A DNA stretch of 37,622 nt. Origin: a virus. Both the position numbers and the translations under genes were made by a program. This document shows positions 1 to 37,622 of the stretch, one piece after another. How positions within the stretch are numbered: position 1 is the first letter of the stretch; each line of letters begins with the position of its first letter. The stretch covers positions 1 to 37,622 of the IMG/VR virus record IMGVR_UViG_3300027971_000006. One strand, written 5' to 3'. The notes beneath the pieces were generated by a model. It did not search any database, was not told the origin of the DNA, and was given only the letters and a program-made list of their open reading frames with translations.

Positions 1-80
1 AAAGAATTGCAGAATCGATACGAAACAAGCCCAAAATAAAGGCAATTATTCGAAAATGGATGGATGGGAAAATAGGATAA
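1..80 (+). CDS. 3' end of ejection-type virion protein (continuation of the gene at 35800)
   Basis: Reading from base 3, the last 25 codons and the TAA stop are identical to the end of the large gene at 35800-37575. It is a partial copy created by the contig-end overlap. On the closed circle this gene ends three bases before the ATG at 84 (TAA-TTT-ATG). It is not a separate gene. Confidence 0.9.
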   Translation, partial: RIAESIRNKPKIKAIIRKWMDGKIG

Positions 81-127
81 TTTATGGCAGTTAATGCTCT
101 AGGTTTAGATCCACAAGATCCGCTTAT
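1..127. repeat. Left copy of 127-bp terminal direct repeat
   Basis: This segment is identical base for base to 37496-37622. It joins the 3' end of one virion gene to the 5' end of the next without disturbing either reading frame, so the two window ends overlap. A length of exactly 127 matches the largest k-mer commonly used by de Bruijn assemblers, which makes an assembly overlap of a circular or circularly permuted genome more likely than a biological terminal repeat. Confidence 0.95.
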
Positions 128-1616
128 CCCAATGCCTTGGCAAATGGATAGTATTAGGAAATATCGTGCCGAAAAAGCATTGGAGGAACAAGATAAGGCT
201 AGGGAGCGTGAAACAAGAAAGCTTCAGCAAGATCTTTTGCGTTCAAACCTAGAAAAGATTGCTCGCGAAGAGGAGTATCTAAAGAGTCCAGAAGGCCAAG
301 CCGCGCTCCAAGCCGAGAGAGAGAAAGGGATGCTTGGAATAGCGAAGCTGAAAAGCGAAATTGAGAAATTCAATGCAGAGCAAGAGTATCTAAAGAGTCC
401 AGAAGGACAAGCCGCGCTCCGAGCCGAGAGAGAGAAGGGAATGCTTGGGGTTGAGAAGTTGAAAGGCGAAATTGCATCCGAAGAAGAGAAGCGCAGAAAA
501 GCATCTCCTGAGTACGCGCCAATCGAGGCTGCTCGTCTTAGCGGACTAAGGAGCGCGCTGGAGCAGGAATTGGCAGCGCAGGGCGAGCTTGCTTCATATG
601 CTGGCGAGCGAGTTAAGAATTTACAATCCGCATCAGCTACGCTTCCAGAGGGAGCTGCTGGTCCTGTCATGCAAAAGGATATGGCAACTCAAATGATGCG
701 CCCTGCGCTAGAGCTTGAGTACGACATGCGCAAGAGGATGATCGGAACAGAAGCAGCGCAGGCTGCGACAAGCAAGCAACTAGGCGAACTTACTGGAACG
801 CTTCCAGTACCAGAAGGTCTTGGTGGCGGAACAGTTCCAGCCACAGCAAATATTGGATCGATTTACCAGCAGAGATTGGAACAGCTCGTTCCGATGAAGG
901 CAAAAGCCATATCGTATATTAATTCATTTCCAGAAGGTTCACCAGAACGCATGGCTGCGGAGCAGACTATTGGGAAAATGTCTGGATACGAAGATGCTCA
1001 GACCAAGAAGATCGCTCAGAACGCACTCAAGATCCCTGGTCTTGAAGGAATGGCAAGCAGCGAGAAATCTGCCAATGAAGTTCGCGGACTTGTGCCAAAC
1101 TTTGTATCATCTGTTGGCGGAATTGATGAGCTTATTAAACTTGGAAATGAAGTTCAAACAAAAGGTAATTTTGATAGACCAAGACTCATGGCTAGAGCGG
1201 ATGCTATTAGAACAGCCCTTGCTGGGCAAATGCGTATTGCAATCGGTGGACCTGGAACAATGACACAAGAGGATAGGGATGTTCTAATGACGGCAATTGC
1301 AAATCCTACAGCCGTGGTTAACATTTTTACACAAGACAGACTTGGCGAATTAAAGAAAGTCTTAGCAAGGAAATTTGTTGCTGATGCTCGCGCCAATGGA
1401 TTTGGAGTCAAATCCGTTCAATCCGTTCTTGATGCTAATTCAGACCCAGAGGATATCAATTCATTTGGAATCCGAAAGAATATTGCACCAGAAATGGCGA
1501 AGGACATGGTCAATAAGCAACAAAACTTTGCAAGCGAAGCAGAGGCTAGGGCTGCTGGATTTGGTGATGGTGATTCTGTTATGATACAAGGCAAAAGCGG
1601 AACACTAACCCCTTAA
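84..1616 (+). CDS. Large coiled-coil internal/ejection virion protein
   Basis: This 510-residue protein is rich in Ala, Glu, Lys and Gln. Its N-terminal third (about residues 25-150) is strongly coiled-coil, with a tandem 37-residue repeat built on YLKSPEGQAAL, starting at residues 65 and 102. The middle and C-terminal parts look globular and helical, and no enzyme motif is visible. There is no signal peptide. It lies between the protein encoded at 35800 (across the contig join) and the 711-residue protein, in the place where T7-like phages keep internal core proteins that are ejected with the DNA. The role is inferred from position and composition. It is separated from the next gene by TTT only (TAA-TTT-ATG), the same junction as at its own start. 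Confidence 0.7.
   Translation: MAVNALGLDPQDPLIPMPWQMDSIRKYRAEKALEEQDKARERETRKLQQDLLRSNLEKIAREEEYLKSPEGQAALQAEREKGMLGIAKLKSEIEKFNAEQEYLKSPEGQAALRAEREKGMLGVEKLKGEIASEEEKRRKASPEYAPIEAARLSGLRSALEQELAAQGELASYAGERVKNLQSASATLPEGAAGPVMQKDMATQMMRPALELEYDMRKRMIGTEAAQAATSKQLGELTGTLPVPEGLGGGTVPATANIGSIYQQRLEQLVPMKAKAISYINSFPEGSPERMAAEQTIGKMSGYEDAQTKKIAQNALKIPGLEGMASSEKSANEVRGLVPNFVSSVGGIDELIKLGNEVQTKGNFDRPRLMARADAIRTALAGQMRIAIGGPGTMTQEDRDVLMTAIANPTAVVNIFTQDRLGELKKVLARKFVADARANGFGVKSVQSVLDANSDPEDINSFGIRKNIAPEMAKDMVNKQQNFASEAEARAAGFGDGDSVMIQGKSGTLTP
273..474 (+). repeat. In-gene tandem repeat, 111-bp period
   Basis: Two near-identical blocks (273-363 and 384-474) lie 111 bp apart, an exact multiple of three. 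They encode two copies of a helical segment (YLKSPEGQAAL followed by AEREKGMLG). Only scattered substitutions separate them, which points to a fairly recent duplication that lengthened the coiled coil. Confidence 0.85.
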
Positions 1617-1619
1617 TTT

Positions 1620-3755
1620 ATGGGATTCATTCCAGATGATCAAGCAGCAGAATTGACTGCGCAAAAAACACAGGGTGCAGATGTTGCCACTCCACAAAGA
1701 AGCATTCCAGAGATGGTGGGTAGACAGGCTGGCCTAATCGCAAGAGAAGCGATTACTCCTAGTACTGTTGGTTTGGTGGGTGGAGCAATAGCAGGCGCGC
1801 CATTTGAGGTTGCTGCTCCTGCTGCTCGCGTTGGTGCTTCTAGCGCATTCTTGGCCGATATCGGCGCAAAGGTTTACAATTCGCTCGTTGCACAAGGTGA
1901 CGAGAAGAGGAAAGTACCAGAACTCAGCGCAGTCCTGGAGGATATCAAGAATCAGATTGGCTTGCCCAAACCAGAAACTCCGCTTGAGCGCATTGAGTCC
2001 AGGGTTGTGGGTGGAGTTGCTGAAATGATTCCGCTAGTTATGGGTGGTCAGGTTATGGCTGGGATGAAGGGCGCGCCTAAGGCGATTAAGAAAATTGGAG
2101 AGATACTTGGTGCTTCGCCAAAGACGCAGGTTGCTGGCGGTGGACTTGGATCTGGAGCTGCTGCTGCTGCTGGAGAAGCTGGCGCAAGTCCGCTGGAGCA
2201 GGGGCTTGTTGGGTTGGCTGGATCAATAGCTCCTTCGCCAATTTCAAGAATGACTCAAGTGGCATCTACTGCCAGCAAGCTTGGAGTTTCCCCAATCCCA
2301 GCAATGATTGCTGGAATGGCTGGGGCAACTGAGACATCTAAAAATTTCATATTAAGAATGCTTCGCGGTGGGAAGACGCAGGAACAGATTGCCAAGAATA
2401 TTGAGCTATATGGTCAGGCTGGAACTACACCTACTCTGGCGCAAGCTGTCGAGAATCCATTGACCCAAGCAATCGAAACAAGCACAGGAAGATTCCCAAG
2501 TGGAATGACTGCAATGCGCGAAAAGGGCATGACACAACAAGCCGAAGTTGGCAAAAGAGTTGAAGAACTAAGAACTCAGCTATCGCCAATCACGGAACCA
2601 GTTGAGGCAGGCAAGGCAATCCAGAAAGGATTCTCTGAGGTGTTTGTGCCAAGGGCGAGGCAGACCCAAAAGGCTCTTTATAATCGTTTTGACCAATACA
2701 TGCCAGAGCGCACTCCGATTAATTCGGACGAGACTATGGGTAAATTGTATGAGTTCACCAACAGGCTTGGCAATGCTTCACCAGAACTGCAAGCTTCAAT
2801 TTCCAATACGCAACTAACATCGCTTTTGGGTGGGCTTGAGGAGACAAAGAGATTAAGTCCATCTGGAGAAATTCCGTTTAACGTATTGCGCGATTTACGC
2901 TCTTGGGTTGGCGAGAAGATAGCTACAGTTGATCTGGCTCCAGACGTACCCAAGGCGCAATGGAAGAGCCTGTACGGAGCATTGTCTAAGGATCTTGAGA
3001 ACGCAGCAGCGCAACAAGGGCCAGAGGCTCAAGCTGCCTTCAAGAAGGCGAATGTTTATACCAAGAAATTCCACGATACAATGGATTCAATCCAATCTGT
3101 GATCCTAAATAAGAATCCAGAGGATGCGTACCAAGCAGTAATCAGCGGATCTCGCAATGGACCAACCAAGCTTCGCGAAGTATTCAACGCAGTACCCAAA
3201 GATGCTCAGAAGGCCGTGTCTGCTGCCTACATCTCAAGGATGGGCAAGGCAGTTGCTGGCCTACAAGACGAAACTGGCGATGTATTCAGTACTGCCAAAT
3301 TCCTACAGAACTACGGCAAGCTTGATAATGCATCAAAGGACATCCTATTTGGCAGGTTCGGAAGTAAATTTAAGAATGACATGGAAACAATCGCCAGGGT
3401 TTCCAATAAGATTAGGGAAAGCACCAGCATTGTGGCGAATCCGTCAGGAACTGCTGGTGCTGTCGTTGTTCCTGCCACGATCACAAGCGGAGTTGGATCA
3501 GTCGCTGCTGGCAAGTTTGGATTTGCATCTGGTATCCTTGGCACACTTGTCGGTGCGAACCAGGCTGCTCGACTATTCACCAATCCAGAGTTTGTAAGCT
3601 GGCTTGCCACAAACGCAAATAAGCCTGTCTCCAACACATCCGCAGCAATCGCCACGCTCAACAAGATTTACGAAGCCAACCAAGATCCAGACATCAAGGA
3701 AATTCACGATGCCCTCCGCAATCAAGCGGTTGAGCAAGAAATCAATAAGAAATAG
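1620..3755 (+). CDS. Large internal/ejection virion protein with hydrophobic segments
   Basis: This 711-residue protein contains several Gly/Ala-rich hydrophobic stretches: about residues 45-80, 130-150, 170-210 and 600-640 (for example GTAGAVVVPATITSGVGS). They alternate with charged helical regions. Such a pattern is typical of phage proteins stored in the capsid and inserted into the cell envelope during DNA ejection (the roles of T7 gp15/gp16 and P22 gp16/gp20). I see no transglycosylase motif; lytic activity is instead supplied by the next gene. The start follows the upstream stop by three bases, as in the preceding junction. The function is inferred from size, composition and position. 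Confidence 0.65.
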   Translation: MGFIPDDQAAELTAQKTQGADVATPQRSIPEMVGRQAGLIAREAITPSTVGLVGGAIAGAPFEVAAPAARVGASSAFLADIGAKVYNSLVAQGDEKRKVPELSAVLEDIKNQIGLPKPETPLERIESRVVGGVAEMIPLVMGGQVMAGMKGAPKAIKKIGEILGASPKTQVAGGGLGSGAAAAAGEAGASPLEQGLVGLAGSIAPSPISRMTQVASTASKLGVSPIPAMIAGMAGATETSKNFILRMLRGGKTQEQIAKNIELYGQAGTTPTLAQAVENPLTQAIETSTGRFPSGMTAMREKGMTQQAEVGKRVEELRTQLSPITEPVEAGKAIQKGFSEVFVPRARQTQKALYNRFDQYMPERTPINSDETMGKLYEFTNRLGNASPELQASISNTQLTSLLGGLEETKRLSPSGEIPFNVLRDLRSWVGEKIATVDLAPDVPKAQWKSLYGALSKDLENAAAQQGPEAQAAFKKANVYTKKFHDTMDSIQSVILNKNPEDAYQAVISGSRNGPTKLREVFNAVPKDAQKAVSAAYISRMGKAVAGLQDETGDVFSTAKFLQNYGKLDNASKDILFGRFGSKFKNDMETIARVSNKIRESTSIVANPSGTAGAVVVPATITSGVGSVAAGKFGFASGILGTLVGANQAARLFTNPEFVSWLATNANKPVSNTSAAIATLNKIYEANQDPDIKEIHDALRNQAVEQEINKK

Positions 3756-3763
3756 GGTGTGCT

Positions 3764-4327
3764 ATGAGCGGAACAGAAGTAGATCCGCTCCTATTGGCTG
3801 CAATTGAGACAGTCAAGCTTGAGGGTAGGTTCGATCACAACGGCAATTTGGCGATCTACAAGTTGCCTGACGGAGATGGTGGGGGAAGCTACGAGATAGC
3901 TGGGATAAATGACAAATACCATCCAGAAGAATTCAAAAAACTCTCAGAGTTGCCAGCGGAGGAAAGGGCGAAAGAGGCAGCGCGCTATATCAAAGAATAC
4001 ACCAGCCCACTCGTATCCAAATTGCCTAAAGTCATGCAAGCATTCACGCAAGATCTCGCGTTCAATAGAGGGATGGGCGGTGCAACAAGGTTTATCCAGA
4101 AAGGGCTAAACGCTCTCAAGATTAAAGTTGATGTGGATGGCAAGATTGGTCCGAAAACCCTGGAAGCAATCAACAAAGTTCACCCACGCGCGTTAATGCA
4201 GGCTATGAGTCAGGCGCAATTGGACTACGAGTACGAATTGGCCTACAACGACTCAAGCCGAAAGAAGTTTATCGCTGGTCTTGAGAACAGGATAAGGAAT
4301 AGACTTTTCCAATTTGCAAATTCTTAA
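3764..4327 (+). CDS. Endolysin, GH108-type muramidase with PG_binding_3 domain
   Basis: This 187-residue protein cleaves peptidoglycan. The N-terminal part has the GH108 (ZliS-like) arrangement: LEGRF with the putative catalytic Glu20, then GDGGGSYEIAGIN around residues 36-49. The second half matches the peptidoglycan-binding fold of this family: FNRGMGGATRFIQKGLNAL followed by DGKIGPKTLEAI. Family members are about 160-200 residues, so the gene is full length. There is no signal peptide, so release would depend on a holin or another membrane protein. It follows the ejection-protein genes, so it might act as a virion-associated or a lysis enzyme. Its TAA stop overlaps the stop of the opposing gene inside the palindrome TTAA. 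Confidence 0.85.
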   Translation: MSGTEVDPLLLAAIETVKLEGRFDHNGNLAIYKLPDGDGGGSYEIAGINDKYHPEEFKKLSELPAEERAKEAARYIKEYTSPLVSKLPKVMQAFTQDLAFNRGMGGATRFIQKGLNALKIKVDVDGKIGPKTLEAINKVHPRALMQAMSQAQLDYEYELAYNDSSRKKFIAGLENRIRNRLFQFANS

Positions 4328-4698
4328 GGATTCCAATTTGATTGACGAACAATTGTAGATCCAGCCGTGAATGAATTAACATTTCCAATATATGCCGATC
4401 CAACTTTTTCAATTATTCCTTCATTCGACACAAATGTACTGCCAGCACGAACAACAACGCTATTGTCCTCGCGAATATATGTTGATCCAACATGCTGGCA
4501 CACTCTCCCATCCTGATAAATGAATCTACTTCCAGACTTAAATATCAATCCCTCCCTAGTCATAATCACGCTTCCAGCCGTATGAACTGTGCCAGAACCC
4601 TTATAAACTCCGCCAACAAAATCATTAATTTCGACTTCATCATCAGCAAATGCAATTGAGGCCAAAACAGTCATTAATAAAATTTGGATTGTTTTCAT
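4324..4698 (-). CDS. Small secreted repeat protein, unknown function
   Basis: This 124-residue protein is encoded against the direction of its neighbours. It starts with a clear signal peptide (MKT, a hydrophobic core, and a likely cut after SIAFA). The mature part consists of about five or six imperfect 15-residue repeats, each beginning [AV/S]GS followed by an aromatic or aliphatic residue, for example SGSRFIY, VGSTYIR, AGSTFVS, VGSAYIG. The spacing suggests a small beta-solenoid. There is one Cys in the mature part. It sits between lysozyme and the early region and converges on the lysozyme gene, a typical place for an extra 'moron'-type gene. It could act in the periplasm or at the cell surface, for instance in exclusion, but no function is recognised. 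Confidence 0.7.
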   Translation of the reverse strand: MKTIQILLMTVLASIAFADDEVEINDFVGGVYKGSGTVHTAGSVIMTREGLIFKSGSRFIYQDGRVCQHVGSTYIREDNSVVVRAGSTFVSNEGIIEKVGSAYIGNVNSFTAGSTIVRQSNWNP

Positions 4699-4717
4699 AA
4701 CAATAAGTCTCTATTAA
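4689..4717 (+). promoter_or_regulatory. Candidate sigma70-like promoter for the early region
   Basis: TTGTTT, a 17-base spacer and TATTAA lie in the divergent gap between the leftward secreted-protein gene and the first early gene. The predicted start of transcription is near 4724, 13 bases before the ATG at 4737. The boxes are imperfect and no strong ribosome-binding site follows, so this is only a candidate. Confidence 0.35.
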
Positions 4718-4736
4718 TTCTTACAGTACGTCAACA

Positions 4737-5120
4737 ATGAAATTAAGTTCACGGCAAATAGGTGCGGTAGGGGTGGCTCGCGTTACTAGTGCGTTGTTGC
4801 GATGCGGATATAATGTGCTTACGCCTTACGAGGATTTTGCTGGGTACGACGTAGTGGCAGAGAAGAATAACAAGTTTTACCGCATCCAAGTTAAGACCGC
4901 CCAAGCCATAGAGCTTGGTCGTACCAAGTACCGCTTCACTACCAGTAGTGGTAATGGGTTTAACATACCAAAGCGCGCTATTAGTGGTGTGGATTACGTT
5001 GCATGCTGGGGCATGAACGATGACCTGTTTTGGCTGTTGCCCATCGCCAAGTGCAGGTCTGTCACAACCAAGCTTTGTCCGTCGACAGGAGGTGGTTGGC
5101 GTGTATTTAAAAACCTATGA
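4737..5120 (+). CDS. PD-(D/E)XK nuclease-like protein (PF11645 type)
   Basis: This 127-residue protein has the compact nuclease core: an N-terminal helix (GAVGVARVTSALLRCGYNV), then GYDVV with Asp38, then RIQVKT with Gln51 and Lys53. Gln instead of Glu in the third motif is common in this small subfamily, whose members resemble Holliday-junction-resolvase-like endonucleases. The C-terminal part (VDYVACWGMNDDLFWLLP) is also usual for the family. It is the first gene of the rightward early region. It overlaps the next gene by ATGA. A role in recombination or in degrading host DNA is inferred. Confidence 0.75.
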   Translation: MKLSSRQIGAVGVARVTSALLRCGYNVLTPYEDFAGYDVVAEKNNKFYRIQVKTAQAIELGRTKYRFTTSSGNGFNIPKRAISGVDYVACWGMNDDLFWLLPIAKCRSVTTKLCPSTGGGWRVFKNL

Positions 5121-5296
5121 CCGAGAAGGAGGCATGGGAGTATTTCGAGGATGGCTTGAAGGACGCGCAGTCTTTTGACGAGGCGGTGGAGTGGGTAAAG
5201 AAGAATCAAAAGATGGTCAAGAAGTTGACCATGCAAGCAATGATTCGCAAGTTTGACGAGGATATTAGTCACGCTAATAAAACTTGGCTTAATTAA
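5117..5296 (+). CDS. Small acidic/basic helical protein, unknown
   Basis: A 59-residue protein begins MTEKEAWEYF and ends HANKTWLN. It is rich in Glu, Asp and Lys and is probably entirely helical, with no Cys and no membrane segment. The ATG overlaps the stop of the nuclease gene (ATGA), which is the usual junction in this region and the main support for its being real. A short inverted repeat (GTTGGT/ACCAAC) lies just before the following gene. The function is unknown; a small DNA- or host-protein-binding factor is possible. Confidence 0.6.
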   Translation: MTEKEAWEYFEDGLKDAQSFDEAVEWVKKNQKMVKKLTMQAMIRKFDEDISHANKTWLN

Positions 5297-5341
5297 AAAT
5301 AGATCTCGACGCGCGGTGGGTTGGTCTGCTAAAACCAACAA

Positions 5342-5788
5342 ATGGGCAAAATTAATAGCAGGGCAAAAGGCGCAGCAGGGGAACGTGAATTAGCTAATTA
5401 TCTTCGCGAGCAAGGTTGGCAGAAGGCTCGCCGTAGTCAGCAATATGCTGGCAATCCTCTTGGTGGCAGCGGTGACGTAGTCTGCGAGAACTTTCCTTTC
5501 CATATCGAAGGCAAACGTTGTCAAGCTTTAAAGCCTGAGGAGTGGATGGAGCAGTCGAAGCGTGACTGCCCAGCAGGTAAGATCCCAGCGGTGTTCTTCC
5601 GCCGTAATGGCCGCAAGGAATGGCTTGTTATTCTAACCGCTGACAGCGCGTGCGAATTAGCTAGACAACTCGCGCCTGCCAATGTCACTATTGAATATGC
5701 ACCAAATCAACCAACACACACAACAGTCGCGAAAGGATTCTATGTACAAGAACAATCTGATCTCTCAACTATTAACCCCAACAAATAA
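5342..5788 (+). CDS. PD-(D/E)XK endonuclease, Holliday-junction-resolvase-like
   Basis: This 148-residue protein has the pattern of archaeal Hjc-like and phage resolvases: KGAAGERELANYLREQGW with Glu14, GSGDVVC with Asp45, and HIEGKRC with Glu56 and Lys58. All four catalytic positions are present. The N-terminus NSRAKG is basic, as in DNA-binding relatives. It would resolve branched DNA before packaging, the job done by endonuclease I in T7. The start is the only ATG before the motif block. Its 3' end is overlapped by a small gene in another frame. Confidence 0.75.
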   Translation: MGKINSRAKGAAGERELANYLREQGWQKARRSQQYAGNPLGGSGDVVCENFPFHIEGKRCQALKPEEWMEQSKRDCPAGKIPAVFFRRNGRKEWLVILTADSACELARQLAPANVTIEYAPNQPTHTTVAKGFYVQEQSDLSTINPNK

Positions 5789-5867
5789 GAATCTGTTTTC
5801 AGTCCTAGTCCAACTTACACCTGACACAAAAACCAAAACCAAAAAAAGAAAGGTACGAAATAAATGA
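5742..5867 (+). CDS. Small basic protein overlapping the resolvase gene
   Basis: A 41-residue protein starts MYKNNLISQLL and ends with a strongly basic tail (KTKKRKVRNK). A good ribosome-binding site (AAAGGA, five bases before ATG) lies inside the resolvase gene, and the stop overlaps the next ATG as ATGA. Both facts support translation. The first 46 bases lie within the resolvase coding sequence in a different frame. The function is unknown. The alternative is that it is a chance reading frame and the gap 5789-5863 is a leader. Confidence 0.5.
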   Translation: MYKNNLISQLLTPTNKNLFSVLVQLTPDTKTKTKKRKVRNK

Positions 5868-6508
5868 GCCTAACACTAAGTGAATCGGCAAAAGCAACGG
5901 AACGTCAACTGCCTGAAGCAGGATCGACGATGGGAGTCTTGGTCCAATTGATTGACATGGGACTCCAAGAAACCAATTGGGACGGCGAGAAGAAGATGTC
6001 TCCCAAAGTGAGACTAACCTTCGAATTGCCTGACCAGGTGATTGAGGGAGAGGTGGTGGAGAACGGCAAGACCACAAAGGTTACCAAGCCTATGATGGTC
6101 AGTCTTGAGTTGACTCGCTCGCTGGGTGAGCGTGCCACGCTCCGCAAGCACCTTGAGTCTTGGCGCGGTGCAGCTTTCACATCGAAAGAGCTGGCATCGT
6201 TCAGTCTCAAGAATCTGCTTGGCAAAGCAGCCCTGCTTACCCTGATGCACAAAACATCGCAGGCAGGCAGGCAGTATTGCGCCATCAATGCGATCAGCAA
6301 GTTGCCCAAGGGCATGACTGCCCCCAAGGAGTCGGTTAATTCGCATGTGTTCTACGAGATTGAGAATGGCCAGAACGAAGTCTTCGCTGCTCTTCCAGAG
6401 TGGCTACAGGACAAGGTTCGCGCCAGTAAGGAGTTCCAGATGGCAGCAGGGAAACCTACTGCCAGCAAAACTGAACTTGACGCAGACGGCAACCAGGTTC
6501 CGTTCTAA
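5864..6508 (+). CDS. Putative single-stranded DNA-binding protein
   Basis: This 214-residue protein has a beta-rich N-terminal half resembling the OB-like phage ssDNA-binding proteins of the DUF669 kind (GVLVQLIDMGLQETNWDG, then VRLTFEL). Its C-terminus is acidic and ends in Asp-Ala-Asp-Gly-Asn-Gln-Val-Pro-Phe. An acidic tail ending in Pro-Phe is the hallmark by which SSB proteins recruit partner enzymes. The exonuclease gene follows directly, five bases after its stop, and the pairing ssDNA-binding protein plus exonuclease is a standard phage recombination or replication unit. The family assignment is by analogy and only moderately sure. Confidence 0.6.
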   Translation: MSLTLSESAKATERQLPEAGSTMGVLVQLIDMGLQETNWDGEKKMSPKVRLTFELPDQVIEGEVVENGKTTKVTKPMMVSLELTRSLGERATLRKHLESWRGAAFTSKELASFSLKNLLGKAALLTLMHKTSQAGRQYCAINAISKLPKGMTAPKESVNSHVFYEIENGQNEVFAALPEWLQDKVRASKEFQMAAGKPTASKTELDADGNQVPF

Positions 6509-6513
6509 ATTGT

Positions 6514-7335
6514 ATGGCACTTACTATTACCAGTAAGGAGCCATCGACAGCTAGACTTGTTCAAACCGAGTCTAGCGGTCATTGGTATACCGAAGACGGA
6601 AAATCCGCACACGTTGTAATTGGGAAGAACGGCAACGAGCGGAATACAACTGTGGCCGATGCCAGGAAGATGGGTTTGTATCCTAGCGTCACTTCGATTT
6701 TGTCTATTTTGGATAAGCCCCAATTGACCAACTGGAAAATTGAACAAAGTATCATGGCATCGCTTACCTTGCCAAAGGAGGAAAATGAAACGCTCGAAGA
6801 TTACGCTAGAAGAGTGGTTAAGGACTCTAAAGAGTCAACATCGAAAGCAGCTGAGCATGGCACGCGAATGCACGAACAGGCCGAGAATATCCTCATGGGA
6901 CGCGCTGTGTGCAAAGATGAAGATCTCCAGCCCTACATCGCGACCTTCAAGAAGTGGGCGGACGAAAACGTAGAGAAGACCTACTGGTGCGAGAAGGCTC
7001 TTGTTGGCGCAGGGTACGCTGGTCGTTGTGACGCATATGTGAAGTTGAAAGGAATTGGTGACGCGATCATCGATCTTAAAAACCGCAAAGTAAATCACAA
7101 ATATGATCCGTTCTATGAAACCTCCGACTGTCCGCAGTTGTGGGCCTATAGGACCGCGAGCGAGAATCCCAAGGCAGCGTGCGTATCCATCGTGCTTGCT
7201 TCAAATGATTCAAGCAAGCTGATGACAAGGGTGTGGGAAGATGACGAGCTTTACCAATCCGGTATTGCATTCAATGCCCTCCTTAAGGTTTGGGCTTGGG
7301 TAAAAGGTTATACGCCTCCTGGGATGAAATTATGA
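6514..7335 (+). CDS. PD-(D/E)XK exonuclease, RecB/Cas4-like
   Basis: This 273-residue protein carries the ordered motifs of phage RecB/Cas4-like exonucleases: His120 in GTRMHEQ, GYAGRCDAYV with Asp173, IIDLKNRK with Asp187 and Lys189, and the QxxxY motif (Gln208, Tyr212). Such enzymes resect duplex ends for single-strand annealing or replication. It has no four-Cys cluster, so it is not an iron-sulphur Cas4. Full length for the family. It works with the ssDNA-binding-like protein just upstream. The stop overlaps a tiny frame by ATGA. Confidence 0.85.
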   Translation: MALTITSKEPSTARLVQTESSGHWYTEDGKSAHVVIGKNGNERNTTVADARKMGLYPSVTSILSILDKPQLTNWKIEQSIMASLTLPKEENETLEDYARRVVKDSKESTSKAAEHGTRMHEQAENILMGRAVCKDEDLQPYIATFKKWADENVEKTYWCEKALVGAGYAGRCDAYVKLKGIGDAIIDLKNRKVNHKYDPFYETSDCPQLWAYRTASENPKAACVSIVLASNDSSKLMTRVWEDDELYQSGIAFNALLKVWAWVKGYTPPGMKL

Positions 7336-7403
7336 TCGACCCAGCAGATGTCTTATGGCTAGAGTCGTTATTGGACCAATTCTATAGGAGGCTTGCAAAA
7401 TGA
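7332..7403 (+). CDS. 23-codon coupling mini-ORF
   Basis: A 23-codon frame (starting MIDPADVLW) begins in an ATGA overlap with the exonuclease stop and ends in an ATGA overlap with the next gene. It contains that gene's ribosome-binding site (TAGGAGG) near its end. It may encode a real microprotein or simply carry ribosomes across the 64-base gap for translational coupling. No signal or membrane segment is visible. Confidence 0.4.
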   Translation: MIDPADVLWLESLLDQFYRRLAK

Positions 7404-7696
7404 CTGCACCAACAATCCAAGAGATGGGAAACGCTGCGCAGGAAATCGTGTGGCGCGTTATGGGTAAAGGATCGGACAAGTCTGGTTATGGTGATTGGCT
7501 GGAGAAGGATCGGCCTACCCACGATTACCATATCGCTAGGGCTGTTCGTCACCTAGCCACGGCACAGATGCAGCTCCACAAGTCAATGCCTTGCCCTGAT
7601 AACAACGGAGAAACAAGCGTTGACCACTTGGAGCGCGCTCTGGTAAGATGCTTGTTCACGTTGGCACAAATAAAGAAAGAGGTAACAAGATTATGA
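7400..7696 (+). CDS. Conserved-type small phage protein, unknown function
   Basis: This 98-residue protein starts MTAPTIQEMG after a strong TAGGAGG site. Its centre (HDYHIARAVRHLATAQMQL and VDHLERALVRCLFTLAQIKK) forms two amphipathic helices with conserved-looking His, Arg and Leu. Proteins of this look are frequent in phage early regions and are sometimes compared with nucleotide-pool enzymes of the dATP/dGTP pyrophosphohydrolase type, but I see no complete catalytic motif. The stop overlaps the next ATG. Confidence 0.6.
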   Translation: MTAPTIQEMGNAAQEIVWRVMGKGSDKSGYGDWLEKDRPTHDYHIARAVRHLATAQMQLHKSMPCPDNNGETSVDHLERALVRCLFTLAQIKKEVTRL

Positions 7697-7965
7697 TCAT
7701 GGAAGATGTAAGTGTTGATTTTGAGTTTAATGGAGAAAAGTATACTGCGTATGGCAACGCAGAGATTGATACTATCAAAGAGGATATTGGTCCAGTTGGC
7801 TATAGAGAACATTACTTTGCCGAGGTGGTCAACAATGTGATTATGTCAAAGATTGAAATCTCAACTGCTACTGAGGACATCAAGAATCCAAGCAAGGAAT
7901 TATTGGAAAAAGCTGATGATCTTTTGTCCATTCAGGCAACAGAAGATTTTGACGCTGGCAAATGA
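7693..7965 (+). CDS. Small acidic protein, unknown
   Basis: A 90-residue acidic protein (start MIMEDVSVDF). I chose the ATG at 7693 because it overlaps the previous stop as ATGA, like most junctions here; an upstream in-frame ATG at 7648 lies inside the previous gene. Predicted to be a beta-rich N-terminal half (VDFEFNGEKYTAYGNAEI) and a helical acidic C-terminal half. The N-terminal half resembles small phage proteins of unknown role. It overlaps the secreted 3D protein gene by four bases. Confidence 0.6.
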   Translation: MIMEDVSVDFEFNGEKYTAYGNAEIDTIKEDIGPVGYREHYFAEVVNNVIMSKIEISTATEDIKNPSKELLEKADDLLSIQATEDFDAGK

Positions 7966-8363
7966 GAACATTGGCCATATTGGCCATTTTTATTTTATCA
8001 ACGTCTATGGCATCCAATGTCATGGTCGATGTGCAACCACCCAAGAAAAAGATCAAGGTGCGCGTTACTGGATACTGGCCAGGTGAAGACTATTACACCA
8101 GCAAACTGCAAAGTAGCGAGGGTGTGCGCCTCAAGGCTGGACGGCATTGCGCGACCGACCACAGGGTCATACCAGCTTGGAGCAAGGTCAATATAGTTGG
8201 ATCTAAACAAGAGTGGGTTGTTGTGGATACAGGCACGGCGGTCATTCAAAGGAAAGCTAGTGGGTCAAGCAAATTGCCTGTTCTGGACTTATTTTTTAAA
8301 TCTAAAAAAGATTACGAAAAGGCTCGACTGCCTAAATACGCGACAGTAGAAATCAGCAAATGA
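7962..8363 (+). CDS. Secreted 3D-domain (double-psi beta-barrel) protein
   Basis: This 133-residue protein begins with a signal peptide (MRT, then AILAIFILSTSMA). The mature part has the 3D pattern: VRVTGYWP, then CATDHRVIPAWSKV, VVVDTG and PVLDLFF, with the three signature aspartates at about 66, 89 and 109. The 3D fold is the catalytic barrel of MltA-type lytic transglycosylases and of resuscitation factors, so an action on cell-wall peptidoglycan in the periplasm is likely. It is exported early, apart from the endolysin gene. It could weaken the wall during infection, take part in lysis or block superinfection. ATGA overlaps on both sides. Confidence 0.75.
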   Translation: MRTLAILAIFILSTSMASNVMVDVQPPKKKIKVRVTGYWPGEDYYTSKLQSSEGVRLKAGRHCATDHRVIPAWSKVNIVGSKQEWVVVDTGTAVIQRKASGSSKLPVLDLFFKSKKDYEKARLPKYATVEISK

Positions 8364-8542
8364 CAATCCTATCGAAAATATTCTATCACTTAGGAGACTT
8401 CGTAAGCATCACGCTGCTGCCACTTGGAGTGGGCTGGAAGCTGTACCAAAAGCTAATGCTTATATCTGTGGACCTGGATACTGATTTCAAGGTGTGGAAG
8501 GAAGCAAAACCAAGGAAGAAAAGAAAGGCCAAAAAGAAATGA
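8360..8542 (+). CDS. Small protein with hydrophobic segment and poly-basic tail
   Basis: A 60-residue protein with a hydrophobic stretch at about residues 5-30 (VSITLLPLGVGWKLY) and a highly basic C-terminus (KPRKKRKAKKK). It may sit on the inner membrane with the tail in the cytoplasm. The ATGA overlap with the 3D protein gene supports the start. The function is unknown. Its closeness to an exported cell-wall protein allows a role in the same process. Confidence 0.5.
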   Translation: MTILSKIFYHLGDFVSITLLPLGVGWKLYQKLMLISVDLDTDFKVWKEAKPRKKRKAKKK

Positions 8543-8727
8543 AGATAGGAACAATAACATTTGGAAAATCAAGACCAGCACCAAAGATGGTTCTCGTGGA
8601 TGTGGACTACGACAAGAAGACAGGCGCAGAATTGTTTAAGACTGGAATGAGGCTTCTCAAGAAAGATAAGGAAGCTGTGATTGAATATGTGATAAAGAAA
8701 GCCTTGGAATACGGCATTAAGAAATGA
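8539..8727 (+). CDS. Small basic protein, unknown
   Basis: A 62-residue Lys-rich protein starting MKIGTITFGK. The start at 8539 overlaps the previous stop (ATGA), which I prefer to an in-frame ATG at 8494 lying within the upstream gene. The C-terminal half is a charged helix ending YGIKK. The stop again overlaps the next ATG. No family recognised. Confidence 0.55.
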   Translation: MKIGTITFGKSRPAPKMVLVDVDYDKKTGAELFKTGMRLLKKDKEAVIEYVIKKALEYGIKK

Positions 8728-9404
8728 AACGCGCATTAGTCACTCAAGCATTCGGAGACGATTGGCAAAAGATTTTAAGCATCACTCAGCCAAGGATGGA
8801 GGCGTATGCAAAGAAGTACGCGATTGACTTCATGGCAATTGACAAGCCAGTTACGCAGCCAGTTCAATACTCGAAGCTGGCAATCGGAAACATTATGCTC
8901 GCCAGGGGCTATGAGCAGGTCATGTTCCTAGACGCTGACGTTCTAGTGACAAACGACTGCGAGGATCTTGGTGGTCCTGACTCTGAGGGTAGTCAGCACT
9001 TCTTCTGCGCCTTTGACGAGGGGGAGTTTCTGGACAGGAAGCAAGGGATGGTGGATCTTGCGAAAGGTTTTGGCGGAAAGATCACGCCCAGGTTCTACGT
9101 CAATACTGGCGTATTCGTAGCGAGCAATAAGTTCCTTGGTTTATTTTCATGCCCTCCGTTTGGTTGTTACCCCAATCATTTTGGCGAACAAACCTGGATG
9201 AACATTCAAGCGCACTTGTGGGGCATGGAGCTGACTCCGCTCGACCCAGCCTACAACTGCATGACTAGCGTAGAGTCGCATTTTGGATTGGATAGGTACA
9301 AGGATGCCTACATTATCCACTACGCTGGACAATCTAACGATCTGGTTAAGTTAGCTGGCCAGATCCAAGAAGACGATGCCAAGCTGAAAGAAGCTGGTCG
9401 ATGA
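8724..9404 (+). CDS. Glycosyltransferase-like protein with DxD motif (GT-A fold)
   Basis: This 226-residue protein looks like GT8-type or nucleotide-diphospho-sugar transferases: an N-terminal Rossmann-like strand (KRALVTQAFG), YSKLAIGNIML, then the metal-binding FLDADVLV with Asp70 and Asp72, NTGVFVASNK for acceptor binding, and a late IIHYAGQS with the His typical of the family. It would transfer a sugar from a nucleotide donor. The acceptor is unknown: phage DNA, a surface glycan or a protein. It lies upstream of the oxygenase and methyltransferase genes, which permits a shared modification role (inferred). ATGA junctions on both sides. Confidence 0.7.
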   Translation: MKRALVTQAFGDDWQKILSITQPRMEAYAKKYAIDFMAIDKPVTQPVQYSKLAIGNIMLARGYEQVMFLDADVLVTNDCEDLGGPDSEGSQHFFCAFDEGEFLDRKQGMVDLAKGFGGKITPRFYVNTGVFVASNKFLGLFSCPPFGCYPNHFGEQTWMNIQAHLWGMELTPLDPAYNCMTSVESHFGLDRYKDAYIIHYAGQSNDLVKLAGQIQEDDAKLKEAGR

Positions 9405-9619
9405 CCTTCGTCAAGGTGGTCGAGGAGGCTGGCGCATGGAGGATTCACACTCTCGCAGGCAATGTGATCGGACCTCGCCTGCATGGAGCAAGGCCACCAG
9501 AAGGATTGCCACCATTGCAGGATATCTTTGAAACGAAGAGCGAGGCGCAGGCTGCTGCGATGCTTTGGAATACTTACGCACATTGGGTAGCAGCCAATCG
9601 CAAGAAGAAGCGTCGATGA
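9401..9619 (+). CDS. Small protein, unknown
   Basis: A 72-residue protein starting MTFVKVVEEAGAWRIH, with a beta-rich N-terminal part, a predicted helix (SEAQAAAMLWNTYAHWVAA) and a basic tail (NRKKKRR). It is coupled by ATGA to the glycosyltransferase before it and to the gene after it. The N-terminal look (WRIHTLAGN, PEGLPPLQDIFETKSEAQ) is that of a small single-domain phage protein. No function recognised. Confidence 0.55.
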   Translation: MTFVKVVEEAGAWRIHTLAGNVIGPRLHGARPPEGLPPLQDIFETKSEAQAAAMLWNTYAHWVAANRKKKRR

Positions 9620-9933
9620 TCTCCACGCAGCTAACTAAGGGCGATTACGACGAGAGACTACAACAGCTTGCTGGCGAAGTTGCCATCCAGGCGATTAAGG
9701 ATCTTCGCATGCTACGAAGGAGGGGGATTGTGTGTGGTATGAAGCTTGCGCCAGATTGGAAGGACAAGATGATCAATGATGCCTGGGAGTACAGGAACAC
9801 GGCAGAAGTGAAACGACTGCTGAAGGATTTTAGGAACGGAACGATTGGGTGGTGGTGCAGGGCTGCTGGGATTAGGATCGGCAACAAGACGCTCCTTCGA
9901 AGGATGATGGAGGAAAACTATGCAATTTGTTGA
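9616..9933 (+). CDS. Helical basic protein, unknown
   Basis: A 105-residue protein starting MISTQLTKG. I chose the ATG that overlaps the previous stop (ATGA); an upstream in-frame ATG lies inside the neighbour. It is helical and basic (LRMLRRRG, VKRLLKDFRN) with a Trp-Trp-Cys segment (GWWCRAAG). The spread of Arg and Lys could mean nucleic-acid binding, but there is no clear helix-turn-helix. Its end overlaps the following membrane-protein gene. Confidence 0.5.
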   Translation: MISTQLTKGDYDERLQQLAGEVAIQAIKDLRMLRRRGIVCGMKLAPDWKDKMINDAWEYRNTAEVKRLLKDFRNGTIGWWCRAAGIRIGNKTLLRRMMEENYAIC

Positions 9934-10072
9934 TTTCATTTCGGACGTATTCAAGGTTGTGGCTTGGATTATATTGATCTCTTCAATACTCATTTCACTT
10001 CTGGCATTGAGCGCGTACATAGTCTTACAAATAGTTGACATCATAAAGGAGGTTATAAATGGAGGAAAATAA
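9920..10072 (+). CDS. Small single-pass membrane protein
   Basis: A 50-residue protein (start MQFVDFISDV) whose middle 28 residues are almost wholly hydrophobic (VVAWIILISSILISLLAL), giving one membrane span. It overlaps the previous gene by 14 bases, and its own last codons contain the AAGGAGG site of the oxygenase gene, which it overlaps by 14 bases. It could be a holin-like or a host-membrane-acting protein; nothing decides between these. Confidence 0.5.
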   Translation: MQFVDFISDVFKVVAWIILISSILISLLALSAYIVLQIVDIIKEVINGGK

Positions 10073-10628
10073 GTTCATTCAAAAGACGCTTACCGCATCC
10101 GTGGATCGGTACGTCCTAACGCCAAGCCAATGCGACATGATTCGAAACGATGCCGAGGTGATTGGCATGAAGCGCGCGACTGTGTTGAAAAAGAACGGAA
10201 AGACTAGAAATTCATTTGCGCGTACCTGCTCCTCCTGCTGGGTTCCGATGTCGCAGCATTACAAATGGCTGTACGCGATAATGGGAGAACTCACCGCATC
10301 GATTAACAGCGAGTACTGGAGGTTTGATATAACTGGAGCGCAGCAGTTCCAGATCCTGAGATACAATCCGCTCCAGCAGTTTTGGTGGCACTTCGACACA
10401 TTCTCTGGAAGTGACCGCAAGCTTACGGCGGTGGTCAACCTATCCGCTCCACATGAGTACCTGGGCGGAGGCTTGCAGGTAAAGGCGGACATAGACAACG
10501 CAAGGTTTATCCGCGAGCAGGGAGCAGGGTGCTGGTTTCCGTCTTACATCGAACATCGTGCGCGTGCGCCGATATGGGGAACACGCTGGGTGTTGGTGGC
10601 TTGGTATACTGGTCCTAACTGGAGATGA
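10059..10628 (+). CDS. 2-oxoglutarate/Fe(II)-dependent oxygenase (PKHD/prolyl-hydroxylase type)
   Basis: This 189-residue protein has the iron-binding triad of the double-stranded beta-helix oxygenases: WWHFDTF with His111 and Asp113, and the distal His166 in YIEHRARAP, followed by Arg176 for the 2-oxoglutarate carboxylate (IWGTRWVLVAWY). Between them NLSAPHEYLGGGLQV is typical of the PKHD or prolyl-4-hydroxylase branch common in phages. It hydroxylates an unknown substrate. The nearby cytosine methyltransferase and glycosyltransferases make modified DNA one option, though its motifs look less like TET/JBP enzymes than like protein hydroxylases. AAGGAGG precedes the ATG. Confidence 0.8.
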   Translation: MEENKFIQKTLTASVDRYVLTPSQCDMIRNDAEVIGMKRATVLKKNGKTRNSFARTCSSCWVPMSQHYKWLYAIMGELTASINSEYWRFDITGAQQFQILRYNPLQQFWWHFDTFSGSDRKLTAVVNLSAPHEYLGGGLQVKADIDNARFIREQGAGCWFPSYIEHRARAPIWGTRWVLVAWYTGPNWR

Positions 10629-11041
10629 GAGGTTCGAGCGGTATGCATGAGAGCGATGCGGACATCGCCAACGAGAAGCGTATTATAGAAGCGTTTGCCC
10701 AGCATTGTGGCAGTAAGGTTAAGTATATGCCAAAAGCATATCCATTTGATGCCATGTTACTAAAGGGATATAAGTACGCATTTGTTGATGCTAGGAAAAC
10801 TAGCTATGAGATTTGCAGATTCCCAACGCGATGCCTATCGCTCCAGAAGTATATATCCCTAAAGTTATACGCTGCATTCGCGCCCACGTTCTATGTGATC
10901 GAGTGGGCGGATGCGATGGGGTATTACGAGATCAAGGAGGACAGCAAGCTTCCCATATTCTACATGTCAAGGAACAGCGGTGACCCCAGGGATAATGAGC
11001 CATGCGTTGAGATTCCAATTGCTGACTTCAAAAGATTTTGA
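10625..11041 (+). CDS. Unknown protein, possible degenerate PD-(D/E)XK fold
   Basis: A 138-residue protein, coupled by ATGA to the oxygenase. An N-terminal helix (NEKRIIEAFAQHCG) leads to YPFDAMLLKG with Asp42 and then YAFVDARKTSY with Asp55 and Arg57 where a nuclease would have E-x-K. This layout resembles a degenerate restriction-endonuclease-like fold. The active site seems altered, so it may bind rather than cut DNA. The fold assignment is tentative. A 41-base gap follows before the next gene. Confidence 0.5.
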   Translation: MRGSSGMHESDADIANEKRIIEAFAQHCGSKVKYMPKAYPFDAMLLKGYKYAFVDARKTSYEICRFPTRCLSLQKYISLKLYAAFAPTFYVIEWADAMGYYEIKEDSKLPIFYMSRNSGDPRDNEPCVEIPIADFKRF

Positions 11042-11082
11042 TACAAACAATCTATGACACACACATCTAACTTGCTCCGCTA

Positions 11083-11712
11083 ATGGCAACGCTCAACGAG
11101 AACATCCCATCCTTCAAGGGAATGGTAAGAAAATCATTCTTCACCAAAGACGAAGCGGACAGGGAGGAATTCTACAATGTGTATGTGTTCGCCTTGCAAT
11201 CTTGCGCTGGAGCGATCCTAACCTTCCACGTTATGACTGACTCTGGCATGCTTCGCAGTCGCGTGCCGTTGTCAGAGATATATACGCACCATCCAGAGGC
11301 AGACATCCCATTTAACTACAAACAGCTTTGGGACTGCTTCTCCGAGAATGTGGCCGTAACCGAGTACAGCTTCCTGGCCTACCATCGCGCACAGATCTTA
11401 CTTAGGGATGCGACAAAGGTATGGGGTACATACCTATTCACAGTTGATTGGTTTAATAATCCCTACAGCGACGAACCATCCGACTACAAGTGCGGTCATG
11501 TGTTCGCTGGCGATGATGGGTACTTGCTGTGCATGCCCAATAACAGAATCTTCTGGCGCGACTCGAATTGGGTTACCAAGAAGTTGCCAGACAATCTAAA
11601 GCAGTTTCGAGTTGATACTGAACTGCCCAGCGTAGAGAATCAGAGTGACAAGTGGGTGACGGAGGATACAGATTCTTTTTACTACGATCTTCACAAGTCG
11701 GAACAACCATAA
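11083..11712 (+). CDS. Hypothetical phage protein
   Basis: A 209-residue protein starting MATLNENIPSFKG, rich in aromatic residues (Tyr, Trp, Phe), with a Cys pair at the middle (YKCGHVFAGDDGYLLCMPNN). It has no signal peptide or membrane span. Segments such as RIFWRDSNWVTK suggest a beta-rich globular fold. The gene begins a new translational unit after a 41-base gap without a strong ribosome-binding site. I do not recognise the family. Confidence 0.55.
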   Translation: MATLNENIPSFKGMVRKSFFTKDEADREEFYNVYVFALQSCAGAILTFHVMTDSGMLRSRVPLSEIYTHHPEADIPFNYKQLWDCFSENVAVTEYSFLAYHRAQILLRDATKVWGTYLFTVDWFNNPYSDEPSDYKCGHVFAGDDGYLLCMPNNRIFWRDSNWVTKKLPDNLKQFRVDTELPSVENQSDKWVTEDTDSFYYDLHKSEQP

Positions 11713-11731
11713 AAAGAAAGGAAAACAGAAT

Positions 11732-11911
11732 ATGCCACTAGGTAAAAACGTATCGAAAAATATGAGCGAACTAGCAGCGGACAACCGCAAGAAGGGTAGC
11801 GAGCGTGGAGCAGGCGGTAAGCCTCGCTCACGCGAGCAGATGATTGCCATTGCGCTGTCAGCAGCAGGCAAGAGCAAGCCACGCAAGTTCAAAGCCAAGT
11901 CTGGAGTGTGA
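11732..11911 (+). CDS. Small highly basic protein
   Basis: A 59-residue protein starting MPLGKNVSKNM with a ribosome-binding site (AAAGAAAGGAAAAC) upstream. It has many Lys and Arg, a central RSREQMIAIALSAAGKSK helix and a basic end. Small phage proteins with this 'basic linker plus Ala-Ile-Ala helix' look are widespread and may bind DNA or structural proteins. Its stop overlaps the next ATG (TGATG). Confidence 0.6.
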   Translation: MPLGKNVSKNMSELAADNRKKGSERGAGGKPRSREQMIAIALSAAGKSKPRKFKAKSGV

Positions 11912-12105
11912 TGGAGGTCGAGGCAAAGAAACGCCTCAGGTGGGCGCGCGATATGCTTGCAATTGCACGCAATAAGCTTGTAGTTGAGAGGAATCGCGCG
12001 TCCCACGGCCACGCCATAGATATGATCCAAATCATAACGATGGTCGATGCAGCGAGCCTGGTGTGCAAGGAGGTGGTAGGAGGTGACGATGAAAACAAAG
12101 GATGA
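11911..12105 (+). CDS. Small helical protein, unknown
   Basis: A 64-residue protein starting MEVEAKKRLRWARDM, predicted to be two long helices with many Arg, Ala and Ile. The TGATG junction with the previous gene decides the start over an upstream GTG. The last codons carry the AGGAGG site for the following gene, which it overlaps. The function is unknown. Confidence 0.5.
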   Translation: MEVEAKKRLRWARDMLAIARNKLVVERNRASHGHAIDMIQIITMVDAASLVCKEVVGGDDENKG

Positions 12106-12277
12106 GCTGGCGATGCAGGTGAAGAAGGAGTGGGATGAGAAGGGATGGAGATGGAAGCTATCCCTATCGGCTGGCGGATTTACCAGCGAGATACATTGCT
12201 ATGGAACTGCGGAGAATGAATATTTTAATTGCGTCAAGAACTTGGTTGATCAAGCATACCAGATGCAAAGCGTATGA
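12089..12277 (+). CDS. Small protein, unknown, upstream of the methyltransferase
   Basis: A 62-residue protein starting MKTKDELAMQ. The AGGAGG at 12078-12083 is five bases before this ATG, which I prefer to a GTG at 12083 that would overlap the site. It has an N-terminal charged helix, then a beta-rich stretch (WRWKLSLSAGGFTSEIHCYG). The stop overlaps the methyltransferase ATG (ATGA). No family recognised; it might be a partner of the methyltransferase, but only position says so. Confidence 0.5.
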   Translation: MKTKDELAMQVKKEWDEKGWRWKLSLSAGGFTSEIHCYGTAENEYFNCVKNLVDQAYQMQSV

Positions 12278-13161
12278 ATGAAAAGACACACCTCGACTTA
12301 TTTAGTGGGATCGGAGGATTTGCCTTGGCAGCCAAGTGGAATGGATATAGAACAGTTGGCTTCTGTGACAACGAACCCTACGCACAAGCAGTCCTCAAAA
12401 AGCATTGGCCAGAAGTGCCATGCCACAAAGACATCCGAGAAGTACGAGGCGAGCTATACGCAGGAGTCACTCTTCTCACAGGTGGATTCCCCTGCCAGCC
12501 ATTCTCCAATGCTGGGAAGCAAAGAGGCAAGAACGATGACCGCTATCTCTGGCCAGAAATGCTTAGGGTCATACGCGAAGCAAGGCCAACTTGGATCATT
12601 GGTGAGAATGTTGCTGGGATCGTCAATATGGAACTCGACCAAGTGCATATTGACTTGGAAGCGGAAGATTACGAAGTCGAATCGATCATTATTCCAGCTT
12701 GCGGTGTCGATGCCCCGCACAGGAGGAACAGAGTCTGGATTATCGGACGTAACAAAAACAACAATGTGGCCAACTCCGAGGGCCTGCGACTTGGAGGGTG
12801 GAGTGAGTCAAGCAACCAATATGGGGGGGGGTGGTACAGGGAGAATCAAAAGGGAGAAAGGTGGGGAGTCAAGTTGAAGGATGCTGTCCATTCTGCGGAA
12901 AGACTATGGCCGACTCCGAGCAGTCGAGACGGCAAGGGTGGGTACAGGGGGGGGCGAATGAGGAACGGAAAGATTTCCAGGGACACGCTCGATGTTGCTG
13001 TGCAGCACGAGGAGAATCAGGGGAAGCAGTCTGGCCAACTGAACCCAGAGTGGGTCGCTTGGCTCATGGGGTATCCGATAGGGTGGCTAAACTTAAAGGA
13101 CTCGGAAATGCCATCGTACCGCAAGTCGCGTCAGAAATCATCAGATGCATCAACCAAGTAA
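12274..13161 (+). CDS. C5-cytosine DNA methyltransferase (Dcm-like), C-terminus probably frameshifted
   Basis: This 295-residue product transfers a methyl group from S-adenosylmethionine to cytosine C5. Motif I is DLFSGIGGF (residues 8-16), motif IV GGFPCQPFS with the catalytic Cys, motif VI GENVAG, motif VIII PHRRNRVWII. Motif X, needed for cofactor binding, is absent from this frame. It appears instead in the frame ending at 13178 (LKGLGNAIVPQ). Between them lies a run of nine G at 12823-12831, and one added G would join the two. As written, this frame ends in SGQLNPEWVAWLMGYPIGW and stops 13 bases before the next gene rather than overlapping it. I think the canonical enzyme spans 12274-13178, but an assembly error, phase variation or slippage cannot be told apart here. 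Confidence 0.8.
   Translation: MNEKTHLDLFSGIGGFALAAKWNGYRTVGFCDNEPYAQAVLKKHWPEVPCHKDIREVRGELYAGVTLLTGGFPCQPFSNAGKQRGKNDDRYLWPEMLRVIREARPTWIIGENVAGIVNMELDQVHIDLEAEDYEVESIIIPACGVDAPHRRNRVWIIGRNKNNNVANSEGLRLGGWSESSNQYGGGWYRENQKGERWGVKLKDAVHSAERLWPTPSSRDGKGGYRGGRMRNGKISRDTLDVAVQHEENQGKQSGQLNPEWVAWLMGYPIGWLNLKDSEMPSYRKSRQKSSDASTK
12278..12877 (+). other. Alternative reading frame over the methyltransferase, protein-like
   Basis: A +1 frame of 199 codons starts with an ATG four bases inside the methyltransferase gene. Its middle reads like a recurrent phage protein often found with or fused to cytosine methyltransferases: CILTWKRKITKSNRSLFQLA, then SMPRTGGTESGL, then MWPTPRACD. It has no ribosome-binding site of its own apart from that of the methyltransferase. 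The same extra G at 12823-12831 that repairs the enzyme would carry this frame into the LWPTPSSRDGKGG and LNPEWVAWLMGYPIGW block of the annotated frame, giving a second continuous family-like protein. Real overprinted gene or fossil shadow is undecided. Confidence 0.35.
12823..12831 (+). repeat. G9 homopolymer at the frame switch
   Basis: Nine consecutive G separate the well-conserved N-terminal methyltransferase motifs from the split C-terminus. A second run of eight G occurs at 12947-12954. Such runs are prone to replication or polymerase slippage and also to sequencing error. Adding one G joins motif VIII with motif X in a single frame. Confidence 0.9.
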
Positions 13162-13178
13162 TGGAGGATAACAAATGA
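12831..13178 (+). pseudogene. Dislocated C-terminus of the cytosine methyltransferase (motif X frame)
   Basis: This frame opens at the end of the G9 run and reads to a TGA that overlaps the ATG of the next gene as ATGA, the standard junction of this operon. It contains SEQSRRQGW, EPRVGRLAHGVSDRVAKLKG and LGNAIVPQVASEII. The last is motif X, the final cofactor-binding motif of Dcm enzymes. No ribosome-binding site lies before it, so it is unlikely to be made alone. It is best read as the normal end of the enzyme, reached through a one-base shift. The fused product would be about 301 residues, normal for the family. Confidence 0.6.
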
Positions 13179-14317
13179 AACTATGGAAAAATAATTCACC
13201 AGCAGTCCACGTTGTGGACGATAATAAACTGTGGCCACGTTGTAGCTACATCCTGCCTGACGAGCTGACCAACCCTCCGTTCAACGAGGCGATCCCTGTT
13301 CCGCACAAGATCAAGCCGTACTACCCTGGGAGATCTGAGGGTGGGTCGACTGCCGTATACCGAGCTGGTGCAATCGGTGACGCAATCATGGCCACGGCAA
13401 TTGTGCGTTACCTAGTGGACACCTCTGGAGGTACAGTCGATATCTATTGTCCTGCTCGCAACATGGCGTTGTTCGCTGGCCTGGGTGCGAATGTATATCC
13501 GCTGCCACCCACCGAGGAAGCATGGGATTCATACTCAGCGCATGTTCCGCTCGATGATCTGTTCTCAGGTAAGGTTGGCAATACGGAACTAGGAACTGGA
13601 CCAGGTTGCCATTACGATAGGATTTATAACTGGATGGGAGCAGAGGGGATTGTGGCGGACATCTCTGGCAAGGTTGGAGATGTTAAGCTTGTCGATCCTA
13701 AGTACAAACGTCCTCACCTATACGTTGTCCAGCCTGACTACGAGGAGCTGAAGAAGATGGGACGCTTGCCATTGCCCAGCCCATACTTTGTCTACCACGT
13801 TTCGTCCTCTGGTCCTACTCGCACCTATCCGCCTCAGTTAGGCAAGCTGGCGGTGCAGGCGTTGCTGGAAGAGTTTCCGCAACATCACGCTGTAATCATT
13901 GGCTTGGATCGAGCAATCGATTTTCATGTCGATCATCCGCGAGTTGTCGATCTATTCAACGCGACATCCAGCGTGCGATCACTATTCCCAATTGTGCATG
14001 ATGCTGACTTTGTTGTCGCACCTGACAGCTCTGTCAACCATATGGCAGCAGGATTAGATACAGCGTGCGTCAGTCTATGGGGGTCATACGACCCAATGGA
14101 TCGGTGCAAGTATTATCCTAAGTCGTATCCAGTATTCGCACCTGACGTTTGCCCTCATGCCCCTTGCAGGCCACATGGCGCGCTACCGCAGGCCAAATGC
14201 AAGGACGCAAAGAATAAAACAAGTTTGACGCAGTATTGGTGTAACGCTCTTCGCAATATAACCGCCGATATGATTGTGGAGAACGCCAAGAAGGCGATGC
14301 AGTCAGAGAAGGTTTAA
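13175..14317 (+). CDS. Glycosyltransferase family 9-like (heptosyltransferase-like)
   Basis: This 380-residue protein has the GT-B look of ADP-heptose:LPS heptosyltransferases. The N-terminal domain has YRAGAIGDAIMATAIVRYL. The C-terminal domain has FVVAPDSSVNHMAAGL and VSLWGSYDPMDRCKYYP, the nucleotide-sugar site. A Cys-rich tail (CPHAPCRPHG and further Cys) is unusual and may bind metal. It could modify host surface sugars or, given the overlap with the cytosine methyltransferase (ATGA with the motif X frame), phage DNA. Phages with GT9 genes are known, but substrates are mostly not. It is the last gene of the tightly coupled early cluster. Confidence 0.7.
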   Translation: MKLWKNNSPAVHVVDDNKLWPRCSYILPDELTNPPFNEAIPVPHKIKPYYPGRSEGGSTAVYRAGAIGDAIMATAIVRYLVDTSGGTVDIYCPARNMALFAGLGANVYPLPPTEEAWDSYSAHVPLDDLFSGKVGNTELGTGPGCHYDRIYNWMGAEGIVADISGKVGDVKLVDPKYKRPHLYVVQPDYEELKKMGRLPLPSPYFVYHVSSSGPTRTYPPQLGKLAVQALLEEFPQHHAVIIGLDRAIDFHVDHPRVVDLFNATSSVRSLFPIVHDADFVVAPDSSVNHMAAGLDTACVSLWGSYDPMDRCKYYPKSYPVFAPDVCPHAPCRPHGALPQAKCKDAKNKTSLTQYWCNALRNITADMIVENAKKAMQSEKV

Positions 14318-14334
14318 TCAATCCCCGCATGGTG

Positions 14335-14351
14335 CGCAGGGAGATCCTGCG
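14335..14351 (+). other. Short hairpin in the 127-base intergenic gap
   Basis: CGCAGG, a five-base loop and CCTGCG form a perfect 6-bp stem just after the glycosyltransferase stop. No U-run follows, so it is not a classical terminator. The rest of 14318-14444 is a GT-rich stretch and an AT-rich end with no gene. It separates the modification cluster from the replication genes. Confidence 0.3.
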
Positions 14352-14444
14352 ACTGAGCCTGCTGTGTGTGTGCTTGCATGAAACAAAGGGGATGTTTTTA
14401 AAGATTGTTGTTGCACTTCAAATTTTATTAGGAACAATGCCGAA

Positions 14445-15386
14445 ATGATAACACCACAAACGAAAGCTGAATCGGTAGTCGGACCAGTAGAATGGCAATC
14501 GGAAAATCACGGCCTATGCCGTTGCCCAGGAGAGGCAGCGCACACCAGCAATACGAGGGTGAGGGACACAACTGTATTCGTTGACTCAGTCCCAACGATC
14601 TTCTGCTGGCATACAAGTTGCCAAGCATTCAGGAGCGAGGCGAACTATAAGCTGCGCAAATTAATTTTAAACGATCCGCTGTACAGACCGCTTGTCGCAC
14701 CGATGTCAACCAACGGAACTAATCCGATGAAGCTAGTTATAGAACGCGATGCTGAGAGTGAGATAATCCAGCGAATCGCGGTCATTGCCCAATCCAACCG
14801 AGCAAGGTACTTGGCACATTATAATTGGGACCCATCCGATATGTTTGACCAATCGCCTGCAAGAGTTGGGGATGAGCCAAGCGATCAGTACAAAACATTT
14901 GTTTCGCTATTCCAGCCCAACGACATCGTGTGGATCGGAGCGGTCAAGGATAGTGGCAATCATCCGCAAAACTTCCGACCTGCTTCCGAGTGGTTGAAGC
15001 TGGATGAGCCAGTTGGGCAGTTCATTACTGGATCGGCATTCAAGGATGGAACGATCAGCAGGTCGAATGATAATGTCGAGGTTCGCAGATTCCTGGTGGT
15101 GGAGAGTGATGAGCTGTCGAAGGCAGAGATCGGCGCGGTGTTTCAGCTTATGCGCGATTTATTCAAGATGAAGCTTTATGCGGTTGTGGACACGGCAGGC
15201 AAGAGTCTTCATGGTTGGTTTGATGCCATACCGAATCCTGAGTGGGAGAAGCAATTGAAAGCGTTCTTGGTTCCGATGGGGTGCGACCCAGCAACATTTA
15301 AACCGAGCCAGCCAGTAAGGATGGCAGGAGCAATGAGGGATGAGAAAATACAGAGCCTGCTTTGGTTCTGCAAGGAGGGAAAATAA
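14445..15386 (+). CDS. DNA primase-like protein with N-terminal zinc motif
   Basis: This 313-residue protein begins with a CHC2-like zinc site: Cys27 and His33, then Cys54 and Cys59 (CWHTSC). The second half has VVDTAGKSLHGWFDA and FKPSQPVRMAGAMRD, which resemble the signature blocks (GGKSLH... and ...VRLPG) of phage primase or primase-polymerase proteins. It would start DNA synthesis by making primers. The ATPase gene follows at once, the usual primase-helicase pairing. No DNA polymerase gene is present, so elongation is probably done by the host enzyme. Full catalytic residues cannot be assigned with certainty. Confidence 0.65.
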   Translation: MITPQTKAESVVGPVEWQSENHGLCRCPGEAAHTSNTRVRDTTVFVDSVPTIFCWHTSCQAFRSEANYKLRKLILNDPLYRPLVAPMSTNGTNPMKLVIERDAESEIIQRIAVIAQSNRARYLAHYNWDPSDMFDQSPARVGDEPSDQYKTFVSLFQPNDIVWIGAVKDSGNHPQNFRPASEWLKLDEPVGQFITGSAFKDGTISRSNDNVEVRRFLVVESDELSKAEIGAVFQLMRDLFKMKLYAVVDTAGKSLHGWFDAIPNPEWEKQLKAFLVPMGCDPATFKPSQPVRMAGAMRDEKIQSLLWFCKEGK

Positions 15387-15387
15387 T

Positions 15388-16404
15388 ATGATCGAGCCAG
15401 CCGTAGCATTAGGACTGAAACCATCCGTGGACCAATGGCCACCGATTAAAACGTATAGTGAATTACTGACCGATAACATCAAAGAGCCAGATGTGCTTAT
15501 CGAGGGGATATTGCACCAGGGGGGTAAGTTGCTCCTGGGTGGAGGGAGTAAGGCGTTCAAGAGCTGGAGTCTAATTGACTTAGCCCTTTCGTTACATTCA
15601 GGCACTCCTTGGTGGGGGCAGAAGTGTACCAAGGCCAAGGTGTTGTTCATTAACTTTGAGATTCAGGAATGGTCGTTCCGCTCGCGACTCGCTGACGTAA
15701 TCGCAGCCAAGGAATTGAATGGGAAGGTGGATGACTTTGATGTGTGGACGCTCAGAGGATATGCAGCCGACTTGACATTGATCCGCCCAATCATCGAGAA
15801 GCATATCGAGGGGCGCGGTTACCAAGCGATTATACTTGACCCTAACTATATGTTGATGGGGGATAGGGACGAAAATTCCGCTGGGGATATGGGTGGTTTG
15901 ATGAATGAATTCGAGTACTTGGCAACTCGTTATAACTTGTCAGTAATCCTATCCCATCACTTCTCCAAGGGTAACAAGTCCAGCGCAGAGGCGATTGATC
16001 GGTTTAGTGGCAGCGGTGTCTTTGCTCGCAATCCAGACTCGCTCGTAGTACTTACGGCACATGAGGAGGATGAGAAGACGTTCACCTGCGAGATGACCCT
16101 GCGTAACTTCCCACCTGTCGATCCGTTCGTAGTGCAATGGAAGTACCCCATGTTTAGCGTCAACTACAACCTGAACCCTGATGAGCTTAAACAAACTGGC
16201 GGAAAGAAGAAGCTGGTAGGTGATGCAAGGCTTCTAAAAGAGATGGGTTCACGCGAGTTCACGGCCTGCGACCTGTTCCGATTTGTGCAGGAAAAGTTCC
16301 AAGTTTCGGAGTCAACCGCCAAAAGGCATGTAAAACGCATGACACAAGCTGGTAAGATGCTCAAGGAGAATGGGTTATATAGCGCGAATCAGTCGGTTTT
16401 TTGA
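15388..16404 (+). CDS. RepA-like AAA ATPase (hexameric helicase-like)
   Basis: This 338-residue protein is a RecA-fold ATPase of the RepA/AAA_25 group. Walker A is GGGSKAFKSW with Lys58-Ser59; VLFINFE follows, then Walker B AIILDPNYM with Asp151, then SVILSHHFSKG. The C-terminal 70 residues form a winged-helix-like segment (ACDLFRFVQEKFQVSESTAKRHVKRM) likely to bind DNA. It should load at the origin and unwind DNA with the primase-like protein. The ATG at 15388 follows AAGGAGGG and a TAATATG junction; an earlier in-frame ATG lies inside the primase gene. Candidate iterons lie just downstream. Confidence 0.8.
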   Translation: MIEPAVALGLKPSVDQWPPIKTYSELLTDNIKEPDVLIEGILHQGGKLLLGGGSKAFKSWSLIDLALSLHSGTPWWGQKCTKAKVLFINFEIQEWSFRSRLADVIAAKELNGKVDDFDVWTLRGYAADLTLIRPIIEKHIEGRGYQAIILDPNYMLMGDRDENSAGDMGGLMNEFEYLATRYNLSVILSHHFSKGNKSSAEAIDRFSGSGVFARNPDSLVVLTAHEEDEKTFTCEMTLRNFPPVDPFVVQWKYPMFSVNYNLNPDELKQTGGKKKLVGDARLLKEMGSREFTACDLFRFVQEKFQVSESTAKRHVKRMTQAGKMLKENGLYSANQSVF

Positions 16405-16405
16405 A

Positions 16406-16475
16406 GTGTCAATTCGCGGTGTCAAAATGGGTTCTTCTACACTAGTGTCATTCCTATATATATAAAGAACCAGAA
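16406..16475 (+). other. Candidate replication origin: GTGTCA iterons plus AT-rich tract
   Basis: GTGTCA occurs at 16406, 16419 and 16445, that is, at 13-base spacing with one degenerate unit between. A 10-bp palindrome ACACTAGTGT (16439-16448) overlaps the last copy, and an AT-rich tract (TATATATATAAAG) follows. Another inverted pair (CGCGAAT/ATTCGCG at 16383-16389 and 16412-16418) flanks the first. Direct repeats beside an AT-rich tract directly behind a RepA-like ATPase gene fit an iteron-type origin. A regulatory operator is the alternative. The gap 16405-16673 holds no gene. Confidence 0.45.
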
Positions 16476-16489
16476 CCCACGGAGGAACC

Positions 16490-16525
16490 AAGGGAAAGGG
16501 ACTCCTTAGTCCGTCCCTTCCCCTT
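16490..16525 (+). terminator. Strong hairpin downstream of the replication genes
   Basis: A 13-base arm (16490-16502) pairs with 16513-16525 with a single mismatch around a 10-base loop, AAGGGAAAGGGAC with GTCCCTTCCCCTT. The stem would be very stable, but it is followed by TTCACC rather than a run of T, so it may be a factor-assisted terminator, an mRNA-stabilising hairpin or an origin element. Confidence 0.5.
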
Positions 16526-16637
16526 TCACCTGCGGTGTTCCGAAGTGAATCTTCAAAGCAGCGGGACCAGAAAAGAAATGACACGGCATGGGTGGCATCA
16601 CCGCTTCACCGCCTTCACCGCCCCAACCTGCCAAGGC

Positions 16638-16667
16638 TTGGTGGTGGGTGGATGGGTGTGGTACAAT
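16638..16667 (+). promoter_or_regulatory. Candidate promoter for the 16674-17889 genes
   Basis: TTGGTG, 18 bases and TACAAT lie just before the ATG at 16674. The boxes are close to the sigma70 consensus, but the expected start of transcription would fall at or next to the ATG, giving a leaderless message. It restarts expression after the hairpin at 16490-16525. Confidence 0.35.
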
Positions 16668-16673
16668 GTGCGA

Positions 16674-16817
16674 ATGAATAACTCAAAGCCAGGACTCTAC
16701 GCCAATATCAACGCTCGCCGTAAGGCTGGCATCAGCAGAAGCAAAGCGAAAAGCACAATATCCCCCAGGGTGTATAAGGTGATGAAAGCGAAAAAGGGTG
16801 GATTCGCGCCACGATAG
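16674..16817 (+). CDS. Small basic phage protein (GLYANINARRKAGIS type)
   Basis: A 47-residue protein starting MNNSKPGLYANINARRKAG. I recognise this as a very widespread small phage protein with the pattern GLYANI-x-A-[KR]-R-K followed by a Ser/Lys-rich segment and a final aromatic-basic end (GGFAPR). Its role is unknown. The upstream in-frame extension to 16545 lies in a hairpin-rich region without a ribosome-binding site and is not family-like, so the ATG at 16674 was chosen. It overlaps the next gene by 20 bases. Confidence 0.65.
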   Translation: MNNSKPGLYANINARRKAGISRSKAKSTISPRVYKVMKAKKGGFAPR

Positions 16818-17073
16818 AGAGCTGCTCAAGCAGGCATACCGCTTCCTTGCCCTGCTACAGCGTGAGAATGCACAGCTACATGCCGTTCTCAGGCAGCTAG
16901 GGCAATTGGTCGATGACATGAGCAACAACTGCTCCTACGAGGTTTTCGAGCATGAGTGGGCTGAGATCACCCTAGCGATGGCTAAGTTGTCAGAATTCTT
17001 TTCCAGCCATCAGAAAGATCTGGCAGAGCTAAAGGATTCAGATATATTCAATGACGAGGTTGATGAGCTATGA
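16798..17073 (+). CDS. Helical coiled-coil protein, unknown
   Basis: A 91-residue acidic protein with a GTG start behind AAAAAGG. The first 50 residues (LLKQAYRFLALLQRENAQLH, then AVLRQLGQLVDDM) form a leucine-rich helix likely to dimerise. No membrane span. The stop overlaps the next ATG (ATGA). The rest (WAEITLAMAKLSEFFSSHQK) is again helical, so the whole protein may be a helical bundle. The function is unknown. Confidence 0.5.
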   Translation: MDSRHDRELLKQAYRFLALLQRENAQLHAVLRQLGQLVDDMSNNCSYEVFEHEWAEITLAMAKLSEFFSSHQKDLAELKDSDIFNDEVDEL

Positions 17074-17306
17074 GTACACAAGACTTACCCTGCAATAGTC
17101 CGAGGCGCACTCCTGGTGCGAACAAGAAGTTTGTGGTAAGGGCTTGCCAGAATGGGCAGTCGAAAACCATTAGGTATGGTGACCCCAAGATGACAATCAA
17201 GAAGGGTAACCCTGACCGCAGGCGCAGCTTTAGGGCTAGGCACAAGTGTGACTCAGATAAGCCAAGCAAACTAACCCCACGTTTTTGGTCATGCAAGAAT
17301 TGGTGA
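17070..17306 (+). CDS. Small basic phage protein (GDPKMTIKK...RRSFRARHKC type)
   Basis: A 78-residue protein. Its core (IRYGDPKMTIKKGNPDRRR, then SFRARHKCDSDK, and the end PRFWSCKNW) is a pattern I know from many phage proteins of unknown function, often near structural genes. The conserved Cys-x-n-Cys pair and many Arg suggest metal or nucleic-acid binding. The start is fixed by ATGA overlap with the preceding gene. A good ATG-proximal context is provided by the coupled upstream stop. Confidence 0.65.
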   Translation: MSTQDLPCNSPRRTPGANKKFVVRACQNGQSKTIRYGDPKMTIKKGNPDRRRSFRARHKCDSDKPSKLTPRFWSCKNW

Positions 17307-17310
17307 TTAG

Positions 17311-17499
17311 GTGAAAACTAAAAAGGCTTTAAAATCGACGTATTGCCACCCAGGAACCTCGCCACGCGATCTTTGTAATTGGGATGATAAAAGCATCATA
17401 AACCACAAGAAACCTCAAGAATCGCCTTTAAACGCCAAATCCAAGCTAATCGACCTTGAATTAGGCAATAGAGCCTGCTGCGTTTCAATAGGCAAGTAA
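17311..17499 (+). CDS. Small protein, unknown (GTG start)
   Basis: A 62-residue protein read from a GTG four bases after the previous stop. It contains four Cys (STYCHPGTSPRDLCNWDD and NRACCVSIG), so it might bind metal. Its stop abuts the ATG of the next gene. Support is only its tight fit between neighbours; no strong ribosome-binding site is seen. Confidence 0.4.
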   Translation: MKTKKALKSTYCHPGTSPRDLCNWDDKSIINHKKPQESPLNAKSKLIDLELGNRACCVSIGK

Positions 17500-17889
17500 A
17501 TGATTATTAAAGAGAAAGCTCACAATTATATCGCCAACTCTGGCACGACTGGAGCAATAAACGAATTGTATGTGGCGAGCGATCTTATGTCCAGAGGGTT
17601 CAGCGTGTTTAGATCCATGAGTCCATCATGCACATGCGACCTAATAACTATGCTTAATGATGGATCGCTTAAAAGGGTGGAAGTTAAAACTGGTCATATA
17701 ACTGGAAGCAAGACAGGCGGAATAAAGGTTAGACATTCTCCATGCACGCATAATAATTTTGATTGGCTCGCCATAGTTTTAGGCAATCCAACAAGGAGCG
17801 GATCAATTTATTATTTAGATGCGGATGGAAACAATGTGTTTGAAGAACAAGATACAAGCAACGTAGTCATGTACGTTGTAAAAAAATAA
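17500..17889 (+). CDS. PD-(D/E)XK nuclease-like protein
   Basis: This 129-residue protein has the ordered core of a small endonuclease: GAINELYVASDLMSRGFSVF with Glu22, then CTCDLITM with Asp47, then RVEVKTGH with Glu61 and Lys63. It is of the same general fold as the genes at 4737 and 5342 but is not a close copy. Likely to act on DNA, perhaps as a resolvase or a host-DNA nuclease. It is the last rightward early gene and ends just before a tandem-repeat block and the converging leftward operon. Confidence 0.75.
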   Translation: MIIKEKAHNYIANSGTTGAINELYVASDLMSRGFSVFRSMSPSCTCDLITMLNDGSLKRVEVKTGHITGSKTGGIKVRHSPCTHNNFDWLAIVLGNPTRSGSIYYLDADGNNVFEEQDTSNVVMYVVKK

Positions 17890-17906
17890 TAATCTGATTT
17901 ATTATC

Positions 17907-18022
17907 CCTTATGGGACAAATTCTGATTTTGTAAATCCTAGATTTCCAATTTCGGATTTTTCTTCCTTATGGGGCAATTTCTGATTTTTCCCTCCTTATG
18001 GGGAAGATTCTGTAGGATTCTG
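17907..18022. repeat. Four imperfect 29-bp tandem repeats
   Basis: Units start near 17907, 17937, 17965 and 17994, the clearest being CCTTATGGGGCAATTTCTGA with following T-run. Units 1, 3 and 4 share CCTTATGGG and ATTCTG or TTTCTG; unit 2 keeps only the AATTTCGGATTTTT half. The last unit reaches into the 3' end of the leftward gene. It lies between converging transcription units. No unique spacers are present, so it is not a CRISPR array; iterons, protein-binding sites or a transcription-end element are possible. Confidence 0.75.
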
Positions 18023-18193
18023 TCCAGCACCATTCTGGTCTGCCTGCTTGGCCAATCGATACCGCGCCCACCTAGCAGATACCGCGCGCTGCGCTTGTTC
18101 CCTAGTCCGCGCTTTACTTGACCCTTTCACGCTCCCACCCTTCTTCCCCATTGCTGAGAAGTAGGCGCGCACTTGTTCGGTAAGTTCACTCAT
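17996..18193 (-). CDS. Small basic protein, unknown
   Basis: A 65-residue protein, last gene of the leftward operon. It begins MSELTEQVRAYFSAMGKKGG and has SSKARTREQAQRAVSARWAR, a Gly/Lys/Arg-rich linker followed by a basic helix. This resembles the N-terminal 'GKKGG...A' motif of small phage and plasmid DNA-binding proteins. AAAAGAGAATCG lies upstream of the ATG. Its last codons are part of the 29-bp repeats. Confidence 0.6.
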   Translation of the reverse strand: MSELTEQVRAYFSAMGKKGGSVKGSSKARTREQAQRAVSARWARYRLAKQADQNGAGQNPTESSP

Positions 18194-18236
18194 ATTTCGA
18201 TTCTCTTTTAAATTGTGATTAGGTCAATATAATAAA

Positions 18237-18267
18237 ATCCCTACCAAGGTTTGAACTTGGAAGGGAT
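18237..18267 (-). terminator. Rho-independent-type terminator of the leftward operon
   Basis: ATCCCT-A-CCAAG, a seven-base loop and CTTGG-A-AGGGAT form an 11-bp stem with one internal mismatch. On the minus strand it is followed by TTTATTATATT. It sits just after the stop of the 75-residue gene, so part of the transcripts should end here, before the last small gene. Confidence 0.6.
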
Positions 18268-18273
18268 AGTGAA

Positions 18274-18501
18274 CTACTGCTTAGACTTAATATTCTGGAT
18301 GCACTTGCCCATTGCCTGCACCATGAAGTTGACATGCGCCAACCTTGCGATTATGGGGGTTAACTCATTCTTATAATACTGCGCGTCATGTTCTCCATTG
18401 GCCAACGTTGCGATGTCGTCGAGACTATCGCTTAGATAGTAATTCATGTCGTCCTGATACCGCTGCAATTCCTGTATATACTGCGAGTGTGTAGTTTTCA
18501 T
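18274..18501 (-). CDS. Small helical protein, unknown
   Basis: A 75-residue protein starting MKTTHSQYIQELQRYQDDM with AAAGGGAAC as ribosome-binding site. It appears to be fully helical, acidic at the front and slightly basic at the end (CIQNIKSKQ). Stretches such as LSDSLDDIATLANGEHDAQ and LTPIIARLAHVNFMVQAMGK give two further helices. A terminator hairpin follows its stop. I do not recognise the family. Confidence 0.55.
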   Translation of the reverse strand: MKTTHSQYIQELQRYQDDMNYYLSDSLDDIATLANGEHDAQYYKNELTPIIARLAHVNFMVQAMGKCIQNIKSKQ

Positions 18502-18565
18502 ATGTTCCCTTTCTATTCATTCGCGCATTGCTGCGCTGCCGTTGTTTAGGTTTAGCTATCGCTTC

Positions 18566-18600
18566 ACCTCTCCCTTCCCCTGGTTAAAGGGAAAGGCGAG
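18566..18600. other. Imperfect hairpin in the leftward operon gap
   Basis: CCTC-T-CC-C-TTCCC pairs with GGGAA-A-GG-C-GAGG with two mismatches. It lies in the 106-base gap between the 28-residue microprotein gene and the 75-residue gene. It resembles the purine/pyrimidine composition of the hairpin at 16490-16525. No T-run on either side. The remainder of the gap shows no gene. Confidence 0.4.
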
Positions 18601-18607
18601 GGGAAAC

Positions 18608-18694
18608 TTATTTATTCTCCAATATCGTTCCCACTATTGCGACTAGGATTGACCCTAGGGCAATCCCTCCCACGAATACCCACGTATCATTCAT
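18608..18694 (-). CDS. 28-residue membrane microprotein
   Basis: A frame of 28 codons begins MNDTWVFVGG and continues as one hydrophobic helix (IALGSILVAIVGTIL) ending in ENK. The ribosome-binding site GAGGAGGTGAC is nearly ideal, five bases or so from the ATG, and the ATG overlaps the stop of the upstream gene (ATGA). Both make translation likely in spite of its size. It would insert in the inner membrane. The role is unknown. Confidence 0.6.
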   Translation of the reverse strand: MNDTWVFVGGIALGSILVAIVGTILENK

Positions 18695-18915
18695 GCCGTC
18701 ACCTCCTCTCTCGCGCATGAATTGCGCATAACGTAATTGATTGCGCTCATGGTTTGCGCGTTCCAATTGTAGCAACCGCGGTCCTGTGCCAAGTTCATTC
18801 GAAATATCATCGAATCCTCTTGGCCCATCGTCGCGTTCTCGACCGCTATTCGTCGAGCCTTTGGGAACTTCCCTAGGGCTGCCTCTATCGCTTCTGCTCT
18901 TGTAGTGTGTTTCAT
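18691..18915 (-). CDS. Small basic protein, unknown
   Basis: A 74-residue protein starting MKHTTRAEAIEAALGKFPKA. The ATG at 18915 has AAAGGAGAT upstream and overlaps the stop of the 46-residue gene, so I prefer it to in-frame upstream extensions. The segment KARRIAVENATMG and the Trp-Asn-Ala-Gln-Thr stretch toward the end look conserved-like, possibly a small HTH-like domain, but this is not certain. Confidence 0.6.
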   Translation of the reverse strand: MKHTTRAEAIEAALGKFPKARRIAVENATMGQEDSMIFRMNLAQDRGCYNWNAQTMSAINYVMRNSCAREEVTA

Positions 18916-19052
18916 TTTCTTATCTCCTTTTCTTTTTTTATTATCGCCGTCCATTCCATCCCATTTCGAATCGTCCACAAGGACGCTCGACGGAACGTAG
19001 TGAAACGCGCGAAGAATTGACCGCATGAGTTGTAAACGCAGTAATATGTCAT
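18912..19052 (-). CDS. 46-residue protein, unknown
   Basis: A 46-residue protein starting MTYYCVYNSCGQFFARFTTF. Both ends are ATGA overlaps with its neighbours, and the end of the frame contains the ribosome-binding site of the next gene. It has two Cys, several aromatic residues and a basic tail (KKEKEIRK). No membrane span. The function is unknown. Confidence 0.5.
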   Translation of the reverse strand: MTYYCVYNSCGQFFARFTTFRRASLWTIRNGMEWTAIIKKEKEIRK

Positions 19053-19750
19053 GACGCGCTCGCAATCTGCGCCACGCGCTTTTTCGACATGCCGTGAGGA
19101 ATAAATCCCACGATGACGGAACGATCCCCACGCGAACAAAGGCGACATGTCGCGCACGTCACCCCATCACGTTTTTGCGCAGGACAAACGACAACGCGCC
19201 TACCTTGTGGGGTTTGCGTATTGTCTTCCGTTCCTGCTGGCAGGATCGTAACTACTGGAGCGATCCCCAAGGCTGCCAGCTTGTCGGCATGCGCTAGGCC
19301 ATTCGCTGAAAGGTTAACGACAAACCCATCCTTATTCGCTGCGCCTATCGCGTCACGATTCTTTTCAGCGTGCTTATCCTGCTCCTCTAATACTGGTTTA
19401 TGCGTATAGGTGAATCCACGTCTTCCGCGATTGGCTCGCGCAAGCTTGGCCAATAGATCGCCGTCAACGTAGTTATTGTCACCAGGTAGATCGCCGATTT
19501 GATTATGTCGCCATAATTGACCTTGGGGAAGCTTGGCGACGGATTCGCAGAATCCCTCCCAAGTAGTGCCACGATCCGCGCGGTCAATTGCGTTCCAATG
19601 GAAGCGAATGTGACCGCCTAGGCCGTAGCAGCCTTTCTCCTTTAATGGGCATGCATCAGGACAAGTTGAGCTTCCACTTCCTGAAACTGGAATGTTTCCA
19701 GTTTTCACGTTGGAGGAAGATAGGGTTAGGTGAACAAGTGGGGGCATCAT
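19049..19750 (-). CDS. DUF7227-like phage protein
   Basis: This 233-residue protein belongs to a family I recognise from many phages: NVKTGNIPVSGSGSSTCPDA at the front, CPLKEKGCYG, then LPQGQLWRHNQIGDLPGDNN, RGFTYTHKP, DGFVVNLSANGLAHADKLA and a Cys-rich end (CPAQKRDGVTCATCRLC). The family's biochemical role is not known. The paired Cys (CxxxC, CxxC) suggest metal or iron-sulphur binding. Two ATG codons stand in tandem at the start, behind AAAGGGGA. It is the largest gene of the leftward operon. Confidence 0.75.
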   Translation of the reverse strand: MMPPLVHLTLSSSNVKTGNIPVSGSGSSTCPDACPLKEKGCYGLGGHIRFHWNAIDRADRGTTWEGFCESVAKLPQGQLWRHNQIGDLPGDNNYVDGDLLAKLARANRGRRGFTYTHKPVLEEQDKHAEKNRDAIGAANKDGFVVNLSANGLAHADKLAALGIAPVVTILPAGTEDNTQTPQGRRVVVCPAQKRDGVTCATCRLCSRGDRSVIVGFIPHGMSKKRVAQIASAS

Positions 19751-19751
19751 T

Positions 19752-19949
19752 TTATTTAATCCCCTTTCTCTTTTCTTCTATAAATTGTGCCAACTCTTGA
19801 CGATTTGAATCGCAACACTGCTCTATTCTTTGCCAGTCCGTTTTAGTAAAGTTTTTGACGTTTACCACGGAATCAATTTCCAATGGGCCATAACTTCCAT
19901 CTTTTGTGAAATAGAAAGTACTTATTCCATTTAACTTTTTTAATATCAT
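19752..19949 (-). CDS. Small protein, unknown
   Basis: A 65-residue protein starting MILKKLNGISTFYF. The ATG at 19949 has GGAGG upstream and follows the microprotein stop by one base (TAATATG), so it is preferred to an upstream in-frame ATG. It seems to have a beta-rich N-terminal part and a charged helix at the end (QELAQFIEEKRKGIK). No family recognised. Confidence 0.55.
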   Translation of the reverse strand: MILKKLNGISTFYFTKDGSYGPLEIDSVVNVKNFTKTDWQRIEQCCDSNRQELAQFIEEKRKGIK

Positions 19950-19950
19950 A

Positions 19951-20031
19951 TTATTTAATCCTCCCAATGATGAACCCAAAGCAGATTCCAGCGAAGAAGA
20001 TGATTGCGATAGTTTGGGGCAGGTTGTTCAT
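19951..20031 (-). CDS. 26-residue membrane microprotein
   Basis: A frame of 26 codons starts MNNLPQTIAIIFF, continues through AGICFGFII and ends GRIK: one predicted membrane helix with a basic end. GAGGAGG precedes the ATG, and TAATATG junctions lie at both ends of the frame. With the 28-residue protein at 18608 it makes two such microproteins in one operon. The function is unknown. Confidence 0.55.
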   Translation of the reverse strand: MNNLPQTIAIIFFAGICFGFIIGRIK

Positions 20032-20032
20032 A

Positions 20033-20347
20033 TTATTTGACCTCCTCATCGTATTCGAATCCTTCAGATTCCATCCAAGGGAAAAGGATTGCTTCTAATT
20101 CAGCTAGGTTATCCGATACCCAACTGTCCGCGCCAATTACTAGCATATATCTTCCTCCCTTGTATTTTCCCTCCCCAATATCTTCAATTATGATATTGCC
20201 GTATGCATCGTTTAAGTGAACTAGTCCGCCATAAACAATAGTTTTCATAGGCTCGCCATCCTCAATAAAGGTATGGAGTTGTTTTGAATATGTTTTGCGA
20301 GTGGCTTTAACCGCGCTCGCTTCGGTATTGGCTAGTGTGTTATTCAT
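20033..20347 (-). CDS. First gene of the leftward operon, unknown
   Basis: A 104-residue acidic protein if started at 20347. An internal ATG (MKTIVYGGLV, residue 34) would give 71 residues. The promoter boxes just upstream predict a transcript starting at or next to the first ATG, so either the message is leaderless or the shorter form is real; the second start has AGGA nine bases away. The C-terminal part (RYMLVIGADSWVSDNLAELE) is a compact alpha/beta segment. No family recognised. Confidence 0.55.
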   Translation of the reverse strand: MNNTLANTEASAVKATRKTYSKQLHTFIEDGEPMKTIVYGGLVHLNDAYGNIIIEDIGEGKYKGGRYMLVIGADSWVSDNLAELEAILFPWMESEGFEYDEEVK

Positions 20348-20353
20348 CCTCTT

Positions 20354-20381
20354 AAGATACGCAAACCGCTGGCATAGTCAA
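20354..20381 (-). promoter_or_regulatory. Sigma70 promoter of the leftward operon
   Basis: On the minus strand TTGACT, a 16-base spacer and TATCTT lie directly before the first leftward gene. This is the best promoter match in the window. On the plus strand the same 72-base gap holds a weaker -10-like TAGAAT (20408-20413) without a good -35, which may serve the terminase operon. The gap is AT-rich (TTTTTAAAATATATTTTTA). Confidence 0.65.
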
Positions 20382-20419
20382 GGGATTTTTAAAATATATT
20401 TTTATGGTAGAATAAGGGG

Positions 20420-21088
20420 ATGGAAGCGATGCCAGGAGACAAGCCACAAGTTGAGCCACTCGCACAAGACAAGGGGAAAAACGGCAAACCCTCCCTATAC
20501 AATGATCAGATCGCGCAGGAGGTAATCGACGCTTGCCGTAGCGGTTTCACTATTGAGAAGGCTGGCGCGCTGGTAGGACTATCTCCCAGCACGATCAAAT
20601 CCTGGTGCACTCGCAAGCCAGACTTTGCGCGCAGGGTGGAGACTGCTAGAAAAAGGCATGAGCTGGCACTCCTTCGCGACATAGAGCTGGCAGGACAAAA
20701 GAGCTGGCAAGCGAAAGCCTGGATGGCCGAGCGGATCTATCTTTACTCGGTCCCCAGCGCGCGCGTTCAAGTGAATGGCAGCGTTGAGCACGGATTGAGC
20801 GCGGGGTTGGCGCAGATATTAGCAGGATCTCTGTCGAAAAAAGAAAAGCCTGCACAAGTGATTGATATAAAGAATGATGCAATTGAGCTACACAAGACGC
20901 AAAGTAAATACAAGAATTATTGTGCGACAAATAAAGACGAGCCAAAAGTTGAGCAGCAAACCCAACCCAATCCTGAACCCATCGCAGCTCCCAGGCGCAG
21001 GCGACATGTTCCGATGCGCAGGAGAGTTCCGCGCAAGGTTGGGGTAGGGGATACCACGACGCCCCTCCCTACCCCCCCATCCCCATAA
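20420..21088 (+). CDS. Terminase small subunit
   Basis: This 222-residue protein recognises phage DNA for packaging. The N-terminal part has the helix-turn-helix common to small terminases: LYNDQIAQEVIDACRSGFTI, then LSPSTIKSWCTRKPDF, and RHELALLRDIELAGQKSWQA before a Trp-Met-Ala-Glu-Arg segment. The last 60 residues are low-complexity, with Gln/Pro and a strongly basic run (RRRRHVPMRRRVPRK), longer than in many relatives. It directly precedes the large subunit. The start could also be the ATG at 20429, since AAGGGG touches the first ATG. Confidence 0.8.
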   Translation: MEAMPGDKPQVEPLAQDKGKNGKPSLYNDQIAQEVIDACRSGFTIEKAGALVGLSPSTIKSWCTRKPDFARRVETARKRHELALLRDIELAGQKSWQAKAWMAERIYLYSVPSARVQVNGSVEHGLSAGLAQILAGSLSKKEKPAQVIDIKNDAIELHKTQSKYKNYCATNKDEPKVEQQTQPNPEPIAAPRRRRHVPMRRRVPRKVGVGDTTTPLPTPPSP

Positions 21089-21143
21089 AAAAATCTCTAT
21101 ACCCCCCCAAGTATTTGCGACACAAAATAAAAAGAGGTCTATA

Positions 21144-22580
21144 GTGGGCAAAACAACCAAACCACCCAAGCGCACACCAGAGGAGATTTTAGCGGAAATC
21201 CAATCACCAGCAGGATTCGCAAAACATGTACTTGGACTTGAGTTATATGATTGGCAGAGAAAGGTTTTACGCGACTTGCAAGACAAAGATTGCCGAGTTG
21301 CGCTCAAAGCAGCCAACGGATCAGGCAAGACCAGCACAGTAATCGCCTCCATTTTAATTTGGCATGCGTTCTGTTTTAAGGGAAGCATTGCTACGACAAC
21401 CGCTGGCGTTTGGAGGCAGGTCGAGAAACAATTGTGGCCCAGCCTGCGCAAGCACATTGCGCGAGTAGGCGGAAATTGGGAAGTCACCTCAGGCGAAATC
21501 CGCTACATATTTCCAGATGGGACGATGAGCAGAATCGTTGGTTACAGCGCGACAGACCCAGGGCGAGCGGAAGGGTTCCATGCCGATGACCACGACACCA
21601 TGCCGTTGCTGATTGTGGTGGACGAAGCCAAGTCAATTCCAGATCCACTCTTCGAAGCTCTGTGGCGTTGCCAACCAACTCGCGTATTGCTCGCCTCCAG
21701 CCCTGGTGCGAGTACAGGCGCGTTCTATCGCGCATTCACCAAGGAATCTGCGATGTGGAAGAAGCACACAGTAACAGCTTTTGACTGCCCACACATTACC
21801 AAGGCGCAGATCGACGAGGTGTTGCAAAGGTACGGCGAGAAGCATCCCCTAACTCGCTCAATGGTCTATGGCGAGTTTGTGGATATCGGATCGGAAAGCT
21901 TAGTCATTAACTACAACTCCCTCCAAGGCTGCCAGAACAGCCCACCTGACTTTAAGCCTGGGAGCAGGACCGCTGGGGTAGACTTTGCAGCAGGTGGCGA
22001 TTGCAACGTCTTGTGCATTCGAGATGGCAACAAGATCCTTCCAATCATCGCATGGCGCGATAAGGACACGATGGCAGCGGTTGGCAAGTTCATCGTCGAG
22101 TTCAAGAAGGCTGGGTTAAAGCCAGAAGACATCTATGCGGACGCGAGTGGATTGGGTATGCCTATGTGCGATGCCCTGGCCGAGGCTGGCTGGAGGGTGA
22201 ACAGGGTAAACTTTGGTGGCACGCCTAACGATGCGGATGCCTACACCAACAAGTCGGCTGAGATGTGGTTTAACATGTCAAAGAAGATTGGGGATCGCGA
22301 GATCATCCTTCCAGAGGATGATGACGAACTAATGGCGCAATTGACCTGTCGCAGGACTGTGACCAACAGCAGGGGTAAGCTTGGGGTCGAATCTAAGGAT
22401 TCCTTGCGAAGTAGGGGTATCGCCAGCCCTGATCGAGCGGATGCCTTGGCATTGTGCCTGGATGGTGGTAATATCCGCTGGGACTTGACTTTCCCCACGG
22501 AACGGCCAACTTGGAAGACGTTAAACCAAATGATGGAGTCGCACGACCCTGTCATGGCAGGTTTTGACGCAGGAGGATAA
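21144..22580 (+). CDS. Terminase large subunit
   Basis: This 478-residue protein is the packaging motor. The ATPase domain has Walker A KAANGSGKTST (residues 55-65), Walker B LLIVVDEAK with Asp160-Glu161, and a coupling motif LLASSPGAST. The nuclease domain has AGVDFAAGGD with Asp280, DIYADASGLG with Asp333, and SPDRADALALCL with Asp430 and Asp433. The GTG start follows AAAGAGGT. It lacks nothing expected for the family and is of normal length. The 55-base gap before it is C-rich without a gene. Confidence 0.93.
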   Translation: MGKTTKPPKRTPEEILAEIQSPAGFAKHVLGLELYDWQRKVLRDLQDKDCRVALKAANGSGKTSTVIASILIWHAFCFKGSIATTTAGVWRQVEKQLWPSLRKHIARVGGNWEVTSGEIRYIFPDGTMSRIVGYSATDPGRAEGFHADDHDTMPLLIVVDEAKSIPDPLFEALWRCQPTRVLLASSPGASTGAFYRAFTKESAMWKKHTVTAFDCPHITKAQIDEVLQRYGEKHPLTRSMVYGEFVDIGSESLVINYNSLQGCQNSPPDFKPGSRTAGVDFAAGGDCNVLCIRDGNKILPIIAWRDKDTMAAVGKFIVEFKKAGLKPEDIYADASGLGMPMCDALAEAGWRVNRVNFGGTPNDADAYTNKSAEMWFNMSKKIGDREIILPEDDDELMAQLTCRRTVTNSRGKLGVESKDSLRSRGIASPDRADALALCLDGGNIRWDLTFPTERPTWKTLNQMMESHDPVMAGFDAGG

Positions 22581-22583
22581 ACT

Positions 22584-22754
22584 ATGAATATTTGGAATTG
22601 GATTACTTCAAACTGGCAAGAGATCGTTGCTGCCGTAGGCGGTATCGTTCTTGCTGCTCGCATTATTGTTAAACTGACACCCACCCCCGCTGATGACAGC
22701 TTCCTAGAAAAGATCGTTAATTTCTTGAAGACAGTTGGGCTCAATATTAAATAA
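22584..22754 (+). CDS. Small membrane protein (holin-like candidate)
   Basis: A 56-residue protein starting MNIWNWITSN with AGGAGGATAAA before the ATG. It has one membrane span (EIVAAVGGIVLAARIIV) followed by LTPTPADDSFLEKIVNFLK. This 'span plus TPTP-Asp-Asp' pattern is common in phage proteins located near terminase or lysis genes. It might be a holin or a related membrane protein; its neighbours, a possible spanin pair, agree with that. Confidence 0.6.
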   Translation: MNIWNWITSNWQEIVAAVGGIVLAARIIVKLTPTPADDSFLEKIVNFLKTVGLNIK

Positions 22755-22760
22755 TCTTTT

Positions 22761-22949
22761 GTGCTGCGTGCAATCCTTGAGATCATCGCAGCCGTCTTTC
22801 GCATCATTCCAGGTTGGCAGCAGAAGCGTACTCAGAACTTTGAGAACGAGTGGCGCGACAATCGTAAAGCTATTGATAGTGATCTGCGCGGTGAGTCTTG
22901 GTGGATGCGCAACAACGACACCAGTAACCCACACGACAGGGATAGTTGA
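22761..22949 (+). CDS. Small amphipathic protein, possible inner spanin-like
   Basis: A 62-residue protein with a GTG start. The N-terminal 18 residues (LRAILEIIAAVFRIIPGW) are hydrophobic and could anchor it in the inner membrane; the rest is charged and helical (ENEWRDNRKAIDSDL), projecting outward. A lipoprotein gene is encoded in another frame inside and beyond it, the arrangement of embedded Rz/Rz1 pairs. The role as inner spanin is inferred from this arrangement only. Confidence 0.45.
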   Translation: MLRAILEIIAAVFRIIPGWQQKRTQNFENEWRDNRKAIDSDLRGESWWMRNNDTSNPHDRDS

Positions 22950-23079
22950 GGAGCTAATGAAAGATCCGACTTACATTGAGATTCGTCGAGGTACTCCTGG
23001 TACGCGCGAATGGGCAAGGAAAGCCTTGAATGCTGTCAACGATCTTTCGTATGAACTAAAGACTGAGAGAAATAAATAA
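22840..23079 (+). CDS. Embedded lipoprotein, outer-spanin-like
   Basis: In a different frame from the gene at 22761, a lipoprotein signal reads KLLIVICAVSLGGC with a clean lipobox (LGGC), Cys at residue 23 if started from the TTG at 22840. The exact start is uncertain: no ATG lies before the signal in this frame, and the TTG lacks a strong ribosome-binding site. The mature part (TTPVTHTTGIVEELMKDPTY) is Thr/Pro-rich, then helical, ending KTERNK. It is coupled by TAATATG to the portal gene. Such overlap is typical of Rz1. Confidence 0.55.
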   Translation: MRTSGATIVKLLIVICAVSLGGCATTTPVTHTTGIVEELMKDPTYIEIRRGTPGTREWARKALNAVNDLSYELKTERNK

Positions 23080-23080
23080 T

Positions 23081-24949
23081 ATGGCAACTAATCAAGAGAA
23101 GAACAATCGTCGCGGAGATTACTACCAGAGGATTATTGATTGTCTGAACCAGCGCGAAACCTGGGAGAACCGCCAGCGGTTGTTCTATCAAGCTCGCTAC
23201 TTTGGAGTGCGCCGTAAGGTCAAGCCTTGGCCTACAGCAGCCGACCTTCACGTTCAGTTGATCGACACAGCGATTGAGCGTCTCAAGCCCTCCTTCGTCA
23301 ACAGCGCGATTGGCAACGACATTCTTTCCAGCTTCGTTCCAATGCGTCAGCAGTTGACTCCGATTACTGTTACTGCCGAGCGTTGGTTTGACTACAAAAT
23401 GCGCGAGCAGTCTAACTTCCAGAAAGAGATTGTGTCTGTAATCGACAACTTGCTTCTCTATGGTCGCGGTGTTGCCAAGGTTGTTTGGGACGATCAAAAC
23501 AAGCGGATCGGCTTCGAAGCTATCGATCCTTTTCATTTGATTGTTCCTCAGTACACCAAGGAACTTAAAGACGCAGACTTCATCGTCCACATCATTTCCA
23601 CTTCCGTTGATAGCTACAAGACCAACCCTCTCTACAAGCAGGACGAAAACTTTATCAAAACAATTGCTGGCAAGCCAAACAACGCTGTTGGACTTCGCAG
23701 CGAGATCCAAGACGAGATCTATCGTCGCGAAGGCATCACGCAGGAAGCAGAGGAAGATCGGATCATCTTGTGGGAAATGTACACTCCGTCGAAGGACGGA
23801 TGGTTGGTTGAGACATTCTCCCCTCTTGTAGTCAACGAGAACGTGCGAAAACCCTTTACCCTCCCATACGAACACGGCGAACCTCCGTTTGTTGATTTCC
23901 CATATGAAATCACAGGTGGCGGTTGGTATAGTCCTCGCGGGGTAGCTGAAATCCTCCTCCCTGGCGAAAACCTCCTAAACAAGCTCAAGAACTCGCTCTC
24001 TGACTATGTAGAGCTGGCCAACCGCCCTGTTTTCGAAGCGCAGAATCCAGTATCGCTGAACACAGCGAACTTGAGGATGCAGCCTGGCCAGATCCTTCCG
24101 CAGGGATTAAAGCCTGTCCAGTTCAGCCAACCTCCCTTCGACTTCCAGCGTTTGATGCTTGAAGAGCGTCAGCTCGCAGAGAATCGCATGGGTAACGCTG
24201 ACTTTGGTGCTGGCTCGCAGTTTAATTCTGCTGACAGAAAAACCGCTGCCGAGATTCAAGCGATGCAGGGTCAGGCTGCTGCTTCTGGTGATTTGCGTAA
24301 TCGCATCTTCCGAATGAGCTTGGCTCACCTCTTCCGTCAGTCTTGGGCGTTGTACGTCCAGTACGCGAAGGAAGATTTGATGTTCCGTTATGCCGACGAT
24401 ACTGGTCAGATGGTTCCTGAAGGAATCCATGAGCAGTACTCAATTGAGCCGAAGGGCGGACTTGACTTTATCAACCGCCAATTTGCATTGCAGAAATCAG
24501 TTGCTCGCATGCAGATGTTCCAGGGGAATCCCTACATCAACCAAGGAGAACTGGTAAAGTCAGTTCTTGAACAAGATGACCCTAGTCTCGTTAGAAAACT
24601 ATTTACTGACCCGCAAGCAGGAGCAGGCGATCAAGCTGAAGATCAAGCGACAGAAATTGCGACCATGCTGGCCACAGGATTCCCTGTCGCGATTAAGCCT
24701 AGCGATGATCACAAAGCGCACATATCGGTTCTCTTCGCGTTCAACCAAGCAGCGCAAATGCGACAGCAGCCAGTAGACCAGAGTGCGGTTCAGGTTCTTA
24801 TGGACCACTTGCAACAGCACTTAGCTGCGCTAGAACAAACTGATCCGAATACCTCCAGGGCTATTCAGAAACAACTTCGCGATGCAGCCAAGCCACAAGT
24901 ACAACAGCAAGGCCAAGCACCGCAACAAATCCAACCACAGGTAATGTAA
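23081..24949 (+). CDS. Portal (head-tail connector) protein
   Basis: This 622-residue protein would form the dodecameric ring through which DNA is packaged. The N-terminal part (RRKVKPWPTAADLHVQLIDT, IERLKPSF) and middle blocks (FDYKMREQSNFQKEIV, RGVAKVVWDDQ, GFEAIDPFHLIVP) are typical of podovirus portals. The C-terminal 100 residues are Gln-rich and flexible. Length is in the usual range (about 500-720). It follows terminase by two small genes and begins at a TAATATG junction. The next gene is joined to it in the same way. Confidence 0.85.
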   Translation: MATNQEKNNRRGDYYQRIIDCLNQRETWENRQRLFYQARYFGVRRKVKPWPTAADLHVQLIDTAIERLKPSFVNSAIGNDILSSFVPMRQQLTPITVTAERWFDYKMREQSNFQKEIVSVIDNLLLYGRGVAKVVWDDQNKRIGFEAIDPFHLIVPQYTKELKDADFIVHIISTSVDSYKTNPLYKQDENFIKTIAGKPNNAVGLRSEIQDEIYRREGITQEAEEDRIILWEMYTPSKDGWLVETFSPLVVNENVRKPFTLPYEHGEPPFVDFPYEITGGGWYSPRGVAEILLPGENLLNKLKNSLSDYVELANRPVFEAQNPVSLNTANLRMQPGQILPQGLKPVQFSQPPFDFQRLMLEERQLAENRMGNADFGAGSQFNSADRKTAAEIQAMQGQAAASGDLRNRIFRMSLAHLFRQSWALYVQYAKEDLMFRYADDTGQMVPEGIHEQYSIEPKGGLDFINRQFALQKSVARMQMFQGNPYINQGELVKSVLEQDDPSLVRKLFTDPQAGAGDQAEDQATEIATMLATGFPVAIKPSDDHKAHISVLFAFNQAAQMRQQPVDQSAVQVLMDHLQQHLAALEQTDPNTSRAIQKQLRDAAKPQVQQQGQAPQQIQPQVM

Positions 24950-24950
24950 T

Positions 24951-25619
24951 ATGGCAACCAAACCCAAAACCACAACTTCAGCAGGAACAACCATGAGTCC
25001 AATGGACATGGTGCAAAATCCTAATTTTTCATCCTTAATGCGAAATCAAGATTACTTCAACACACTTGCGCAATTGGTAGCAGATCGTCAAGCGCGAGGC
25101 GAGATGCCAGGTCTAATGCCAATTGGCGGAACAGGAATTTCAGCAGAACAAATGCGTAATCTTACTCCAGATAGAAGGCAGGCTTTAGAAGAAGCAATGG
25201 CAATGCGTCAAAGCGTACCTGGTGGGCCAAATTACCAAACTCCCAACCAACCCATTGCAACAACTGGTAGCGCAATGCCACAGTTAGGTTCAAACATTAC
25301 TCAAATGGAGCCGATCCAATCACAAGACAAAATTAATAAAAGAATGGAATTAATTAGGACACTTAATGAAAATCCAAGAGTTCAAGAGTCCAGAAGAATT
25401 CCTCCACCACAAATGCAGCAGATGCAGAACTATAACCAAATGCTTCAGCAGGGAATGCGCAGGAATCAAGACATGAACCAAGCAGTTCAGAACATCGCAG
25501 CTCCTGCTGGTCCAGCCAGAAGCTTCTCCCAGGTGGCAGGCGGAACTCGTCGCATGAACCGCATGTCTAGACAGCCTCGCAATAACTCCCTCGCCCCTAG
25601 CAATCAAAAGCTAATTTAA
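24951..25619 (+). CDS. Met/Gln/Pro-rich protein between portal and methyltransferase
   Basis: A 222-residue low-complexity protein: Thr-rich start (MATKPKTTTSAGTTMSP), then Met, Gln, Asn and Pro-rich sequence (PPQMQQMQNYNQMLQQGMR) and a basic end. It is probably disordered or partly helical. Placement after portal suggests a head-associated, possibly minor virion or assembly protein. No family is recognised. Joined to portal by TAATATG. Confidence 0.55.
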   Translation: MATKPKTTTSAGTTMSPMDMVQNPNFSSLMRNQDYFNTLAQLVADRQARGEMPGLMPIGGTGISAEQMRNLTPDRRQALEEAMAMRQSVPGGPNYQTPNQPIATTGSAMPQLGSNITQMEPIQSQDKINKRMELIRTLNENPRVQESRRIPPPQMQQMQNYNQMLQQGMRRNQDMNQAVQNIAAPAGPARSFSQVAGGTRRMNRMSRQPRNNSLAPSNQKLI

Positions 25620-25638
25620 GCTTTGACTTTATAGCTAC

Positions 25639-25658
25639 ATCCGCTTGTATTGGCGGAT
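25639..25658 (+). promoter_or_regulatory. Hairpin covering the methyltransferase start
   Basis: ATCCGC, an eight-base loop and GCGGAT form a 6-bp stem whose right arm ends on the first bases of the candidate ATG at 25657. It may damp translation of the methyltransferase, or it may mean that a later ATG (25672) is used. Confidence 0.35.
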
Positions 25659-26187
25659 GGCAGTACCAGTAATGCGCGATGCATTCCAAGCTGAAGGCTT
25701 GGCAAAACTTTGTAAGTGGGCAAATCAGAATGGCGCGATTGGCAAGTGTGTTGAGATTGGGTCGTATAGTGGCGAAGGTACTGTCGTACTAGCTGATCAT
25801 TTTAAGGAAGTATTGGCAGTAGATCCCTGGGAGAATGGCTACGATCCGAATGATGTGGCAAGCCATCAATGCCCAATGGAAGATGTTTTTGAAGCATTCC
25901 ATAAGCGCACATCTTCACTAATGAATGTTTTATACAGCAGGGGTAAAAGCCTAGACGCGCTCCAGTTCTTTAAGGATGGAGAGCTGGACATGGTTTATGT
26001 GGATGGTGACCACAGGTACGAAGGTGTGCGTGCTGACATAGATTTCTGGCTACCCAAGCTAAGAAAGGGTGGATGCATGACAGGCCACGACTTTAGCTTT
26101 CCAGCAGTAAGACAGGCACTCTCAGAGACTTTCAAAGGCGATTACCTGGCCTTATTCCAAGGCGATAGCTGGGGGTACATAGTATGA
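25657..26187 (+). CDS. Class I SAM-dependent methyltransferase (Methyltransf_24-like)
   Basis: A 176-residue protein. The cofactor site reads GKCVEIGSYSGEGTVVLADH (motif I E-I-G-x-Y-x-G), then VLAVDPWENGYD with the acidic ribose-binding Asp. Later DMVYVDGDHRYEGVRADIDF and LRKGGCMTGHDF are typical of Methyltransf_24 proteins, which often act on sugars or small molecules rather than DNA. It lies between the portal and scaffold genes and is probably an accessory gene inserted there. It could work with the two glycosyltransferases. The start is uncertain (25657 or 25672), and the ATG has no good ribosome-binding site. Confidence 0.75.
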   Translation: MAVPVMRDAFQAEGLAKLCKWANQNGAIGKCVEIGSYSGEGTVVLADHFKEVLAVDPWENGYDPNDVASHQCPMEDVFEAFHKRTSSLMNVLYSRGKSLDALQFFKDGELDMVYVDGDHRYEGVRADIDFWLPKLRKGGCMTGHDFSFPAVRQALSETFKGDYLALFQGDSWGYIV

Positions 26188-26507
26188 GAAGACTACGCGC
26201 AATTATGGCTTTTATTCGTCACCAGGAGTGGGTAGACGAGCCTAAGTGGGAAGCGGAGGATGAAAGAGCGTTAACTGGATTCCTTGGCAGCTTAACTGGC
26301 AAGAAGCTTGGACTGATACTTCTTAACCTTACCTTGCGCCAAAATGCCTCCGCAGTAGAGAAAAATGCGGATTCACTTGCAGAGGCTTGTGGATATGCTA
26401 AAGGATTTCGAGGTTGTGTGGCGACAATTGAGTCGTTATGCAGCCCCAAACAAAACTCGCCCATCCTCGACAGCAGGGATGGGGCCGATGAACCTGCTGT
26501 CGATTAA
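26184..26507 (+). CDS. Hypothetical protein
   Basis: A 107-residue protein, coupled by ATGA to the methyltransferase. The front is basic (MRRLRAIMAFIRHQEW), the centre helical (LTGFLGSLTGKKLGLILLNL). Its last codons form one arm of a perfect 11-bp inverted repeat, so the end of the frame may be shaped by RNA structure. Placement near capsid genes could mean a small head or assembly protein. No family recognised. Confidence 0.5.
   Translation: MRRLRAIMAFIRHQEWVDEPKWEAEDERALTGFLGSLTGKKLGLILLNLTLRQNASAVEKNADSLAEACGYAKGFRGCVATIESLCSPKQNSPILDSRDGADEPAVD
26467..26503 (+). terminator. Perfect 11-bp hairpin before the scaffold gene
   Basis: TCGACAGCAGG and CCTGCTGTCGA pair perfectly around a 15-base loop. 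It overlaps the end of the 107-residue gene and precedes scaffold and capsid genes. No T-run follows directly (TTAACCTG). It may partly end upstream transcripts, act as an RNA-processing or stabilising site for the capsid message, or be a protein-binding palindrome. Confidence 0.45.
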
Positions 26508-26557
26508 CCTGTTATTCAGAATGACTCCCTGAGTGGCGGTGTAAAGAAAGGGTCAAC

Positions 26558-27523
26558 ATGGCGGATTCCAAAGAACCAACTGAACTTGATATGCTGAAGA
26601 TGGCAGCAGCATTTGACGCTGGGTTAGATGAAGTACCAGAAGATAATGTTGAGGCTACTAAAGAAGTTAAGCAGGAGGTTGAAAGTAGTGATAACTCGGA
26701 GAAACCTACGACTCCAGAAAACGCCGAACCAAAATCCACATCGAATGATGCGGTGGTAGATGAAGTCACTAAGACTGAAACTACATCAACAAGCTCTTTA
26801 ACAACGCAATCTGATGAACCCAAGTCAGAGTCAGCTTCCGAAAAGAAGCAAAGTAAGTACCAAAAGGCACAGTCTCGACTCGCCAAAGAGTGGGACGATG
26901 TCAAAGCGGAACGTGCAAGACTCCAGGCTGAGAGAGAAGCTATTGAAGCAGCCAAGACTGCAAGGGCTGGTCAAGAAGCTCCTCCAGCAAAGACAGAGGC
27001 AAGTTCTAGCAAGTTTAGCGCGGATGACTATCGCGAAGCCGCAAAAAGCTATCGTGATGAAGGCCGTGATGATCTTGCAAAACTCGCTGAAAGCAAAGCC
27101 AACGAGATTGAGACTGCTGGCAAGAGAGAGAACGAGCAGAAGGCACAGGCAGAATGGAAAAACTCCTGGGACCAAAACCTTTTGCGAGAAGTCGAAGCGA
27201 ATCCAGAATTAAAGGATTCTTCGACCAATCTCTACAAAGCAGTATCGACCTTGTTACAGCAACACGCGATTCTTAGGAACTATCCTAATGGAATCAATGA
27301 TGCTGTAGGATTGGCAAAGATGAGGCTCAAGGCGGACGCTGCCTCTGACTTGGAAAAGAAGATTGCAAAGTATGAGTCAGAATTGACTCAACTAAGAAAG
27401 GCAACGACACCTGCAAGCGGTCAACCTTCTGGCCCTGCTCGCGTTAAAGCTTTTCACGAACTCTCCTCGGAGGAGCAAGGGCGTGAATTGATGAAAATGG
27501 CAGCAGAGGCGGATAGATCGTAA
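26558..27523 (+). CDS. Capsid scaffolding protein
   Basis: This 321-residue protein precedes the major capsid gene. It is acidic and low in aromatic residues at the front (residues 1-90: Glu/Asp/Ser/Thr-rich), then a long charged coiled coil (SRLAKEWDDVKAERARLQAE), then a helical basic end (KAFHELSSEEQGRELM). This profile and position are those of phage scaffolds, which fill the procapsid and leave or are cleaved before packaging. No protease motif is seen. Confidence 0.75.
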   Translation: MADSKEPTELDMLKMAAAFDAGLDEVPEDNVEATKEVKQEVESSDNSEKPTTPENAEPKSTSNDAVVDEVTKTETTSTSSLTTQSDEPKSESASEKKQSKYQKAQSRLAKEWDDVKAERARLQAEREAIEAAKTARAGQEAPPAKTEASSSKFSADDYREAAKSYRDEGRDDLAKLAESKANEIETAGKRENEQKAQAEWKNSWDQNLLREVEANPELKDSSTNLYKAVSTLLQQHAILRNYPNGINDAVGLAKMRLKADAASDLEKKIAKYESELTQLRKATTPASGQPSGPARVKAFHELSSEEQGRELMKMAAEADRS

Positions 27524-27556
27524 AATAGGTTAGTTGTTTAAAAGGAAAATAATAAA

Positions 27557-28585
27557 ATGGCTAATGTAACTACAGGATCTGTCTCTGCACAGTTCCAGAC
27601 GTACTTCTCCAAGATGCTCTTGGAACGTGCGTTACCCTTGCTCCAAATGGAGCAATTCGCAATGAAGGTGGCGTATCCTTCGAAAACTGGCGGAAACAAA
27701 ACTATCCGCTTCTTCAAATTTGACAATCCTGCGATTGACAAGATCGTTTCCCTCTCTGAAGGAACGACTGTTAGCGATGGCTCGGATCAACGTCAGTTGA
27801 CCCTGTCTACTGTTGAAGCGACCCTCCAGCAGTACGGCAGTCAGGTCGTCCTCACGGACGTATTGCTCGCGACGGAATTGTTCAACCACCTCGCCCAGGC
27901 CACCAAACAGTTGGGTGAAGACGCTGCTCTGCATGCGGACACTCTGTGTCACCGCGCGCTGATCCAAGATTCTTCCACCTCGACTGGCACAAACGTTGCC
28001 ACGAAGAGCTATGCTCGTTATGCCCAAAACGGCACGAACGGCACAACCTTCGCGACCAGCTCTGTTGCTAACAGCGCAATCACCGCCACCGATCTACTCG
28101 ATGGTGCGACTTCGTTGTTCATCAGCCGTGCGCCCAAGATCAAGGATTCTTACGTTCTTGTCGCTCACCCTGCGGTCATTCGTGACCTCCAGCAGGATGA
28201 CGATTGGTTGAAGGTTTCGAGCTACTCGAATCCTGATGCCATTTTTAAAGGCGAAATTGGTTCGTTGTTCGGCTGCAAAGTTATTTCCAGCACCAACGTT
28301 CAGACGTTTGCAACCGCTGCTGCGGGTGTGGCTTCTGCTTCGACTGCTGGCAATGCTGTCTACGGCAACTTGCTCTTGGGCGGAAACGCTTTCGGCGTTC
28401 CCAGCCTGAATTCAATCGTTGCTTCTGGCTCGCCCTTCTCACCGAAGGTCACGATCCTTGACGCTGCTGATAAATCCGACCCCTATGGTCAACGCGTAGT
28501 AGCGTCCTTTAAGACGTTCTATGCTGCCAAACAATTGGATACTACGTTCTTCCGCGCGATCTTCGCGAAGTCGAACTACAGCTAA
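27557..28585 (+). CDS. Major capsid protein, N4-gp56 family
   Basis: This 342-residue protein forms the head shell (HK97 fold). The N-terminus (MLLERALPLLQMEQFAMKVA, SKTGGNKTIRFFKFDNPAID, then IVSLSEGTT) follows the N4-gp56 pattern: a helical 'A-P-L...QF' stretch, a Gly-Lys-Thr-Ile strand and the LSEG turn. Later DSYVLVAHPAVIRDL and the Gly/Ala-rich loop before LLLGGNAFGVP are also typical. An AAAAGGAAAAT ribosome-binding site precedes the ATG. A strong hairpin follows the gene. Confidence 0.88.
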   Translation: MANVTTGSVSAQFQTYFSKMLLERALPLLQMEQFAMKVAYPSKTGGNKTIRFFKFDNPAIDKIVSLSEGTTVSDGSDQRQLTLSTVEATLQQYGSQVVLTDVLLATELFNHLAQATKQLGEDAALHADTLCHRALIQDSSTSTGTNVATKSYARYAQNGTNGTTFATSSVANSAITATDLLDGATSLFISRAPKIKDSYVLVAHPAVIRDLQQDDDWLKVSSYSNPDAIFKGEIGSLFGCKVISSTNVQTFATAAAGVASASTAGNAVYGNLLLGGNAFGVPSLNSIVASGSPFSPKVTILDAADKSDPYGQRVVASFKTFYAAKQLDTTFFRAIFAKSNYS

Positions 28586-28629
28586 ACAATTAAATGGGAA
28601 CCCTAGTAATCGCTATGGGTCCTCGGAAA

Positions 28630-28655
28630 GCTGGGGAGGGTAAAACCTCCCCAGC
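28630..28655 (+). terminator. Perfect 10-bp hairpin after the capsid gene
   Basis: GCTGGGGAGG, a six-base loop and CCTCCCCAGC follow the capsid stop by about 45 bases; the outer GGAA/TTCC can extend the stem with a bulge. Only a short pyrimidine tract (CTCTTCC) follows, so termination is probably partial. Such attenuators raise capsid message over downstream genes. Confidence 0.7.
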
Positions 28656-28674
28656 CTCTTCCAACGGAGATCAA

Positions 28675-28965
28675 ATGAAAGAAGGAATGAATAAAGGTGG
28701 TGATATGAAAATGTCGAAAGGCATGGTCATGTTGCCCCTGTCGATGCTTGAAGTTAATGATGGCGGAGACAATGTTCCTCCCTCTGAAGGTGATGAAGTT
28801 GAACTCAGCGGTGTTGTTCAAATGGTTAAGAACGGAGCTGCATACATCAAGGTCAATGAGGCCATGATCGAAGGCGAATCCGAGAATAACGAAGAGGACA
28901 ACATGTCTGAGGAGGACAAAATGCGTGAGCTGGCGAAGAATGCCGACGAGGAGAACTACAGCTAA
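28675..28965 (+). CDS. Small acidic protein after the capsid gene
   Basis: A 96-residue protein starting MKEGMNKGGDMKMSKGMVM, behind CGGAG. An in-frame ATG at 28594 would start before the hairpin and has no ribosome-binding site, so I reject it. The middle (LPLSMLEVNDGGDNVPPSEG and EVELSGVVQMVKNGAAYIKV) is a small beta-rich segment; the rest is Glu/Asp-rich. It could be a capsid-decorating or assembly protein. TAATG junction with the next gene. Confidence 0.55.
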   Translation: MKEGMNKGGDMKMSKGMVMLPLSMLEVNDGGDNVPPSEGDEVELSGVVQMVKNGAAYIKVNEAMIEGESENNEEDNMSEEDKMRELAKNADEENYS

Positions 28966-29246
28966 TGCCTGTTTACCAGTACACCGATACCAGAAATGGT
29001 TCAGTCGTTGAACTGGAAAAATCAGTAGCTGAAAGGGACTCGGTCCCTAAGTACCTGAAGCGGTTTACTGTCCCACAACGTTTGGCTCTTGTTGGCGTTG
29101 GCGATCCCCTCGACAACCCACTTGGGTCTAATAAAACAAATATTATGAAGGGGTACTACCGCCAGGAACAAAAACTTGGCAGTAGATTCAAAAGCGAATT
29201 CAGCGCGGATCAAGTGAAACGTGCCTGGAGTCGTAAAGGAGATTAA
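28965..29246 (+). CDS. Small basic structural-region protein
   Basis: A 93-residue protein starting MPVYQYTDTRNG. The front resembles FmdB-type zinc-ribbon proteins in outline but has no Cys. The middle holds KYLKRFTVPQRLALVG and the end RFKSEFSADQVKRAWSRKGD is basic. Placement among head genes suggests a small virion or connector protein. Unknown function. Confidence 0.55.
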   Translation: MPVYQYTDTRNGSVVELEKSVAERDSVPKYLKRFTVPQRLALVGVGDPLDNPLGSNKTNIMKGYYRQEQKLGSRFKSEFSADQVKRAWSRKGD

Positions 29247-29250
29247 AAAT

Positions 29251-29445
29251 ATGGCTAATGAGTTTCAACGCAGTCCAGTTAGAGCGAAGAACAAGGCTAT
29301 CCGAATTGACGGAGCCAACTTCACCAACGTCATTGAGTTTACGGCAAGCTCCAGCGGTGGCACAGTCAATACTGTTGCAACCGCTCCTGCTTCCTTGAAC
29401 GTGACCCTTAACGGCACTTCTTACAGAATTGCCCTGCACACCTAA
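29251..29445 (+). CDS. Small beta-rich protein, unknown
   Basis: A 64-residue protein from the ATG at 29251 behind AAAGGAG. The Thr/Ala/Ser-rich sequence (NVIEFTASSSGGTVNTVATA) is typical of a small beta-sandwich virion protein. An upstream GTG in frame lies inside the previous gene and is not favoured. TAATG junction with the next gene. Confidence 0.5.
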   Translation: MANEFQRSPVRAKNKAIRIDGANFTNVIEFTASSSGGTVNTVATAPASLNVTLNGTSYRIALHT

Positions 29446-29693
29446 TGTCACGCGCATTAGACAGATTCCAGGGTGAATATGGCTTTGTTGCCACTACCTC
29501 AACAGGTACGGCGCAAGATGGAGCCTTTTGGGCGATTCAAACTCTTGCCGATACCACGTTTAGTGCGCTAGGTGGAAACTATACTGGCACGCTAACTGGC
29601 ACGACTATCCCTGCTGGACTCACCATTTATGGTGCGTTTGATGGATATACTGTCGGTACTGGCAAGGTTATTGCCTACAAGTCTGCTGCCTAA
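29445..29693 (+). CDS. Small beta-rich protein, unknown
   Basis: An 82-residue protein rich in Thr, Gly and Ala (TFSALGGNYTGTLTGTTIPA). It has the look of a small phage head-decoration or fibre-associated domain. Coupled by TAATG to the previous gene, followed by a terminator. The C-terminal half (GLTIYGAFDGYTVGTGKVIA) is a run of short strands. No family recognised. Confidence 0.5.
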   Translation: MSRALDRFQGEYGFVATTSTGTAQDGAFWAIQTLADTTFSALGGNYTGTLTGTTIPAGLTIYGAFDGYTVGTGKVIAYKSAA

Positions 29694-29701
29694 ATCTTGT
29701 G

Positions 29702-29740
29702 ATTCTTCCGCTTCGATTCAATAGATCGAGGCGGAAGAAT
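29702..29740 (+). terminator. Hairpin terminator ending the head-gene unit
   Basis: A 16-bp stem (29702-29717 with 29725-29740, one G-T wobble) and a seven-base loop. The 3' side is followed by TGCATTTAATTATATG, a weak T-rich tract. It separates the head genes from the fibre-region genes and is the best terminator-like structure of the window. Confidence 0.7.
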
Positions 29741-29753
29741 TGCATTTAATTAT

Positions 29754-30563
29754 ATGTCAAGATTAGGTTTAGGATTAGGATCTCAAATTTCTGCTGGTAA
29801 ATTAACAATTTACGATGCAGATGCTTTGACATATATAAATGCAGTACAAGCAGCAGATGGGCAGTCACTAGAGAATGGAGTAAAAGTAGCTATTAATGAT
29901 TTTGTAGTTGGGTGCAAGGCTGATGGAACTTGGACGGCATTAACTAACGCTTGCATTATGGCTGGGGCAAGAACATTAAGTGGTGCGTTGATTCCTTTAA
30001 CTGGTGTTGCCCCAACTAACAACAATTTTGTTAGTGGGGATTACAATAGAAAAACTGGATTGATTGGAAATGCTTCAACAAAATCACTTACAACTCAATA
30101 TAACAATAGTTCTATTCCAGTAGATAATGATCATATTTCTTGCTATGTAACACAAGCCCCCACTATTGGAGCAGCTACCAGAATGTTTATTGGAACTACA
30201 ACTGGGGTTTTGGGAAGATTGTGGTTACAATGCGACACAAATTCTGCATTAAACATAAAAAACAGATTGTCAGCGGCTGGCGGAATAAGCATTGCGGGCG
30301 AGGGCATTACGCTTGGCTTCAAGGGGCATTCAAGAAGTTCATCCACAAATACAATTATTCGCAGTTCACAAGCAAATACAACAGACACAACGGTTTCTGT
30401 ATCAAGAGTTAATGCTTTAGTGGGAGTATTTGCTGGAAGTGGTAGCTCAAGCTATTCCGACGCAAGAATGTCTTTTTATTCGCTAGGCCCAAATCTTGAC
30501 CTAGCACTTTTAGATACTCGAATAACCACCCTAATGACCACGCTTGCGAGCGTTTTACCCTAA
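29754..30563 (+). CDS. Putative virion protein with beta-rich fold
   Basis: A 269-residue protein starting MSRLGLGLGSQISAGKLTIY. It is rich in Thr, Ser, Asn and Gly with predicted beta strands (VSRVNALVGVFAGSGSSSYS), in the style of phage tail fibre, appendage or lectin-like proteins. The segment GKLTIYDADALTYINAVQAA looks helical and may mediate assembly. It lies immediately before the lipoprotein and fibre genes. No receptor-binding motif is certain. TAATG junction with the next gene. Confidence 0.55.
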   Translation: MSRLGLGLGSQISAGKLTIYDADALTYINAVQAADGQSLENGVKVAINDFVVGCKADGTWTALTNACIMAGARTLSGALIPLTGVAPTNNNFVSGDYNRKTGLIGNASTKSLTTQYNNSSIPVDNDHISCYVTQAPTIGAATRMFIGTTTGVLGRLWLQCDTNSALNIKNRLSAAGGISIAGEGITLGFKGHSRSSSTNTIIRSSQANTTDTTVSVSRVNALVGVFAGSGSSSYSDARMSFYSLGPNLDLALLDTRITTLMTTLASVLP

Positions 30564-30685
30564 TGCCCCTCCTCTTCATCGCTATCTTGCTGTGTTCCTG
30601 CTCACCAAAGCACGAAGACAACAATGCGCTACCACGCTACAGCGACATGGGCGCAGCCCATGACGCAGGTCAAGTTAAGCCATGA
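30563..30685 (+). CDS. 40-residue lipoprotein (spanin-like or entry-exclusion-like)
   Basis: The frame starts MPLLFIAILLCSC. The first 10 residues are hydrophobic, and a Cys at residue 11 or 13 could be lipid-modified (LLC or CSC), though the lipobox is short and not ideal. The mature part is charged (SPKHEDNNALPRYSDMG). TAATG and ATGA overlaps at both ends support translation. A very short outer-spanin-like protein is the closest analogy. Confidence 0.5.
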   Translation: MPLLFIAILLCSCSPKHEDNNALPRYSDMGAAHDAGQVKP

Positions 30686-30906
30686 GCGAAGACCAGGTTT
30701 GGAACATAGAATTGAAGCTCGCTAGGATGGAAGAGCGTCAGGTTCAGCTTTATGCGCTGGTCGAGAGGTCACTTGCAAACTACGCGGACATTGCTAATAA
30801 GGTTAATGCGCTGGAGCATCTAAGGACTAAGATACTAGCCCTTTCTGGCGTTATTGGCCTTATATGTTCAATGGCTTGGGACGTAATCAAAAATAGGAAC
30901 AACTAG
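30682..30906 (+). CDS. Coiled-coil plus C-terminal membrane span, XhlA/holin-like
   Basis: A 74-residue protein. The N-terminal 50 residues are a coiled coil (IELKLARMEERQVQLYALVE), and the C-terminus holds one membrane span (ILALSGVIGLICSMAWDVI). This is the layout of XhlA-type haemolysin/holin-accessory proteins. With the small lipoprotein before it, it may form a lysis or spanin-like unit. ATGA overlap at the start. Confidence 0.5.
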   Translation: MSEDQVWNIELKLARMEERQVQLYALVERSLANYADIANKVNALEHLRTKILALSGVIGLICSMAWDVIKNRNN

Positions 30907-30914
30907 GAGAAAAT

Positions 30915-32372
30915 ATGCCGAATTTTACAGCAGGAACCAGCTTTGGTGCAAACGACACAGTAACCAATACGAAGCTTAACGCTTTGATTGCTGACGCTGT
31001 AATCAACCCTGAGTGTGCATTAAGCATCAACTCTGGCACGATTGGGACGCTTTCCTGCACCAGGGGGACCATTGGAACCTTTAATAGCACAACTGGAACT
31101 GTTGCCACGCTAAATACCACTACTGGATCTGTCCAAACATTAAGTGCTGGCACATTGGCAACTGACCTTACTGGTGGAACGTATTCTGGATTAATCAATT
31201 CAAGTACTGGCACATACTCTGGATTAATCAATTCGAGTACTGGCACTTATTCTGGACTAATCAATTCTTCAACTGGCACTTATTCTGGATCAATCGGAAC
31301 AGCAAGAAGTTTGACCGCTGGAACAATTCAGACATTAACAGCGAGTACTCTTACTGGAACACTTACTGGAGGGACGTATTCTGGATTAATTAATTCAAGT
31401 ACTGGAACATATTCTGGATTAATAAACTCAACAACTGGTACATTTTCTGGATCATTGGGAACTTCATGCAATTTTACCGCTGGAACAATTAACAGATTAA
31501 CATCTTCAAGCAATGCAACAATATCTGGAATTACAGTAGGAACAGGTAGTAATAGTGGCTCTTTAAATACTGCCGTAGGAGCAGGATCTGTTCTTGGAAG
31601 TGGTACTGGAGGCTTTAATTCTGGATATGGATATTCAGCATTGGCATCAAGTACATCTGGAGTGGCAAATTGTGCCTTTGGATATAGGGCATTATTTTCA
31701 AATACAACAGGTGGAAGTTGCGTTGCGATAGGAGCTGCATCATTAGATTCAAATACGACATCAAATTTCAATATCGCAATTGGAAATTCTTCATTATATT
31801 TAAATAGTTCTGGAACAGGAGCAAATACAGCAGTTGGATACCAATCCATGTTTATAGCTACTGGAATGGCAAATTCATCTGCGCTTGGTGCAAACTCAAC
31901 AGTTACTGGATCAAACCAAGTTCAGCTTGGAGATTCTGCTACCACAACTTATGCATATGGAGCAGTTCAAAATAGATCAGATATTCGAGATAAAGCTGAT
32001 GTAAGAGATACAACGCTTGGTCTTGAATTTGTAAATGATTTACGCCCTGTTGATTTTAAATGGGATATGCGAGAGTATTACACGCCTGAGTTTGATGAAA
32101 ATGCAAATCCAGATATATACAAACTTTCAAATATTACTCACGATGGAAGCAAGAAGCGCAATCGATATCATCACGGCTTGATTGCCCAAGAGGTCAAGGA
32201 AGTTCTAGATAAGAATGGCATCGACTTTGGCGGATTCCAGGACCACAAAATAAGTGGTGGCGATGATGTTCTCAGCATTGGATACGGCGAGTTAATCGCA
32301 CCAATGATTAAAGCCATCCAACAACTCTCTGCCAAGGTAGACAGTCTAGAAGCACAACTGGCCAGCAAATGA
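30915..32372 (+). CDS. Tail fibre/spike with S74 intramolecular chaperone domain
   Basis: This 485-residue protein has a Thr/Gly-rich shaft with tandem TYSGLINSSTG repeats (residues 89-121 and 154-175), a YadA-like head region (about 240-340: NCAFGYRAL, NIAIGNSSL, NTAVGYQSM), and a C-terminal Peptidase_S74 chaperone. The S74 domain begins with SDIRDK: Ser355 and Lys360 form the autocleavage dyad (Ser-x4-Lys spacing). Cleavage would release about 130 residues after trimer assembly. The end LSAKVDSLEAQLASK is a coiled coil. It is the best candidate for the receptor-binding fibre. Confidence 0.85.
   Translation: MPNFTAGTSFGANDTVTNTKLNALIADAVINPECALSINSGTIGTLSCTRGTIGTFNSTTGTVATLNTTTGSVQTLSAGTLATDLTGGTYSGLINSSTGTYSGLINSSTGTYSGLINSSTGTYSGSIGTARSLTAGTIQTLTASTLTGTLTGGTYSGLINSSTGTYSGLINSTTGTFSGSLGTSCNFTAGTINRLTSSSNATISGITVGTGSNSGSLNTAVGAGSVLGSGTGGFNSGYGYSALASSTSGVANCAFGYRALFSNTTGGSCVAIGAASLDSNTTSNFNIAIGNSSLYLNSSGTGANTAVGYQSMFIATGMANSSALGANSTVTGSNQVQLGDSATTTYAYGAVQNRSDIRDKADVRDTTLGLEFVNDLRPVDFKWDMREYYTPEFDENANPDIYKLSNITHDGSKKRNRYHHGLIAQEVKEVLDKNGIDFGGFQDHKISGGDDVLSIGYGELIAPMIKAIQQLSAKVDSLEAQLASK
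31179..31439 (+). repeat. 33-bp repeats in the fibre shaft
   Basis: Three tandem copies (31179-31277) and a second group of two (31374-31439) encode TYSGLINSSTG. The period is 33 bp, in frame. Copies differ at synonymous positions. Such arrays can gain or lose units by recombination and change fibre length. Confidence 0.85.
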
Positions 32373-33067
32373 CCATCACCGAAATCGCTCAGTTTGCAGG
32401 CGAGAAGATCGGCAAGACCGATGCTGATACTATCACGTTCCTGCAAAAGGCAGCAGCCCTAAACTATCGGCGCGTTTGGAACTTTGCGCCTTGGCGTGAG
32501 ACTGTTACCAATTCGACGTATGCTATTACAGATATAGCAAGCAGAACAGTAGCCCTCGGAACAAATGTAGAGACACCTCTATCCGTTGCATGGGGAGATG
32601 ACGAACTTACCCCTATGGATCTTGCCACGATTATATCGCAGGATGCCGATCTTCTCGACATTGACAGAACTGGCACACCGCAGGCGTATTATTTCAAGGG
32701 ACGCAATTCTTCAGGTATTGCAGAAATTGATGTTTACCCTGCCCTCGAAACAACCAGCACCACTACCCTAAAAGTAATCGAAAAGCTCCAATGCCTTACT
32801 CGCTCGAACTACATTGTAGACTTTCCCCCAACCAGCAACGCCATTGGTGACGAACTTCGCCTTCCGCATGTCAGTCATGTCGTACTCGCATTGACGCATG
32901 CCGATGCCCTTGAGCGCGAGCGTCAGTACGGAAAGGCACAACTTGTCGTTCAAACTGCCAATACCGACCTAGCTTCTATGGCGAACTACGAATTGAGCCA
33001 GGTTGGCGGAATGAAGCAGATCACCCCAACCTCTCTTGGCGAACTTGGTTTAGAAGAGATCATCTAA
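32369..33067 (+). CDS. Head-tail adaptor / tail tubular protein A-like
   Basis: A 232-residue protein. The order fibre, then this gene, then a 622-residue beta-rich protein matches the T7 pair gp11-gp12 (tail tubular A and B) and P22 gp4-gp10. The front (TEIAQFAGEKIGKTDADTIT, FLQKAAALNYRRVWNF) and the end helix (VVLALTHADALERERQYGKA) match the helical fold of adaptor proteins. Assignment is by size, fold outline and position. ATGA overlap with the fibre gene. Confidence 0.65.
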   Translation: MTITEIAQFAGEKIGKTDADTITFLQKAAALNYRRVWNFAPWRETVTNSTYAITDIASRTVALGTNVETPLSVAWGDDELTPMDLATIISQDADLLDIDRTGTPQAYYFKGRNSSGIAEIDVYPALETTSTTTLKVIEKLQCLTRSNYIVDFPPTSNAIGDELRLPHVSHVVLALTHADALERERQYGKAQLVVQTANTDLASMANYELSQVGGMKQITPTSLGELGLEEII

Positions 33068-33071
33068 AGCC

Positions 33072-34940
33072 ATGCCGTACTTCACGGATGCAACAGATGA
33101 TGTACTGTCGGTAGCTGTAACGCCAAGTTTTGATGGTGGCCAGGTATCTGGCATTAGCCCCAATCTTATTGCGGATAACGCAGCCTCCGAGCTGCTCAAC
33201 ATGACCATCTCGCCCAATGGTAACCTTCAGACTCGCCAGGGCATTGAGACAGTTTCGACAAGCTTTTCTACGTCCAATACAATTCAAGGCATGTTCTATT
33301 TCGATACACCAAACATTGAGACAATTATTCTTGCCACAAACGGATCTCTTTATAAATACAATACAGGTTCAAGCACGTTTTCGACTACTGGCGGAACATT
33401 CGTAAACTCAACAAATCAAATTGAATTCGCACAGTTGGTCAACAAATTATATTGGACGGACGGATCGAGCTATCTCCAGTTTACAGATGGAACAAGTTCC
33501 TATAGGCAGGGAACAAGCATTCTTTCAATAACTGTATCAACACAGGGGCTGGGGTATACTGGGTCAACAGCTGCCGTTACAATTGGAGCACCAAACCTAG
33601 CTTATGGAACAACCGCCAGCGCAATTGCAACAGTAACAGGCGGAACAGTATCTGGAGTTATTGTTACAAATGCTGGATCTGGATATACATCAGCTCCATC
33701 TGTTACAATAGCTGCTCCACCAGCTGGAGGAGGTCATTTTACGGCAACGGCAACGGCAAGTCTTTCAGCTCTCGCCCCTTCTGGCCTGCGCCTTATCAAG
33801 TCATTCACGAACAGGCTATTTGCTGTTGGCACTGGTGAATATCGCAACACTCTCTACGCCTCTGACATTCTCGATCCAGAGATATGGAAGACAACCAATT
33901 CAATTATTGTGGGTGGTGACGATGGCGAGGATATTATTGCAATCCAGCCTTTCTACGGATTCCAAATCATCGTGTTTAAGAGGAACAAGATTTACCTAGT
34001 TGATGTCACGCCAAGCACGACTGTGACATCAGGAACAAGCGTGTTGTCGCTTACCAATAGCGCAGCAGAGTGGACTGTTCAGACAATTTCAAATAGGATT
34101 GGTTGTATCGCAGGCAGATCAGTTGCGCTCGTAAACAAGGATGTGTTCTTCTTGGCGAATGACGGCATACGATCAGTCTCAAGGTCTTTGGCGGATGATT
34201 TCTCCACAGTTGGCCTGACAATAAGCGAGCCAGTTAAGGACATCATCGCAAGGATCAACAGAAGCTTTATTGAGACTTGCAATGCCACATTCCACAACAA
34301 TCGATATCTCCTCGCCATACCCCTAGATTCAGCAACAAATCCAAGCCACATATTGGTGTACAACTCAATCTTCAATTGCTTCGAAGGCTTGTGGGAAGTA
34401 GCAGCAGCAAGGATGGTTGAGACAAGCTTTACTTCTGGATTCTCTACAAACACAATTAAGCTTTGCGTAGGCACAACCAACTCAAGGGTTGGTCACCTTA
34501 CGGATTATAAGGACTCAGATTCAGTTGACATCAATACAGGGTTCCAAGACTTTGGTACTGGCTATACGAGCAGGGTGGTCACTAAGGCGTATGAATTTGA
34601 TGATCGTTTTGCGCTGAAGTACGGATCGCACTACGAGGTTGAATTCTTCAATTCTGGATCTACCAATGCGACGATAAGCATTCGCAGGGATACGGATGGT
34701 AACGATATTATTCTTGGCACGAATGTTGACACAACCTCGCCTGACGGATTGACACTTCCATTTACACTTCCAGCCACACTAAGCGCGAAGGTTGTCAAGC
34801 GCAGGGCGGATAGCCTTAGGTCATACGACAAGTGGCGCAATATCAAGATGAAGGTTGAGGCTGCCAGCAGGAAGCTATCCATTCGCGGGGTAATTATGGC
34901 AGCGAATCCAGACACAATTCAGATTCAGCAAAACATATGA
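33072..34940 (+). CDS. Tail hub / stabilisation protein (T7 gp12, P22 gp10-like)
   Basis: A 622-residue beta-rich protein. The front (ISPNLIADNAASELLNMTIS, PNGNLQTRQGIETV) is characteristic of nozzle or stabilisation proteins of short-tailed phages; the 'SPN-G-LQ-R-G' stretch opens a beta-propeller. A Gly-rich insert (AAPPAGGGHFTATATA, residues about 210-230) suggests an extra immunoglobulin-like or flexible piece. It would close the tail channel after packaging. Joined to the next gene by ATGA. Confidence 0.7.
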   Translation: MPYFTDATDDVLSVAVTPSFDGGQVSGISPNLIADNAASELLNMTISPNGNLQTRQGIETVSTSFSTSNTIQGMFYFDTPNIETIILATNGSLYKYNTGSSTFSTTGGTFVNSTNQIEFAQLVNKLYWTDGSSYLQFTDGTSSYRQGTSILSITVSTQGLGYTGSTAAVTIGAPNLAYGTTASAIATVTGGTVSGVIVTNAGSGYTSAPSVTIAAPPAGGGHFTATATASLSALAPSGLRLIKSFTNRLFAVGTGEYRNTLYASDILDPEIWKTTNSIIVGGDDGEDIIAIQPFYGFQIIVFKRNKIYLVDVTPSTTVTSGTSVLSLTNSAAEWTVQTISNRIGCIAGRSVALVNKDVFFLANDGIRSVSRSLADDFSTVGLTISEPVKDIIARINRSFIETCNATFHNNRYLLAIPLDSATNPSHILVYNSIFNCFEGLWEVAAARMVETSFTSGFSTNTIKLCVGTTNSRVGHLTDYKDSDSVDINTGFQDFGTGYTSRVVTKAYEFDDRFALKYGSHYEVEFFNSGSTNATISIRRDTDGNDIILGTNVDTTSPDGLTLPFTLPATLSAKVVKRRADSLRSYDKWRNIKMKVEAASRKLSIRGVIMAANPDTIQIQQNI

Positions 34941-35323
34941 CCCAGGTAGAGTTTCTTGAGAAAAGTGGCGTTTCCGAGGCGATGTGGCCTAACTTTAGGG
35001 AGTGGGTGGCATGGTTTGATAAACAGGGACTTATGGGTACATTAAGGAACAGAAATGATGAGATTCTAGGCGTTGCCCTGGCTAGGTGCGTTAATAGTGG
35101 CTCTGAAGTGGGTCACTACGTCCACGACGAGCATGGAGACAATATCTTTGTTGACTTGTGTGCTACTAGTGGTATTAGAAATGCTGAGTCGGTAGCCCCA
35201 CTCAAAGGCTTGCTATTGATCCTGTTGGATCGATTCGGACCACGCAAGCGAATCATTTTTAAACGTTTAGGACAACCAAAGGAGTACGATTACTACAAAT
35301 TCATGAGAAAGGCATTGAACTAA
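34937..35323 (+). CDS. Small internal virion protein (gp13-position), possible acetyltransferase-like fold
   Basis: A 128-residue protein starting MTQVEFLEKSGVSE. It has NRNDEILGVALARCVNSGSE and VDLCATSGIRNAESVAPLKG, LLLILLDRFGPRKRIIFKRL, which loosely follow a GNAT-like alpha/beta order without the acetyl-CoA loop being clear. In T7-like order this is the place of internal protein gp13. Virion role is inferred from position. Confidence 0.5.
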   Translation: MTQVEFLEKSGVSEAMWPNFREWVAWFDKQGLMGTLRNRNDEILGVALARCVNSGSEVGHYVHDEHGDNIFVDLCATSGIRNAESVAPLKGLLLILLDRFGPRKRIIFKRLGQPKEYDYYKFMRKALN

Positions 35324-35324
35324 T

Positions 35325-35798
35325 ATGGGATCACCCTCAATTCCATCACCGCCCCCACCGCCAGACCCAACAGCAGTAGCGCAGGCTAATGCTGAAATGT
35401 ATCGTAAAAACGTTGATACCTATATTGAAAAATCTCCTGCTATGGCCGAGCTTGAGAACAAGCTTCGCATGCAATACATGCCACAGCAGAGGGAGCTGGA
35501 GAGGCAGTTGTCCGCCTTGGATCAAGCTGCATCTGTCAGGTCGAATCTTGAGCTGGAACGCCAGTACGGCGCACAGCGCACCTTGGAATCGCTTCGTAGG
35601 CAGTACGAGTACTCGCCAGAAGCGTTTGCCTTGAACAAGGGTCTTGGCCAGCAAATGACGAATCAATTCACTCGCCTCTATGGGCAAAGCCCATATGGCG
35701 CAGTTCAACCAGAAGTCGCGTTCTCACAAGGCGCAGCTCCTGTCGATTATTTCTCAACCATTGGAACAAATATTTCCAAGCCCAACATGAGTGCTTAA
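35325..35798 (+). CDS. Internal virion protein, gp14-like position
   Basis: A 157-residue protein beginning MGSPSIPSPPPPPDPTAVAQ, a Pro-rich N-terminus seen in many phage internal core proteins, followed by a Gln/Glu/Arg-rich coiled coil (MQYMPQQRELERQLSALDQA) and an extended end. It would be the small ejection protein of the T7 gp14 type. TAATATG junctions on both sides link it to the neighbouring virion genes. Confidence 0.6.
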   Translation: MGSPSIPSPPPPPDPTAVAQANAEMYRKNVDTYIEKSPAMAELENKLRMQYMPQQRELERQLSALDQAASVRSNLELERQYGAQRTLESLRRQYEYSPEAFALNKGLGQQMTNQFTRLYGQSPYGAVQPEVAFSQGAAPVDYFSTIGTNISKPNMSA

Positions 35799-35799
35799 T

Positions 35800-37575
35800 A
35801 TGGCAGTATTATCAAAAGAAGAATTTTTCAATAAGCAATACAAGGAAAGTATTGGTGGAGATGCTGGACTTCTTGCACTTTATCCGAGTGGCGGAAGAAG
35901 CGCAGGCAATGTAGACGGAAGTCCGAGAGTTCCTAACTACAACCAATTTCTTGCTGGAACATCAACCTATTCGCATAGGCATGATGGCAAGGTTTATTCG
36001 ATGTCGGCAAAAGATCCAGCAGGAATGGTCAAGAGTTTCGATGATGCGTACAACAAGTACTTGGCAGACGAAGAATTTAAATCAGCAGAAGCAGTAGCAG
36101 CCAGAAAGCTTGACGAGAGCTACACCAAGCAAGCAGGCGAACTGAATACTGCTGCTGGCCAAATTAGGGCTGGAGCAACTGGACTGAGCGGTGCGTTATC
36201 TGCTCTATCTGGAGCCAGAAACTATGGCGCGTCCAACCTTGGCACAAAGCTTAACTTCCAAGTTTCCGACGATCAGATCATAAATGATTACAACGAGGCA
36301 AAACTAAATTCTCTCAAATCTGTTCTTGATCGAGGCAACACTCAGATTGTCGGCATTAACGACAAGATTGTTTCAACCAACGAATTGCTCTCCAAGTTAA
36401 AAGCCGATGACCCTAGGCGCGCTCCGCTTGAGGCATCACTCAAAACTCTCAACGAAGATATTAGAAGCGTCAACGAGGCAATCACCTCTGCGCAGGCACA
36501 GGTTGCAGGCTTTAAGCCAATCACCGCATTGGATACCGCTGGGCAGAAGGAAATCACATCTTTTAGGGAATTCCTAAAACTTCCAGAGGAGCGCGCCAGC
36601 GATCAGCTAAAACAGATTGATCCGAAAGCTTACGAGACTGCCGTTGCCTTGGGCGATAAATACAGGAAATTAGCAACTGAAGAATTGCCTGCAACGACAT
36701 CGCAACAGACTGAAGATTTGCGAAGCCAGCTTGAGCAAGAAGCTTTAAATCAATTAAGACTTGGCTCTACGCTTGGTGCGGATGAGCGCAGGCAATACGA
36801 ACAAGCAGCTCGCGCAGCTCAAACAGTTCGAGGCAACATCTTTGGTGTCGCGCCTGCTGTGCAGGAGGCTGTTGAATCTGGTGCTGCTGGCGAGGCTCGT
36901 AAGCTTGCGCGATTCGGAGCAGCCTCTCAGTTCTTGTCTTCTGGCCAAACAACTGGTGACGCACTACAGCGCGATCTTGCACTCCGCGATGCCTTGCTAC
37001 AGACAAGGCTTGGATCTGCTGCTGGTTTTGTTGCTGGTGGTCCTTCCATCTACAATCTTAGCAATGCTAGGACAGGGCAACAGAACGCAGCGTTCCAGAA
37101 TTACATTCAAGCCAACCAATCGCTTCCTGGTAACTTTGGCCAAGGCGCAAGCACAGCAGCTAACTTCTATCAGACAACTGATCCAAATGCTGGGATTAGC
37201 CTTTCAAATATTTCTGCTTCGCTTTACAACACGCTGGCAAATTACCAAGCAAGTAATTATGGAAATTATATTAAAGCTGTAGCAAGCCAGCCCAATGGAT
37301 TCCAGAACTTTGCCACAGTTGCAGGAGGAGTAAAAGATCTTGCTGGAGCAGCTGGCAGTTTTGCGAGCATGGGAGTAGCATGCTGGGTGGCAAGAGAGGT
37401 TTATGGAATAGACAATCCAAAATGGTTGCAATTTAGGGAATGGATGATGACTAAAGCATCTGATAATTTAAGAAATTTCTACCTTGAATATGGAGAAAGA
37501 ATTGCAGAATCGATACGAAACAAGCCCAAAATAAAGGCAATTATTCGAAAATGGATGGATGGGAAAATAGGATAA
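35800..37575 (+). CDS. Large ejection-type virion protein with C-terminal CWVAREVYG module
   Basis: A 591-residue protein (ATG at 35800 after TAATATG; a GTG nine bases upstream lies in the previous gene). Long Ala-rich helices (SLKTLNEDIRSVNEAITSAQ, EQEALNQLRLGSTLGADERR) alternate with Gly/Asn-rich parts. The C-terminal 70 residues are a distinct module: GVACWVAREVYGIDNPKWLQ, then FYLEYGERIAESIRNKPKI. I recognise this CWVAREVYG end from other phage proteins. It follows the gp14-like gene and is likely ejected with DNA. It continues across the contig join into 1-80. Confidence 0.65.
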   Translation: MAVLSKEEFFNKQYKESIGGDAGLLALYPSGGRSAGNVDGSPRVPNYNQFLAGTSTYSHRHDGKVYSMSAKDPAGMVKSFDDAYNKYLADEEFKSAEAVAARKLDESYTKQAGELNTAAGQIRAGATGLSGALSALSGARNYGASNLGTKLNFQVSDDQIINDYNEAKLNSLKSVLDRGNTQIVGINDKIVSTNELLSKLKADDPRRAPLEASLKTLNEDIRSVNEAITSAQAQVAGFKPITALDTAGQKEITSFREFLKLPEERASDQLKQIDPKAYETAVALGDKYRKLATEELPATTSQQTEDLRSQLEQEALNQLRLGSTLGADERRQYEQAARAAQTVRGNIFGVAPAVQEAVESGAAGEARKLARFGAASQFLSSGQTTGDALQRDLALRDALLQTRLGSAAGFVAGGPSIYNLSNARTGQQNAAFQNYIQANQSLPGNFGQGASTAANFYQTTDPNAGISLSNISASLYNTLANYQASNYGNYIKAVASQPNGFQNFATVAGGVKDLAGAAGSFASMGVACWVAREVYGIDNPKWLQFREWMMTKASDNLRNFYLEYGERIAESIRNKPKIKAIIRKWMDGKIG

Positions 37576-37622
37576 TTTATGGCAGTTAATGCTCTAGGTT
37601 TAGATCCACAAGATCCGCTTAT
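37496..37622. repeat. Right copy of 127-bp terminal direct repeat
   Basis: Identical to bases 1-127. It closes the circle: the ejection-protein gene at 35800 ends at 37575 and the next gene restarts at 37579. The unit genome is therefore 37,495 bp. Confidence 0.95.
37579..37622 (+). CDS. 5' end of coiled-coil virion protein (copy of the gene at 84)
   Basis: The first 14 codons (MAVNALGLDPQDPL) and two bases are a duplicate of the gene at 84-1616 caused by the contig-end overlap. Not a separate gene. Confidence 0.9.
   Translation, partial: MAVNALGLDPQDPL

Follow-up and report, generated by a model that had tools for sequence, protein, structure and literature searches.

Why should the cytosine methyltransferase gene of a virus carry its conserved motifs in different reading frames? 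This question is raised by a locus in virus record IMGVR_UViG_3300027971_000006, the whole of which (37,622 bases) is the window analyzed here. An earlier note on this DNA had placed motifs I, IV, VI, and VIII in the frame starting at 12274 and motif X, together with an ATGA junction to the next gene, in the frame ending at 13178, and these coordinates are right (Table 1). It had further proposed that the two frames meet at a run of nine Gs and that, once joined, they yield a single enzyme of normal Dcm layout. Our analysis points to a different product. We estimate with a probability of about 0.8 that the locus encodes a phage C5-cytosine methyltransferase as two overlapping genes and that one slip in a G tract breaks both chains here.

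Throughout, alpha denotes frame 0, which holds motifs I-VIII and X, and beta denotes frame +1, which holds the WPTP TRD modules and motif IX. The window has the features of a C5 methyltransferase, namely motifs I, IV (PCQ), VI (ENV), and VIII; the TRD and motif IX are found as well, though both are encoded in the overlapping beta frame. Downstream of the nine Gs, frame A reads WPTPSSRDGKGGYRGG...SGQLNPEWVAWLMGYPIGW, which is conserved coding sequence and not nonsense. This part comprises the remainder of TRD module 1, TRD module 2, motif IX, and an unconserved tail that ends with a stop at 13159-13161. A third open frame (frame C), the start of the second protein, overlaps alpha motifs VI-VIII, drops out of frame at the G tract in this allele, and stops at 12875-12877. 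Both the conserved coding past the run and this third frame had been overlooked before. Motif X is reached only in frame B, whose stop overlaps the ATG of the next gene at 13175. In this allele, motif X is thus not on the same chain as motif I, while the two share a chain in 187 of 195 relatives.

Table 1. Features of the methyltransferase locus, in window coordinates.
Feature	Position	Strand	Content or basis
Frame A (ORF A)	12274-13161	+	295 aa; motifs I-VIII
Alpha N-terminal part (frame A upstream of tract)	12274..12822	+	PF00145, phrog_363, and M.HhaI matches
Motif I	12295-12318	+	Frame A
Motif IV (PCQ)	12481-12507	+	Frame A
Putative beta ribosome-binding site, GAGG	12524..12527	+	Sequence; SD plus start enrichment among loci
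Beta N-terminal part (frame C), putative start ATG 12536	12536..12877	+	phrog_1008 match; dual constraint over VI-VIII
Motif VI/ENV	12601-12618	+	Frame A
Motif VIII	12709-12741	+	Frame A
Beta TRD module 1 (MWPTPRACDLEGGVSQATNMGGG then WYRENQKGERWGVKLKDAVHSAERL)	12764..12906	+	Split by G9 tract; module recurs in relatives with varied neighbors
G9 tract, frame-break point	12823..12831	+	Exactly nine G
Alpha C-terminal part (frame B)	12831..13178	+	Poorly conserved linker, then motif X; phrog_363 match; motif X selected in alpha frame
Beta C-terminal part (frame A in this allele)	12832..13161	+	PHROG matches; substitutions at beta third positions
TRD module 2 (WPTPSSRDGKGGYRGGRMRNGKISRDTLDVAVQ...)	12907..13035	+	Common to N15, SEN4, LASTA, and Enterobacterales prophages
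Second G tract (G8) within TRD module 2	12947..12954	+	Homopolymer count
Motif IX (LNPEWVAWLMGYPIGW), beta frame	13036..13086	+	Sub-threshold phmmer to M.HhaI; hhalign to Phasih
Motif X (LKGLGNAIVPQVASEI)	13092-13139	+	Frame B

The two-frame layout was then compared across a census of 195 distinct homologous loci from IMG/VR, GenBank phages, plasmids, and GTDB genomes. Motif IX lay at +1 of motif IV, with motif X in frame with IV and alpha free of stops, in 187 of the 195 loci, and none of the 195 classified loci had all motifs in a single frame; these counts come from related, hence not independent, loci and from a classifier that, given more than one possible combination of motifs, favors the nested layout. 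Over 32,080 codons of the census loci, the beta frame contained 0 stops and the third frame 1,524. Likewise, the +1 frame was open for 152-359 codons in all 57 of 57 intact genes, with the +2 frame full of stops. The nested layout was found in Escherichia coli phages N15 (gene 58) and Bas71, Salmonella phage SEN4, Klebsiella phages LASTA and Seifer, Paenibacillus phages Shelly and Rani, and Lacticaseibacillus phage R9.1, as well as in genomes of Enterobacterales, Pseudomonas, Burkholderiales, and others.

Beta has been labeled an "internal gene" by the annotators of Shelly and Rani. For Cronobacter phage JC01 (910-1884), the CDS annotated as a DNA methyltransferase corresponds to beta, and the catalytic alpha frame is unannotated. 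According to one annotation paper, gene calling penalizes overlap (PMC6070908), which may be the reason for the rarity of beta in annotations. The literature searched, which consisted of open-licence papers, did not describe such an overlap in any phage.

Selection on the two frames was read from substitutions at the three alpha codon positions, position 1 of alpha being position 3 of beta. The fractions at positions 1/2/3 were 0.22/0.19/0.60 around motif IV and 0.29/0.14/0.58 at motif X, while the region of motifs VI-VIII gave 0.33/0.18/0.49. The TRD (between VIII and IX) gave 0.74/0.14/0.12 and motif IX 0.63/0.20/0.17; in 20 disjoint TRD pairs, the counts were 333/67/64. Thus, alpha is selected in motifs I-VIII and X, beta in the TRD and motif IX, and both in VI-VIII. 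Between VIII and X, the joined frame is not selected, and the +1 frame that overlaps it holds the TRD and motif IX; the proposal of a normal Dcm made by joining the frames is therefore not supported.

Avoidance of stops was evaluated against synonymous shuffles in a set of loci whose viral part had been prefiltered for an open alpha frame. In this set, beta had 0 stops from ENV to VIII, compared with 118 expected when alpha amino acids were held fixed, and alpha had 0 stops over the TRD, compared with 328 expected when beta amino acids were held fixed. Thus, alpha stays readable through a stretch in which its own residues are of little consequence, as would follow if translation has to reach motif X.

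Beta is about 200 amino acids long and consists of one to five tandem W-P-T-P modules, differently assorted among relatives, followed by motif IX. Judged from sequence, several TRDs would imply several targets. Motif IX aligned to residues 271-289 of M.HhaI in a sub-threshold phmmer domain and to the single-chain enzyme of mycobacteriophage Phasih by hhalign (P=90.5, E=1.4e-6). Because the search with the beta profile found no matching PDB chain, the assignment of motif IX rests on the motif alignment and the single-chain homolog. The AF2 model of one TRD module (pLDDT 63) was too weak for a fold search or for placing beta on a TRD fold, and a single-sequence AF2 model of ORF A (pLDDT 33) was uninformative.

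An SD sequence with a start codon in the +1 frame, 30-60 nt past motif IV, was detected in 58 of 112 loci, compared with a mean of 17 (maximum 24) in synonymous shuffles. The window has its own instance, the GAGG and ATG listed in Table 1, and beta is probably made by internal initiation near this ATG. A universal beta start at the ENV codon AAT was also tested and rejected, as the loci do not share one start codon.

Family profiles divided the locus in the same way. PF00145 matched residues 7-165 of ORF A (E=1.9e-40), and M.HhaI matched its N-terminal part (phmmer E~1e-17). Along ORF A, the match to the alpha family phrog_363 (profile 53-251, E=2.2e-63) was followed by a match to the beta family phrog_1008 (profile 180-281), with the switch at the nine Gs; the C-terminal part of beta also matched phrog_31772 and phrog_26627. 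Frame C (12536-12874) matched the N-terminal part of phrog_1008 (profile 61-150, E=2.3e-15), and frame B matched the C-terminal part of phrog_363 (profile 239-318, E=2.3e-9). This is the pattern expected for one slip in a tract common to two overlapping genes. PHROGs keeps the two frames as separate, independent families, and the single chain of Phasih matches both. No beta model was found in Pfam or NCBIfam.

Among IMG/VR relatives, a single frame holds motifs I, IV, VIII, and X except in the window and its close relatives L003 and L004. The interval TAT..TGGTAC measures 9 nt in the window, 10 nt in L002 (G10) and in L005 and L006 (G9A), all of which are in frame, and 11 nt in L003 and L004 (G10A); the tract is carried by only six contigs, the window among them. 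Because the window, L003, and L004 all leave the frame at this tract, the earlier note had located the break correctly, and the single alpha frame of homologs, the interval lengths, and the PHROG matches agree. A break near 13090, where LMGYPxxW lies one frame off motif X, was considered and rejected: the same offset occurs in every relative with both motifs and belongs to the usual two-frame arrangement, and the frame is actually lost at the G tract.

Out-of-frame loci made up 5 of the 10 with a G tract of at least nine and 3 of the 185 without one (Fisher p=6e-6, not corrected for relatedness). The ten loci represent five separate tracts, one of them shared by the window, L003, and L004, and three of the five have broken alleles. 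Other, unrelated tracts of nine Gs were also broken, one in a MAG (L154) and one in the isolate assembly of an Enterobacter (L157); the latter means that not all broken alleles are metagenomic. Two more out-of-frame loci, L251 (1518-2197) and L112, lack a long G tract. The only homopolymers of at least 8 in the window are the G9 at 12823 and the G8 at 12947, both inside the methyltransferase gene. Overall, 17 G runs of at least 8 were counted in 62.7 kb of overlap region and 2 in 781 kb of flanks, a difference for which relatedness and Gly-rich modules account in part.

As in phase-variable genes, tract length differs among close relatives and alters the frame. The tract is probably a slippage hotspot and a phase-variation-like site, at which any reversible switching is hypothetical. 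Of what was previously suggested, slippage at the tract is real, with alleles of 9, 10, and 11 nt. Since the TRD and motif IX are encoded by the overlapping +1 frame, nine Gs break two proteins, not one.

In the two-gene reading, alpha would provide SAM binding and catalysis and beta target recognition, and the chains would assemble into one enzyme. One slip in the G tract common to both genes would put the N-terminal part of alpha in frame with the C-terminal part of beta. The same slip would strand motif X and the N-terminal part of beta, which ends early, so that neither chain would be whole and activity would presumably be lost.

The layout itself could be read in two other ways. Programmed ribosomal frameshifting could yield one polypeptide, with I-VIII in frame 0, a shift to +1 for the TRD and motif IX, and a return for motif X. 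Although the three selected segments match, in order, the single-chain enzyme of Phasih, we regard this as improbable: two shifts would be required, only 9 of 112 loci have a canonical slippery heptamer in the beta frame near motifs IX-X, alpha is stop-free through the TRD, and internal SD plus start sites are enriched. Still further from the evidence is the view that the joined frame-0 methyltransferase is the sole genuine protein and that the +1 frame is a by-product of composition. The substitution pattern of the TRD and motif IX contradicts it, as do the complete lack of beta stops, the presence of motif IX in beta only, and the separate PHROG family; in its favor, most records annotate frame 0 alone, which does hold I-VIII and X.

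Two explanations of the nine Gs would leave the two-gene layout standing. One, an error of assembly or sequencing that hides two intact genes, has to be taken seriously, even if we lean against it, as the contig is metagenomic, the site is a homopolymer, and relatives with a 10-nt interval are in frame. However, off-length alleles recur in both directions and on two differing haplotypes (L003 and L004), and off-frame alleles occur at unrelated G9 tracts in both a MAG and an isolate. Permanent decay of a dispensable methyltransferase, with no reversible switch, seems unlikely. The family does include a decayed member, L170 from an Arsenophonus endosymbiont, but no other lesion was seen in the window, where the frames are open on either side of the tract.

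Two overlapping genes of this kind have a known counterpart in M.EcoHK31I, whose beta chain reportedly lies within alpha in another frame, with the two arrangements similar in size (attributed to Lee, Kam and Shaw, 1995). The second chain of the phage loci likewise lies in an alternate frame within the first. In M.EcoHK31I (YGGCCR), the large subunit carries I-VIII and X, motif IX is on a second polypeptide, and the predicted TRD has been placed in the large subunit (PMC3404938). Relatives of the window divide the motifs in the same way, with IX on a different chain from I-VIII and X; in the window allele, the tract breaks this division. Unlike in M.EcoHK31I, selection on the phage TRD acts through the beta frame; this TRD forms a tandem array of one to five modules, and the system is phage-borne. 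By analogy, the phage system may work like M.EcoHK31I, its closest known case, the likeness drawn here being one of layout.

Other C5 methyltransferases differ in where the motifs reside. In M.AquI-type split enzymes and in those of mycobacteriophages Roksolana (91/90) and Dorothy (71/72), motif X goes with beta, whereas here it goes with alpha and beta is nested; in Roksolana and Dorothy, beta is likewise in the +1 frame. The single-chain enzymes M.HhaI and Phasih have the same motifs I-X but all in one frame. Phasih also has xPTP modules and a homologous motif IX, in the order I-VIII, modules, IX, and X. Phasih, as a single chain, and Roksolana 91/90 and Dorothy 71/72, with TRD, IX, and X in the +1 chain, are intermediates between the layouts. 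The multispecific methyltransferases of the SPbeta group (Trautner et al., 1996, as cited in PMC12707154) offer a further comparison. They are single chains with several small TRDs in tandem; for the phage two-frame system, multispecificity is a prediction from the modules. Bacterial phase-variable methyltransferases (mod and hsd genes) share slippage of a simple repeat in a methyltransferase gene; here, in contrast, one tract sits in two overlapping genes.

These results bear on how such genes are read from sequence. Gene tables usually list one gene, and sometimes the other frame only, as in JC01, so that many phage methyltransferases appear in them without their target-recognition half. The joined frame-0 product resembles a whole enzyme yet is without the TRD and motif IX, and a frame break in an overlapping methyltransferase gene hits two proteins. 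If the two-gene reading is true, a nested recognition subunit built from modules that can be exchanged would amount to a specificity subunit concealed within its own catalytic partner. The laboratory phages N15 and Bas71 keep the intact layout, which makes the idea directly testable. More tentatively, at somewhat less than even odds, a large and mostly unannotated class of phage and prophage C5 methyltransferases could be overlapping-frame heterodimers, with nested beta as a TRD array whose modules can be swapped and with G tracts common to both genes as contingency switches that set both subunits on or off by one slip.

Several neighboring genes of the window were also noted. A glycosyltransferase-like gene (13175-14317; Glyco_transf_9 near the cut-off) lies directly 3' of the methyltransferase, another (Glyco_transf_8) spans 8724-9404, and a 2OG-Fe(II) oxygenase-like gene (10059-10628) lies about two kilobases upstream of the methyltransferase. 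An ORF at 30915-32372 has repetitive, tail-fiber-like Gly/Thr/Ser repeats (STGTYSGLINS). Last, Streptococcus phage phiARI0746 (L190) and Coprococcus phage NatCom_22372 (L194) belong to a different, single-chain group of phage C5 methyltransferases, in which the +1 frame is open for 160-180 codons over I-VIII. Both +1 frames end with VCSLSDILE..VDERYFLS and are possibly another conserved overlapping ORF.
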